A DNA stretch of 64,000 bases, taken from Phytoseiulus persimilis. Lineage: Eukaryota; Arthropoda; Arachnida; Mesostigmata; Phytoseiidae. Below, piece by piece: positions 1-64,000 of the stretch. The translations under genes were made by a program, and so were the position numbers. Below the pieces are notes generated by a model. That model was not told the origin of the DNA. It saw nothing but the letters and a program-made list of their open reading frames with translations, and did not search any database. The stretch covers positions 3,844,001 through 3,908,000 of the forward strand of contig CM075102.1 of the NCBI GenBank assembly GCA_037576195.1, written 5' to 3'. Every line of letters starts with the position of its first letter. Positions within the stretch are counted from its first letter, which is position 1.

Positions 1-483
1 ACATGGGGAACAGCCTTTGACGAAGCTTTCGATGTCAGAGGCCATCCCGGGCCAGAAAAAGTGGAGGCGAGCGAGGGCTTTCATGCGGCGGATACCGGGA
101 TGAGCATCATGGAGGGTCTGCATAACGAGCTGTTTCAACCCGGCCGGAACAACGACTCGGTCGCCGTGCAGGAGAATACCGCGGCTGACGCAGACAGAAT
201 CGGCCAGCAGTGCGAAAGGTCGGAGGCCCGGATCCTTCTTGTTCGCGGGAGACCAACCCTCCTCAACCCGCTGCAGAACCTTGGAAAAAACAGCGTATGG
301 GCCGTGACTCCAGCACGTGAGCTGTCCGCACACAATCTCGCAGAGATTCTCTCCACACGACGACTCGATTGTGGCGACTGCCTCTTCCAAATCAGGGTCC
401 CGTGCATCGGCTCTCACCTCTCGAATCAGGCGAGACAACGCGTCGGCGTGTTCGAAGAGATCAGTACGAATGTATTCCACCAT
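1..483 (-). mobile_element. Ty3/gypsy pol fragment (RNase H end and integrase zinc-binding region)
   Basis: The minus strand is open across the whole stretch and runs off the window edge. Its protein starts with a typical RNase H tail (HADALSRLI), then an acidic linker, then the integrase H2C2 zinc-binding region: LHDAHPGIRRMKALAR, FFWPGMASDIE and a closing KGCSPC. This order is that of a Ty3/gypsy polyprotein, where the integrase joins cDNA to host DNA. The catalytic integrase core would lie beyond position 1. At about 484 the coding sequence is cut off by the 45 bp minisatellite of the next element. No stop codon is seen, so this piece may be young. The plus-strand reading frames here are shadows. 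Confidence 0.8.
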
Positions 484-1095
484 TACTTTCCAACTCTGGA
501 GGGGTGATTCCGAGACCAATTTGGCCAATCTTTTTCCAACTCTGGAGGGGTGATTCCGGGACCAATCTGAGCATTACTTTCCATCTCTGGAGGGGTGATT
601 CCGAGACCAATCTGACCATTACTTCCCAGCTCTGGATGCGTGATTCCGGGACCAATCTGACCCTACTTTTCCAAGTCTGGAGAGGTGATTCCGACACCAA
701 TCTGACCATTACTTTCCAACTCTGGAGGGGTGATTCCGAGACCAATCTGGCCATTACTTTCCAACTCTGGAGGGATGATTCCGACACCAATCTGACCATT
801 ACTTTCCAACTCTGGAGGGGTGATTCCGAGACCAATCTGACCATTACTTCCCAGCTCTGGATGCGTGATTCCGGGACCAATCTGACCCTACTTTTCCAAG
901 TCTGGAGAGGTGATTCCGAGACCAATCTGACCATACTTCCCCGAATCTGGAGGATTGATCACGAGACCATATCAACCATACTTTTAAAAACCATGATGCT
1001 GATTCGGTGAAGAAAGTGAAAAGTGCTTCGATGCCACGGAACGCCGTCCAACCGCGCACAGCGCGGCCGACCTCAGTCGGCCAAAGGCCGGCTGG
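484..1095 (+). mobile_element. Helitron-like non-autonomous element with 45 bp minisatellite, copy A (5' truncated)
   Basis: About ten 45 bp units (core CTGGAGGGGTGATTCCGAGA) occupy 484-960 and decay up to about 1010. The conserved 3' module follows: a GC-rich stretch around CCGTCCAACCGCGC, a hairpin GGCCGAC/GTCGGCC at about 1065-1082, then AAAGGCCGGCTGG ending at 1095. A hairpin about a dozen bases before a CTRR end is the canonical Helitron 3' terminus. The usual 5' end (TCCTTACTATATATAATCGG) is missing, and the array abuts the gypsy integrase directly. The base after the end is C instead of the T seen in the other copies. Long open frames through the array only reflect a unit length divisible by three. 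Confidence 0.7.
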
Positions 1096-1096
1096 C

Positions 1097-2273
1097 GTTT
1101 TCATGCCAGCCATGAAAGGAAAAAAAAGCAGTTGCCGCACAACGAAGCCAACGCCTCCCGCTTGCTGACGAAGATCCGGTAGATTGTTGAAGCAATACAC
1201 GGCCGAATCGCTGACATCGCCGAAACTGTACAACGGTTTTTTCTAGATACACAAGGATCCGGCAGATGGTTCGCACTTTTGGGAGCATCTTGTAGTCGAC
1301 AGCGTTGTGTAGCAGTATGCACCGTTGAGTATATACAGGGTGTGTCCTCTAAGCTGCAACATTTTCGTGGCCTTTCTGTTTTGGGCTGTATTTCGGTCAA
1401 ATTTTATCCGATGTGGGAATTTTTTTTGATCGAAAGCTCTTGAAGAGACGCATCTTTTCGCTCCATTATTTTTGATCATCAGATCAGTGTTGAGTTTTCC
1501 AGAGCCTGTCGAAGTTTTCCTCAATTCAATCCATGGTCCCTGAAAGAACTAACCAGGAAATCGCCGATTCTCAACCGATTTCGGAAATTAAAAAACGGAA
1601 AGATTCCCCTCGAACCCAGCTACAAAACGCTCGCAACAACGGGCGGATCGATTGCGAACCGGAGGAACGGTATTCAATACGAGATACCCCAAAATTGAGC
1701 CTCCCGGACACCCTGCCGACCCCTCCAGTAAAGAACTGCCTGTAACTCCTCAGGGAAGCCGATTTCGGAAATTTCACTGATGGCAAAAGTTTCTTATTTT
1801 GAGCCAAACTACCCGGAAACGAAGTCACCGAGTCAATCCGATAACTTTTTTTTTCCACCTCAAAAGTCACGAGATGAGCGCCCAGTGACCCGTTTTTTAA
1901 TTTCCGAAATCGGTTGAGAATCGGCGATTTCCTGGTTAGTTCTTTCAGGGACCATGGATTGAATTGAGGAAAACTTCGACAGGCTCTGGAAAACTCAACA
2001 CTGATCTGATGATCAAAAATAATGGGGCGAAAAGATGCGTCTCTTCAAGAGCTTTCGATCAAAAAAAAAATTCCCACATCGGATAAAATTTGACCGAAAT
2101 ACAGCCCAAAACAGAAAGGCCACGAAAATGTTGCAGCTTAGAGAACACACCCTGTACAATATTCGGCCGTGTCCTGCTTCAACAATCCACCGGATCCTCG
2201 TCACCAAGCGGGAGGCGCTGGCTCCGTTGTGCGGCAACTGCTCCCTTTCCCCTTTCACGGATGGTATGAAAAC
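1097..2273. repeat. Outer inverted repeat pair (about 110 bp arms) around the mariner-like MITE
   Basis: Positions 1097-1206 are repeated in inverted orientation at about 2160-2273 with roughly 85-90% identity by eye. Shared blocks are GCAGTTGCCGCACAACG, CGCCTCCCGCTTG and GGATTGTTGAAGCA. The right arm abuts the inner element at its TA, while the left arm is separated from it by about 125 bp. The pair may be an older foldback element into which the MITE at 1336-2154 inserted. Confidence 0.6.
1336..2154. mobile_element. Tc1/mariner-like MITE with about 263 bp terminal inverted repeats
   Basis: Left arm 1336-1598 and right arm 1890-2154 are near-perfect inverted copies, starting CAGGGTGTGTCCTCTAAGC and ending with its complement. 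TA dinucleotides flank both ends (1334-1335 and 2155-2156), as expected for the TA target duplication of the Tc1/mariner superfamily. The roughly 290 bp interior has no transposase and only short frames, so this is non-autonomous. High arm identity suggests recent activity or gene conversion between arms. The proposed superfamily rests on the TA flanks and the CAGGGTG end. Confidence 0.75.
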
Positions 2274-2319
2274 TAGGAAGCGTCGTTCGGTCTCAGGAGG
2301 GACGAGAGAGCAGGGTTCC

Positions 2320-2870
2320 CCAAGACAGTCCTTACGATCATCGCTTCGTTTGCCGATCCCGAGTGAAAATCAGACGAAAGCGATCTAGAGGGTTGAGCAT
2401 CCCTCAAGGGAGAGAACGAAGGAGAAAAAAAACTCTCGGATGTGGCTCAGTGATTTTTGCAGTTTTCTGAACGTTTCAAGCTCGTTTGGGTCGAATTTCC
2501 GTACTCCAAAGTCAAAGCGGGGTCTTGTCGGTTACCAACTCGGAGCGATAACTCCGAGGGCTAAGCTTCGATTTGGATGAAACTTCTTGAGTAGGAAGAG
2601 GGCACTCGGGGCTACATCCAGATTTTCGACGATTCTTGGCCGGCCACGGGAAGGGTATAAACCATCTGACCTAACCTAACCATCTGATCTAAATTGAGTA
2701 GCTCTTAACTTCAGATGCCTCTGGAATCATGCGATCCGATCACTAGTCATGTACATATGAATGGATAGCCCTCGAAGAGAGCTTTCCGAAAAGTTGTCGT
2801 TCGACGCTGTACGCACCGTTCTCGAAATATAATGATTTCAAGTTTTCTCAATGAGTCCAAGGAAAAAATA
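2320..2870 (-). repeat. Dispersed repeat, partner of 12590-13160, with Harbinger-type DDE remnant
   Basis: This segment matches 12590-13160 in the opposite orientation over about 550 bp. Shared stretches include CGTTTCAAGCTCGTTTGGGT, GGTCTTGTCGGTTACC, TTCTTGGCCGGCCACGGGAA and GTTGTCGTTCGACGCTG. At its left end (2330-2400) it keeps a decayed piece of the DDE transposase that is clearer at 13080-13280. It therefore looks like a truncated copy of the same DNA transposon. A small insertion at about 2668-2690 contains two CCTAA units. Confidence 0.6.
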
Positions 2871-3231
2871 TTTTCGGCGAAAAAAAAGCGCCTCTTTTTT
2901 TTTGATTTTTTTTTTCGCAGAACCTTCGACTCTCCGACCCCTCGATTCAGCTCAACTCCGGAGTGCGCACTCGACGCTATCTATTTTCGTATCGGTCTCG
3001 AATTCGTCGATTTTAGAGGTATTCGGCCATCTACGATCCAAGCGGCATGTATGTCATTCGATAGCTCTCTTCTTCAGCTTTCCAAAAATAACTCGATCGG
3101 CGCTGTAACCCGAGGAGCCGAGAGGAGCTGGGAGCCGAGATATGAGCCTTTGGAGTTGACCAAGTTTTGTCAGGAGTATGTAGTGCAAAATCCACGGGGC
3201 CGATGGCCAAGCCTTGATGGCCGAGACCCTT

Positions 3232-4274
3232 TTTGACTCAAATCCCATCTCATGCTAAAGTTATGCCTCAATGAGATCGATTCCACGGATTTCAGACCCG
3301 CGTTCAACTCACTGTCTGGTCGATTCCAAAGAATATAGGGCACTTGGGGCATGTATCGAAATTTTTGAAGAGCAGTATGGTTCGGCGCAAGTCCTGTAAA
3401 CTGGATGACGTGTGGGGGTTATAAACGCATCTCTCAGAGCTGCGTGCGAGCCTGAATGCTCTGAAGGGTGGACCATTTTGTGGGGAAAACGGGAAAAATG
3501 TATTTTTTCCATCAAAATGAGGCTAGTAGAACTATTCTCCCGAAAAAATGAATTGGTTTATCGACGGCATCAGCAAGCCCGAGGAATTACACTTGTAAGA
3601 TGTTTTTTCCTAGGAATCGATGCACCTTCTAAACAGGAGATTTGATAATCAGACTAGAGGTGAGGAACATCGATACAGGAATGATAATACCAACCAATAG
3701 AAGTATTGTCGTTATTCAATCGGGAATAACCTCTCCTAAACAGGAGAATCGATAACAGGTCCTTATTGGCGTCTCACTCTGATTGGCGTCTCACTCTGAT
3801 TGGCCGTCTCAGTCTGGAATGCCGGCTCATTCCCGGACATCGTCAGTGGAACGCGGCTGGATGTGAACAAAGGGAAAGCCGCCAGTTCAAACTGGGCGCG
3901 GCTCCTTACACACTCATCCTCCGTTTTTCATTTGATGAGGAAAGTGCATTTTTTGAGGAGTTATGGACGGTTGTTAAAATCGGTCTATAGCTCCCTCACG
4001 AATGGCCCTAAGAAAAGTTACTTGACGGAGAAAAGAATGCGGAATTGTACCAGCTCCCCAACCTTCTCGCCGGTCTGCCATCCATCCAGCCGTTCGGCCG
4101 CAATCATTCTCTTTTTATTATTTTTTCTTGATTTCGCCCCCTTTGGAGAGATTTCTCAGGTTGGTTATACCACCAGAAGTTGCTCCTCTTTACCCAGAAC
4201 TCCCTCGCGAAAATCCAGGAGAATCGGTCCAGCCGTTCAAAAGTTATGATTTTCCGGTGGTTCCGACCGCTGTG
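3232..4274 (-). mobile_element. Old copy of the Transib-like terminal inverted repeat, interrupted by an insertion
   Basis: The sequence follows the 61999-62793 inverted-repeat arm almost end to end. Shared blocks include CGATTCCACGGATTT, AAACTGGATGACGTG, GAAGGGTGGACCATTTTG, AATTGGTTTATCGACGGCA and CGGTCCAGCCGTTCAAAAGT. It ends in CCGCTGTG at 4274, the same terminus as the intact element. The inner end near 3232 is truncated. Many differences from the other copies mark it as old. A 313 bp foreign segment at 3593-3905 interrupts it. The base pattern after 4274 (CGGTG) only partly matches the CGACG flank seen elsewhere. Confidence 0.75.
3593..3905. mobile_element. 313 bp insertion flanked by direct TTACAC repeats
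   Basis: Comparison with uninterrupted copies of the surrounding repeat shows extra sequence exactly here. TTACAC lies on both sides (3587-3592 and 3906-3911), consistent with a 6 bp target duplication. Inside are a two-fold GGCGTCTCACTCTGATT repeat (about 3768-3800) and two copies of CTAAACAGGAGA-like sequence. No inverted termini or coding frame are evident. The segment GTTCAAACTGG near the right end is weakly like a tRNA B box, so a SINE is possible but unproven. Confidence 0.5.
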
Positions 4275-5154
4275 CGGTGAGAGCTTTTTCTAGGCAGAAG
4301 CTGATCTGTGTAAGTGCGAGGGCCTTGGGGCATCCGCCACGTATCACGTCTTCATTGAAGCACGCATTTCTCACTCGGCTGATGCTTAACAGGAAAGCTT
4401 ACATTGAGCACGCCACTGAATCGTTTATCAGTGTCTTGCATGCATTCCTTTGACAAAGCGGGTGTGCGTTCAATAGCTGTGGTCCAACAAAGGAACTAGG
4501 AGTATTTCGACGACAAGTTGGATCGAAAATGTCATCCAGCAGCGGAGGAGAGGCTCATTCGCAGGATGGATCACTAGAGGGAACACAAGGATCCGTTACT
4601 GATGGGGCATCCGTGATCGCTCATATCAGCTGGAGAAAGGTTTCGAATATCTATGATCGGAGGGCTTATTACCGAGATGGAAGATGTGAGGGACTACGGT
4701 CGGGACACCTTTGACAAAGGCTCTTCGGGCTCAGTACGGAGCAGCTTTGCTCAAACTTGAGCAAAGGAAGAGACTAAAGATTCTCCGTCGAAACGTATAC
4801 CAGTGTTGTATTCATTGACACATCGCGACCACTAGGAAGACTGCGGTCATACTGACGAAAAGCCTCACGCTGGATGCGCTCTTGAAAGGCAGGAAAGGCC
4901 TGGTATACGACTGAGAACAACGATGGTAGGGTTTTGCGCTGACGTAGCGAAATGCACCAAATCAGGCATCTCCATTCAAATCACACAAGTTCAAGTCTGA
5001 GAATGAGAGAGGTTAACTCATGTTAGTTTCCCCACTGTTCTGCTCCCTCTCTCCCAGTCCAACCGCTTACCATCCACGGACTGGATCGACAAAGGCATGG
5101 ATTGAGAGCCTTGAACATCTGAGCTCCCCAGCATTTGAGCACGAAGGGCAACTA
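4275..5154. other. No gene seen
   Basis: Only short unsupported frames occur, such as a 61-codon frame at 4529-4714. I see no recognisable domain, repeat relative or splice-supported exon in this 880 bp. Confidence 0.4.
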
Positions 5155-5943
5155 TCCTTACCATATATAATCGGCTCCGTCTGTCAGTTTGTGAGTTTGT
5201 CAGTCATACTTTTCCAAGTCTCGAGGGGTGATTCCGGGACAAATCTGACCATACTCCCTCGAATCCGGAGGAGTGATCCCAAGACCACTCCGACTACGCT
5301 TTCCCAAACCTGGAGGGATAATTCTGGGACCAACCTGACCAAACTTCTCCGAATCCGGAGGGGTTATTCCGGGACAAATCTGACCATACTTTTCCAAACC
5401 TGGAGGGATGATTCCGGGACCATCCTGACCATACTTTTCCGGGTCCGGGAGGTGATTCCGGGATCCATCTGACCATACTTTTTGGAGTCAATGGAGGTCG
5501 TGATAATCTAAAGAGGTTATCACGGCGTCGATCTGACCACTTTTTTCGAAGTGGAAGCAATCACGGGATCGATCGGGCCATACTTTCCGGAGTCTGAGGG
5601 GGTGATTCCGGTGTCGATCTGACTATGGTTTCCGAGGTCCATGGGGGTGATTGTGGAGTCGATCTGACTATACTTCTCGCAGTTATGGAGCTGATTTTGG
5701 GGTCAGTCTGACCATTCTTTCCGGACTCTATGGATTCCAAGATCGACCTGATCATACTTTTTGGATATTGAGGAGGTGATTGCGGAGTTCATCCGACCAT
5801 GTCAACATCAACCAATCGATCGAATGAGAAGATAATTTCATGGATGATGCTGAACCAATGAAGAGAGAGAAGTGTCCCGATGCCAAGGACCGCAGTCCAA
5901 CCGCGCGAAGCGCAGCCGATTCCAGCCGCCGAGGGCCGGCTGG
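5155..5943 (+). mobile_element. Helitron-like minisatellite element, copy B (both ends present, diverged array)
   Basis: The 5' end TCCTTACCATATATAATCGG at 5155 is preceded by A, and the 3' end GAGGGCCGGCTGG at 5943 is followed by T. This matches the A|T insertion rule and the TC...CTRR termini of canonical Helitrons. After a CTGTCAGTTTG-type leader comes a strongly diverged array of 45 bp-related units (5210-5790). The conserved 3' module starts near 5835 (GAACCAATGAAGAGAGAG) and runs through CAGTCCAACCGCGC. The terminal hairpin is degraded compared with copies A and E. No protein is encoded. Confidence 0.7.
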
Positions 5944-6387
5944 TTCGAAATAAGACGCTTAGCTTCCACTGGCGTTGCCGAGCGTAGTCTGAGACCGCTT
6001 GCACAATTCCCACGATTCTCCGGCTCCGCACAGGGAACCGATGTGGCATCACTTCCAGTGCAGTGAAGGCTTCTTCCTTGTTCGTCTGTCTTCCTTATTA
6101 AGGGCTCTAGCAAATAATGGTTCGGAACAGGCGTTTTCGGTTTTTCGCATGTATCGACACAAGAATCATCCGGTACCTGGTCATCTCATCACTGATGAGT
6201 AAGGCTGTGAATTTGTCACGGTGTTCCGAGCGAGAATTCACGTGAACTTTTCCTCGAAGAAAGGAAATGGTGAAAACTTCGAGTCTCCTGCGAGGAAGAG
6301 TTCCGAAAACAAAGCACAATGTCAGTGATATTCTACACTGGCTTTATTCACACCTAGAACTATATGCTGGACTCGATAGGTTCATTG

Positions 6388-6830
6388 TCAAACTTCCCCT
6401 GCCTTCTTGTATAGCAGGTCGTACATGGAGAGGGCGCTCTCCTTGATGGGGTGGCGATCGTCCCGGAGCACGTCTGAATATTGACTGAAGGAACGATCTG
6501 CCGAATACTGACAAGCACGCTCGAACAAATGGAAACGATTCTCGCAAGCTCTGGGCAGCGATCTGGGGCTTCTCCCCCGAACGTCATGGGGTGAGGCGAT
6601 AGATCGAGTTCCTACACGTGTTCGTGTGGGCCAAGTTTCCTCGTGGCTGAGCAAAGCGTCAAGCCATTCTATCGGCACATCGAAGTCGTCTCCGTCGAGG
6701 TTCGCTCGCACATCACATACCTCGAAACGGGTCAGTTTTGCCATCAAATGCGGTGCGAGCTTTGTTGACTGTCTGTGATCACCAGAGCCTGGAAGTTTGA
6801 GTGATTTTTCGAGATTATCGTTCCATTGAA
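6388..6830 (-). CDS. Unrecognised open reading frame fragment
   Basis: A clean minus-strand frame ends at 6388 and stays open upstream to where the plus-strand LINE begins near 6831. The upstream extension to 7056 is a shadow of that LINE. About 145 residues have coding-like composition, with segments such as LMAKLTRFEVCDVRANLD and VPIEWLDALLSHEETWPT and a YDLLYKKAGEV carboxy end. I do not recognise a family. It could be the 3' exon of a host gene cut by the LINE, or another transposon protein. Confidence 0.3.
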
Positions 6831-8360
6831 ATGCACTGATCTCAGGCATATCAGAAAATATCAAAATGTCCATCGGATTGATAACCCTGTGGAAGACATT
6901 GTTCAACAAGTGCTTTGAACTAGGAAACATCCCAGCAAAATGGAGCATCGGACTTATGATAATCATTCCCAAAGCCAAAGGCAGTCCCACAGATCCGAAA
7001 TCGTGGAGGGGCATCACGAACAAGAGCAATATCTTCAAATTGCTATCCAAACTCATCTTAAGGCGACTCGTCCCTTTCCTCGAAATGTAAACCTCGATCC
7101 CTGATCAGCAACACGGTTTTCGAGAGGGACGTTCAACAATATCGGCATGCGAGATTCTTCTACTTTACATTCAAAGGGCTCTGAACCACCCAACCCGCCA
7201 CCTGAACGCCATTTTCATCGACTTCAGTTTAGCCTTCGATTCAGGATCGCGGACCATTGCGCTGGACATGTTGGCCGAACAATATCGACATCGACGATGG
7301 GGTTACGGTTACAAAAGGACTCAAACAAACAAATGGTTTCGCACAAGGCGAAAACGCGAGTCCAACCCTCTACTCCGTCCTCATCGGGAAACTTCCAAGC
7401 GTTATAGCCGCAAACCATCAACTGGTGAATTTGATAATATGCGCGGATGATATCGTCATGTACGCGATAAGCAACTACCACCTGCAGAACGCGGTGCTCA
7501 CTCTGTCCCGTTACGCGAAGGAACTCGGACTATCAAGCAACGTGAGCAAAACATGAGCCATAAAATTTCGGAAGGGCGGACGCCTCGCTGACGCCGACCG
7601 CCTTTCCCTCCACCATCACGAGATTAAGGACGTGAACTCTTTCACCTATCTTGGAATCACGCTGACGTCGACCGGCTTCTGCTTCAATAAACATATCGAT
7701 GACAGAGTCCGCAAGGCCCTGATGGCATTCGCATCCATACCATCGCCGCAGAAACTATCCATCGACACTGCCATCGAGCTTTTCCACATGAAATTAGCAC
7801 CGGTCGCGAGCTACGGAATACAACTCTCATGGAACCACCTCAGCACTCAAAACTTGAACAAACTAAACTTCCAGAAGGCCGCATATCCAAAGAGGGTCTC
7901 AGGTGTACATGATTGCACGCGAAACAGACTCGTGTACATGATGAGCGGCTCACCTCTATTTACTTCAGACCAACAAGCCTCGTTTCAACTCACACTCACG
8001 GAGGCGGCCCGACACATCGCAGCGGAATCACAGAGAAAGCGAGAGGGGGTCCACCCCGGCTCCACGACCTCGCCCGCGATTACCTCAGACAAATGGAAAA
8101 GGGTAAACTGCAAAAACAGGAACACCATCACACGACTCAGTGTCCACGGGTTCCATCACCGCCTGTGTCTGAACGAAACTCATCATTAAATGTATACTAA
8201 CTGTAAATGTAAATTCTGCGGCGCGCACTGTGATCTCCACCACGCAACTGAGTGCGTTAACCGACCGAGTCTGTCCAGCCTGGACCTCGAGCTGTGATCT
8301 TTCATTATTATCTATATTTTTAACAATCGAAACATTAGTGTGAATAAAATTTGTTGAAAT
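6831..8360 (+). pseudogene. LINE (non-LTR retrotransposon) reverse transcriptase pseudogene
   Basis: Reverse transcriptase motifs appear in order: GNIPAKW...IIIPKAKG (about 6920-6980), a stop at 7088, HGFREGRST (about 7112), motif A IFIDFSLAFD (about 7210), then after a frame change near 7295 motif B GFAQGENASPTL, motif C ICADDIVMYA (about 7440) and YLGITLTSTGF (about 7650). Two Asp of the C box survive. A cysteine/histidine cluster at 8198-8258 (C-K-C-K-F-C...H-C...H-H...C) looks like the zinc-binding tail of such proteins. The 5' part with the endonuclease is missing and the region between motifs A and B looks deleted. AT-rich sequence follows to about 8360. It is clearly inactive. Confidence 0.8.
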
Positions 8361-9031
8361 GAAAACCAATCTCAGGCAATCTATGGAATAATTCCGAAAA
8401 ATTACCCCAACTTCGAGGCTCTAGTGATAACAGCTGTGATTTGATGTCTGGGGTCGAGACGGAGCGAGAACATCCGCCTGATTCGAACTGAAACTCCTCT
8501 CCATCTCTCGGCTGAATGGTTCGCGGGAATTTCCCTAGATGATGGCGTTGAATGAACTATTCAAGCTTCTTGGAACTGGAGCAAGATGGAGCACCTACGG
8601 CTTGCCCAAAGGACGAGTCAGGGGCTCTGCTGTCAGAAGACAACGCCCAACTGAGCTCATCAATGGCTGTCCGGCACTCGCGAGATAACAGAAGTGAACG
8701 AACTTACTACAACAAGCCGCTTCGCGCCAAAGAGCCTGGACGGAGGAAATTTCTGGCTGAAATCATTCCACAGTTAATAAAGTCGTCGGAAATCGCAGCG
8801 CCCCGCAAAATTCTCGGCATCCCGAGAAAATCACGGACTTTGTTGCGGCCGTTAGTTCCGTGACGGATTCACAGCCCTACTGATGAGTCATCAGGTCCCC
8901 CCTGTAGTCGACATGTGTGCTGATTATAGTTGGTTGGACACTGCATGCTTTGTTTCCCTCTCTGCCTTGCGCTTTTGATGCGAAGGAATCTTCTTGAGGA
9001 CGCCATTCCCTCCCCTCTGGTGGATCATATC
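8361..9031. other. No supported gene
   Basis: A plus-strand frame of 103 codons (8552-8863) and part of the antisense of the gustatory receptor gene are the only long frames. Neither shows a recognisable domain. This is the 3' flank of the receptor gene and may hold its untranslated region. Confidence 0.35.
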
Positions 9032-10117
9032 TCAGCAAAAGACATCATGGAGGCTGATCTCGTGGAAAAGTGGTGTAGTCAGGATGAGAGTTGCGTAAGT
9101 GAAGATATTCAGAAACACCAAAAAATCGCTGGGAAGGTTCATGATTTCCGAATTGAATATCCATCTGATTCCATGAGCATTCCGGTGACTCATTACGGTG
9201 AAGACTTCATGGACAGGATTGCTTTCCAGGGCCCACATTCTACGGACACGGGCCCTCTTTTCGTGCATGATCGCTCCAATGCGGTCTCCCAAATAAACCA
9301 GAACACCGTTTGTCAGAGACATACCGAAAAAATAAGAAATCACATGGAGGTAAACGGAACACTTGGAGAACGTGGCAATAGACGCCATATTGGTGAGGAA
9401 GAATACTGAATACATCAAGAGCCAGTCGTGAAGATCACTGAGGAGTACATTGGTCGAGTCAAGTAACTGACAACAATGTTTGTAGGTCTCCAGAGGTTGC
9501 TGTTGCGTACCGCTCGAACTCCGCAGGGTAACGGTCAAGTCAACCAATAACAGGGTGAGGATGAAGTTAATCCAGAAGAAGCGGAATACGGTCAGGTAGA
9601 CGGTGAGCGGTATGGTAACCATCTGGATGTAGGCCGATCTTGCGGCTGCGCGTTTCATCGGAAGGATACACAGCTCAAGGGAAAATAATATGAAAACGAC
9701 ACCCAGTAATAGCTCAAAAGCGGTAACTCGACGGCGCGTCTCTTTGAAATACCTCTCGAGATCATTCCTGCTCCGTGAAACCCAACACCTAGACAGTACA
9801 CCGAGGAGAATCGACAGTATACTCGTAAGAGTATGCAATATGCCACTGTAATTCCAACGGGAAGGATTCAAACCCAGGCAAACATGAACGCAAACGCAGA
9901 AAGTTTCGAGTGCTGGCCATATCACCAAAATCAACGGGCGCCATTCCGATCCACACAACAGACGGAACAGAGTGAATACCCGCATACTCATGGAACGACT
10001 CCTGAGCTTTCTATTCGAAGCCGAGCTTATAATGCTGTTCCACGGGACGACTCCGCCTCTCGCGAAGGAATGGAGTCGCTGCAGGGTACCGCTAGTCGTG
10101 ACCGCTTGTGTACTCAC
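9032..10117 (-). CDS. Gustatory receptor family protein (seven-transmembrane chemoreceptor)
   Basis: This single open frame of 361 residues encodes a polytopic membrane protein of the arthropod gustatory receptor family, expected to act as a ligand-gated cation channel subunit in chemosensory neurons. Hydrophobic segments lie near residues 58-82, 93-115, 133-155, 170-205 (long, probably one helix with flanks), 235-285 (two helices) and 335-358. The last segment contains FTYATLILTTPL, a relaxed version of the TYhhhhhQF signature of the family; the terminal Q-F is absent. The length is normal to slightly short, since most members have 350-450 residues. The first ATG at 10117 was chosen, but in-frame ATGs at about residues 43 and 45 are possible. 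No intron is needed. A decayed ionotropic receptor lies just upstream on the same strand. Confidence 0.75.
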   Translation of the reverse strand: MSTQAVTTSGTLQRLHSFARGGVVPWNSIISSASNRKLRSRSMSMRVFTLFRLLCGSEWRPLILVIWPALETFCVCVHVCLGLNPSRWNYSGILHTLTSILSILLGVLSRCWVSRSRNDLERYFKETRRRVTAFELLLGVVFILFSLELCILPMKRAAARSAYIQMVTIPLTVYLTVFRFFWINFILTLLLVDLTVTLRSSSGTQQQPLETYKHCCQLLDSTNVLLSDLHDWLLMYSVFFLTNMASIATFSKCSVYLHVISYFFGMSLTNGVLVYLGDRIGAIMHEKRARVRRMWALESNPVHEVFTVMSHRNAHGIRWIFNSEIMNLPSDFLVFLNIFTYATLILTTPLFHEISLHDVFC

Positions 10118-10249
10118 CGCTCTGCCCGGCTTAGCATGGGGTGGCGCCTCTTCTGTCAGGAATCAGGAAGAAAAAATCCATCATCTCAAAGTTGACATCA
10201 CTGTCGGCGATGCAGAGCCTTTCGTGATGTAGCCGTGCGTCGAGAGAAA

Positions 10250-11450
10250 GAAATTGCTCAAGGCGCACTGCCGTGAGTTTCGCGTGAAAACGTCGTGTCT
10301 TACGCTAATCTACTCCCGATCTCAGAGGCTGTCCGGCTCAAAATGAAGGTACGGCTCTTGTTTGCAAGAGGCGGCGTGTGGGGTGTCCAGTTTCCTGTAA
10401 AGTACTTATTTATAACTGTGTCGGGATGCTGGTGTGTCCGCTTATCTATCCTGTCTGGCGGAGTAGCCCAGAAGCCAACAGAGTTCGAGATGGCTTTCGA
10501 AATCGCTCGATCGGTGTCGATCAGTTGTTCTACGGAGTCGGGTTCTTCAATCATATCGCGAGTTATATTTCCCGTTGAGCGATCGATACATGTTCTGTAT
10601 CGATACATCGCTGCTCGTTTTGTATCGCGTCTCGGACTCTGATTTGAATTTTCTTCATAGCCGTGTGGAGTACACGTTCAGGTGTTGCATTTCTCCTGCA
10701 TTCGAATCTCAATATTGTCATCAGGAAAATCTGGAACATTTCCATCAGGGACTGAGCTGTTGAATACAGACCAGTCGATATAAATATCCGAGTGTTTGGG
10801 AAGCGGCGGCTCAACTGAGAACTGAAGCCAAGCGACGAGGGTCAATTTCTTGGTGAACCTGCTGAGATGGGACGATTTATGAATCACATTTTTCTTCGAA
10901 GTCACATTGAGTCCATGATCGTCATCCAAGGATCTCAGTCAACTGATGAACATTGTGTTGACATCGACGGGATAGTCTGTGATTTAACCGAAGGTTCCGC
11001 GGCAGCCTCCGTGACGTTAGTGACGGATTGCAAGAAAGGAACCCAAGGAGAATTCGAGCGCTCCTTCGGACTCAGCCTTAGGGAGTCTCCGAGTGTGAGG
11101 TTTCCATGCGGGTGTTGAAAGCCTGTATTCGGAAGTGAGAATCGGCGAAGCAGAGCTTAAGAGGAGCGGAATGGAAGTGGGAGTTGCGTTTTTCGTTCTG
11201 CCAAGGGCCGACAACGAGATCGACAAGGCTGAAAGTAACAAGTTCCGTATCCTCCTTGTCGAATGACGAGGGATAAGTTGCGTCGAGCAGGTAGATATGG
11301 TTGAATTGAGAAAGACCAGCTAACGTTGTGTCCGAGAGCTAAGATCAAGCAAGCAACTCTAGTGAAACAGGTGGGTTCAGATAGGTGCCTCAGGCCATGC
11401 CCGCCACTCGCTGATTTGAGGCGCAAATGCACACGTGATACTCAATTTCC
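10250..11450 (-). pseudogene. Ionotropic receptor (variant glutamate receptor) pseudogene
   Basis: Reading 5' to 3' on the minus strand, about 11270-11150 gives a frame with LVTFSLVDLVVGPWQNEKR, which fits the S1 ligand-binding half of ionotropic receptors (xDLVVGPxxxxxER). Farther down, 10660-10470 gives RVRDAIQN and, after a frame shift, STGNITRDMIEEPDSVEQLI, resembling the segment following M2 at the start of S2. The same pattern recurs at 57435-57870 (IQNMFRC, ITGSLTRDILKD, VERLID), so the two are paralogous fragments. Stops and frame changes separate the parts, and no convincing M1-pore-M2 stretch remains. Assignment is by motif memory, so moderate confidence. A multi-exon gene with poorly recognised exons is the alternative. 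Confidence 0.45.
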
Positions 11451-11517
11451 CGTCGAGCCCTCTCTCAAAAGCGTGGTAGCCGCCGGCCGCCGCCATAGAG
11501 CGTGTGCCTACGCTAAA

Positions 11518-12133
11518 AATCAACGATTGCGGCTAAACGGCTGGATGGATTTTGAATCGGCGAGGAGGGTTGGGAAGCTGGTGCAATCCCGCACTTTCTT
11601 CCCCGAAGGAAATTCTCCTAGGGCCATTCGTAAGTGAGCTATAGACCGATTTTTGAAACCGCCCATAACTCCTGAAAAAATGCACGTTTTTGATCGAATT
11701 GAAACAGAGGATTCGTGCAATTTCTCGGACCGGCTCATGCCGTCGATGAACCAATCCATTTCTCTGAGCGAATATTCTCAATAGCCTAATTTTGGTGAAA
11801 GAACGCCTTTTCCCGTTTTTCCTCCAAATTGGTCCAACCGGGCACTCGGGCTCGCAAGCGGCTCTGAGGGATGCGTCTAGTACCCCCGCACGTCATCCAG
11901 TTCACAGAATTCGCTCCAAACCATCGTGCTTCTCAAAAAAATTGATACATGTCCCCAAATTCCCCATTATCATCAGAATCGACCAGACAGTGAGTGGACT
12001 GCGAGCCTGAGATCCGAGGAATCGATTTTGTAGAGGCATAACACTAGCATGAGATTTGACTCGAGCCGGAAATTCCGAATTCGCAGCTCCCGACACTATC
12101 TTGGGATCCACGAGACGCCAATGTATACAACGG
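11518..12133 (+). mobile_element. Truncated, diverged Transib-like terminal inverted repeat arm
   Basis: The sequence follows the left arm 60705-61320 in the same orientation. Shared blocks are AAACG(G/A)CTGGAT, CATAACTCCT(C)GAAAAATGCAC, ATGCCGTCGAT(A)AACCAAT, CGCACGTCATCCAGTT and a closing GGGATCCACG. Both outer and inner ends are lost, including the CACAGCG terminus. Divergence is high, so this is an old fragment. Confidence 0.7.
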
Positions 12134-12589
12134 CGCCCACGCGGTTCCCCAACGCGGGCTCAGTGAACTTCACAAGTGCACCGAGTGATAGTGACGGAAC
12201 CTGACAGTTTTCAACCTCCAATATTAAACGTTGTTCACTGCTCTACTACTTCTGACAAGATGAGAACCTTCCAACTTTTGATCACCAATCGAGATCTGAT
12301 GGATATCATCGTTTCGAGAGGGCACGATCTCGAGCTCATCATGAGAGAAGTCCAGAACCGATACCCAATCATAATCACGAAGACTTCAAAGAGTTGAGGG
12401 GACACATGAGCCAGTACGTCTTGCCGAACTTCGAAAGGATGTGGGAAAGCGTGTCTCGCTCGAGAACCTAAGGATGTAGCCGGGTATGTGCCCCAACTCG
12501 ACGGATTCTCCTAAAAACGGCAGGATCGTGTTCCCTATGTGAAAAAAACAGATTCCTGAAGTTTTCAGCCTTTTCGGTTACCCAGATCC
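12134..12589. other. No supported gene
   Basis: A 73-codon plus-strand frame (12176-12397) carries a coherent segment (MRTFQLLITNRDLMDIIVSR) but matches nothing I know. It could be a remnant exon; nothing else is visible here. Confidence 0.25.
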
Positions 12590-13079
12590 AAATCTAGTGA
12601 CATTGATCAAAAATAGTTCATTCAAATGCGCTTGGTCAAGAGCAAACTGAAAATCACTATATCTCGAGAACCGCTGGGCGTGCAGCGTCGAACGACAACT
12701 TTTTGGGAAGCTCTCTTTGAGCGCCATATTTTCATATAGCCAGTGATTGGCATCAGTGATTGCATCATTTCGGAGGCATTAAAAGTTAAGACTTTCCAAA
12801 TTTAGATGGTTTATACCCTTCCCGTGGCCGGCCAAGAATAGGCGAGAACTAGAATGTAGCTCCGAGTGTCCTCTTCCTACTCGACAAGTTGGGTTGGGCT
12901 TTCATCCAAATCGAAGCTTAGCCTTCGGATTCATCGCTCCGAGTGGGTAACCGACAAGACCCCTCCTTGACTTTGGAGTACGGAAATTCGACCCAAACGA
13001 GCTTGAAACGTTCAAGAGGCTGCAAATATCGCTGAGCCACATCCGGGAGTTCTTTCTTCCTTCTTCATTTTCGCTCCTG
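12590..13079 (+). repeat. Dispersed repeat upstream of the DDE fragment, partner of 2320-2870
   Basis: This is the plus-oriented copy of the repeat described at 2320-2870. It runs without a break into the DDE transposase fragment that starts at 13080. The pairing in both copies suggests it is the 5' part or an intron of one DNA transposon. Confidence 0.55.
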
Positions 13080-13280
13080 ATGGGTCCTCAACCCTCGAGA
13101 TCGCTTTCTTCCGATCTGTACTCGGGATCGGCAAACGATTCGACGATCTTGATGGCTGTCTTGAGGAACCTCGCTCTCTTGTTCCTCCTGGGACCGAACG
13201 ACGCTCTGGTCGTCGACCGGGGATTCAGAGACTCAGTAGACTTCATGCGAAGTCTCGGATCCCATCCTCACTATATATAA
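13080..13280 (+). pseudogene. PIF/Harbinger-type DDE endonuclease fragment (DDE_Tnp_4-like)
   Basis: The frame includes DLYSGSANDSTIL, then about 20 residues later DALVVDRGFRD. This is the middle of the DDE superfamily-4 nuclease used by Harbinger-type transposases, where G(S)xNDS and vvDRGFRD are hallmarks and the Asp of VVDRG is catalytic. Only about 65 residues survive. The first and third acidic residues lie outside the fragment. The 3' side is cut by the minisatellite element beginning at 13281. Confidence 0.65.
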
Positions 13281-13816
13281 CCAGTCGGCCGCGCTGCGCG
13301 CGGTTGGACGGCGCTCCCTGCCATCGAGGCACTTTTCTCTCCCTTCACTGGGTCAGCATTCTGATTTGGAAAAGTATGGTCAGATCGGTCTCGGAATCAC
13401 CCCTCCAGAGTTGAAAAGTAATGCTCAGATTGGTCTCGGAATCACCCCTCCAGAGCTGGGAAGTAATGCTCAGATTGAGCCCGGAATCACCCCTCCAGAG
13501 TTGGAGAGTAATGCTCAGACTGGTCTCGGAATCACCCCTCCAGAGTTGGAAAGTAATGCTCAGACTGGTCTCGGAATCACCCCTCCAGAGTTGGAAAGTA
13601 ATGCTCAGACTGGTCTCGGAATCACCCCTACAAAGTTGGAAAGTGATGCTCAGATTGGTCTCGTAATCACCCCTACAAAGTTGGAAAGTAATGCTCAGAT
13701 TGGCCCCGGAATCACCCCTCCAGAGTTGGAAAGTAATGCTCAGATTGCCCCCGGAATCATCCCTCCAGAGTTGGGAAGTAATGCTCAGATTGACCCCGGA
13801 ACCACCCCTCCAGAGT
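13281..13816 (-). mobile_element. Helitron-like minisatellite element, copy C (reverse orientation)
   Basis: CCAGTCGGCCGCGCTGCGCG at 13281 is the reverse complement of the element 3' end, although the inner hairpin arm is partly deleted. The conserved module follows (GGTTGGACGGCG, then GGGTCAGCATTCTGAT), then about ten 45 bp units from 13366 to 13816. The opposite terminus is missing. The outside flank at 13264-13280 reads CCTCACTATATATAA, which resembles the 5' terminus of other copies (see findings). Confidence 0.7.
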
Positions 13817-14790
13817 TATCCAAGAGTTCTAGTCTCCTATCCCGATTGAAGTTCTCAATATTTCCACTGGGGGCTAGCGGGGCTATAGCCCCCTCCCCCC
13901 CCCGGGGACTCAAGCTCATACTATCTAAATAGACGCGTCAAACCAGATTATCGATCCACCACTCATCAAGCGCTTTGAGAGAAAATTGACTTTCGAGGAG
14001 CTTCGATCCGGCCCCAGGTTGCAGAGAACTTGCTAAATACCACGCATGTGGATGTATTATTGGATAGGCGGACCTCCTTCGCTGGCTTCAAGCTAACGGG
14101 TCAATCGCACGAACATCTTTCAGGCTTCCCAATGAGACTTACTTCACATAAGCCTTTTGCAACGACCGAGCGGGATCTAAGACAACAGAGAACCCGATCA
14201 AACACACCGACGAAAACATCGATCGAGGTACCGAAAGCTCCGACCGAACAGGAATCTGTGTCTTACCACAAGGCTATCAAGCTCTTCTTGATGAAATCAT
14301 GGAGCTCTCTCCTCCGGCTACGAAACGCCGCGCACTACAGCCTCCTTCGACTCATGCAACGACCTCGAAATCGGAATCAGGTTGCATCCATCGGACGTTC
14401 TCGCCTGGGACGTCTACTTTCCATTGGAAGTTCAACAAATCGATTCCGCGACGACAATGTAAAGAGCAGGCTCAGCGGACACTACATTGGTCTTAAAGGG
14501 ATGGAGATCCAATTGATCTTCCAAAAGGCGCTCTGCAATCGGACTCAGTAATCACAGGCAGCTCATTGAGCATTCAAATTCCGTTTTCGATTGAGTCATG
14601 CTCAATAGAAAATGACGCGACAGCGCCCAACTCAAAAACGACCGTTGCAGTCGTTTTCTTGGACTCTGTTAAGGCTGTGGAAAGGGTAGCGGCCTCTGTT
14701 CCAACACGTAGCTAGATGATCGCGTCTGTGTCAGGTAGTAAACTCCGACTACATCAGTGAAGTGTTGTGTCTCTTTTCAAAAGATCCAAA
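13817..14790. other. Unresolved; open frame of unknown nature at 14030-14551
   Basis: A C/G-rich run (13880-13915) follows the minisatellite. A 173-codon plus frame at 14030-14551 has no recognisable domain; other frames in the same stretch look equally coding-like, so I do not call it a gene. The last part is presumably the 5' flank of the hAT element. I could not find convincing hAT termini or an 8 bp duplication. Confidence 0.25.
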
Positions 14791-17190
14791 ATGAGAAGAC
14801 AACAGGATCTCTTCTCATTCTTCAAAAAATCCGGAGAGTCATCCGGCTGTTCCCTGCGGGCATCGACTCAAAGCGGTCCTCCACCACTTCAGCGCGGAAC
14901 GTCCGCGAATTAATCGCAGCCCAAGAGGCAGAAACTCCTCACGCATCCGCTCGACATCAGAAACTTCATGAGAAGCGCCGAAGCCGCAGCTCTCCCGCCT
15001 CTAACCGACGAACAGTAAGATGCATTGCTGAGAAACTGCTGGACCCCGGACGAAAATTACACCTTCCCAAGGATAGCGCAGTCAGCTCAGACTCCTTCCT
15101 TTCAATTCCACTACCTGAAGAGGTGGCGATGGCTGGCCTACACTGAACTTGATGGAGGGGGAGCATTGTGCAAATTTTGCGTAGCTTTCGCCAAAAGTGA
15201 GTCTGCTGGTCGTGGTAACCAATGGAGCTTCGGTGCCCTCGTCAATGCGCCTTTCACAAGATACAAGAAGGCAGTGCAAGTCTTCGAGAGTCATGAGGCG
15301 GTACGATATCACAGAGAGGCAGAAATGGATGCGGAAAACTTCATCAGGTGGTATGAGGACAGGAACTCACTCGACGTCAGGAACCTCATCTATCAGGGAC
15401 GTCAACAGCAAATTGTGAGGAATAGGTCACGAATCATTCCAATCATCAAAACGGTTCTGTTCTGTGGGAGACAGGGCCTGGCCCTTCGCGGCCACCGGGA
15501 ACACGGAAACATCTTACGTGACCGCCCTGAGTCAAATAAGTGCAACGACGGCAACTTCCGCGCCTTACTCAGGTTCCGAATCGAAGCTGGAGATGAAACT
15601 CTCGAGGACCATCTGCACAGCGGCCCGAAAAATGCCTTGTACACTAGTGCCACAGTCCAGAACGAAATCATCGATGCCATGGGGAAAATCATCAGAAACA
15701 AGATCGTTGCCGAAGTGAAAACCTCGAACTTATTTTCGATCCTGGCAGATGAGACGAGGGACGTTAGCAGAAAAGACCAGCTGACCATATGCCTTCGCTA
15801 CGTGATACGGAGAGATGGACAACAAGTCCTGCGAGAAAGTTTCCTCCCATTTTGCGTTCCGACAACCAAAACGAGGTGCGGCTCTGGCCGAGAGTATCCT
15901 CCAGGTTCTCCGATGCGAAGGTCTCAATATCAGTAACATTCGCGGCCAGGGTTACGATGTTCCATGAGTGGGATTTACAGGGGGGTGCAAGCGGAGTTGA
16001 AAAAAGTCGTGCCACAAGCACTGTATTTTCACTGTGCTAGTCACTGCCTGAACCTAGCCTTGGCACACTCAATCGACCACACGAAAATCAGGTTGACCAT
16101 CGGGACCATCGCCAGCACAAGCGCATTCGTGAGTGCCTCATCTAGCCGAATTAGGTCTCTGCAAAATTCGATTGAGGCCATATTGCCGGATTCCAAAGCC
16201 CGCCGACTCAAGCCGCTCTGCAACACTCGGTGGGTTGAATGCCATGCGGCTTACATCACCTTCAAAGAACTCCTCGCCCCCATAGTGCGCACCCTAGAAA
16301 CGATCACCGATGACAGAGGAGAATCAGGGGCTCGAGCGGACGAACTGCTAACAGCAATCTGTAGATGCGAGTTCATCGTATCCTTATTTATCGTGGAGCA
16401 TTTTTCGGCGCTGTTCCTCCCACTGTCTGTACGTTTACAGTCAAAGGACCTGGACATCTTTGGTGCTCTTGAGGCGATCGAAAGTATTTCTGCCTCTCTG
16501 AGAGCTTCGAGAGACAACACTGATTCCGACTCCAACGAGCTTTTCACAGAAGCGTCAGTCACTTGCGCTAATCTTGGAATCGACGTTCGACTTCCCCGGC
16601 TGTGTGCTAGACAGACACAAAGAGAGAATCATCGTGCAGAGAGCATCGAAGAGTACTTTCGCATTACCGTATATCTGCCTTACGTCGACCGATTGATCGA
16701 AGAGTTCAGCGTTCTTTTCCATGACTTGCGGGGTAACGTGGCCAGACTCCAGCTCCTGATACCTAAATTCATCGATAGGGGCTCGACCGAGGATCTCGCG
16801 GAGGTTTTCGCCCTCTATGAAGCCGACTTGAATTGCAGCATGAGTGTGATAAAGCAGGAGTATCGAAGGTGGAGAGCCAGGTGGATTGACATACCATCGG
16901 ACGACAGACCGGCCACCGCCATCGATGCCCTCAACCATTGCTGCCCCGAAAGTCTTCCAAAAATCGCCACGCTCCTACGAATCTTCGCCGTCCTGCCCGT
17001 CACAACGTCATCCGCGGAACGAACCTTCAGCGTTTTACGAGCTTTGAAAACCTATATTAGGTCAGTTATGGCCGAGGAAAGGCTGAACGGATTGACTTCA
17101 CTGCGCGTGCATGAAGATATTCCCGTGACTCCCGAAGAAATACTCGATGAACTCGTCAGAAATCCGAGGAAACTCAACTTTCTGCTCTGA
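14791..17190 (+). pseudogene. hAT-superfamily transposase, ZMYM1/DUF4371-like, decayed
   Basis: Nearly the whole stretch reads in one frame from ATG 14791, with an amino end MRRQQDLFSFFKKSGESS typical of this group. In-frame TAA stops interrupt it at 14911 and 15016. Next comes a TTF/ZMYM-type zinc-binding region (LCKFCVAFAKS, about 15160-15200), then a DUF4371-like segment with SILADETRDVSRKDQL (about 15740), where the Asp is catalytic. Two compensating frame shifts lie near 15872 and 15957, around RGQGYD. HCASHCLNLAL (about 16035) and NTRWVE (about 16225) follow. The hAT C-terminal dimerisation motif SSAERTFSVLRALKTYI sits at about 17010. About 800 codons is a full length for the family. 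The enzyme would cut and paste the element but cannot be made from this copy. Confidence 0.85.
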
Positions 17191-17219
17191 ATTGCTTCTC
17201 GAGTCCTTTTCTGGGTGGT

Positions 17220-18153
17220 AGGTGGCGATTTCCATGTCATTTGTGAAACAATAAATCCATGCGATGTCATATATCCCAGTTGATGGTGTTTCCATTCAAC
17301 AATGGATGAGGAAGGATGCAATTCAAATGTTTTGCATCGAGGGCTACTCTGTGATTTCTGCCGTATAAGCGAGGGCAACCATGGAAGACGCTGTACAAGA
17401 GCACCGCAGTTCTTTTATTTCAGTGTCGTTGTTGAACTGACTGAGGCCCAACTGTTGAGCTTCGCGCCTGACACATTGGGCACAGTGAAATCTACAACCC
17501 CTGATGTGGGCCAAGGGAAACGTTTCTCGGATCGCCCTGATGGTCGCGATTTCGAAGTCGATTTGGAAAGTTCTCGGACTGAAAACTAGATCGATGGTGA
17601 TCGCGTGCTGCCTCAACAACGGAAACATCCTACAAAAGGTCTCTTTCGTCTTGTCGGGCAGCAAGAAGTAAGCGAACGGAATCATCTGTCCCCTGTAGAA
17701 GCCGTGGAGCGTTTACAGTTGGAGAAACAAGTTTGGCACGATTCTGAAGGTTCCATCCATGAAGACCACGTCGGTTTCACAGAGAGCGACAATCAGCTCC
17801 CTCGTCGAGAAACCGAGGATTCGATCGTCTGCGCCGGATTCGCAGTTGGTGAGTGGAGACAATACTGTCATCAGTAATAGAGGGTCTTCCGAGTTTATGG
17901 GAGCCGTTTGGTGAAAGTGCTGTTCTTTTGTAGGTCTGACGGTATCAAGCGTAGACAACGCCGCGGAGACGAGCAGCGGCACAACCGAGGTGTCTCGCCG
18001 GCTCACGCCCCCGGCGGCGGCCGTGAGCAGCGAGGTGGGGACACGGTCCAGAGGACCCATGGAATCCAAGACGGGTTCAGCGACACCCGCACTCGCGAGT
18101 AGTGAAGAAGCCGTGCGCGAGAGCGGCGAGGCGAGCAGGATCTCGCTCAACAC
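17220..18153 (-). pseudogene. MULE (Mutator-like) transposase fragment
   Basis: Minus-strand coding contains DVVFMDGTFRIVPNLFLQL (about 17760-17715), then a TAA where Tyr is expected, then TLHGFYRG, IPFAYFLLPDKTKETF (about 17680), IDFEIATIRAIRETFPLAH and GCRFHCAQCVRREAQQLGL. These are the MULE core motifs: the DGTF Asp, the DFE Asp and GCxFHxxQ. Frame is preserved across the stop at 17713. Upstream residues to 18153 are Ser/Thr-rich and unassigned. The piece ends about 30 bp from the hAT stop, so the two transposase remnants lie tail to tail. Confidence 0.8.
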
Positions 18154-18460
18154 TTTCGTCTGTCGACCAGTGGACGGACGACTGCTATGTCGGTCAAGGC
18201 TCGGTCATGAGCCGGAGCTGCCTTCTACTGCGCGAGCAGCGCGTTGAGAAGCCCGAGGAGGTCGTTGTGAGGACCAGGCGGGGAGTGTTTTTTCCCACTA
18301 TTTTCAGCTGCGAGATCTTCGGACTCGACAGCCAGAAGGGATGTTGGAGATTAGAATCTGAGGCCTGTCGGGCTCAGACCTCGCACGCGTCTGAGAGCAT
18401 GACACATTCAGATGACTCACAGTACTCGCCGGTCACGACGTCTGGGAAAGGGGACTTGCC

Positions 18461-20187
18461 TCGAGCCCGATTGCCGCGAACCCGATTCCGCGAGCCCGAG
18501 TAAAGCTCCGCCCAGCGGACAGCGCGCCGGCTCAGTGAAGCTTCTGTGCGGAGCTATGTCGCTTCGGCTAGGAGTTCTCCGGTTACATCATCTTGGCCTG
18601 ATTCAAAGCATGAGTCGCTATCCTTCCCTCTGAACGGAGGAGCGTTCGGAGAGCATCTCTGTGACATCGCCCTCCTGAGTGAATGTGGGTGAACTCGAGC
18701 AATCACACCCAGCGCATCGGAGGAGGGACGAATTGTACTGATTGTTCGGATAGCCAATAATTTTGCATGAAGAGTCAGTCATTGCCTCCATGTTTACTGA
18801 CGGGATGGGAATCAGAGTTGCTGAAGTGGGGAACGATTTCCACACCGAACTCATGATCCACACGGTTCGGGGAAACCGAGCAGACGTCTCATTTTTCGCT
18901 GTCAGAACTCAGTCACTGATCTAGTCACCTGGGAGGACAGTTTGTCAGACAATCCCGAGCCTCTACCATCCCCTAAACTCAGAAATGAGAGACTCTCTGA
19001 GATCCGTTTCTAAATTAAACCAGAAGTAAGCGTCTGATTCTGAGAAGTGATCATCTACTATCCATGTCTCTTTCCCTCCGTCAGCCGGAATCCGGGCTGG
19101 ATCGAATCACGGGGCGTAGAGACCCGTAGTGCTGAGTCTATTCTTTACCTAGAGATCGATGTTTCCCGAATCGTATGGGAAAAACACAAAATCCACCAGT
19201 TTTGTTAACTGACAGGTTTGCTGACTGCCAGGTTCGTGATCTGAGGGGTTCGCTATTTGCCAGGTTCGTTAGCTGAAGGGTTCGCTTTCTGATTGGGGTT
19301 TTCGAGCGAATTTTTGAAGAAAAAAGGTTCGTCGTCTGCGGCATTTCAGGGTAATTCGCTTCCCCGAAAAATCAGATGCTTGTCTGATGAGATACACCCT
19401 CGAACTACAACCACCCAACTAGGATGGAATGAGAGTTCGCCGACAGTGCGACGAACGACCACGACAACAATGCGGCTCCAGATTAGTCAGGAGCAGGTTT
19501 CACGCCCCTTGAGGGACGCAATTTCTGAATAAGGACTATGCATGTATTCCAGGAGATTATTCCTATGCTACATTCCGAAAGCTCCAAAGAAGCGCAGTGT
19601 GATTCGCGACATCTTCCTTCTTCGATCGCCTCATCCGACCTGATTTGGAGCGGATAGGGTGAGCAATGAGCAGTGCTCATGTCTGTGAGCAACCTTCGAG
19701 ATGGCGGAACTCTCGGAGATCACGCAAGGAAGAGAGAGCTCGACTTGAATAACTATGATTCATTTGTTTTGATTGAGATATTTCATTCAACGTGATTCAA
19801 GCAGTTGGGCTATCGTCGAACGAAAGACTCCCCAGCTCACTCGGCAACTGCGATGAGAAAAGTCGTTTGCACCTCTTGCCCCTCCGCCCTCAAGGGGCAG
19901 TTTCCTCATCCGTTCACCCTGACTTGGAGAAGGAGTGTCTGATCATATTTCCGAAGCGTGGGGCAGTGAACGGCAGCAGGACAAGAGACGGCAGGGCCAA
20001 CATTGTTCCGATGCCATATGTTCAATTCGTTCTCTACAACAACAAGGTCCTGCTCTGTCCTGAGAGGAGCGCGTTCATAGAAGCTTCACTGAGCCGGCGC
20101 GCTCTCCGCTGGACGGAGCTCTATTCGGGCTCGCGGTATTCGGGCTCGCGGCAATCGGGCTCGCGGAATCGGGCTCGAGGGAGGTAA
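18461..20187. mobile_element. Candidate element bounded by about 90-105 bp inverted repeats
   Basis: 18461-18548 and 20081-20187 are inverted copies. Both contain CTCGAGCCCGATT, a short tandem of CGCGAGCCCGA-type units (two on the left, four on the right), then AAAGCTCC or AGAGCTCC and CGCGCCGGCTCAGTGAAGCTTC. They face outward like terminal inverted repeats of a 1.7 kb element. The interior holds a degenerate 15-17 bp tandem tract (19200-19300) and a 131-codon plus frame (19792-20187) without recognisable domains. No target duplication was found. Confidence 0.4.
19200..19310 (+). repeat. Degenerate short tandem repeat
   Basis: Six or so loose units of about 16 bp built on CAGGTTCG(T/C)TA..TG or GAAGGGTTCGCTTTCTG follow each other. 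No function is visible. Confidence 0.45.
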
Positions 20188-20924
20188 CCCTGGGAAATGC
20201 AACGAAATCGGGGTTCCACCCTCGACAGCAGATGTAAGGGACTGATACAGACACTCCACATGAAACCAAGAGTACGGAGTCGGGTCCACAACCCCATTTG
20301 CCCTACATACTAGACCATCTGTCAACTTGTGTTAAGATGTGACTCATCTGGTGTCTGGACTCTAGACCAATCGTGGGAGAGCTACGCTCCCCTTCTAGGT
20401 ATATGAGGATCCTCTTTTTCAAATAAACTTCACAGTGTTACAGAGCCTTCTACTGTCTGCGTCTCTCGCGTTGTCACTCTTGTTGTCAACTGAGCCAGTG
20501 TTACACCTCTTCGGTCCTCTACCTTCAACGACCCCCACGACTCCCACGACTCTACCCACGACTTCCAGTCCTATCACGAGGGAATGTTGAATGGGAGTCC
20601 GTCGAGGAAACCTACAACCCTTATATGCTTTTTGATTGGAAACTGAGGACAGGATTCTTGAATAGCCAGAACAGCAACTCAATCTACAGAACGCACAGCA
20701 CGCACGCTACAGCAGAGTGGCGCTTATGGTACAATGCTTTCAGCATGAAGGATTTCGACGCCTCGCATAGAAGCTTCTCGCGTCATTGAGTTTTCGCGGA
20801 AACGGGTTTTCGCGGTGATGGGCCGTAGCCATACTGGAGCCTGCAAGTATCTGTATTCGTTGGGCGGGGGAATAGACATAGTTATCGATTCGCCCCCCCC
20901 CCCCCGCCGAACGGAAACAGGTAC
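20188..20924. other. No clear gene; possible Thr/Pro-rich stalk exon near 20515-20585
   Basis: One plus frame gives a short Pro/Thr-rich stretch (STTPTTPTTLPTTSS), the composition of a mucin-like stalk, about 400 bp upstream of the transmembrane exon candidate. A 17 bp inverted repeat (ACTGGAGCCTGCAAGTA at about 20833 and its complement at about 20921) encloses the C-run at 20894-20906. Otherwise nothing is resolved. Confidence 0.25.
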
Positions 20925-21150
20925 TTGCAGGCTCCAGTATACCCCAACGTCGACCTCCACACCTGTCGCCACTTACTCTATCGCCCTGATCGTATTCGTA
21001 TACGTCATCCTCTATTTCTGTTTCTGGAGGAGACGACGGACGGTTACCACAATCATCAGAACTCCTCCGAGGCCCGGACCCTGCAGGCCCCAAGTAACTG
21101 CCGAGAAGGCTGATGTCCATGTGGACGTGAGTGCCTTGGCAAATTTCTAG
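20925..21150 (+). CDS. Candidate last exon of a single-pass membrane protein
   Basis: The frame runs through a Thr/Ser/Pro-rich segment (TPTSTSTPVATYS), one hydrophobic helix (IALIVFVYVILYFCFW), a positive stop-transfer cluster (RRRR) and a basic then acidic tail ending VDVSALANF at TAG 21148. This is the layout of the carboxy end of a type I membrane protein. AG acceptors are available at about 20919 and 20929 after a pyrimidine tract. The upstream exons and the protein family are unknown. Chance hydrophobicity cannot be excluded. Confidence 0.3.
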
Positions 21151-24100
21151 ACTAGGGGCATGCTTCGTGGAAATCGCCGATTTTGCTAAGAACTTTCAGG
21201 CGAGCATCGCCCGGAATTGCTCCTCGATCCTTCGAGAGTGAATTAAGACTTGTTAGCCCTTTCGATGGGGCTTCCACTTGTCGTCGAGGCTACTTAGCTC
21301 CTAGAACGCATGCTCATGGATTCGTCGACGGCCCACGGCGTTTGGATGCGCGCTCATCTTCAAATTCAATGGCGGTCTTTCGCCACTCCGTCAGCCAGAT
21401 GGAATCATCCACTCGAATGAAATCTGTGGAGTCGAGTACCTACACAGATGTGACGTCGCCCGATGTGGGATATTCCTCCGAATTTCGTAATTATCTATGC
21501 TATTTTTGATGGTCAGAAAACTCCGCTCAAAACCAACGTCGATGGTCTCAATCTCCGCCGCTTCGCTAAAGGTCACACGCGAATGGCGAGATAAGCTCGG
21601 TCCCGGCCCGGAGAGCCGTGCTGGCGTTCGCGAAATCCAAGTTTTCATCCATGTGTTTACGGGACCAAGAGTAATCCTTGTTTTCGTTCTCGACGTTCCT
21701 CATGGAATTAGCGCCAGCTCATGGAGTTGATGAGTCCAAAGACTGTCGTGAGACGCGCTAACCTGGTTTTGTCGCGTCAGATGCCTGGAACCGAGAAATC
21801 GATGCGTGTGGTCTGTTCTGCAGTACTAGGGTGACGCAGAAGGATCGGTTGAAATGAGACCGCCGATCTCTCTCTCTGGCAGCCGAAAATGATAGCGAGG
21901 AATATGGAGTTCACAGAGGGAGCAGTGGTTCTTGCGCAATTTTCCTCGGAGCCTCAGAGTGGAGCGCCTCACGGAAACTCCTCGAGGATATGTTTCCTGA
22001 TCGAAATCGTGAACCCAATCCACAGGTGGCGAAGTTTCAGTCCCCATAATATAGTATTCCGACAGTCGCAGTCGGTCATTGAGAAGATAACAACGTGTGG
22101 ATCATGTGGATCATTGTACTCAGATGTCAGAGGAGCGTTCACGATACGGTTCTTGAGAAAAGTCGTTTTCGAGAGAAAATTGCGATTCATAGCCATCTGA
22201 CACGGAGGGCTGTCTCTGACGTCATGACCATTCGCATTCTTTCCTAAGGACAGCCACGCAAAGCGATTCAGTGCAGCGGAACAGTGAGGGCAACTGTTCG
22301 CGATGATGCACTTCCAACCGTCATACATTCGAGCGAGCCATGAAAACGAAGCCTTCCTTGGAGCCATCTGGCCTCGATTCCTACCTGAGAGTGATGCACA
22401 AGAGTTTTCGCTCTGATGAGACGAATCTCAGTCGAAATCGAAATGAAGAAACAGCTCAACCGAGAGCAACATGCGGTCCCAAAGAACGGGATTTCCTGGT
22501 CTCAGCTCTCCTCGAATCTTGATTGTCACACCTCCGCCCCCCCTCCTTGCATGAACCAGACCTGTTGTGACTCGGAAGATGGAAGGACACGCCGCTGTAT
22601 GGTTCCATCGCAAACCACATTCGGAGACTGCTATCCATCATCGTTGTTCCCAATCGCTTGCTGGAGTTTCAGTTGCAGGCCAGTCATTATTCGTCAGCTT
22701 GTAGCCTACAAAAGACAATCTTCGAGCGGAGAACTGTCGCGATTCATCTAGGTCGGGAAACGACGACTGTGTCGTCTCATGGGCTCGTCTTCGATAAAGG
22801 AGTTTTTTATTGCATAACTCTAATTGGCTAGCCTCCGGTGAAACTGCTCAACGATTGGCCCACAGTTGGATGCCTTGTTCGGATAAATTATAATCAAAAT
22901 AACAGAATAGAAGGAATCATCATCCCTGTTGTGGTCAGATCATAATCACAGCCATAACCATCCTGTGATCTTGCCGTAATCATCGGATATTTTGAAAACA
23001 GGATTTCGGCGATGGTTGATGCGTAATCGGGGATTCTCCGGGTCGCTGAGCACACTGCAGGTGTTAGTTTCTCTCGATCCATCCGACCTGACGCGGAATT
23101 TCTTGAGCAGGCCAGATTCATGATTGTGATCTGGCTGCCATCGTGGACCATTCTGAAGAACCGAGAAAAAAATGGGAGCCGCTGACACGCAGTCGGGGGT
23201 TTTCGGGGTCGCTGATCACGATGCAGGTGTTGGTCGTCCTCGAACTATCCATCCTGATGAGAGACTCTTCAACCCCAATCAGTTCGGGTGTTTACGATTC
23301 CTGACTTTAACGCAGCAATCATTGAAAACTGAGAACAACTCTGTCTGTTTCGGATGTTGCGGACGCTGGGTTGTGCGCCTCGATTTCCACTATGAATCAA
23401 GATTCCTGTGGATTCATTCGATGAGACAGAAAACCCGTGAGGCTCTCATGAGTTCTCGCGAGAGTACACCTCTATTCTATTGAATACGGCCGCTGAGAGA
23501 CACGCGGAGAAGAGCGAGAGCACGAAGAATGTTTTTCTCGGCGCGCTCGATATGGTTGCGTAAGAAAATCATTGTTCAACCACCGTGCTGGACGCGGGTG
23601 CCGTGTCCAGTTCCTTAGAGAGGGCTCAGATGGGCTGCTCGTAACGAAGCAGCATAATGAGCCGGGTGTCCGACTCGTGAAGATACTGCTAGGCTTTGTG
23701 AAGGCTATTTAATCGCGCTCGATCACCGAAATGAGCGCGATTTTTTGCGGTTGTTCACCATGATAACCGCATTTCACAACTGTTTCCGCCAGAAATTCGG
23801 AGTCTAAATCGAGGATGCGTCTTTTCTGATAGGCGAATGATTTTCTGGGAAAGCGTCATATCTAATGAGCATATCAAGAAGGACTGAAATCTGGAATTCG
23901 GTGTCAAGTATTGTATAGGAAGGAATTGCTCGTGGAACTAGTGACATCTTGTGCGATGGATCCCGTAAAACGAATTCCGTACACGCTTCCGAAACGAGAA
24001 ATCATGCAGAAATCGAAGGACCACACGTGTTCGCGTTGAGACCAAACGAGAAAGTGGAAGATTCATTCTCGAGCATCCCGGAACTACTCGCTTATTTCTG

Positions 24101-25391
24101 TGACCTAAGGGAACGGAGTCAGTGGCTCTGGTCATGCGCATACTTTGCCACACTCCCGTTGAACGGAAGTCGTGCGCGCTTCCGAAACGAGGACCCGACC
24201 AGCAATTATAACGAGATCTCACACACCCGTTGCAGCTCCTCGATGGAAGTTCGAGGAAGAGAAACATCTGCGTCGTGCACAGCGACTCCGGAAGCCCCCG
24301 ATTATAAGCATCGCCGGAATCCCATTTCCGGAGAAATTCGATGATTTCGGATATTATTACGGTATGATTGATATTATAATCACAATCATAGGATATGACA
24401 GTCATATTCAAGAAAATGAGCAGTGCTGCTTGTACATCCGGCATCTTCTCACTTATGGAAATACAAGGCTCAAGAAGAAGATGGAGGCACACTACGCGTT
24501 ATGCAGAAAGTTTCCAGTTTTATTGGCTAATAAACTTGGGTTTCTGTTTCGTTCTGAGCTAGAGCTAAGATCTGTAGCAGGTGCATGTCATTCCAACGCA
24601 GTAGCCTCCTTTCCGACCAATCGATTGGCAGTGTTTATGACACAGATATCCAACCGGGCAGCCGAAAAAAGCATTTGTTGTCGCTGCAAAATTTCGATTC
24701 GAGTGAGCCATGCAACGAGAAATTAGTTTGCTCTATTAGGAGCTCTCAGAGATCCGCGAATGCTTATAGAACTCACCGACGAGGAGGCACAGAAGGAAGA
24801 GAACGATAATGAACTTCATTCTCAAGCTGTGGAAATACTGTTGATTCTCCGATACATTCCGTCGAGCTTATATTGTAGCACGCGAGCGAGGGGAGAGATG
24901 AACCTTGTGTACCGGTAAAAGATACCGATGGGATTTACGCCACAATCGGAACCTAATCCTTCACAAATCACCGCAATCGCGATTCGAGTCCGCTCTCAAA
25001 TTTGCAAGCTCGCTCGCGCTTAACCCCGTCGAGTCCCCGAGGAAGTTGGCTGCTTTGGCCTCACAGGCGATAAACGTTGGTGTTTCCCGATGCGCTCATC
25101 CTGAGTCATTTCCTCTCGGGATGAGCGCTTCTTCATTCGAAGAGGGAAAGCGACGCCACGGACTCGGGAAACGAACTTGCTCCTTGGGAACACGAATCGA
25201 ACAAGTTATCCGAGATCCGTCCTGTATTGAGCTGAGCGAAATCGACGTTCGTAACGAAGCTGAAAGAAGGTCCTGTATCACGGAAACATTTCCGCTAACT
25301 TCGGTTCAGCCGCTGAACGCCGACGCATAACTCCAACGTCCTTGAGGTCTCATTTCGATTCGGAACCTCATTTCGAGTTAACATTCCGAAA
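21151..25391. other. Unresolved region with degenerate local repeats
   Basis: No gene is supported here. Frames with coding-like composition but no known domain lie at 21969-22367 (minus), 22416-22751 (plus), 24172-24726 (plus) and 24905-25330 (plus). Related sequence recurs at about 22920-23110 (minus), 23165-23280 (minus) and 24230-24400 (plus), sharing GAGAAAC(A/T)...CTGC...CAGCGAC(T/C)C and CGATTA...CATCGCCG(G/A)AATCC. These could be duplicated exons or a diverged repeat. CTTCCGAAACGAG also recurs at 23985 and 24179. Confidence 0.3.
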
Positions 25392-27490
25392 ATGACCTGC
25401 TCGGAAGTCGGCTTTCGAGAAAGCATGTACGGAACGGATCCCCCTTTCTTGCTAAAATATCCCCCGTTCTTCTCTATCTTGAGGCTTCGGTTGAGATCGT
25501 TCGATAGATATCCGGTTTCATACATGTACCAAGCCCAAGAGTCGTCGATCTACTGCCTTCCTTATGACGCTCTCCGGGGCTCATCTTGGGTTGTGTGGAC
25601 TCCTGGGATATTTGACGAATACCGGACTTCCCATGGAGACCTGATCGTCGAGCTGTGGTATGGCCGGTACGAGAACGTACTCCAAGCCGCAGGAGCAACC
25701 AGGGTTCGTCTCATCATGCAGGAGCTGGATCAAGAGTGCTTCAAGGATTCCGATATCCACATACTCCCAAAAAAGTATTCTGAACTCAAGCCCAAAGCAA
25801 CGAATACAATGCTCAAAGAATTGTTCGGACACCGAGGTTCTGAGTTTGCTCGCCGCCATAGGTACCTACAGCGGAAGTGTACGGACACCAGCGATGATAC
25901 GCACGACGATCACACTGGCATGGTGAACTGGAGGCACGAGCTGTCAGACACATCCAAGGTAACCGTGGATCAAATCAAATGTCTAGTTTAGATCTGTGGA
26001 CTTAAAGTTTCTGAGCTCGATGACGTTCAAGAGCTTGTCCTACAGTTCGAGGTAGAGAAATCGAAATCAACACTACGAGAGCTGCATCAACACTTCAGGA
26101 ACAGCTGAATGCCCTGACGGCGATGTGGCACGACGAGTCAAGAGTCCCACGCTCGAAGCCTTTCCTTCAGCGGCAGACGGGGATGCGGAAGATATGCAAC
26201 TTACGATGTGATGACGATGATGATCATCATCATCGTCGCGAGTTTTCCATGACGCAATCAACATGGTTTTCAAACCTGCGAGGATTATCCTGATGACACA
26301 GAATCTTCGCTGAACAATTTCGTCCATCGAAGTGGTATTCAATCCACCCTTCGCAATATTATCGAATAGTTTTGGGGGAGTGGGCATGACCCCCCATTTC
26401 ATTTGCAGCGCGGACAGATTGATGGAGATCACGTATTCGCACTCGGGTTCGAGAGACGGTGCCAAATGACTGTAATCGCAACGATGGACGCTGTCGGCCA
26501 GCGGTATGCTCGGGATATGAGCTCGAGTTTCCATCTCCGTCCATCTCAACTGGAGCACGCAGCGAAGTTCCTGCGGTGTCTCAAGGAAAACTCACCCATC
26601 CCGGCCGTGGGTGCGTTCCAGCGAAAGTTGTTCATACTGGAATTCGACCTGCAAGGAATGTGTCAAGATTGGTCATATCTGGGCCGTGTGCTTCGAGAAT
26701 TCCAAGAAGAACGGTAACAAGTTTAGTCAGAAGAGATCAGATGGTCGTAACGATTCGCAATTGAACGGCAGACGACGAGTCCAGGCGATCAACTCGAAGG
26801 GTTTCCAAGCGTCCTTGGGAAGCGTCAATCAGAGCCGAAAGTTCGTGTTGATTTGCGGGGAGCGATTCGACATGAAAATGGACACTGGCGCTGATGTTAC
26901 CATCATCTGCCGCAAGGATTCGGAGACGCTCGGTGAGCCAGATATCGAGCCCAATCGGAACTCCATGAAAGCTGCGAATGAAGGTAAACTCGATTGTGTG
27001 GGCTATTTCCACTGCGAGCTCGAACTGGAAGGACTACGACTCGATGGTCGGTGCTACGTGGTGAATCACTCATACAGACTTCTTGGATGGCAGTGGCTGA
27101 GGAAACACAATGCCTTGTTTTCCAGCTGACAGGAATATCCACTCCCGATTGCTCAACATCGATCTCACACCTCGACCTTGAAAGGGCCACCACGGAACTT
27201 ACAAGAGATCTCAAGGAGAACTATTCTTGAGCGTTCGAATCAGACCTTGGGAAGTGTACAAAAGCGAAGGCTGAATGTAGACTGAAAGAAACCAAGACTC
27301 CCGTTTCCCGCAAATGCCGCGCGGTGGAGAAACTCGCGGGTGAGCTGAACCGCCTCGTGGACAGAGGGGTGATCACAACCGTCTCTTCATTCTGAATTCG
27401 CCGCACTTATCGTTGTTGCCAAGAGGAAGACTGGAGAGATCAGGATGTGTGCTGACTAATGCACTGGGCTTAACGAAGTTCCGATCTCCG
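25392..27490 (+). pseudogene. Ty3/gypsy retrotransposon gag-pol, decayed
   Basis: 25550-26090 encodes a gag-like domain (IVELWYGRYENVLQAAGATRVRLIM and, after the stop at 25989, LDDVQELVLQFEVEKSKSTLRELH; quoted only as landmarks). A CCHC zinc knuckle CKECVKIGHIWAVC follows at about 26655, then the retropepsin core MDTGADVTII at about 26880 with its catalytic Asp, then GVITTVSS and VVAKRKTGEIRMCAD at about 27370-27450, the beginning of gypsy reverse transcriptase. Several stops and frame shifts break it. The sequence stops near 27490, where a minus-strand Helitron Rep fragment begins. I found no long terminal repeats. The gag region starts before the first ATG at 25392. Confidence 0.7.
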
Positions 27491-28554
27491 ATCGATCGTC
27501 GACGGTGAAGCGGATATGCGTCGTGTCCCGGGATCGTATGAAGGGTAACCTCTTCCGGCAACCGTTTCGTGCGTTGTCCCTGCCTCATGCACGGGGAATG
27601 CTTGTTCATTGAGCCACAGGGACCATGGATCATGTCTCGAGTGACGATGTCGAAAAGCTTTTCATCGACGTTCTCATCGGGAATTTCAGCAGAAATGACG
27701 TCTTTGAGGTTTTTCTCGCCTCATTCCTTTTGTTAACCAAATCAGCAAGTGCGTATGCGGGAGTCCACGTTTTTGCCAATCCACAGAGTACATCCGAAAC
27801 CGCCCCTGTCCGGGGACGCGAAGCTCCACAGTGAACGCCAACAGCGCCGTCGATTTTTGTTCGAACTCACGGGTACTGATGTCGGGGCGATCTGACGACG
27901 TCGGTCCAGACAATAGCAGCCCAGTGATTTCTTGCCAGGCCAGCGAACAGGTGAAGGTTATGGACAGATCGGGACGACTGTAGGGGCGTACATACCGTGA
28001 AACAAACATCAACGCGCATCTTGAGCGTACTCGCGCATATGACGGGGACTCCTAGTGAATGTTGCCGACAGAGTCACTCTCCGTCCTACGTTCTCCGCGT
28101 TGGTAGAACCGTCAGATGCGATCACATCATGAAATTGATTGTTATCTTCGGATCGGAGCTTTGTTCGGTTTGAACGGGTGAAAAGAAGTCTCTCAGACTC
28201 GATTCTAACGTACATGTCGACGGCGAATTGATGAAACACACGGACGCATCTCAGAAGGCGATTTTCGGCAATGTCACGAATCATCGATCTTTGGGCGTAA
28301 TAATTGATTGAACGGACTTCGTTGTCCGTTTCTTCGTTCGTGGCGGGGTTCCGCTTTCGCAAATTGTCACGGGAGTGCTCTGCCTCATCACTTTTGCCAC
28401 CCCTTCCTCTACCCAACTTCTGATCCGGCCTACGATATACAACGATGACACGCGAGTTGAGCTGGTCGCCGACCATCACGACTGCGACGTCGTCAGTGTT
28501 AGGGGCCTTATATCGTCCCAAAAGCTGACCACCCGTTGCTTCATCGGTGGGCAT
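27491..28554 (-). pseudogene. Helitron replication initiator (Rep) and N-terminal helicase-like domain, broken
   Basis: From 28554 downward the minus strand encodes NYYAQRSMIRD, VFHQFAVDMYVRIESERL, then FTRSPRHMREYAQDAR (the Helitron_like_N segment). A frame shift at about 28010 follows. Then RPDLSITFTCSLAWQEI, the Rep motif region with YSVDWQKRGLPHTHLLIWL (the HxH metal-binding block), and after another break MIHGPCG...SPCM and GHDAYPLHRRRS. Helitrons use this HUH-type nuclease for rolling-circle transposition. The two-tyrosine active site and the SF1 helicase lie beyond the remnant. It is the only Helitron protein remnant in the window and could have mobilised elements with Helitron ends. 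Confidence 0.8.
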
Positions 28555-28714
28555 GTGTTCGCGAGCTGTTCAAACTTCATGTATCACTTGGTTATGCTCA
28601 TGAAAAAAATCCTACAAGGCGAGCACGATGGGTTGCCCATCGCGTGTCACTATCAAACCGACGACGCTGGTCAGCTTCCTGCTCTCGATGATGGTATTCC
28701 AACCATCCTCAACA

Positions 28715-29800
28715 GATCATAATCCAAATGGAGACCTACAGATACAAGGGAAGTCAATACCTATGGTTGAATCCTGTAAGTACTTGGGGATCGAAATTTC
28801 GGCCGAAAAAGAATACTCATCCCAACACTGGAATAAGCTGACAGACAAGGCCAACACGGCGATCAAAAGACACAATGCGAGGACTCTTTGGAGCTTCAAC
28901 AGGTTTGAAGTATCCAAAATTCTTTGGAAAGCCAGCGCAATACCACAACTGACCTACTGCAATGGAGTGATCACCATGCCTAGAAGGCTGAGAAACCTCA
29001 TTGAAATCAGACAAAGGGACGCGGGCAGGTGGGCCATGGGCATACCACACTCCACCGTATCAAAGGAGCTTATTGAGGGAGAACTATGGTGGTCCTCCTT
29101 CGATGCCATGGAGACCATCAGCAAAATCATGTATTTCGAGAGAGTGAAACAAATGGATCCATCCAGATGGCCCAGAATGATACTCACAGCAACTGAGATA
29201 ACAAACACAAAAGTGAAGGCAATGGAGAGACTCAGAAGTTTGAGAACCCAGTATGACCTTGAAGATCTCAGCTTGACCAGAAATACGCAAAACAGACCAA
29301 TGTGGAATATGTTCCGCAAAGAACTCAAAACGAGAGTGCGGGATAAGTTGGACTCCATATGGAGACGGAATATGGAATACAGATCCACATTGACTGTTTA
29401 TCGACAGTTCAAAGAGACTCGAGGTCTCGAGAGGGAACTATACGATAACTCGCGGGGCAGTCGGTTATTGGCGCTAGCCAGAGCAGGAATGCTCAACACC
29501 AAGAGCCGACAAAACTCTCGAGACCCTTCCATAGACATGAAATGCGCTCGATGTGGAGCCCCGGAAACCTACAAACATGTCATTCTGGAATGCGAGGAAG
29601 GAAAGTACTCCCAGACGGAATGCGCGCACCGATTAGGACTTCACCCTGATTCAACAGCGAGGGACCTGAGAAGGACGATGGATATCCTAAGGCGATGGGA
29701 GAACAACGAACTATGATCTGTGAACGCAATACAAATCACCCCTGAAACGGAAGGGAACATATGTGAGGTCCAATAAAATCAAATCAAATCAAATCGATCC
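28715..29800 (+). mobile_element. LINE, 5' truncated, carboxy-terminal part of ORF2 with (AAATC)n tail
   Basis: One open frame of about 330 codons ends at TGA 29714. It carries the region after the reverse transcriptase catalytic box: CKYLGIEIS, LWSFNRFEVSKILWKA, GELWWSSFDAME, YDNSRGSRLLALARAGML, and a zinc-binding CARCGAPETYKHVILEC. It is collinear with the carboxy end of the LINE at 35830-40784 (KYLGITVS, GFNRFEISKTLWKA, ENSRGSALLALSRAGML), so both belong to one lineage. The 3' end is AATAAAATC repeated as AAATC four times. Absence of stops suggests a fairly young insertion. The left junction is near 28715. Confidence 0.8.
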
Positions 29801-30835
29801 CCCATGAAGTAGATCTGGCGAAACGTAAGCCGACTGTCGGCCACCGGCAGCAATGAGCGCAGTCGATGGTGAACCTGGCCCTACACCTTGAAAGTCGGCA
29901 TATATCTGGAGAGCTGCCGTCGCCAACAGCTCAGAAGTATCGTCTGACCACAGCTTCACGAGCCACGCCTTTTCTGTCAAAGTTTCGAAAGTGTGTGTCT
30001 GAATCGACTCTGTCTCGCGATTTGAAACTCCCTCGGTCGTGATGATCCGGGCTGTCTGGGAGTTACGTGCATGTCAATTCAGTCTTTGATTTCGATGCAC
30101 GTCACAAAAGATGTGTAGAGCAGAATCCGTGCGCACGCATAAAGCAATCCCACTGAATTTCGTGGATCGACGAGCATCTTGCGTCAAAGTTAGCCGGCGC
30201 TTTCATGGCTTTGCTTACATTCTGGAACTTCCTATCGTCTGCGCTAACTGTCAGCAGCCCTCCGCAATGTGAGATGCGCTTCAGAGAGTGAGGGCGGGCC
30301 GAGTCTCCTCGATTTGGACGATGCGCCATCGAGCACCATCATCATGGTTTGGTTCGCCGATTTTTCCGAGGATCGAGGAGCATCTCGGAATCTAGAAGCC
30401 ATTGTGGAGTCCGCCGCGAGAGCGAAACCCTGTCGACTGCCCTCGAAGCCGATTCATCATCTCGGAGGAAAAGTTGTCTCACAGTTCCATTCCGTTGAAT
30501 AAGCCTCGCTAGAGCTTTGGCTCGATAAGCGGGCGTGTCTTCGAGCCCCGATGTCTTCGACTCGCTCACTGAGGCATCAGGTTTCGAATTTCGCTCGGAC
30601 AGCTGCGGGTCTCCTTCCACGTCCTTGTCAACATACCCTCCCTGCAAGCTTATCCATACGTGGTCATGTTTTCCTCGGAAGGAAGTTGCTGGTGATTGGG
30701 GAGAGCAGACGAGACTTCCGTGGAGAGTGATGGAAGAGACCGAGTCCAGCGAACAGCTGCGCAGACGACGTGCTCAAAAATCGTTTCAGAGGATCGCTTC
30801 GGAAACCAGAGGACCTCTTTAGCTATTCCGGAACC
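29801..30835. other. No gene seen; presumed upstream region of the F-box gene
   Basis: Several frames of 60-100 codons on both strands are present but none has a recognisable domain. The segment lies immediately upstream of the F-box gene start and may contain its promoter and 5' untranslated region. I see no clear TATA box. Confidence 0.3.
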
Positions 30836-32779
30836 ATGCGTCGCAGGAACATGAGGCCGCGTGTAGAACCACTTCGGAGATACGGGGGAAGATCGCCCAG
30901 GTGTCGGCAGAGAGAGTGAGTTCTCCTGTTCTTTGGCGGCATGTAGAGTCCTGAGACGCTCGATCGCGCTCAACGTACATCGGGTACCCTTCTCTGTTTC
31001 AGGCCACATTTGTTGGAGTTTCCAAACGAGATACTTGAGCATCTGGCGAGGTTCCTGGACAGGGAGAGCCTCTACTCGTTCGCGGCTGCTAATCGCCGTT
31101 TAGGCGGGATCTGTCGCTCGTCGAGATTCTCTGTAGAACGAGTGAGAACTTCGATCATCCACAAATGCGTGAGCCAGTTTCTTGATCAGAGAGCGTTGGA
31201 AGTTCGCGTTCTAGACCTGTCCCACTGTTGGTCAAACTCCCTGGCCATCAAAACTTTCATCTTGAATTTTTCGATGATTGAGGAGCTGAACGTTGTCGGC
31301 TCCTCGATATCGACGAACCATTTGCTGACCGTCCTTGGCAGGTTGCAACACGTGAAGACTCTCAGCGTGACCATCACGAGACCCTCAAGACAACTGGGCA
31401 GATATCCGTCCGTGATAACGCTCTACGTCGAGTTTCCTCCTGATCATCTCATAACGCATTTCGTTTTTGAACTCGTAGAGCACTGCTGTAACATCGCAAA
31501 CGTTCACTTCAACATAATAGGTGCCGCTGAGAACGCGATCAACGAGGATACTCACGGGTTGACCAATCAGACCGTGGATATATTGGAGTCGATTGTACTT
31601 TCGACAGAGATGCGGAGCCGCTGGGAAGAATTTCGTGTGGATCCTCTAGTTTTCAATCATGCCAGGTTCATTGACAATCAAGGACTGCCCTATGCTCTGA
31701 CGAGGGAACTTCGATGGTACGAGGAGCAGAACATCGATGAAGATGAAGAATTGGTGGCGGATCCAGCACCCGGAACGCTCAGCCATTTGTACAAGAAGTT
31801 GGACTTTGTCATCGACACAAACCATCTGAGGTTCCCGGACAAATATCGCGACGGCCAGCTCGCTATCCGGGTCGAGTACCTTGTCTGTGGCACGAAGATC
31901 TGCATGCCGTCATTGCGAATGCTTTCGTGTTTGAAGGAATTGGACTTCACGCAGTGCCATTTCCAGTACCCGTCGTCTGCCTGGGACTCTCTTGTGGACT
32001 CATCGGCAGCGGTCGAAGCAATGGCGCTGCCTATTTGTGCTTTCTTCAAGAATAAGGAGTTCGGAAAGAGCCCAGTGATCAGCCCGAACGCAATGAAGGC
32101 TTTGCGGCGCCTGAAGTTGAGAAAACTGTACGTCGACTCCGGAGAGGCTGATTGTATAGTCTACGACAGGCAGCTCACGGGCTGCTTCTCGGTATACTTG
32201 AGTGATTTCGTTCATCTGCAAGAACTGACCCTCAAGGACGTCCGTGTGAGTCCGTGTTTCTTCACTGCGCTCAGGGAACCGTGCTCCGTGCGGACGCTCA
32301 AGCTCAAGGTGTCGTCCTTCGGGGACCTGGCCGAACTCGAGACCTTCCTGGAACTCTTCACGAATCTGACCCATCTCAAACTCGAAGCGCCCGACCTGCC
32401 TCTGCACGATGTCGTGCTCTGGGAACTCTTCACACCCCTCAGACTGAAGCAATTGTGCCTGTCGTCACAAAGCGAGCATCCGATCAGGATGCCAATGTTG
32501 ACAGACAAGCTTCATCGCCTTCTGAAGTTCCTTGACGTGATTCACGTCCACGGAGAGCGGCTGGCAAATCGCGATAGGGTGTGTCAAGCGCTTCGTCAGA
32601 AAGCATCCCACTGGAACTCAAGGCGGACCTATCGCCCCTTGTTATTTCGTGGGCCGAATTGCCGCTCCTTGAGCGACATGGAGGACGTCCTGTATCCGAA
32701 TATACCGGGTCGTGCACTTTGTTGCATGAAGAACTTCATAGCTCTGGTCAAGCCGGTCGGCTGGGAAGTTGAGTATTAG
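30836..32779 (+). CDS. F-box/leucine-rich-repeat-like protein, two exons (30836..30915, 31003..32779)
   Basis: The long frame has no ATG at its 5' end, but a strong splice acceptor (TTCTCTGTTTCAG at 30990-31002) precedes it. A donor GTGAGT at 30916 ends a 26-codon first exon starting ATG 30836. Joining across the 87 bp phase-2 intron keeps the frame, giving 618 residues. Residues 28-75 form an F-box (FPNEILEHLARFLDRESLYS, then ANRRLGG), which binds Skp1 in SCF ubiquitin ligases. The rest has irregular leucine-rich repeats (VRVLDLSHCW, LKELDFTQC, LQELTLKDVRV, LTHLKLEAPDL) likely to bind a substrate. An acidic patch (NIDEDEELVAD) sits mid-protein. No stops or frame shifts occur, so it looks intact. 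Substrate is unknown. The first exon is the less certain part. Confidence 0.75.
30916..31002 (+). other. Predicted 87 bp intron of the F-box gene
   Basis: The intron begins GTGAGT and ends in a pyrimidine-rich TTCTCTGTTTCAG. Its removal joins GA of exon 1 to G of exon 2 in frame. Short introns of this size are common in compact arthropod genomes. Confidence 0.65.
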
Positions 32780-33901
32780 ACACGTACAGCTTTTCGTATG
32801 CGCGCAATATTTTATCATCATTGGAGAGAACTAGATCTCGTTTTATTCTATTTGCGGAGTTGTGCGGCGGTCACGAGGAAAATTCATCGTGACTTGGTTC
32901 AGACACAGAGTTGAAAGTGAATAGAGCGTCGACGGTGAACGGACGCTGGATGTTCATCGGAGAAGGTACTGAGCCGTCGATCATATCAATAATAATGGAT
33001 ACTGAGACTCGTTTCGATCAGAGAGGTTTGTATGTAATCGAGAGCGATATGACCAATGTTATAATTGTGGAGAACCAACGCAGTCGGAAGTTAATACAAT
33101 CCAGATTCTCACTCCCTCCTGTAATTGCGGGGGAGACGCATGTTCTGGATGTTGGAAAATTTATTTCGATAATTAAATGCCTATCTTTGAGATTCCACTC
33201 CTCGGTTCTGCAAGCAACGATGTTTCGCCTTGAATCATTTGCTCACAGGGAACTCTGGCTCTGCGGCTATCCATCTATTGGGGTTTCAGGCTCCTCGTTC
33301 CAGAGATCCGGGACTTGTCCAAAAGCTCGTACGAATTGCGAGTTAGGGGGGGGGGGCTACAGTTTTAAGCTTCAGGGACGCCGAATCTCTCCATGAGAAT
33401 TGTGATGAGGACGATTCCCACGTACAGGACTCGTTCTGGAGCTTGGGTGCCGAATAGTCGTCTAGATTATTCGGCAGTTAAGATTTCGTTGGTACTCCAT
33501 CTCCATAAGAGAGCCATGGTAGCGAAGATTTTTTTCCGAATCTGCTGGTGGATTTCAGGTTTTGGGTTTGCGCTTCGCGGGAGCTTCATGGAGTGACGTT
33601 CATTTCAAGCACACGCATTCCGTGGGTTCGATCCGTGAATATTCAGACGATGTTCCGTTGTGAGGTCGTTCATGCAAGTATGGCATTGGCGAACCTTCTC
33701 TGACATCGATGCCCATGACGAGTCCGGACCATGACAACTACGTGGCGTGCGATATAAACGAGAATTCGACCGTGTCCACGGAAGATGGGATCTGCGAGGG
33801 TATGCAAGCAGTGAAAGCTTCCTCTCACTCTAATTCACCATCAACTTTCGAAGGATAGCCATCGGAACACCGAGGACTGGTGATTAGCAATGTTAACAGC
33901 A
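32780..33901. other. No supported gene
   Basis: A 161-codon plus frame (32911-33396) and a 67-codon frame (33393-33596) are open but lack recognisable features. GTGGGTTCGATCC at about 33620 resembles a tRNA B box, but no A box or cloverleaf could be drawn. The first 100 bp should hold the F-box gene 3' untranslated region. Confidence 0.3.
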
Positions 33902-34694
33902 TCAAGAGAAAGACGGTGATTTATTCATGACGAGTATTCTTTCGAAATCGTTTTGAGAGGTGCAAGGCGCAGCGCGCGTTGACGACGGACAGCAATTATG
34001 AGAGAATTGGAGCAACTCGACCATGTCTTTTCCGAATCTCCCGTTTATGTTCCCGATCGGAGGAGGCACCGCTTCGCTGGGGCTCTTCCCGCCGTTTTCC
34101 AGGCGAATGATGAAGCCCATCGGACATGGAGGCGGGAAAATCTCTAGCGGATTACTCGGCGACCCGATTTCTCGTCTGTGTGAAACGGTGAGAAAGCTGC
34201 AAGCCAGTGCGTCCCGATGGAACAATGTCTGGAGGGATAGAGGGCTCAGCAGTGTTTCCCACGTAGTCAGGATCTCAGGAACGTTGGGAAGGATCACGTT
34301 CCGGCGCTTGGCGCTCACCAGGGTCTTCCTATTTTCGAGCATTCGAATCGGTGCGAGTGCTGCGCATGCTGGTTCGCCAACACCGCTTCTTCTTGTCTCG
34401 AACACAAGACCTCTTTCTCATTTCGCAAAGCACAAAGCAAGTGTATGGTGTCGGAACGACGAATTCGTCGTCTCCAATCACGACGCTTCTCGATCGCGAG
34501 AAATGAATCTGCGTCACATTGACGAGTTCCCTCTCTGCGCTCTGACAGCGCAAAGAGCTTTCTCTGCCGGATTTGAGTCTTTTCCAACTCAATTGAATTC
34601 CTGTGAACCTTCAGCGCAGAACTTGGAGGTTTGTCAATATTCCCGGACACGTCCCACTCAACTGGACGTTCGAGTAATCAGCTGCCATTTCTAA
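33902..34694. other. Overlapping long open frames on both strands, unassigned
   Basis: A 167-codon minus frame (33902-34405) and a 223-codon plus frame (34023-34694) overlap. At most one can be real. Neither has a domain, signal peptide or membrane segment I recognise, and composition does not decide between them. I list the region instead of choosing a gene. Confidence 0.3.
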
Positions 34695-34889
34695 TGCCTG
34701 CCAATCCGCAAATCTTCTGAGTAACGTTTTTGAGTTTAAGTTCCGCTATGATCCGCTGGTTTCACACCGCTCTCAACTCTTTGTGCTTCCTGTGCAGAAT
34801 TGTCTCGAACGATTCACTCCACTATTTGAGCGTTTCAACCCCCTTGATACTGCGTGGATGTTTGCATTGGCTGACCTTCCGAGGCCATC

Positions 34890-35081
34890 TTCACAGACGA
34901 TAAATATGAACTTCACCAGAGAGCGGAACTCAGATCTGTTCTTCTGAAGTTAGAAATATGCGCCGGCTTCGTTCATCTCCCCGATCTGAAGTTCTCCGTA
35001 ACCCATCTGATTCGTCCAACTCCTTCTGAGGAGCTCGATTCACTAGGATACACATTCCGGGCTACACGGCCTCCCATGTGA
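34890..35081 (+). CDS. Possible exon of unknown protein
   Basis: A short plus frame preceded by a stop reads AIFTDDKYELHQRAELRSVL, then LEICAGFVHLPDLKFSV, and ends at TGA 35079. Its Leu/His spacing recalls an irregular leucine-rich repeat like those of the F-box gene 2 kb upstream. That resemblance is weak. It could be the remnant of a duplicated relative. Confidence 0.2.
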   Translation, partial: FTDDKYELHQRAELRSVLLKLEICAGFVHLPDLKFSVTHLIRPTPSEELDSLGYTFRATRPPM

Positions 35082-35829
35082 AATGCCGCCACCTACGATG
35101 GCATCGGTGCAGTTCGTCCGCCGTTCATCTCCTCATTGCATCGAATATCCGCGAAGACCGCAGTCATGGACAGATTTCCCAAATAACCGCAGTTACGGTT
35201 CACCGATAACGCAAAACCGATGAGCCTGGAAGCGAGAAATCATCAATCGGGTTTCTCAGCAGTTGCCTATGGGAAATCTCTTGACTTCCCGGCTGGATGA
35301 CTTCGGATAGGCAGACGTTTTGTCCTCGTAGACTCAAACTTTCCCCCTTCCACCCACGGTGGCGCCGAATGGAACTGCCAGGGGCTCACCAGGCAACCGC
35401 CTCCAGATTCTTTCCGGGTATTTCGGGGTTCATTTTTGTCGTATTCTGATTGATGTCGGTTCTGGATCAAGCTCCGATGCAAAATTTGGTCCCGCATCGG
35501 TGATATTTGTTCGCTACTACTGCGGAAGAGAGCTCGAGAACAGGTTCATTTCCGAATGGAGATAAATCCGACAGTAGTTCATCGTCAGAAGGATATAAGT
35601 CCAAGACAGCTGTAGATCGAGGAGGAAAGCTCCCAAAGAGCCAAGCTTTTTAGTATGAACGGAGCTTCACGCATGGGATCAATTTCGTGAGCTCCCAACC
35701 TGAGACGATTGAAACTGCTCCCCTCCGAACATGGGAACGCTGATTACTATCGAGGGTGTCCTCCCGTTTCCCCGGGACCGTTTACCCGAAACCGTTCCCC
35801 CGACTAGAAACGTTACGGTCGTCTGCTAG
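35082..35829. other. No gene seen
   Basis: No supported coding sequence occurs. A GTTTCCCC-rich tract at 35762-35812 is the inverted relative of 41452-41512 on the far side of the LINE and MITE. Confidence 0.35.
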
Positions 35830-35999
35830 CTGACGACAACAGTCGGGTTCCATCTCGACGTTTTTTTTCTCGCGAAACTAGTGCGGTTTTCGGTGAAAAT
35901 CACCAGTGATCTCCAGAAGGAGTAGGTGAAGTGCCTCAGGAAGTGACAACCCAGTGTGTGTTGTGTTTCTTGTTTTTTTTTACAGTTTCCACATAGCAC

Positions 36000-37338
36000 A
36001 TGGCGGGATCAACCGAGACCGTCGCGACACCACCAGCCGGTGGCCGCGCGCTATGCATGAAGTGCGTTGCGGAAGCAAACAGAACCTTCATTGTAGGAGA
36101 CTGCTGCGCCTACGGATCGGTCCACAAGTATGTCAGCGGACTACGGGACAGGGTCAACGAATTGGAACTGGAATCGACGAGCCACAGCTTAGCAGCACGT
36201 GCTCTCGAAACCGCCAAGGAGGTAGGCCAGAAGAAGGCAGATCAGCTAGAAGAGAAACTCAAGAAGGCAAATGAGCTCAGAAGCCAACTTGAAAAAGATC
36301 TCAAAGATGCTAGAGCCACAATAAAGAGGATGGAAGAAGACGTCGTCATACTGCGCCAGCAGGAGCAGCCTATGATGACGGAACCACCTCCCACGGTGAA
36401 AGCAAAAGCCTTCCAAAAGTCGATAATCGCCGTTGGCGATAAGACCCTAGCCCCACTAAGGGACGGCATCCACATGTGGGAAGAGCTAGGGGGGATCGGT
36501 GCCTTTGGAATGTGGTCGTCATGCCAAGAAACCATCACGGATTGCTGTGACCGTGTAAGGCGATACCTCAACGAGGAAAAGACCGGGCAGGTCCGTATCC
36601 TCGTCATGTCCGGAGCGACAGACGTCCGAGAAGGCGTCCCACGAGGACTGAATGGAGAAAATATCGCAAAGGCGATGGCGACAGCACTCGTGATGCTGAA
36701 AAGGTCCTCCGACAGAGTCCTTAGTATAGCACTGTGCTCAATGGTCGAGCACCCCGATTGCCAGAACATCGCGGAAGTGAATAATCTCCTCAAACTCAGC
36801 GTCGAGGCGATGAGGGGGGAGTTCAACTTCATAGATCTCCGCAACATCTCCAGAGATCGCAGATTCCTTGACGTCGACAGCGGCTCACTCAGACTCAGAC
36901 GAGGCTACTCGGGCGAAGATCACGGAGAACAAGGAGAGAATGATGGAGATGTTGGCACAGAGAGAGAAAGCCAGACAAGACAGAGAAAATCTGCGGAAGG
37001 AGAGGGAGAAAGAAAAGCTCCAACAAATCCGAAATGCAGCTGTCAGAGAGGCAGAAGGAAACAGATCGAGGGATGCTACCAGAGGCCGACAGCCAGACAA
37101 ACGCAAATTCGATCATTCCAGGGACGACAAACAGAGACACGTGGAAGAGAGACCGGGGACGAAAACCCCAAAATCTCGACCAGGTGAAGCAGGTGGAAGC
37201 GGCCGACAACCGCCGAAACCCCAGCCGAAAGGAGACGGAGCAGGCAGAGGCGGCAGACAACCGCACAGGCCAAATCCGAGAAGAGGAGGACCGAGTGGAA
37301 GCTCGGCGTCTCACCCCAAAAACAGGAATCGTCCCTAG
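36000..37338 (+). CDS. LINE ORF1 protein, esterase-like, one frame shift
   Basis: Starting at ATG 36000, residues 18-45 contain a Cys/His cluster (CMKC...DCC...H) that may bind zinc. Residues 50-120 form a charged coiled coil (LEEKLKKANELRSQLEKDL). Residues 140-290 look like an SGNH/GDSL-type esterase domain: IIAVGDKTL at block I, RILVMSGATDVREG near block III, and FNFIDLRNIS near the end. The usual catalytic Ser of GDS is replaced by Lys here, so the fold may be non-catalytic. Near 36880-36930 the reading frame shifts by +1 and continues as a highly charged helix and a Gly/Pro/Arg tail to 37338. The protein would coat LINE RNA. Confidence 0.65.
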
Positions 37339-37432
37339 CAGCCCCGAACCCGCCCTCGGAGAGAAAGAGAGCCAAGAACGGCGAACCATCGAACCGAGCG
37401 GCGGGAAAACAGCGGTAGATCCTCGAGCACGA

Positions 37433-40400
37433 ATGACTACCAAAGGAAAACATCGGATGAGCCCAACGGGAGTCAGAGCGGGAAGAAAACCCAATGATGT
37501 CTCAATAAACATTGCAGTTTTGAATATGAACGGATGTACTCATTCCAAATGGGCCCAATTAGAAGGGGATATCCTCAGAAGAGAGGGCATTGATTACATT
37601 CTAATACAGGAAACCCATCTAGCCAACCTACAAAAGCCACCCACGATCCAAGGATACCTCTGGGTTGGAAGCAACCGAAAAATTGCAACCAACAGAACTC
37701 TGACGGGAGGAGTAGGAATACTAAGCAATGCATACCTTGACCATGAGTGGACGGAGAAAGGTACGGATGGGGTGGCATTGGCGATAAAGTACAACTCGAA
37801 AAGGCTGATCCTCATCAGTGTGTACATCTCACACTCGAAAAAAGAGGAAAACGAAAAATTGAACACAGAAATCTCGAAACTGATCAGAACAAAATGTGAG
37901 CACACAGACTACATTCTGATCGGGGGAGATATGAACGCGCATCTGGAAAAATTTGATGGCAAATCAAATGCAAGAGGCAGATTGCTCGAAGACTTCGTAA
38001 CTGTACACAGGCTGACAATCCTGAATGGCTCAGAAAAATGCGAAGGGAGATATACGAGGAAATCAGCGGTCTTAGATTATGTGCTGGCAAACCACACAGC
38101 AGCGGATCTAGTCCAACACATGAAAATTGACGACGAAAGACTGATCACCAATATCTCAGACCACAACCTGATCACGATCCAATGCGAATTGGGAAAGGCC
38201 AGGAGACCCACTGCGAAAAAAATCTCAATCATAGATCCCCGAAAAGCAGCAGCTTTAGCCCAAAAAGGGCTGTGGACCACTGCATTGAGAGGACACGTAA
38301 CGTACGACGAGCTGAAGAACGAAATCGCGGAAGCATCAAAGCAAGCATGCCGAAAACTGAAAGCACGAGATCGTCCCATGGTTTTCTCGAGAGAGATCAA
38401 AGAGGAGACCCAGCTCCGCGAAGCAGCCAACCAAGCCTACAGAGCGGCCCGCAAAGCCGGAACGGGAGAGGAGGAGGCGTTGAGAGCGTACCGAACACAG
38501 CAGCAGAGAGTCAGAGCGGCGGTAGCGAAGGAGCTACGAGTGGGACAGCGGAAAACCCTCTCATACGTACTTAACGCACCGAGACATGAGAAAGGCAGAC
38601 GCTTCTGGCGAATCGTGAATAGAGGCAAAAGAGGCGAGAGCAAAAGGATTATACTGAGAGACGAACGTGGAGAGGAAATTCCCCGGTCCCGAACGGCTAA
38701 TCACCTTACTCATGTGGGGAAGAGGATACTCATGGCGACTCATCCAGATTTGGAGCCCCCACAGGTAGGAAAGATGGAACCTATCGAGATAGTGGTCACG
38801 GAGGCAGAAGTCTCCAAGGCACTCGCCAGCCTGTCGAAAGCATCCACTATGGGACTCGACAGAATCCCAAGCGGAATTGTGAAGGACCTAGAGGAAATGG
38901 GACGAGGATATATCACCCAAGTCTTCAATAAGATCCTAGATGGACAGGAAGAGATCCCGGAGGACTGGGAAGAAGGAAGACTAGTCATGGTGGAGAAGCC
39001 AAACTCCACCTGGGGCAACCTTCTGACATACAGACCTCTAACAATATCCCCAGTGCTCTACCGAATATTCATGAAAATCCTGGCAAATAGGATCTCAGAA
39101 TGGATGGAAAACGAGAACATATTGGGAGAAATGCAGGCAGGGTTCAGGAAGGGCAGGAGAGGTGAAGATAATATCTTCATCCTTACGAGTGCCATAGAGC
39201 TATCCAGACTCCGGAAAGAGGGACTGGTATGTTGCTTCCTGGACTGCTCAGCTACTTACGATCGAGTGTGTAGAAATACGCTGTGGAAGAAGCTCAGAGA
39301 GCTGGGAATGAACCAGGCGTGGATCGAATTGCTCTGAAACCTGTATACAGGAACCAGAAGCAAGCTGGTCCACGGAGAACACTCATCAGAGTGGGTAGAG
39401 ACAACAGAAGGTCTCCGACAAGGATGCCCAGGAAGCCCTGTATTATACCTACTATACACCTCATCACTTGAAGAGCGCCTACAGAACAGTGGCTGCGGCT
39501 TCAGAGCGCGAAAAAAAGGAAACTTCTGGAACACGTTGGAGAAGAAATACACCAACATATCCGGACTGCTTTTCGCCGACGATCTCACCCTGATGGGGAG
39601 AAACTTCGCGGAACTAGAAAAGCTGTTAGAAATCACGTCCCAGTTCGGAGACGAAACGAAACTAACATTCAACCCAACAAAGAGTGCGACCATGATTTTC
39701 TCCGAGTGTGGAATGGGCACAGAGAAAGTCTTCAAGGTCCAAGGTAGGGACATACCGAAGGCCTCGCACGACAAGTACCTTGGAATCACGGTATCAGACA
39801 ATGAGAACTACATGAGTGTCCAAGAGGACATCTGGGTAGAAAAATCTCAGAAGGTTCTGAACCAACTGCAAGCAAGGGCGCTCTGGGGATTCAACAGATT
39901 TGAAATCTCCAAGACGCTGTGGAAGGCGGTCGCCGTCCCAGCACTCACATACGCGAACGCAGTGACAGTGATGTCGAAATCTCTGGAAAATAGAATATCG
40001 GTGGCCCAGAACGAGGCGGGGAGATTTTCTCTTGGGATCCCCAACAGCAAAGTGGCAAGCGAACTCGTCACAGGCGAGCTGGGCTGATCAACCTTCAGAG
40101 CAAGAGAAGCTCAAAGTAAGGTGAGATATTTCAACAGAGTAAAATCCATGCAAGACCACAGATGGCCGAAAGCCATACTGGACATGATGGAACTGACCGG
40201 AGTGAAAACAAGGGCAATACACAGAGAACAGGAACTGCGCCGTGAATTTGAATGTAGAGGAATCACCCTAACTTTCACGAAGGAGGGCATCCCACTCCAG
40301 GGTACTTTCAACAAAGCGATCAGAGAAAAGATCCGCGAGATTGAAACGACTAAATGGAGAGACTCGATGAGTCGGAAAGTTAGTCTGACCCTATACAGGA

Positions 40401-40723
40401 CCCATGCTGTGGAAAGAGGGATCAAGCAAAATCCCTACGAAAACAGCAGAGGATCCGCCTTGCTGGCGCTCAGCAGAGCAGGAATGCTAAGAACAAGGAG
40501 CGTCAGAACATACTCCGAACCGGGACTAGAAACGACCTGCGTGAAATGCGGAATGGTCCCGGAGACTATGCGCCACGTAATCTGTGAATGCAACGATGCC
40601 GTCTTCGAGGACGAGGAAGTGCTGAGGCGACTGGGACTCGACGAAGACCCCTCACTAGAGACGATGGACCAAACCAAGGGACTCCTACAGCGGTGGGAGA
40701 AAGAAACATACAATATCCGCTGA
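37433..40723 (+). CDS. LINE ORF2: endonuclease-reverse transcriptase with two in-frame TGA codons
   Basis: One frame is open from before 37433 to 40723 except for TGA at 39335 and TGA at 40085. The APE-type endonuclease spans about 37500-38190: NIAVLNMNG, ILIQETHL, ILIGGDMNAHLE, and NISDHNLI with the catalytic His. Reverse transcriptase motifs follow: GLDRIPSGIVKDL, TYRPLTISPVLYRIFMKIL, GFRKGRRGEDNIF, a motif A region CFLDCSATYDRV, TEGLRQGCPGSPVLYLLYTS and LLFADDLTLMG (about 39570). The tail has a CVKCGMVPETMRHVICEC zinc motif. The ATG at 37433 is a guess; upstream codons overlap the end of ORF1. Both stops fall where relatives have Trp. Function: nick target DNA and copy LINE RNA into it. 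Confidence 0.85.
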
Positions 40724-40784
40724 GTTTACTCGCCACTGAAGTGAAAGTGTCATTATATTATGAGGATAAATAAATACCAATACC

Positions 40785-41454
40785 AAACCCTCTCCTGATT
40801 CTGAGACCCTCCGAGTCTGTGAGGCTTCTATGTGGACTGCGGAGTCCGAGTGAGCGGACTCCAAGGGGAGCGAGTCATGTTGAGGGATTCCCCTGCGCAA
40901 TGTGATGGATTTGCATAGAGGAATACAGTCGCGTGTCCCGCGAGCCCCCAATCCGGGATGAATAATTCCAGATTTGCTCAATATCACAATAACGTACATC
41001 AGGGCCGGGCGCCTTGGTGCGGCCCGCGGGCCGCATTTCGGAGGACCACCTTGAATTTTCGAAGATGGAGAATCAATCAGAAACTCATGAACTTGCGGAG
41101 GAATTGGAGACCAATCAAGTTTCGCTGTCACAATACCTTCAAAATGTGGCGTCCGTGAAAACTCTTGTATGACCTCGGGTCACTTGTCGAGACCTGATAT
41201 GAATCCTCATACTCTTTTGTGATAATATAACGAGCAAATCGGCGAGCAAAGTCGTGCGGAATCATAATAAACTCTTCACCGCCAAATGTAACTCGCCAAG
41301 CTCCAGCACCATCATTCCTGAAGCCGAGGGTTAGTGTCTATGGTCGGCCGACTTCGAATTCTTCTTCCCAATTTATCAGTGTAATTGGTCTCGACTCCGC
41401 GGTCCACATAGAAGCCTCATAGACTCGGAGGGTCTCAGAATCAGGAGAGGGTTT
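40785..41454. mobile_element. 670 bp MITE with 62 bp terminal inverted repeats
   Basis: 40785-40846 and 41393-41454 are inverted copies with two mismatches, starting AAACCCTCTCCTGATTCTGA. The interior has no transposase; it includes a GC palindrome GCGGCCCGCGGGCCGC at about 41020. It sits immediately after the LINE 3' tail. I could not define a target duplication, so the superfamily is unknown. Confidence 0.7.
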
Positions 41455-41520
41455 CTAGTCGGGGAAACGGTTTCGGGGAAACGGGTTCGGGAAATCGGTT
41501 TTTGGGAAACGGGCTGTAAC
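41455..41520 (+). repeat. Short GGGAAACGG-type repeat tract, related to 35762-35812
   Basis: Four imperfect units of GGGGAAACGGTTTC follow the MITE. The complement of the same tract, including the flanking TTTCTAGTC, occurs at 35762-35812. The two tracts therefore flank the LINE-MITE block in inverted orientation. Confidence 0.45.
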
Positions 41521-41970
41521 CCTATCGAGGACCACTGTCGTTCCTGTTCTGCTATGAGTTTATTGTCTGATGAAGGAATAATCATTGATGACAATGTTTC
41601 AATCCGATGTCTCGAACGCTGCGTCTTGTATTGAATGCTCCCCACCTCGGCTCGAGAAACAAGGCTCTCGATAAAAGGGGCTTACCCCTTAGGGTGTCTT
41701 CCGTCCACACATGATCTCTTTTCTTCGTACGCATTCACTCGGTTCCCCTCCTAATATCTCAATTCGACTCATGGCGTCGCAGCGAGTCTCGATCTGGAGT
41801 TCCACAATAGACATCGGGAGATTTCTTCCGAAGGGATCCAGAACGCTACTTTGGAACCTAAGAACCCGATATTCACCAGAGTGTGGTAGAATCAGGAAGT
41901 ACTCCATCCCGCAAAATCCAACTCTCCACGAGTCGGTGCTGCCATGTCGATGTTCCTCGAACAATAGTAG

Positions 41971-42134
41971 CGAGCAAGCGTGAATTGGAGTTCAATTGCG
42001 ATAGACGACAGATCAGCAGCAGTTGACAACCTGGAGGAGCACACGGCGTACATCTTCCATGTCCGAGCCCACAACATAGACTGCAGGAACGAGAAACTGT
42101 ACTCACCCTCAGGCGTTCTGGAAAACACCATCGG
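41971..42134 (+). CDS. Candidate exon encoding part of a fibronectin type III domain
   Basis: The frame after a TAG/AG acceptor at 41970 reads VNWSSIAIDD, then SAAVDNLEEHTAYIFHVRAH, then NEKLYSPSGVLENTIG. This is the E-F-G strand region of a fibronectin type III domain (NLxxxTxYxFxVRAxN...SPSG). It ends at a GAG|GTACTC donor. Such domains occur in extracellular parts of adhesion receptors. No intact neighbouring exons are recognised except a transmembrane candidate downstream, so this may be a live multi-exon gene or an exon relic. Confidence 0.4.
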
Positions 42135-42229
42135 AGGTACTCGGTGTTCTCATTGCAGTGGAGTTCACAGATCAAATGGGATTTGATTGCTGGGTGCGAG
42201 AGAGCTAATGATCGACCAGATTCTGAATG

Positions 42230-42412
42230 TTGAAATGTTGCATTCGCAAGAAGAGGCTCGTCGTCCGCGGTTTTGGTAATCTTGGTCGTTGTCGGTGTCG
42301 TTGGATTGGCAGCGCTCGCGTTCGTTGGCTACCGAAAGTTTGGTCACATCGTTCTCCGGAATCGGCAAAAGATTGTATTCCATCTATAAAAAGCCAGATC
42401 TGGGGCTGTTCA
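42230..42412 (+). CDS. Candidate transmembrane exon downstream of the FN3 exon
   Basis: The frame VAFARRGSSS is followed by a hydrophobic helix VLVILVVVGVVGLAALAFVG, then YRKFGHIVLRNRQK and IVFHL before TAA at about 42387. With the FN3 exon 100 bp upstream on the same strand this suggests the end of a single-pass receptor with a very short cytoplasmic tail. The acceptor position is uncertain. Confidence 0.35.
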
Positions 42413-43446
42413 CCTTGCCTATGCCAAGTTTCTGAAAACGGTTAGACATTTCAGAGCCAGGACTTAGATGAGTGTGTTACGCCATGATTTATCTACAGCA
42501 ATGTTCCCCCATGACATACATACTGAATAATGGATTCATCGATGAATCGGCACCATATTCACGGGTTCAACGACGAGCTCACGAAAGCGAGCTGTCGACT
42601 TCTGCCGCGGTTACAAGGAGCTTGAAGGCTCGGAGTCAATCAGCTCGCTGAGCCGCTGTGGCTCCTGGATGGAAGCAAAGAACTCTGATCGTCACAGGAG
42701 GGGAGCACGACGAGGTCGCACCGCTCAATCATTTGTCGGACTTTCTAGCTCGTCGCTCAGTCGCATAGCGTCACTGATTCCTCCAGCCCCTTGAGCTCGC
42801 ACATTGAGAGTGCCCAGTAAGAGATGTCGTCTGAAGAATGGAAGGAGTCACAAGTCGGAAAAGAACACTCGGCTCCCACGTGGAAGACTGGTTCGATTCA
42901 GCTCATGCAGAATTAGAAAGGGGGGGGAGGCTGCTCGGTGAACTCTTGACCCCGAGGAAAGAGGTCACCACAGGTCTTTCTGTGTGGTGCAGACTAGGCC
43001 TTCCAGCGGATCGGGATCTGCAGGGATCTGCTGATCTTTGAAAGGCTTAGTGCAGACCACGGACGTCCGCAAATTGAGGCAAATAGAACTATAGCCCTCT
43101 CAAAATCTCGGCGGAGCCCGCCCGAAAACTATCCTCTTGATTCCCGCTCTCCCTGGCCAGTCGAAAATATGTCCGTGGGGAGTCATTGAAGAATTGTGGA
43201 GCGCTGCTTGTAGCAACAAGAGGCCGCAACGCGCAATCGGCGTTCAGGGAAATCCCCTCGAGGCCTGGTCCTCCCGGTGTCACTTCATTCACCGTATTTT
43301 TGTCTTCTCCGGAAGAATGGGTACTTGCGTTCGCCTTCAGAATGCCTGAACAAGGGAAGAGAGAGGAGCGAACAAGTATCCGAGAAGCGCTGAAGCCTGA
43401 CGGAAAAAGAAGTCATGGAGAGAACCCGCAAACAGACCTCTGAGGT
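42413..43446. other. No supported gene
   Basis: Frames of 65-85 codons (42838-43041, 43137-43349, 43186-43443) are present, but none has a recognisable domain or repeat relative. Confidence 0.3.
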
Positions 43447-43454
43447 GTTCACAT

Positions 43455-43564
43455 CAGAGTTGGGCAGATGCTAATCACTTTGAATCAAAGCATCTTTGAT
43501 TCGAATCACGTGATTCGATCATTCTTGATTCAAATCAAGTGATTTGATGATCTGCCCAACTCTG
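43455..43564. mobile_element. 110 bp hAT-type MITE with 8 bp target duplication
   Basis: The element begins CAGAGTTGGGCAGATG and ends with CATCTGCCCAACTCTG-like sequence. GTTCACAT is duplicated exactly on both sides (43447-43454 and 43565-43572). Termini starting CAG plus an 8 bp duplication are diagnostic of the hAT superfamily. The interior is itself palindromic (GATTCGAATCACGTGATTCGATC-type, shown here only in part), so the whole unit can fold into one hairpin. It is non-coding and must be mobilised in trans. Confidence 0.85.
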
Positions 43565-43572
43565 GTTCACAT

Positions 43573-43960
43573 AGAGGGTGCTTTTGTATCGCGTTTCCCA
43601 AGGAGAAATTTCCTACCCAAGCTGAGTGAGTAAGCTGCCTCTGCCCGAATATCGGCGGGTGGCATCCGAGTATCTTCGGAATTCGCAGATAGCTCTCGGG
43701 GACCCTCGTGACCTGGATACGACATCTCGAAGAGATTGAACATCGCATATTCCAACCTCATTCTTTCTCTAGGAAAACCATTCATGATCCTATACAATGT
43801 GTGAGTCCACATCGCGAGCATGCCGCTGCGATTCCAATGCAAGCGTCCACTACCCGGAACATTTCCAAACCTCATGAATTCGCGTTTGAATCGAGCTCAA
43901 GTGATTTGCGTTCCTTGCGCAACTCGTAGGAGCGACTCGCCTCAGATGTTCGCCAAGCAT
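43573..43960 (-). pseudogene. Possible gustatory receptor fragment
   Basis: The minus frame 43875-43567 contains LHWNRSGMLAMWTHTLYRI and RERMRLEYAMFNLFEM. The first segment resembles the second-helix region of the intact receptor at 9032-10117 (SRWNYSGILHTLTSILSILL), sharing W-N-x-S-G-hydrophobic-L. The hAT MITE lies directly beside it. With only one matching segment the assignment is tentative. Confidence 0.3.
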
Positions 43961-44611
43961 GAGCCCAGTTCTAATTGTCCGATTGCCGAGTGATATGTGC
44001 GCGGGATTTTCCCACCCGGCTCCCAAATCACCAAACAGTAAAGTTTCCTCACTTCCTGCTTCGTGACTCTCCTTATTGAGGGACATGGTCGACCAACTCT
44101 GGATCTTTCAGGAGGCGTCTCTCCGATGTCCGTAGGTAAAATTAAGGAAAATAGCTCGTGCACTCGCTAGGAGCGTGCGTCCCGGAGAGCTGTCGTACAC
44201 ATGATCCATCGTGCCCCTCTGTTTTCTGTGCTGCCGGTATTCGCAGACTGGACTTACTATCCATTCCCACTTGCCGTTCTCTGTCATTGAATATCCTGAT
44301 TTGTTCTTCCATCTCTTCAAGGGAGAGTCAATCCCTTCGCACTCGAGCAGCATTTTGAGAGGAAGAAGTCTCCTAAATGCCGAACTATAGGTGTTGCATA
44401 CTTCCATCGCATCTGGGGTAGTCTTGGCATTCTATGACTGGACATTTGTCCTAGCATGGCAAAGCATGGCTCCGAGGGAGATGCAATGCGTTCACGCGTC
44501 TACCCTGAAAAGGTGACCCAGGAGTGTCAGACCCGATGGAGACGAACTCCATGAAACAGACTGAAACACCTTCTCAAGCATCGGAGAGCATGTGGGCGGC
44601 CGGAACTGGCG
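43961..44611 (-). pseudogene. LINE carboxy-terminal scrap (44108-44407) in otherwise unresolved sequence
   Basis: A 99-codon minus frame (44108-44407) contains YRQHRKQRGTMDHVYDSSPG and RTLLASARA, matching the YRQFKETRG...YDNSRGSRLLALARAG segment of the LINE at 28715-29800. It is a third, diverged member of that lineage. The flanking sequence 43961-44107 and 44408-44611 shows nothing clear. Confidence 0.5.
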
Positions 44612-46870
44612 TTAGCACGAGTGACTCCGGGCGTCTTGGGGCCAGCTTTCATCATTAGGGGCTGCGGGGAGTCGCTGCAGTGGGGCGACGAAAGCAGAGA
44701 GTGCCCCGCCCGTCCTGGAGGCTATCGCTGAAGTAAACTTCGGAACGGCCCTCCATGCACAACGATCAGCGCAGAGTTCGGCGGTAATCGCGGTGGAGGT
44801 GAGAGGGAGCGGAATACCAAGCAAGGAAACCAGGTGGGAGCGAAGGTCCGAGAGTGCTGGACACTCTTCGTATGTGTGAGCCGCACTGGTAACTGGCGCG
44901 ATTCCGGAAGGGTGAATGAGCATATGACGAGGCACATGTTGAAGGGGACCTCGCCGATGGTATGGGGATAGCTCAGGAATGAGCCTTGACCTGCGAGGTA
45001 TTGCGCCAGCGGTTAGCTGGAGTTTCCATGAGAGACTTGAAGCCTTGCTGGGATAGAAGATCCCGTCCAGCAGCCCGGACATCCCTTCGCGATAGATCCC
45101 CATCTAGCCTGCCACTCTGATACCAATTCCTCCCGGGAGATGAACTCTGAGGTGAATTCTGAGCGAAAGCTCTCTGATCCGCAGCTCGTGAGAGAGCGAA
45201 TCTGGAGTGCCGCCGTCGACACCGTACGGTTGACTCCGGCCACCCTGATGGCCGTGGTTCGCTGAGTTTCCTCGAGGATCCGTCCGACACAGTCATTTGA
45301 TTGTCTGCGAATCGTAGCTGCAAAGGGAATAATCCTGTCGACGACGCAAAGCGGTCGGGATTGTCGGGAAATTATAACTTTCGAACGGCTGGACCGATTT
45401 TTCTGAATTTTCGCGAGCGAGTTTTGAGTCCAGAGGAGCAACTTTTGAGCACATAACCAACTTCAAAACTCCCTCCAGGGGGGGCAAAATCGAAAGAAAA
45501 AAATGGAAAATTCACTATTCCGGCCAAACGACTGGATGGATTTGAAATCGGCGGGAAGGGTCGAAAAGCTGGTGCGATCCCGCATTTTTTTCCCATGAAA
45601 AAAATTTTCAACGGGCCCTTCGTAAGTTAGGTATAGACCGATTTTGAAAAATGCCCGTAACTCCTCGAAAAATGCACTTTTTTCATCGGATAAAAAGCGG
45701 AGGATGCGTGCAATTTATCGGGCTAGCTTATGCAGTCGATAAACCAATCATTTTTCCTGGGCAAATCGCTGTTATAACCTCATTTTGGTGAAAAAAAATT
45801 GCTGTTCTTCGTTACTTCCTGTGGGAGCTATTGCCGATATTGGCGCCGCGTGGATCCCAAAATGGTGGGAGGCGGCAACCTTGGGACTTTCGGCTCGAAT
45901 CCGATCTCATGCTAGTGTCATGACTCAATAAAATCGATTCCACGGATTTTAGACTCGTGGTCAAACTGACCGTTTGGTCGATTTCGACGAAAACAGGGCA
46001 CTTGCGGGCATATATCGAAATTCGTGAAAACAACAATGGTTTGGCGCAAACTCTGTAAGCTGGATGACGTGCGGGGATACCAGACGCACCTCTCGGAGCC
46101 GCGTGCGAGCTTGGGTGCTTTGAAGGGTGGACCATTTTGGAGAAGAAAACTAAAAAAATGCGTTTTTTAACCTAGATGAGGTTATAACAGCGATTCGCCC
46201 AGGAAAAGTAATTGGTTTATCGACGGCATCAGGCATTGCACGCATCCTTCGTTTTTTATCCGATGATTCAAAAATCGGTCCAACGTCCCAAACGAAGGGC
46301 CCGTTGAAAATTTTTCTCATGGGAAACAATATGCGGAATCGCACCACCTTTCCGAACCTTCTCGCCGATCTTAAATGCATCCAGTCGTTTGGCCGGTTCC
46401 ATTAGTTCCATTTTTTTTTTCGATTTTGCTCCCTTCGGAGAGAGTTTTGAAGTTGGTTATATACTCGAAAAATGCTCCTCTGGACTCAGAACTCGCTTGC
46501 GAAAATTCAGGAACATCGGTCCAGCCGTTCAAAAGTTATGATTCTCCGACAATCCCGACCGCTGTGCGACGGGAGTCAGACGCCCCTGTGACGCGGGAAA
46601 GGATCCTCGCGATTGCCATGGCCATTTTAGGGCCTTCGCAGCAGCAAGAGTGATATGTGCTCTGCTGAAGAGGCTGTCGTCGAGGATGGAGCCGAGGTAC
46701 CGATAAGTCGGTCTGGTGGGAGTCCGGCAGCCGTTAAGCATTATCGGGACATCGTGAGGGCATTTCCCGTTGAGGAAAGCTGTCCTGACTTCGCAGGTGA
46801 CATGACAAGACCTCGAGGCTGCATGACCATGGCCGGTGATTCATTGATGCCCGTGTGAAGGATGAAGGGG
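44612..46870 (-). pseudogene. LINE ORF2 carboxy-terminal part, split by a Transib-like element
   Basis: Minus-strand coding runs from about 46870 (VRTAFLNGKCPHDVP, YRYLGSILDDSLFSRAHI, IARILSRVTGASDS) to 46567, resumes at 45346 (VAGVNRTVSTAALQI) and continues to 44612 (AAHTYEECPALSDLRSHLV). These are segments after the reverse transcriptase core of a jockey/R1-like LINE: YLG...D, the AYRTVSTAAL motif, and a zinc-knuckle region before ECPAL. The element at 45347-46566 sits exactly between SDSR and R, and the reading continues across it. Frame shifts are present, so it is dead. Confidence 0.7.
45347..46566. mobile_element. Non-autonomous Transib-like foldback element, 1220 bp, CGACG target duplication
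   Basis: The left end CAAAGCGGTCGGGATTGTCG begins at 45347 and the right end CCGACCGCTGTG closes at 46566. CGACG flanks both sides (45342-45346 and 46567-46571). The left arm (about 455 bp) is the outer part of the long inverted repeat and the right arm (about 755 bp) is nearly the full repeat. The inner left arm and any transposase are deleted, so the arms meet near 45805. It can fold into a hairpin of more than 400 bp. The first five bases after the TSD are CAAAG against CACAG in the intact element. Confidence 0.8.
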
Positions 46871-46936
46871 TCGGAATGGGTGATGACGAGAGCCATAGGA
46901 GTGAAAGAACTGACATAGGATATGAAAACATCGTTG

Positions 46937-47420
46937 TCCTACATATGATCCGCTTCGTCTGTCAGTCTGAGCTATGGAGGTTGTTTCGGGATCGATCTGA
47001 CCTTACTGTCTTTGTCCAAGGAGGTGATTCCGGGATCGATCTGACCATTATTTTTGGAGTCCATGCAGGCGTTTCGGGGGTCGATTTGACCTCTACGATT
47101 GTCTATGAAAGCCTACTAGACCTTCTCCGAGAGTCCACAAGGCCGTCTACAAGCGCAAAAGAGCTCAGAAGACCGTCAACGAGACTCTACGGGACCTCAT
47201 ACGATTGCGAGCTATAACGAAGAGCTTTAGAAACACCCGAAGAACGGTCCACTGTCGGATTCCGGAAGCTGATACAGGAAAGTGACAACATATACCGATC
47301 AGAAGGATAAGAATATAGTTTTAGAAATGATGTTGACCCAATGAAGAGGGAGTAAAGTGCCTCCCTGCCAGAGAGAGCAGTGCGACCGCGGCTGACCGCT
47401 ATCGGCCCAAGGTCGGCTGG
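46937..47420 (+). mobile_element. Helitron-like minisatellite element, copy D (484 bp, almost no array)
   Basis: The 5' end TCCTACATATGATCCGC and the CGTCTGTCAGTCTG leader start at 46937. The 3' module TTGACCCAATGAAGAG (about 47334) leads to GGTCGGCTGG at 47420, followed by T. Only two or three recognisable 45 bp-type units remain (GGTGATTCCGGGATCGATCTGACC at 47021 in part). It shows that the ends and array vary independently. The base before the 5' TC is G, unlike the A of copies B and E. Confidence 0.6.
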
Positions 47421-47639
47421 TCTTATGGACAGGAATACCCCGCACGGTACGGCTTGTCCGTTCCGTATTCAACCGTATTATTCGAAACCGTACTAAGCGG
47501 GGTGCTGAATACTTGGCAAAGCAATGCGAATTTCGACTCCGTGAGTTCCGCACTAGTTTGTTCGGGGGATTCCGTGCGTCAGCATATCAAATTATAGCAG
47601 GCGATGTGGAACATGCATCCTGGCCAAGGAAGTGTCAAT
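47421..47639. other. No gene seen; likely LINE 3' region
   Basis: This 219 bp lies between the minisatellite element and the carboxy end of the minus-strand LINE. It probably holds that LINE's decayed 3' end. Confidence 0.3.
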
Positions 47640-49093
47640 AAGGACGCCGGCGCTCACCGAACGCCACATGGCATGCACATCCTTTGGGCGTCCGATGATT
47701 GCGTGGGAGGCGCCGTTTTCATGGTGCCTGAACACGTCCGGTCCGAAGGACGAGGTTTCGAGTGAGGAGGACAGGGTCCCATCACCAATGAGGCGAACAG
47801 TACGCTTGTGTATAGAATCGAGGAAAGGGATGAAGGGGCGGCGCTCCCCAAGACATGCTAGTAGTACTCGAGAGCGGCACGAATTTGAGTTTCATAGATC
47901 AAAGGAAGATGAGAGGGGGAAAAATAGCGCTTGGCTCGAAAAAGGAAGCCAAGCTTTTGGGAAGCTGATTTAGCCACGGTTGCGATGTGATAGTGCCATT
48001 CGGAGAGAGGGACACGCCTAATATTGAGACAGCTGGCGTGGGAGTCAATTTGTCGTTGCCGAAATAAATGTCGAGAGGTGTGGGACGGGTCTCCTCCAAG
48101 AAAAGGCTGAATTGTGTGTTCAGAGAATTGAACTGGGACAAATCGGCTGAGCCCAAGTTCAGAATTGTTCGGAGACCGAAATTGAGGGAGTCTAGCATTG
48201 TGGATTGAGAGGAGCTGGTTTGGGCAGCGGTCGGGTACTTTTTGAAGGAGAACCCAGCGTGAAGCGTACTGTCATCCGCGAAGCTGTGGAAAGGGGTTCG
48301 ATGTGGAGACGGGAAGATTATTGAAATGCATCAGAAAGAGAGTTGGAGAGAGTACTGAGCCCTAGGGTACGCCCGCATCCAATGAGAAAGACCTGGAGAC
48401 AGCACCATCGGCCATAACCTTCATGGAGCGGTGACTGAGAAAACTTGAAATCTAGTTACAGAGCACCAGCTGGATACCGAAGGAGGGAAGCTTGTCGAGG
48501 AGAGCTGCATGCAAAACTCTATCAAATGCCTTGGAGATATCAAGGACAACGGCAATAGTTTCACCGTATTTCTCGATGGTTGCGTTCCAGAGGTGGGTGG
48601 CAAATAGCAAAATATCGCCAGTGGAGCGACCTCTTCGAAAGCCATACTGACGATAACTAATGAGGGAGGACTGTTCGAGATGGGAGAGGAGTCGCCAATT
48701 GATGGCTTTCTCCGTAACCCTGGATAGAATGGAGACTGGACGATAATTAGAGGGCAGGGATTTATCACCCTTCTTGGGGATAGGTTTGACGAGGGCAAGC
48801 TTTCGGCAGTCTGGGAAGATGGTGGAATCGAAGGAAAGACAAAAAAAAGTCTACAGAGGATGGGAGTTAGTTAGGGGGCGCAATTTTTCGTAACCATTGC
48901 AGGGATACCATCACGGGCCTGGAGCCTTGGAAACATCGAGGGAACGGAGTTGAACGAAATCGGAGTCATGGAAGGTGATACGCGAGAAGGAGGGGTATGG
49001 ATTTGATTGCCGGTATCAAAAATTAGAATTTTCCGCAAATACCTCAGCGAGGCTATTGGCCTTATCTGCGGGAGTTGTTGCAAGTATTCTGAA
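47640..49093 (-). pseudogene. Jockey-like LINE reverse transcriptase pseudogene
   Basis: Reading down the minus strand: DKANSLAEVFAENSNF (about 49075-49030), KLALVKPIPKKGDKSLPSNY (about 48810), RPVSILSRVTEKAIN, YGFRRGRSTGDILLFATH (about 48645), motif A IAVVLDISKAFDRV (about 48550), SHRSMKVMADGA, motif B GVP*GSVLSPTLF with TAG in place of Gln (about 48372), motif C FADDSTLHAGFSF after a frame shift (about 48280), and SIHKRTVRLIGD near 47810. The order is complete, so identification as a reverse transcriptase is firm, but many stops and shifts show it is dead. Its 5' side is cut by the large minisatellite element at 49094. Confidence 0.8.
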
Positions 49094-52000
49094 CCAGCCG
49101 GCCTTTGGCCGACTGGAGTCGGCCGCGCTGCGCGCGGTTGGACGGCGCTCCCTGCCATCGGGGCACTTTTCTCTCCTTTCATTGGGTCAGCATTCTGATT
49201 TTGAAAAATATGGTCAGATTGACCCCGGAATCACCCCCCGGAGTTGGAAAGTAATGCTCGGATTGGTCTCGGAATCACCCCTCCAGAGTTGGGAAGTAAT
49301 GCTCAGATTGGTCTCGGAATCACCCCGCCAGAGTTGGGAAGTAATGCTCAGATTGGTCTGGGAATCACCCCCCCAGAGTTGGGAAGTAATGCTCAGATTG
49401 GTCTCGGAATCACCCCCCCCCCCCCAGAGTTGGCAAGTAATGCTCAGATTGGTCTCGGAATCACCCCTCCAGAGTTGGGAAGTAATGCTCAGATTGGTCT
49501 CGGAATCACCCCGCCAGAGTTGGGAAGTAATGCTCAGATTGATCTCGGAATCACCCCTCCAGAGTTGGGAAGTAATGCTCAGATTGGTCTCGGAATCACC
49601 CCCCCCCCCTCCCAGAGTTGAGAAGTAATGCTCAGATTGGTCTCGGAATCACCCTTCCAGAGTTGGGAAGTAATGCTCAGATTGGTCTCGGAATCACCCC
49701 TCCAGAGTTGGGAAGTAATGCTCAGATTGGTCTCGGAATCACCCCTCCAGAGTTGGGAAGTAATGCTCAGATTGGTCTCGGAATCACCCCTCCAGAGTTG
49801 GGAAGTAATGCTCAGATTGGTCTCGGAATCACCCCTCCAGAGTTGGGAAGTAATGCTCAGATTGGTCTCGGAATCACCCCTCCAGAGTTGGGAAGTAATG
49901 CTCAGATTGGTCTCGGAATCACTCCTCCAGAGTTGAGAAGTAATGCTCAGATTGATCTCGGAATCACCCCTCCAGAGTTGGGAAGTAATGCTCAGATTGG
50001 TCTCGGAATCACCCCTCCAGAGTTGGGAAGTAATGCTCAGATTGGTCTCGGAATCACCCCTCCAGAGTTGGGAAGTAATGCTCAGATTGACCCCGGAATC
50101 ACCCCTTCGGAGTTGGAAAGTAATGCTCAGATTGGTCTCGGAATCACCCCTCCAGAGTTGAGAAGTAATGCTCAGATTGGTCTCGGAATCACCCCTCCAG
50201 AGTTGGGGAATAATGCTCAGATTGGTCTCGAAATCACCCCTCCAGAGTTGGGGAATAATGCTCAGATTGGTCTCGGAATCACCCCTCCAGAGTTGGGAAG
50301 TAATGCTCAGATTGGTCCCGGAATCACCCCTCCAGAGTTGAGAAGTAATGCTCAGATTGCTCTTGGAATCACCCCTCCAGAGTTGTGAAGTAATGCTCAG
50401 ATTGGTCTTGAAATCACCCCTCCAGAGTTGAGAAGTAATGCTCAGATTGGTCTCGGAATCACCCCTCCAGAGTTGAGAAGTAATGCTCAGATTGGTCTCG
50501 GAATCACCCCTCCAGAGTTGGGAAGTAATGCTCAGATTGGTCTCGGAATCACCCCTCCAGAGTTGGGAAGTAATGCTCAGATTGGTCTCGGAATCACCCC
50601 TCCAGAGTTGGGAAGTAATGCTCAGATTGGTCTCGGAATCACCCCTCCAGAGTTGGGAAGTAATGCTCAGATTGGTCTCGGAATCACTCCTCCAGAGTTG
50701 AGAAGTAATGCTCAGATTGGTCTCGGAATCACCCCCCCAGAGTTGAGAAGTAATGCTCAGATTGGTCTCGGAATCACCCTTCCAGAGTTGGGAAGTAATG
50801 CTCAGATTGGTCTCGGAATCACTCCTCCAGAGTTGAGAAGTAATGCTCAGATTGATCTCGGAATCACCCCTCCAGAGTTGGGAAGTAATGCTCAGATTGG
50901 TCTCGGAATCACCCCTCCAGAGTTGGGAAGTAATGCTCAGATTGGTCTCGGAATCACCCCTCCAGAGTTGGGAAGTAATGCTCAGATTGACCCCGGAATC
51001 ACCCCTCCGGAGTTGGAAAGTAATGCTCAGATTGGTCTCGGAATCACCCCTCCAGAGTTGAGAAGTAATGCTCAGATTGGTCTCGGAATCACCCCTCCAG
51101 AGTTGGGGAATAATGCTCAGATTGGTCTCGGAATCACCCCTCCAGAGTTGGGGAATAATGCTCAGATTGGTCTCGGAATCACCCCTCCAGAGTTGTGAAG
51201 TAATGCTCAGATTGGTCTTGGAATCACCCCTCCAGAGTTGAGAAGTAATGCTCAGATTGGTCTCGGAATCACCCCTCCAGAGTTGAGAAGTAATGCTCAG
51301 ATTGGTCTCGGAATCACCCCTCCAGAGTTGTGAAGTAATGCTCAGATTGGTCTTGGAATCACCCCTCCAGAGTTGAGAAGTTATGCTCAGATTGGTCTCG
51401 GAATCACCCCTCCAGAGTTGGGAAGTAATGCTCAGATTGGTCTCGGAATCACCCCTCCAGAGTTGGGAAATAATGCTCAGATTGCTCTCGGAATCACCCC
51501 TCCAGAGTTGAGAAGTAATGCTCAGATTGCTCTCGGAATCACCCCTCCAGAGTTGTGAAGTGACAGATCGGTCTTGGAATCACCCCTCCAGAGTTAAGAA
51601 GTAATGCTCAGATTGGTCTCGGAATCACCCCTCCAGAGTTGAGAAGTAATGCTCAGATTGGTCTCGGAATCACCCCTCCAGAGTTGGGAAATAATGCTCA
51701 GATTGGTCTCGGAATCACCCCTCCAGAGTTGGGAAGTAATGCTCAGATTGGTCTCGGAATCACCCCTCCAGAGTTGAGAAGTAATGCTCAGATTGGTCTC
51801 GGAATCACCCCTCCAGAGTTGGAAAGTAATGCTCAGATTGCTCTCGGAATCACCCCTCCAGAGTTGAGAAGTAATGCTCAGATTGGTCTCGGAATCACCC
51901 CTCCAGAGTTGAGAAGTAATGCTCAGATTGGTCTCGGAATCAGCCCTCCAGAGTTAAGAAGTAATGCTCAGATTGGTCTCGGAATCACCCCTCCAGAGTT

Positions 52001-53103
52001 GAGAAGTAATGCTCAGATTGCTCTCGGAATCACCCCTCCAGAGTTGAGAAGTAATGCTCAGATTGGTCTCGGAATCACCCCTCCAGAGTTGAGAAGTAAT
52101 GCTCAGATTGGTCTCGGAATCACCCCTCCAGAGTTAAGAAGTAATGCTCAGATTGGTCTCGGAATCACCCCTCCAGAGTTGAGAAGTAATGCTCAGATTG
52201 CTCTCGGAATCACCCCTCCAGAGTTGAGAAGTAATGCTCAGATTGGTCTCGGAATCACCCCTCCAGAGTTGGAAAGTAATGCTCAGATTGGTCTTGGAAT
52301 CACCCCTCCACGTTTTGAAAAGTATGGTCAGATTGGTCTCGGAATCACCCCTCCAGAGTTGGAAAGTAATGCTCAGATTGCTCTCGGAATCACCCCTCCA
52401 GAGTTGAGAAGTAATGCTCAGATTGGTCTCGGAATCACCCCTCCAGAGTTGGGAAGTAATGCTCAGATTGGTCTCGGAATCACCCCTCCAGAGTTGAGAA
52501 GTAATGCTCAGATTGCTCTCGGAATCACCCCCCCAGAGTTGAGAAGTAATGCTCAGATTGCTCTCGGAATCACCCCTCCAGAGTTGAGAAGTAATGCTCA
52601 GATTGCTCTCGGAATCACCCCTCCAGAGTTGGAAAGTAATGCTCAGATTGCTCTCGGAATCACCCCTCCAGAGTTGAGAAGTAATGCTCAGATTGGTCTC
52701 GGAATCACCCCTCCAGAGTTGAGAAGTAATGCTCAGATTGGTCTCGGAATCACCCCTCCAGAGTTGAGAAGTAATGCTCAGATTGCTCTCGGAATCACCC
52801 CTCCAGAGTTGAGAAGTAATGCTCAGATTGGTCTCGGAATCACCCCTCCAGAGTTGGAAAGTAATGCTCAGATTGGTCTTGGAATCACCCCTCCACGTTT
52901 TGAAAAGTATGGTCAGATCGGTTCTAGAATCACCCCTCCAGCTTTTGAAAAGTATAGTCAGACTCGTACCGGAATCACCTCTCCAGACTCGGGAGAGTAT
53001 GTTCAGATTGGTCCCGGAATTACCTTCATGTCTTCCAGAAAAAGTGCGGACGAACCGACAAACTGACAAACTGACAGACTAAGCCGATTATATATAGTAA
53101 GGA
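49094..53103 (-). mobile_element. Helitron-like minisatellite element, copy E (4.0 kb, both ends intact)
   Basis: On the minus strand the 5' end is TCCTTACTATATATAATCGG at 53103, preceded by A. The leader CTGTCAGTTTGTCAGTTTGT follows, then the 45 bp array. The 3' module contains CCGTCCAACCGCGCGCAGCG and a perfect hairpin GGCCGACT-CC-AGTCGGCC (about 49107-49124), then AAAGGCCGGCTGG ending at 49094 and followed by T. This satisfies the canonical Helitron rules: TC start, CTRR end, hairpin 10-13 bases inside, A|T target, no target duplication. It lies inside a LINE. It encodes no Rep-helicase and must rely on enzymes from elsewhere. Confidence 0.75.
49200..53040 (-). repeat. Minisatellite array, about 85 copies of a 45 bp unit
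   Basis: The plus-strand unit is GGAATCACCCCTCCAGAGTT plus 25 further bases (GGGAAGTAATGCTCAGATTGGTCTC, in two parts), 45 bp in total. Variants differ at the GGG/GAG/GAA position, GGTCTC/GCTCTC and GGTCCC. Because 45 is divisible by three, several frames on both strands stay open for hundreds of codons, for instance the GLGITPPELGSNAQI frame. These are not credible genes: they lack starts, and they break wherever the unit length changes. Poly-C expansions occur at 49409-49424 and 49601-49612. A longer-period substructure is described in the findings. Confidence 0.9.
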
Positions 53104-54684
53104 TAAGGATGAGCCCGCGTTGTGAGGTCGACGCAGTTGATGATAACCGGCAAACGAACCGTTGACATTAGATCCCTGACGACAACATAGCTCGGGAGAG
53201 GGTTCCCTCCACTCGATGGAGTCAGAGAACTGGTATAAAAACAGTGGTACGTTTCGGCGGAGAACCCGTACTTTAGCGAACTCATACTAATCGAAGCCGT
53301 AAGATGCGGGGTAGTCCTGTACACAAGGTGGTCAATGAGGGTCGAGAATTTCCTTACCCTCCCTTCTTTGGTCATTACCGGGTGGTCCGATTCTGGAAAT
53401 CTTCCTTGTGATCGACGGCTGGCAGGATTCGTGAAGCCTGTAGTTAGGATATCGGAGATGCGTAGAGTCAAGAGGGTTTGAGATTTGAGTTCCTGAGGGA
53501 AAGCAAGGAAGAGCCTTCGGTGTTGGTGGACTGAGCAGAGATTGAAATGGTGCCTCTGATGTTTCAGGAATGGATGGAGAGATTGCAACGTCGGGAGATA
53601 TTGGAGGCCGCAGATTACGACGGGGACTCTGGAGAGAAACTTCCAGACATGAGTGTTTTTGATTCGAGGTCGAGATGGAAGCGAGGAAGGGGAAGGAAAA
53701 CAATCCGCTAAAAGACCTCGACGGGGGACAACACGCGAGACCTACCCAGACCACAGGTTACGGTGCCTCGGCGCTATCAGTAGCATACGGCGGTGGTTCC
53801 TCACTGGGCGATTCAGAATATCTACCACCTAACGAAACCCTTCCGTTTTTTGACCGCTCATTTTTACTCATCTCCAATACAATGTGGGGATGAAGGGAAG
53901 ACGCGTTGGTTCCGACCGATGCGGTGCCGGATCAATTTATTCAGGTCTGAGCTTTGACTGAACTTCCCGCGTTTCAATCGTCAACTATCGCTCGAACGGC
54001 ACGAACTGAGCGTCGTCCCTCGGAAGTTTCTGCCAAGTTTCGATCGGGAAGGGATCGCGTTTCACTCTTCATTGGGTGCTTTCCGGCGCGAACCCCGTTC
54101 TCACTATACCTCATGCCTGGCGAATTCGAATACCGTATTCCTTCCATCTAAAGATTCTGCTCCATCAGAGGGCCATGCTGCATCATACGGGCATGTTCCG
54201 CGCGTCTGTTGGAATAATGTGGACGGGCTTGCTTCAATACACGGGTTCCTTTTGGAAGATAGAGAAGGAGAAGGTCATGCCTTCCAATCAGAAGAAATGT
54301 AGTGATTGCGCCACCGAGGAACTTCTTCTCTGTGGCGCGGTAGGATGAAACAGAACAACAGAGAGTAGGATTCGCGGCTCAGCGTGAAATGGCACATTTT
54401 CCCTATTCGTAATTTTTCCGCCTCACAGTTCATCGGGAACCTAGACACTCTCCTTTCAACGATCTAGATCCGGTCAAGTTCTCTTGACTTTATTCCTCGT
54501 TACGAGGATCGTAAACCGACATCCCCTTCTGGATGAGGGTCTGCCCCATGCAGATAACATTTTTTCCACGGTCATAATGGAATCCGCTTCGGAATTCGAC
54601 TCATTCGTCATTCGGATTCACGTTCTTATTAAAGTTTCTCTCCTCGAGCGCGTTCATATCTACGGCGAAGAGTACACTTGAAAG
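53104..54684. other. No firmly supported gene
   Basis: Two overlapping minus frames (53088-53588, 166 codons; 53332-53754, 140 codons) and short plus frames are present. One minus frame has moderately coding-like composition, but I cannot name a family. The last 200 bp are the 3' flank of the ionotropic receptor gene. Confidence 0.3.
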
Positions 54685-56646
54685 CTAAGGTCCGCAGTCA
54701 AATGCCCGTGGAGGTTGCCCCTCGGGAGGGTCTCGCTCTTCTTCTGACTTCACGAGAAAGGTCTCTTCGCGACGCTGAGTGCGCATCCTGTGCTTCTGAG
54801 ATTCGATCTCGATCTTCTTGCGAACAACCTGACTCAAAGCTTCTCCCAGGAAACACGCTATGCTGAAGACCAGCGGAACCACACAAACGAACAAGGTGGC
54901 AGTGAAATCGTTCATGAGGACGGCGTTTGCTGCTCGTGGCTGCAGATCGTCCAATAGGAAGCAGCTACCAGACACGTCCCGCGTGATTGATTCTTCCACT
55001 TCAACTGAGTAGTTCATTGAAAACAGCTCGTGATTGATGTCCGAAGCGATGCAAGCTTTGGTGAAGTTATAAGGAGAGAGTTTGTGCTTCAACGTAGAAT
55101 CGAGGGCGGAAAGGAAAGCGCCATGATCGTATGGTAGATTCAGTTCCTCGTTCCGGTGCTGGAACAGCGAGAAGGCAAGACTCAGCCGCGCGAGGCGGGA
55201 GCAACACAAATGATGGGGATCAGAATCTATCGGAAGAATCATCCGCCGTATCTTCATGTATGCTCTCCCCACGCAGGAGCCGGGCGTCGTCTCTTGTTCT
55301 ACGGCTAATGGGTAGGTGGGTACGTTTCGCAACAATGAGTCCCGAACGAGACTCAACACCCTGATGTCTTTGCACGAAGGCATACCTTCGAGGAATTTCG
55401 ATAAGTATCCGGACAAGAATTCGGGAAGTGCGCCGATCTCAATGAAGCCGACCTGTTCTGGTGATGCTCCATCGTAGCGGATGGGATCGAACGGGTCACA
55501 TTTTCGGATCGTCCTCAAACGGTCTCTCGGGAGACCATGAATCGCGGCAACGATTTCCCCTCTGAAACAAACTCCGATGACTTGCAGAAGGAGAATCCAT
55601 GTTCCTACAAGGAGGAGGAATTGTTTCGGCTTTGATCGGAAGTCGAATCCGATTGGGAACGTCACACAGAATACAAGTCCGAAGAACATTTGAGCGGGCT
55701 TCTCCTTCAAATACCAGAGGACCAGGGTCACAGAGAAAGCAGTTGCTAAGGTCGGTAGCCAAATGCTCAAGTTCAGGAAGGAGGAAATCACCTGTTCAGT
55801 CTTGCTAATGGAGGGCACGACAGCCACCGCACGGAACGAGCGCAGGGATGAGACTCTATGCATCGGAACACCCTCTCCCAGGGATCGATCTAAGAAAGGA
55901 AGAATTGGGAATCCGACAAACACTGAAGTATTCGGATGCTCTGGATGATTCAACTCGACATTGAACCAGGATGAGTGATCGATTGAGATTTTCCTGATTC
56001 GGAGGCTGCGCGTGGAGTTCCTTCCGAATTTTGAATCTTCCAGCTCGAAGCTTTCTAATACTCCTCCGCAATCTAGTTTGAGTTGGAGGAATGGACTATA
56101 CCACTCCTCGATCGCGCACTTGGTGGCGCGCATCGTAAGTTCTCCTGTACGCTCATCAAAAAAAGCTATGATTTCTGTGTGAGCGGTATTTCGAATGGAG
56201 TGAATACCGTAATCGTGATTTGTCGTGAACACCAAGCAAGCGAAACTATGGAATGGGGGACGGATGTTTGGAAACAATCTCCGGACCATTCGGCGCGTGT
56301 AAGTTTCTATGGGTCCCTCGAGGTGATTCATAGGGCAGTAGAGAGCCAAGTGGAAGCGATCTTTTTTGTTACTCGTCAAGAACACCTTGGAGTAGGTCGC
56401 CATCAACTCCAAGTTTGGCGAACCATCCATTTCCGATGTATCCACCGACAGTTGCGAAGCTACGAGTGTTTTCAAGAAACCTCTCTCCAACTTGCAGTTG
56501 ATATTGATGAGAACGGGCGCGTTTTCGTCGCCGAACATGGAGAACATTTTCTGAATCGTTTCCTGGAGCTTCTTCACATATTCACACTGAGCGCCAGAGG
56601 AAGCGCAAATCAGCAGAAGTATAGTTAGTTGGAGTAACGTCACCAT
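54685..56646 (-). CDS. Ionotropic receptor (divergent variant glutamate receptor family)
   Basis: This intact single-exon gene encodes 653 residues, starting at the ATG at 56646 because it opens with a signal peptide (MVTLLQLTILLLICASSGAQ). An upstream in-frame ATG at 56733 would hide it. Residues 20-280 form the extracellular amino and S1 region. M1 is near 296-313 (WLPTLATAFSVTLVLWYL), a re-entrant pore loop near 318-333 (AQMFFGLVFCVTFPIG), M2 near 341-360 (KQFLLLVGTWILLLQVIGVC), S2 near 365-575, and M3 near 582-601 (TATLFVCVVPLVFSIACF), followed by a charged tail. This M1-P-M2-S2-M3 order defines ionotropic receptors, ligand-gated cation channels of arthropod chemosensory neurons. The glutamate-binding signature residues are not conserved, as in the divergent receptor class. 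A related broken fragment lies about 1 kb upstream on the same strand. Confidence 0.8.
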   Translation of the reverse strand: MVTLLQLTILLLICASSGAQCEYVKKLQETIQKMFSMFGDENAPVLININCKLERGFLKTLVASQLSVDTSEMDGSPNLELMATYSKVFLTSNKKDRFHLALYCPMNHLEGPIETYTRRMVRRLFPNIRPPFHSFACLVFTTNHDYGIHSIRNTAHTEIIAFFDERTGELTMRATKCAIEEWYSPFLQLKLDCGGVLESFELEDSKFGRNSTRSLRIRKISIDHSSWFNVELNHPEHPNTSVFVGFPILPFLDRSLGEGVPMHRVSSLRSFRAVAVVPSISKTEQVISSFLNLSIWLPTLATAFSVTLVLWYLKEKPAQMFFGLVFCVTFPIGFDFRSKPKQFLLLVGTWILLLQVIGVCFRGEIVAAIHGLPRDRLRTIRKCDPFDPIRYDGASPEQVGFIEIGALPEFLSGYLSKFLEGMPSCKDIRVLSLVRDSLLRNVPTYPLAVEQETTPGSCVGRAYMKIRRMILPIDSDPHHLCCSRLARLSLAFSLFQHRNEELNLPYDHGAFLSALDSTLKHKLSPYNFTKACIASDINHELFSMNYSVEVEESITRDVSGSCFLLDDLQPRAANAVLMNDFTATLFVCVVPLVFSIACFLGEALSQVVRKKIEIESQKHRMRTQRREETFLVKSEEERDPPEGQPPRAFDCGP

Positions 56647-57434
56647 TTCTCCAAGAGACGATCGACGAGACGGATTCCAAGTTAAACTCAGGCAGTCGTT
56701 TGTGTTCGGAGGAAGCTCCGCAAGGGAGACCACGCTGATAGGAACTGATGAGTATCTTAGGTAGATTGCAGGAATCCAAGTCCAACGGTAAATGAAAGCG
56801 ATCTGGGTCGATGCGCTGTGACCACGCTGAATGAAGATCTCCTCGATTTAGATCGATGAAACATGGGTGGTGTTCATCGTTCTTCGATGACATTCCACTC
56901 TGTTCATTCTGGAATGAAAGCATCAAACGAAATCAATAGACCTGGAGAGTCAACCTGCCATGGAAGCATTACTTCAAGCCGAGAAAACCCAGTGTCGGAG
57001 AGTCGTGCATCGCCTCTTTGAACCTCAACGGATATCCGCTGTCCAATGCACTCAGCGGCTTTGGAATTCCGCCTCTTGTGGCTAAGCTCCCGCTCGATTC
57101 CCTTCATCAGCGTCAGTTATTACGGCTCCGGCTCTCAGTCCCCATGTAGCGGACAGGCAACTAAGTTCACAGCGTTCCCGGATCGAACGGCGAGCCAGGG
57201 TTGGCAATGAATTGCATGCGACGAGAAAGGATTGCTCATCATTCCCCGATCTTTGGAGACGCCCTCATCAACACAAATCAGTTAGCAGTTAAATGATATT
57301 GAGCATGTCTTATCCTTATTCTGCAGAAGGATCGCTATGCCACTTGAGTTTGTGTGGGCTTGGGTTCGCCCAATGCTGAAATTCCATACGCAGGAACCAG
57401 TCGAGACCGCGGTGAAGGCCGAACAACCATTCGG
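56647..57434. other. No gene seen; upstream flank of the ionotropic receptor
   Basis: Minus frames at 56582-56926 and 56904-57107 are short and unassigned. They could be remnants of the amino region of a second receptor, but no motif supports that. The receptor promoter should lie here. Confidence 0.3.
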
Positions 57435-57900
57435 TATCTAAGTAGTTCCAAGAGACATCACGTCTTGGACCAGCTCATGCAAATAGATCGCGCAGGTTAT
57501 CGAGGACCAAGTGCGCCTTCTGAAGAAATTCAAGTCGTCCAGAATCCATAGATTTGTATCCATCGGAGAGTTCAAAATGCGTATCAAACTTGGCAGATGA
57601 GCTACGTTGACACTCCCTCTCAGGAACGCGATAGGTTCACTCAGCTGTCGAAGCATCGAGAATAAACTTTCTTCCGAGAAGACTGGAACTGCGCATAGTT
57701 CGGGATAGTCTCCAACAAAACACCTTCAGGGTCTATCAAGCGCTCCACAAATTCGCGATCCTTCAGAATGTCCCGAGTCAGACTCCCTGTTATTCTGTGA
57801 CACCGAAACATGTTCTGAATATCATCTCGTGCCCGGAGACGGAGTATTCTTATGGCCATCTGGAGCACATGACTGGATGCGACCCTTCATATATCGAGTC
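57435..57900 (-). pseudogene. Ionotropic receptor S2-region fragment
   Basis: The minus frame 57868-57641 reads RARDDIQNMFRC, RITGSLTRDILKDREFVERL, then IDPEGVLLETIPNYAQF. After a stop and frame change near 57655, LSEPIAFLRGSVNVAHLPSL and NLWILDDLNFFRRRTWSS follow to 57438. The first part matches the pattern of the broken receptor at 10250-11450. The position, same strand and just upstream of an intact ionotropic receptor, supports a tandem duplicate that decayed. No membrane segments are preserved. Confidence 0.45.
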
Positions 57901-60185
57901 TTCTAAAATCTGACGTATACATACACTGCAAGCAGTTAGCCGTTTCCTGAATTCTTCACTCGTCTAGATTCAGCGAGCGCATCCGAAGTTCATTGCCCTT
58001 CAGCAATCGCGTGCATCGCAGCGATGACCGAATCAGTTTCACACAAATGCACATAGGAAAATAAAATTTTCTCTTCCCCGTGAACGAGTGTAGCCTCGAA
58101 CGTCGAAAATTTTCGACAATCCACAACTCGTGCTCCACTGGCAGTGTGATGGAACACTGACTGAAATCACGGAACGCGAGGGCATCACGCGACTTTGCTT
58201 CTCTCGGAGCTCTCGTTCTGGTCCCCTGACCGCGGCTCGGTGCGCTGTGAGATTTTCGTGCGCCGCACAGTAGGCCAGCGGCGGAACAAAATCGCCGCGA
58301 AGCGCTGGCACTGCAGTGGACGTCTTCTGCGCGCATGAAAACCGAGCATCATGGAAAAATCGTCTTTATTTCGCTTTTGCTCCGACTTTAAGCCCTTGAA
58401 CAATGAAAATGGGAGAACGAAGATTCGACGAAGCCTATATGATGATTTGATTGTACTCACTACAGTGCGTGTTACTCTTTTCGGAAAATGGGTAGTTTGC
58501 CTTGCACCCGGAGACTCGGAAGACTCGCAAGAAACGTGCATTGCACGCATGCGACGTCGTGTGGTGCTCTCAAACAGAGTTTCTTAGAATCATCTGAAAC
58601 TCTTAAAACAAAAATTGAGTCCCGACACGCCCCGTAACAGGGGTTCCATCCAGTTTTCGAACACTGAAAATCCCGAGCTGATTGCAGGGTGCTTCTCTCA
58701 TTGGCATATTCTATTGCGAGGGAATTCCCAGGTTAGATGTTGTCCATTTCCATGGTGTTGGATTGGGCGGCGCATCCATGCAAACAGATCGACTCTTTTG
58801 CTTTCATGTAAAAAATCATGGAATTCATGGAGTCGTCCGGGAGATCACCGTATCAGGAGCAGATATGTAGTCTATGGGTTAACTGAGTTTTTGACGATTA
58901 TGCGACAGGAAAAGGGAACTGTTCTCGGACTTTCTAAGTTCAGCACCTGAGAATTACACCATGAACTCTCTGCGGCATCTCCAGTCTAGTTCTGAGAGTT
59001 TTGACGGAGCGGTGAAGGAAAAATACAGCCACAAAGAAGCATCCTGCTCTCAGATTGCGATCGTACGCGTCCGAAGTCTGAATTGAACTTCAGATGCGGG
59101 CGTCTCGGGACTTGATACTCTTCCTGAGAGCTGCCAGGGTATAAGACGAAGCTAGGGAATATAATTCCAAAGCACCGCCGGCTCCGCACGCCTGCCATCT
59201 ATGCTCCACGCAAGCCCCTCAAACCCACGGGTGCAAAGCTGTACCACTTGATCACGAAGGATTGATGAATAGAGTTGTTGAAAAGAACAGAGGCACTTCA
59301 TTGGACTCTCAATCTCCTATTCTCATGATTCGACGGCTAAACCTCGGGGGTAAAACGGAAAAATCAAATTTTCATGCGCGCATGCGAAGTGGACTGCAGC
59401 GTAACCGCTGCGCATCCATTTTGTTCCGTCGCTGGTCCACCGTGCGCCGTTTACCATTTATTTTAGTGGCCTTGGTGTCACGAAGTCACGACTCCCGGGC
59501 GTCGTTTCCACTGCATTCGGCTCTCATATTGTGATGTTTCGGAAACAGCACGCTATCTTGATAACTCGTTTCTTCAAGTCTCGAGGGCGGCTGCCGGATG
59601 ACGTGTCGCCTCCGGTCAGTCGGATGTCTCAACTCAGAACGTCTCGTTCCTCTTCCCTCTCTACGTACAACTTCCGGGTTCTCCGAATCAGCCCTCGCAC
59701 CGTTTCCTTCAAGATCGTCAAGGGTCTCTCTGTCGATAGCGGGGAGAAAGAATGTCGAGGTCAGCCTACACGTAGGGCTAGATCTTCCAAGAGCAGGACA
59801 GTTCACAGTCTAACGATCTTTAGTCCTCATGATTTGAAATGACTCCCAGTTGTTAAGCTGAGGTGGACTTGCAGCTCTGACTCTTGAGGGGGTGCAGAAT
59901 CGAAGTTTCAGTTCGATCCATCAGAGAGGCTTTGTGATGCGACAAACGACTGTACAATGCTGCTCCCTCCCAGCGAGCATGCGCGACTGGCGATTTCAGT
60001 GGAATGTCTACGCTGCGGTAACTCGATGAGCTCCTCCGAAGCGTATGGATTCTCCTTGAGAGCGTGATTCCTAACCTGTGCGTGCCACGCGAATTCTCCC
60101 AACCGTCGCCGCTACAATACCAAGCTGTGGGAGATCTTTCAGCGAGTAGAAGGGGATCAGAGGTCTTACTCAGGGACGCCATATG
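57901..60185. other. No supported gene; short inverted repeat pair at 58255-58345 and 59370-59455
   Basis: An inverted pair shares TTTTCATGCGCGCA, a CTGCAG block, and ATTTTGTTCCG(C/T)CGCTGG. It may bound a decayed 1.2 kb element. Frames of 60-125 codons (58185-58550, 59531-59842, 59853-60182) are unassigned; the last continues into the 118 bp segment that is repeated at the window end. Confidence 0.35.
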
Positions 60186-60297
60186 AACCTCTCAGCCAGC
60201 CCTCAGAAGTGTCCCGGGATCATCTTCCGGTATTGCTTCAGTAACACTCCCTATCGCCTCGCAAATCCCATTGCGGGCGGTGGGCTTGGGTCTTAAG
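60186..60297 (-). repeat. Left arm of an inverted repeat pair around a LINE
   Basis: The segment from AACCTCTCAGCCAGCCCTCA to GGCTTGGGTCTTAAGAT recurs inverted at about 63880-64000 with about 95% identity by eye. The two arms face away from the LINE that lies between them. Both encode the same short frame (PKPTARNGI..AIGSVTEAIP), which stops at TGA in each. Confidence 0.7.
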
Positions 60298-60430
60298 ATG
60301 GTTCAAATTTAATCCTGATACGAATTGAATCCTCTTTTTACCACATAAGAAATTTTTGTTGTCGGCCGGGGATCGAACCCGTGATTGCTAGCTCAGCGTG
60401 GCACCCATTATTCAGATACTCTAGTTTCCT
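60298..60430 (-). mobile_element. tRNA-derived SINE-like sequence
   Basis: On the minus strand GGGTGCCACGCTGAGCTAGC is followed by ATCACGGGTTCGATCCCCGG, a tRNA T-arm with a good polymerase III B box (GGTTCGATCC). A-rich sequence then follows (ACAACAAAAATTTCTTATG). A full A box and cloverleaf are not recognisable, so this is not a functional tRNA gene. The layout fits a SINE or a tRNA-like LINE tail. Confidence 0.4.
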
Positions 60431-60538
60431 GGAACTTGCATCAATCAGCCCAAAGATAAGCCCTCAGTGTACGTCGGGGATCCCGGGTCCCCCGCCAACT
60501 CGGCTCCAGCCAGCGGCTCACCGTGCCCAGCACCGACG

Positions 60539-61335
60539 CACAGCGGTCGGGATTGTCGGAAAATCATAACTTTTGAACGGCTGAAACGATTTTCCTGAAT
60601 TTTCGCGAGCGAGTTCTGAGTCCAGAGGAGCGACGTTTGAGCATATAACCAACTTCCAAACTCTCTCCAAAGGGGGCAAAATGGAAAAAAAAAAAGGGAA
60701 ATTCACGAATCCGGCCAAACGACTGGATTGATCTAAAATCGGCGAGAAGGGTCGGAAAGCTGCGGCGCTTCCGCATTTTTTTCCCCACGAGGAAAATTTT
60801 CAACGGCCCTTTCGTGAGGGAGGAATATACCTATTTTTAAAAATGCCCATAACTCCTCGAAAAATGCACTTTTTTCATCGGATAAAGAACGGAGGACGCG
60901 CGCAATTTTTCGGGCTAGGTGATGCCGTCGATAAACCAATTACTTTTTCTCGGCCTCATTGTTATGACCTCATTTTGGTGAAAAAACGCATTTTTTTTTG
61001 GTTGTTTCCTCCAAAATGGTCCACCCTTCAACGCACCCAGGCTCGCACGCGGCTCTGAGGGGTGCGTCTGGTATCCCCGCACGTCATCCAGTTTACAAAG
61101 TTTGCGCCAAACCATTGTGGTTTTCAAAAATTTCGATATATGCCCCCAAGTGCCCTATTTTCGTCGAAATCGACCAAACGGCCAGTTTGACCACGAGTCT
61201 AAAATCCGTGGAATCGATTTTATTGAGTCATAAGACCAGCATGAGATCGGACTCGAGCCAACAGTTTCAAATTTGCCGCTTCCCACCATTTTGGGATCCA
61301 CGCGGCGCCAATATAGGCAATAGCTTCCATAGGAA
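60539..61335 (+). repeat. Left long terminal inverted repeat of the Transib-like element
   Basis: This 797 bp arm runs from CACAGCGG to TTCCATAGGAA. Relatives of parts of it occur at 3232-4274, 11518-12133 and 45347-46566. After the CACAGCG heptamer, 12 bases separate it from GGAAAATCA, whose A-run coincides with that of a RAG nonamer. Confidence 0.85.
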
Positions 61336-61339
61336 TCTC

Positions 61340-61993
61340 ATGGAGTGCCTTGTCAATATCGCATGTAACCAGGACTTCAGAAAATGGCGTTGCGAAAAGA
61401 AGAATGCAGCGCAACGGACCAAGCGCTTGCGGGAAATTCAGGATGAGTTCAGGAAAGAACTGGGTTTTATTGTTTCCGTTGTTCGACCGGGCGGCGGCAC
61501 CAGCAATGACGGCAACACGGCTCGCAAGTTCTTGAGAAATCATGGTTTGACGGCTATGATAACCGGCTTAGACCCAGAGTTGGTCTATAGGCTCCACATC
61601 ATCTTGGAAGCAATCAACTCTCGCCACCAGTTGAACGGTGCGGCGTTCGGCGAGTACTGCCACGTCACAGCGAATATTTTCGTTACGCGCTATCCGTGGT
61701 ATTACATGCCTGTGACAGTGCACAAGGTACTGATTCACGGCCAGGCAATCGTGGAGAATAGCACCCAACCCATAGGTGCTCTCAGTGAAGAAGCTCAGAA
61801 AGCATTGAACAAGCTCTTCAAGAACTTCCGAGAAAATTTCTCGTTCAAGGACGTCCGTGAGAACGTGAATCGCGATGTGATGCAAAGGTTGATGGTTCAT
61901 GCGGATCCCCTCGTGAACAGTTACCGGAAGGATCTCCCCTTGAGTGATCTTGACATCCTGGATGATGTGAGGAAACTTCTGAGTGCCGAGTGA
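61340..61993 (+). CDS. Transib/RAG1-like transposase, carboxy-terminal fragment
   Basis: From ATG 61340, just inside the left inverted repeat, 217 residues run to TGA 61991. Landmarks are RLREIQDEFRKELGFIV (31-47), SNDGNTARKFL (55-65), YPWYYMPVTVHKVLIHG (118-134) and IGALSEEAQKALNKLFKNFR (145-164). The same order and wording occur in the carboxy catalytic region of Transib transposases and RAG1 (GNFARKL, FHKTLAH, IGAWAS...NKLFRRFR). The first two catalytic acids would lie in a missing amino half. Anchoring on NKLF, the third catalytic acid (Glu962 of mouse RAG1) corresponds to Lys154 here, encoded AAA at 61799. So this copy looks catalytically dead. It may be an internally deleted relic or an expressed carboxy fragment. 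Frame extension upstream reads only the repeat. Confidence 0.7.
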   Translation: MECLVNIACNQDFRKWRCEKKNAAQRTKRLREIQDEFRKELGFIVSVVRPGGGTSNDGNTARKFLRNHGLTAMITGLDPELVYRLHIILEAINSRHQLNGAAFGEYCHVTANIFVTRYPWYYMPVTVHKVLIHGQAIVENSTQPIGALSEEAQKALNKLFKNFRENFSFKDVRENVNRDVMQRLMVHADPLVNSYRKDLPLSDLDILDDVRKLLSAE

Positions 61994-61998
61994 TGTAC

Positions 61999-62793
61999 TT
62001 CCTATGGAAGCTATTGCCTATATTGGCGCCGCGTGGATCCCAAAATGGTGGGAAGCGGCAAATTTGAAACGGTTGGCTCGAGTCCGATCTCATGCTGCTG
62101 TTATGACTCAATGAAATCGATTCCACGGATTTTAGACTCGTGGTCAAACTGACCGTTTGGTCGATTTCGACGAAAATAGGGCACTTGGGGGCACATATCG
62201 AAATTTTTGAAAACCACAATGGTTTGGCGCAAACTTTGTAAACTGGATGACGTGCGGGGATACCAGACGCACCCCCCAGAGCCGCGTGCGAGCCTGGGTG
62301 CTTTGAAGGGTGGACCATTTTGGAGGAAAAACCAAAAAAAATGCGTTTTTTCACCAAAATGAGGTCATAACAGCGATTTGCCGAGAAAAAGTAATTGGTT
62401 TATCGACGGCAACAGCTAGCCCGAGAAATTGCGCGCATCCTCCGTTTTTTATCCGGTGGAAAAAGTGCATTTCTCGAGGGGTTATTGGGATTTTTAAAAA
62501 TCGGTCCAAACCTCCCTTATGAAGGGCCCGTTGAAGATTTTCCTCATGGGAAAAACATGCGGAATCGCATCAGCTTTCCGACCCTTCTCGCCGATTCTAG
62601 ATCAATCCAGTCGTTTGGCCGGAATCGTGAATTTTGCATTTTTTTTTCAATTTTGCCCCCTCCGGAGAGAGTTTGGAAGTTGGTTATATGCTCAAAAGAT
62701 GCTCCTCTGGACTCAGAACTCGCTCGCGAATATTCAGGAAAATCGGTCCAGCCGTTCAAAAGTTATGATTTTCCGACAATCCCGACCGCTGTG
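61999..62793 (-). repeat. Right long terminal inverted repeat of the Transib-like element
   Basis: This 795 bp arm begins 6 bp after the transposase stop codon and ends CCGCTGTG. It is the inverted counterpart of 60539-61335, with scattered substitutions and small run-length differences. Confidence 0.85.
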
Positions 62794-63879
62794 CGACGCC
62801 GCGTTGCCCCGCTGAACATTCAAGGACAGGCGCTGAGCCAAGAAGCGCCCCAGTCTTTTGTCTCCCGTTGCCCGCTCGAGGGCCTTCCCAACCTGATCGA
62901 TCAGGGTCCTGGTGCTGGAGCCGGGACCACTTATGGTCACGAATGCAAACGGCGAGAAGTGGGGCCGCTTGCCAACGCGGCATACTTGTTGATTTCCGCC
63001 GCCTCCGCCCTCGCAACGGCGGGCCCTGCGCGGGACGCACCGGGACCGACCAGGGAAGGGCTCAGAGAGTCGGTCAACGTTGAATCCCACACGAGGGCCC
63101 TCCCCCTGGAGAATGGAATGAGCGTGAGGCCGTCAGGCCACCTTCCGTCGTCGGGCATGAGACCAGAGGATTCCAGCATGCAGGGTATCCCGGCTGAACG
63201 AAGAGCCCATCCGAGGGTGTCGTTGAGAGCAGCGTGACGCGGTCGACGACTAGCCGCTGGGGCGCAAGACAGGCCGTGACGAGCGAGGTAACCAACAGGC
63301 TCCCCACATGCGCACCGATGCGGCTCAACCAGGTGAGCACCCAATAGGATTCCGAGGCAAATCCTGACAGAACGGTCATCGAGCTTCGTACCTCGGCAGT
63401 CCGCTGGGATCGTGTATAGCCAGTCACTAGCCCCCGGCAAAGAGCGGATAACTTCGCGGAGAGAGCATCTCGTCTTGCGATGAAAGACGCCCAGGCCTCG
63501 GGACGGAGTAGTTCTCGCACTAGGTCGGGAACGCCGATCATGGAGGAGACGGCGGTCGGTCCCGCAAGACTCACCACGGTATGAGGCCGAGGCCACCCTT
63601 CGAGGCCATCCTTCGAGATGAGCCTGGGAACGTTCCCGGGCCAGGAGCCGAAGGCTGAGCAGAGACACGAGAGACTCAATGAGCTGGTCATCCCATGGTT
63701 GCATCAAGCCGCCAAAGTCCGAACAATCTGTGCTTCTAACCACATGCTGAATGCGACAGGCCGAGAAGGATGACCGGAGCAAGAAAAGGCCCTTGTGAGC
63801 GCCCACCAACGGGAGACGCTCCCGCATAGCCCAGACTCTCTCCGTCAGCATACTGGAAGACTCCGGCAGAGCGTCGGAT

Positions 63880-64000
63880 ACATCTTAAGACCCAAGCCCA
63901 CCGCCCGCAATGGGATTCGCGAGGCGATAGGGAGTGTTACTGAAGCAATACCGAAAGGTGATTCCAGGACACTTCTGAGGGCTGGCTGAGAGGTTCAGCC
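63880..64000 (+). repeat. Right arm of the inverted repeat pair around the LINE
   Basis: ATCTTAAGACCCAAGCCCAC onward is the inverted copy of 60186-60297. The match appears to end about three bases before the window edge, so whether it continues is unknown. Confidence 0.65.

Follow-up and report, generated by a model that had tools for sequence, protein, structure and literature searches.

A Transib element with long inverted arms around half a transposase gene in Phytoseiulus persimilis

Introduction

Transib is the transposon group related to RAG1, the enzyme that cuts antibody genes. Drosophila Foldback (FB) elements, which are not Transibs, have a small middle between long inverted arms, vary in length and occur also as arms alone; the arms are made of tandem repeats. 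A 64,000-nucleotide stretch of Phytoseiulus persimilis DNA (the window) contains an element with features of both, which raises the question of how a Transib acquired arms that make up most of its length, and what the half-transposase gene between them is for, if anything. The original prediction, made from the letters alone, described a RAG1/Transib-like transposon whose ends resemble V(D)J signals and have grown into foldback-type repeats, and it knew of no description of such a family.

Two reports give short terminal inverted repeats (TIRs) for Transib, 13 bp in TransibSU and 13-57 bp in Helicoverpa Transib MITEs (PMC4411706, PMC9033116). HzTransib of Helicoverpa zea measures 3,518 bp, has a deduced protein of 489 aa and, according to a 2007 paper, "has long TIRs" (PMC1852546), so short TIRs are usual in Transib without being defining. 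For Galileo, a Drosophila element of the P superfamily, the authors of PMC3573991 propose that TIRs are extended when one TIR is copied in the other's place over a longer tract.

Results

Architecture of the element

The window contains a 2,255-bp insertion at 60539-62793 with CGACG on either side, and the predicted coordinates, duplication and repeat lengths are exact (Table 1). Its two inverted arms are 92.9% identical by blastn and account for 1,592 of the 2,255 bp, with a 663-bp middle between them. The final 26 bases are the same at both termini, and each reads CACAGCGGTCGGGATTGTCGGAAAAT, as expected from the predicted CACAGCG... ends. Arms-only copies of the same family (hereafter family 1) occur as well (winB, L039 and L047; Table 1 gives the arms-only sibling in the window), so the foldback-type feature of long arms that form most of an element is present. 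The predicted RNA fold of the arms-only sibling is a single long hairpin, a prediction that at such a length comes without shuffled controls. A tandem-repeat search of the arms returned just one weak 23-base array (score 32), and this near absence of tandem repeats rules out arms built like those of FB.

Table 1. Coordinates of the features of the window element, its arms-only sibling and copies of the second family
Feature	Position	Strand	Basis or remark
Left target-site duplication CGACG	60534..60538	.	One copy present in empty sites
Upstream inverted arm, 797 bp, read as recent inverted copy of 3' arm	60539..61335	+	93.1% match to L057 3' arm
Left terminus CACAGCGGTCGGGATTGTCGGAAAAT	60539..60564	+	Heptamer 6/7 to RSS consensus
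Internal junction, precise to a few bases	61332..61338	.	Inverted upstream arm (REF57 about 2106) joins gene (REF57 1434)
217-codon frame and stop, C-terminal half of Transib transposase	61340..61993	+	Similar to HzTransib residues 264-463
Segment about GALSEEAQKALNKLFKNFR	61778..61840	+	Alignment with catalytic-Glu segment in RAG1/Transib
Downstream inverted arm, 795 bp, natural 3' arm	61999..62793	-	Inverted-repeat comparison
Right terminus, 26 bp same as left	62768..62793	-	Copies' ends compared
Right target-site duplication CGACG	62794..62798	.	Copies' ends compared
Arms-only sibling, 1,220 bp, target-site duplication CGACG, without transposase core	45347..46566	.	Arm match and end comparison
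Family 2 copies	L035:910-2703, L038:914-2699, L072:230-2023, others

The encoded transposase fragment and its missing half

A phmmer search of PDB with the frame of the window element matched HzTransib (6pqn) at E = 4.1e-50 over residues 264-463, and the predicted RAG1/Transib similarity of this region is thereby established for Transib. The next match was RAG1L of lancelet (6b40, E = 3.1e-4); vertebrate RAG1 chains at E 0.2-1.1 were at the level of noise, where an unrelated PrgA chain also lay (0.21), and the Pfam RAG1 model gave 14.3 bits, below its cut-off of 25. Translation confirmed that the predicted motifs GNTARKF, VHKVLIHG and NKLFKNFR are all in the frame. We take the catalytic Glu to lie in the 61778-61840 segment, and likewise presume the positions of the two Asp motifs; the fragment lacks both catalytic Asp residues and keeps the Glu segment alone, so the DDE triad is incomplete and we file the window copy as a non-autonomous derivative, not a working Transib. 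As a kind of element, such a derivative is ordinary.

The prediction had suggested looking for a copy with the amino half. Using the amino half of another Transib (L031) as query, we obtained a match at C4:5156551-5157255, within a family-1 copy. The near-full-length relative L057 (with L059) has a 403-aa frame similar to HzTransib residues 8-282, including both Asp motifs (E = 5.3e-55), and none of the other copies among 10 matches from 9 candidates retains the amino region in full. Family 1 thus belongs to the Transib superfamily by transposase homology in both the retained half and, through L057, the amino half. In Pfam, the amino frame of L057 matched no family at E up to 1, so its assignment to Transib rests on the PDB search.

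The suggested copy therefore exists but is broken: its C-terminal half lies in a different frame after a 7-base insertion, there is one more stop, and the 5' arm is interrupted by foreign sequence. A comparison of the window arm with C4:5160500-5164500 (L085), where we sought the outer L057 5' arm past the foreign insertion, gave no match. The foreign sequence itself (L059, C4:5157500-5160700) has a weak, sub-threshold match to a DDE-endonuclease helix-turn-helix. Having lost half of its enzyme gene, the window element probably depends for its movement on the enzyme made by a complete relative; genome searches found no intact family-1 transposase, so we infer this mobilisation in trans.

Copies, insertion sites and termini

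We searched the 181-Mb genome (127 contigs) with several parts of the element and retrieved 20 stretches for copy comparison. Of 68 candidate places for the terminal 162 bases, 40 were scored. The encoded fragment had 81 matches, both close and remote, and its DNA had 33; the ends, arms and core of the window element were all found again at many genomic places. The element sits within a dispersed host repeat (flanks 60389-60538 and 62794-62948). When the flanks were joined at a single CGACG, host-repeat matches scored at 40 places of 81 candidates; of these, 37 continue across the joint, two are the window copy's own flanks, and the last starts where the flanks meet. All three empty sites that we read by letter align through the joint without a gap over 279 bases. 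The window element is a real and fairly young mobile element, and we attribute its open frame to this youth, not to selection.

Exact 5-bp duplications flank 13 of the 15 copies with both ends examined (two of them from the window): CGACG in six, CGTCG in two, and CATCG, CGCCG, CGTCA, GCCCG and CGGTG in one each. In the two remaining copies, the duplication matches at four of five bases (L053) or the right end is damaged (L052). Left termini begin CACAG in 14 of the 15, with CAAAG in winB, and right termini finish CTGTG in all except the damaged L052. Seven further loci showed one end alone, outside the duplication count, and each of the seven starts CACAGCGG. The expectation that genomic copies would share these ends and a 5-bp duplication is borne out, and family 1 has the 5-bp GC-rich target-site duplications and CAC-starting termini of Transib. 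It departs from the usual short TIRs, with arms of about 797 bp vs 37-44 bp in ordinary Transibs of this genome: L028 has a 44-bp TIR pair with CGGCG on both sides, and L031 has a 37-bp pair, a degraded 5' terminus and flanks without a matching duplication. We also looked for TIRs in the ordinary Transib L032 and found none.

The predicted likeness of the termini to V(D)J signals reaches no further than the heptamer and fails for the nonamer. Family-1 ends (CACAGCG) match the RSS heptamer CACAGTG at six of seven positions and family-2 ends (see below) at seven of seven. Matches to the RSS nonamer ACAAAAACC in family-1 ends reach 5/9 at 12 bp, no better than at 11 or 17, and 2/9 at 23 bp; in family 2 they reach at most 4/9. 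On these spacing scores we reject a V(D)J-like nonamer in both families. Two ordinary Transibs have a 6/9 nonamer match exactly at 23 bp, L031 at its 3' end and L028 at its 5' end; the L031 3' terminus (near locus position 1090) reads CACAGTG, a 23-bp spacer, then ACAAAATTA.

A common founder and a frame without selection

We compared internal junctions using as reference the reverse complement of C4:5155006-5157905, from L057 (REF57), leaving out the partial loci L049, L054, L056 and L058 and judging junction homology by eye only. Twelve of the 21 loci compared have the junction REF57 2100-2106(-)/1434(+), and this one internal junction indicates one founder for those twelve copies. A second junction, REF57 1871(-)/1219(+), occurs in L055, L040 and L022. 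The copies of the first kind (the 2,250-bp type) may have arisen when an L055-type copy lost about 450 bp, or in a separate event; the core tree is unrooted, with weak support around L057.

Fifteen cores were aligned, with the partial rows L041, L025 and L026 omitted from the selection test. The 126 single-copy changes comprise 27 synonymous, 95 non-synonymous and 4 stop-making changes, where random placement expects 29.3, 92.7 and 3.9, respectively; one of the stop-making changes (in L040) makes no real stop within its own codon. The 23 shared changes divide into 5 synonymous and 18 non-synonymous (expected 5.4 and 16.9). The resulting dN/dS-like ratios are 1.1 for single-copy and 1.15 for shared changes, and three of the 15 cores have real in-frame stops and four have frameshifting indels. 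The frame evolves neutrally, without purifying selection, and the half-transposase gene is therefore a passenger.

The single-copy core changes are unevenly divided on the coding strand, with A>G 27 vs T>C 11 and, outside CpG, G>A 16 vs C>T 7, as raw counts uncorrected for base composition.

Origin of the arms

Relatives that keep the 5' region have long but imperfect arms (77-87%). What survives of the L057 5' arm, 111 bases, resembles the 3' arm of that copy at 83.6%; in the older copy L061, the 5' arm is 87% like the L057 3' arm and 12-13% away from all arms; and the 5' fragment of a relative at window positions 11516-12354 has a natural 5' arm (77%), after which comes the 5' region that precedes the transposase core. 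The long imperfect arms of the latter two indicate that such arms are natural in family 1 and, as the relatives' arms are already long, that the window copy's own lineage did not build its arms from a 40-bp TIR.

The upstream and downstream arm consensus sequences of the 2,250-bp type differ at 9 sites (11 copies), and the upstream arm tracks the 3' arm past the natural homology edge, as far as some 5 bases before the stop codon. The upstream arm of L055, L040 and L022 contains inverted transposase codons 145-220 (145-204 in the L022 protein match), and the older L063 has a different arrangement, with REF57 from 1890 onward in both arms. From these sequence comparisons we conclude that an inverted copy made from the 3' end is likely to have taken the place of the 5' arm, an argument that rests on the few natural 5' ends known (the L057 piece, L061 and the window fragment). 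Such replacement probably happened more than once. The claim that the ends had grown into foldback-type repeats is upheld in a more specific form, in which the upstream arm appears to have been copied recently, in inverted orientation, from the 3' arm, extending into transposase codons in three copies; the already long arms of the relatives weigh against the claim as first put.

The arms also appear to exchange sequence. Rare alleles common to both arms of one copy number 15, vs 6.8 in cross-copy pairings (11 copies), and the share of incompatible site pairs is 42% and 31% for the outer parts of the arms, 18% and 33% for the inner parts and 12% for the core (10 copies). The arms differ by 5.16% within a copy vs 5.69% between copies, a value that 3 of 1,000 random pairings matched or undercut (12 copies); this slightly greater likeness within copies is partly due to subfamily structure. 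Divergence is 4.9 and 4.6% in the arms vs 2.8% in the core (10 copies, L045 left out). One founder should give equal divergence of arms and core. The excess calls for a further cause, either conversion with older foldback copies or a higher mutation rate in the arms, and arm exchange may explain it.

A second foldback family

The genome contains a second Transib family (family 2) with a protein 38-43% identical to that of family 1 and 581-bp arms around a C-terminal core (Table 1). Within L035 and within L038 the arms are about 97% identical. The core of the longer copies measures 633 bp and contains the C-terminal portion of a Transib gene; in others it is shorter or interrupted. Family-2 copies end in CACAGTGGGCG..., with perfect CACAGTG termini, and among the 14 loci read, nine of the ten copies with both ends have 5-bp duplications (the exception is L077). 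An internal stop is common to four of the five cores translated, which indicates that family 2 too spread without its frame. In L037, L079 and L080, part of the 3' side of the core reappears in inverted orientation on the opposite side. The arms of family 2 fit the origin proposed for those of family 1; none of the loci read has a natural family-2 5' end, so we infer this shared origin.

Discussion

The window element was inserted into a host repeat with a 5-bp duplication; its type comprises twelve copies from one founder, and it has a neutral frame, no amino half and arms of the 3' type. Very probably, it is a non-autonomous foldback-type Transib in which an inverted duplicate of the 3' end has taken the place of the 5' end and which is mobilised in trans. 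We propose that an ancestor had long imperfect arms, that its 5' arm would have been broken or left incomplete during gap repair, and that the broken end would have invaded the homologous 3' arm and copied it, inverted, beyond the edge of homology. Copying would have reached nearly to the gene end (the 2,250-bp type) or about 230 bp into the gene (the L055 type), and the copied tract would then have been joined to the middle of the gene, yielding a product with two 3' ends and no amino half. A full-length Transib transposase could act in trans at its terminal CACAGCG... sites, by excision and reinsertion, and the arms would later exchange sequence with each other by conversion.

A simpler account is a plain internal deletion, in which an autonomous element always had near-identical TIRs of about 800 bp and lost its middle, with no inverted copying of the 3' end. 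The long arms at the natural 5' ends of L061 and window 11516-12354 speak for it, as do the nearness of the 2,250-type inner arm edge (REF57 about 2106) to the natural homology edge (about 2117) and the "long TIRs" reported for HzTransib (PMC1852546). Nevertheless, we regard it as improbable, given that the L057 5'-arm piece is 16% off its own 3' arm vs 9 consensus sites between the 2,250-type arms, that the likeness of the upstream arm to the 3' arm continues outside the natural homology until about 5 bases short of the stop codon, and that no natural 5' arm would hold the transposase codons found in the upstream arm of L055, L040 and L022.

Replacement of the 5' end also bears on whether the half-transposase is a working product, a repressor or trans-acting partner, whose usefulness kept the C-terminal half in two Transib families; truncated P-element products are a model for such functional half-proteins. 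The frame is indeed stop-free in 10 of 11 full-length protein matches (residues 2-219 or more), but duplication of the 3' end retains the C-terminal half even without selection, the fragment lacks both catalytic Asp residues, and family 2 spread with an internal stop in most translated cores. With dN/dS-like ratios slightly above one, stop-making changes at the expected number and disabled cores among the copies, we reject a functional half-protein on the neutral evolution of the frame and consider this account very unlikely. An open frame similar to RAG1/Transib might be read as a host-domesticated RAG1-like gene or a segmental duplication and not a transposon, a reading with practically no chance of being right: it is refuted by 5-bp duplications and empty target sites, the flanks differ, and the frame evolves neutrally.

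Several known systems resemble the replaced-end element in part. Like HzTransib, family 1 has a homologous transposase in both halves (the amino half through L057) and a 5-bp duplication, and HzTransib, too, is said to have "long TIRs" (PMC1852546). Unlike HzTransib, the window element keeps the C-terminal half only, and both of its arms match the 3' end. With Galileo (PMC3573991), it shares long, length-variable TIRs, two-TIR derivatives, arm conversion, recruitment of internal sequence into the TIR and the mechanism proposed for that growth, whereas Galileo has 7-bp duplications, belongs to another superfamily and owes part of its TIR growth to tandem repeats, which are nearly absent from the window element. 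The family also resembles FB in its long arms around a small middle, arms-only copies and variable length, and differs from it in being a Transib with arms that lack a tandem-repeat build.

The original prediction knew of no description of such a family, but parts of the picture are already in print: the "long TIRs" of HzTransib (PMC1852546) and, for Galileo, the mechanism of growth (PMC3573991). In the open-licence literature, we found nothing pairing "Transib" with "long terminal inverted repeats"; Repbase lies outside that scope, and the family may already be named there. A search combining Transib, terminal inverted repeats and foldback gave, among the matches listed, Transib in a reference list only. 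Galileo-type foldback or TIR growth is now seen stepwise in the RAG1-related superfamily, with the architecture in two families of one genome.

PMC7204232 and PMC4411706 describe CAC-starting ends, 5-bp duplications and a RAG1-type catalytic core in RAG1/RAG2, ProtoRAG and RAGL, and family 1 has all three. It differs from them in its symmetric ends without a nonamer, its weak similarity to RAG1L (E = 3e-4) and its noise-level similarity to vertebrate RAG1. On inspection of the listed frames we noticed no RAG2-like gene, though the 5' end of L057 is lost. It is conceivable, though we think it rather unlikely, that Transib transposases here spread double-3'-end elements better than natural unlike-ended ones, with replacement recurrent in family 1 (the L055-type junction, L063), perhaps also in family 2, and the double-3'-end elements having multiplied. 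If so, end symmetry, not RAG 12/23-type asymmetry, would be the favoured substrate in this RAG1-related enzyme group. The repeated movement of natural equal-ended elements is relevant to the question of when unlike ends became a requirement in the RAG lineage.

A solo 3' arm also lies in the window at 3233-4274. It comes from a 76-79% similar relative, is split by about 330 bp and ends GACCGCTGTG beside CGGTG.
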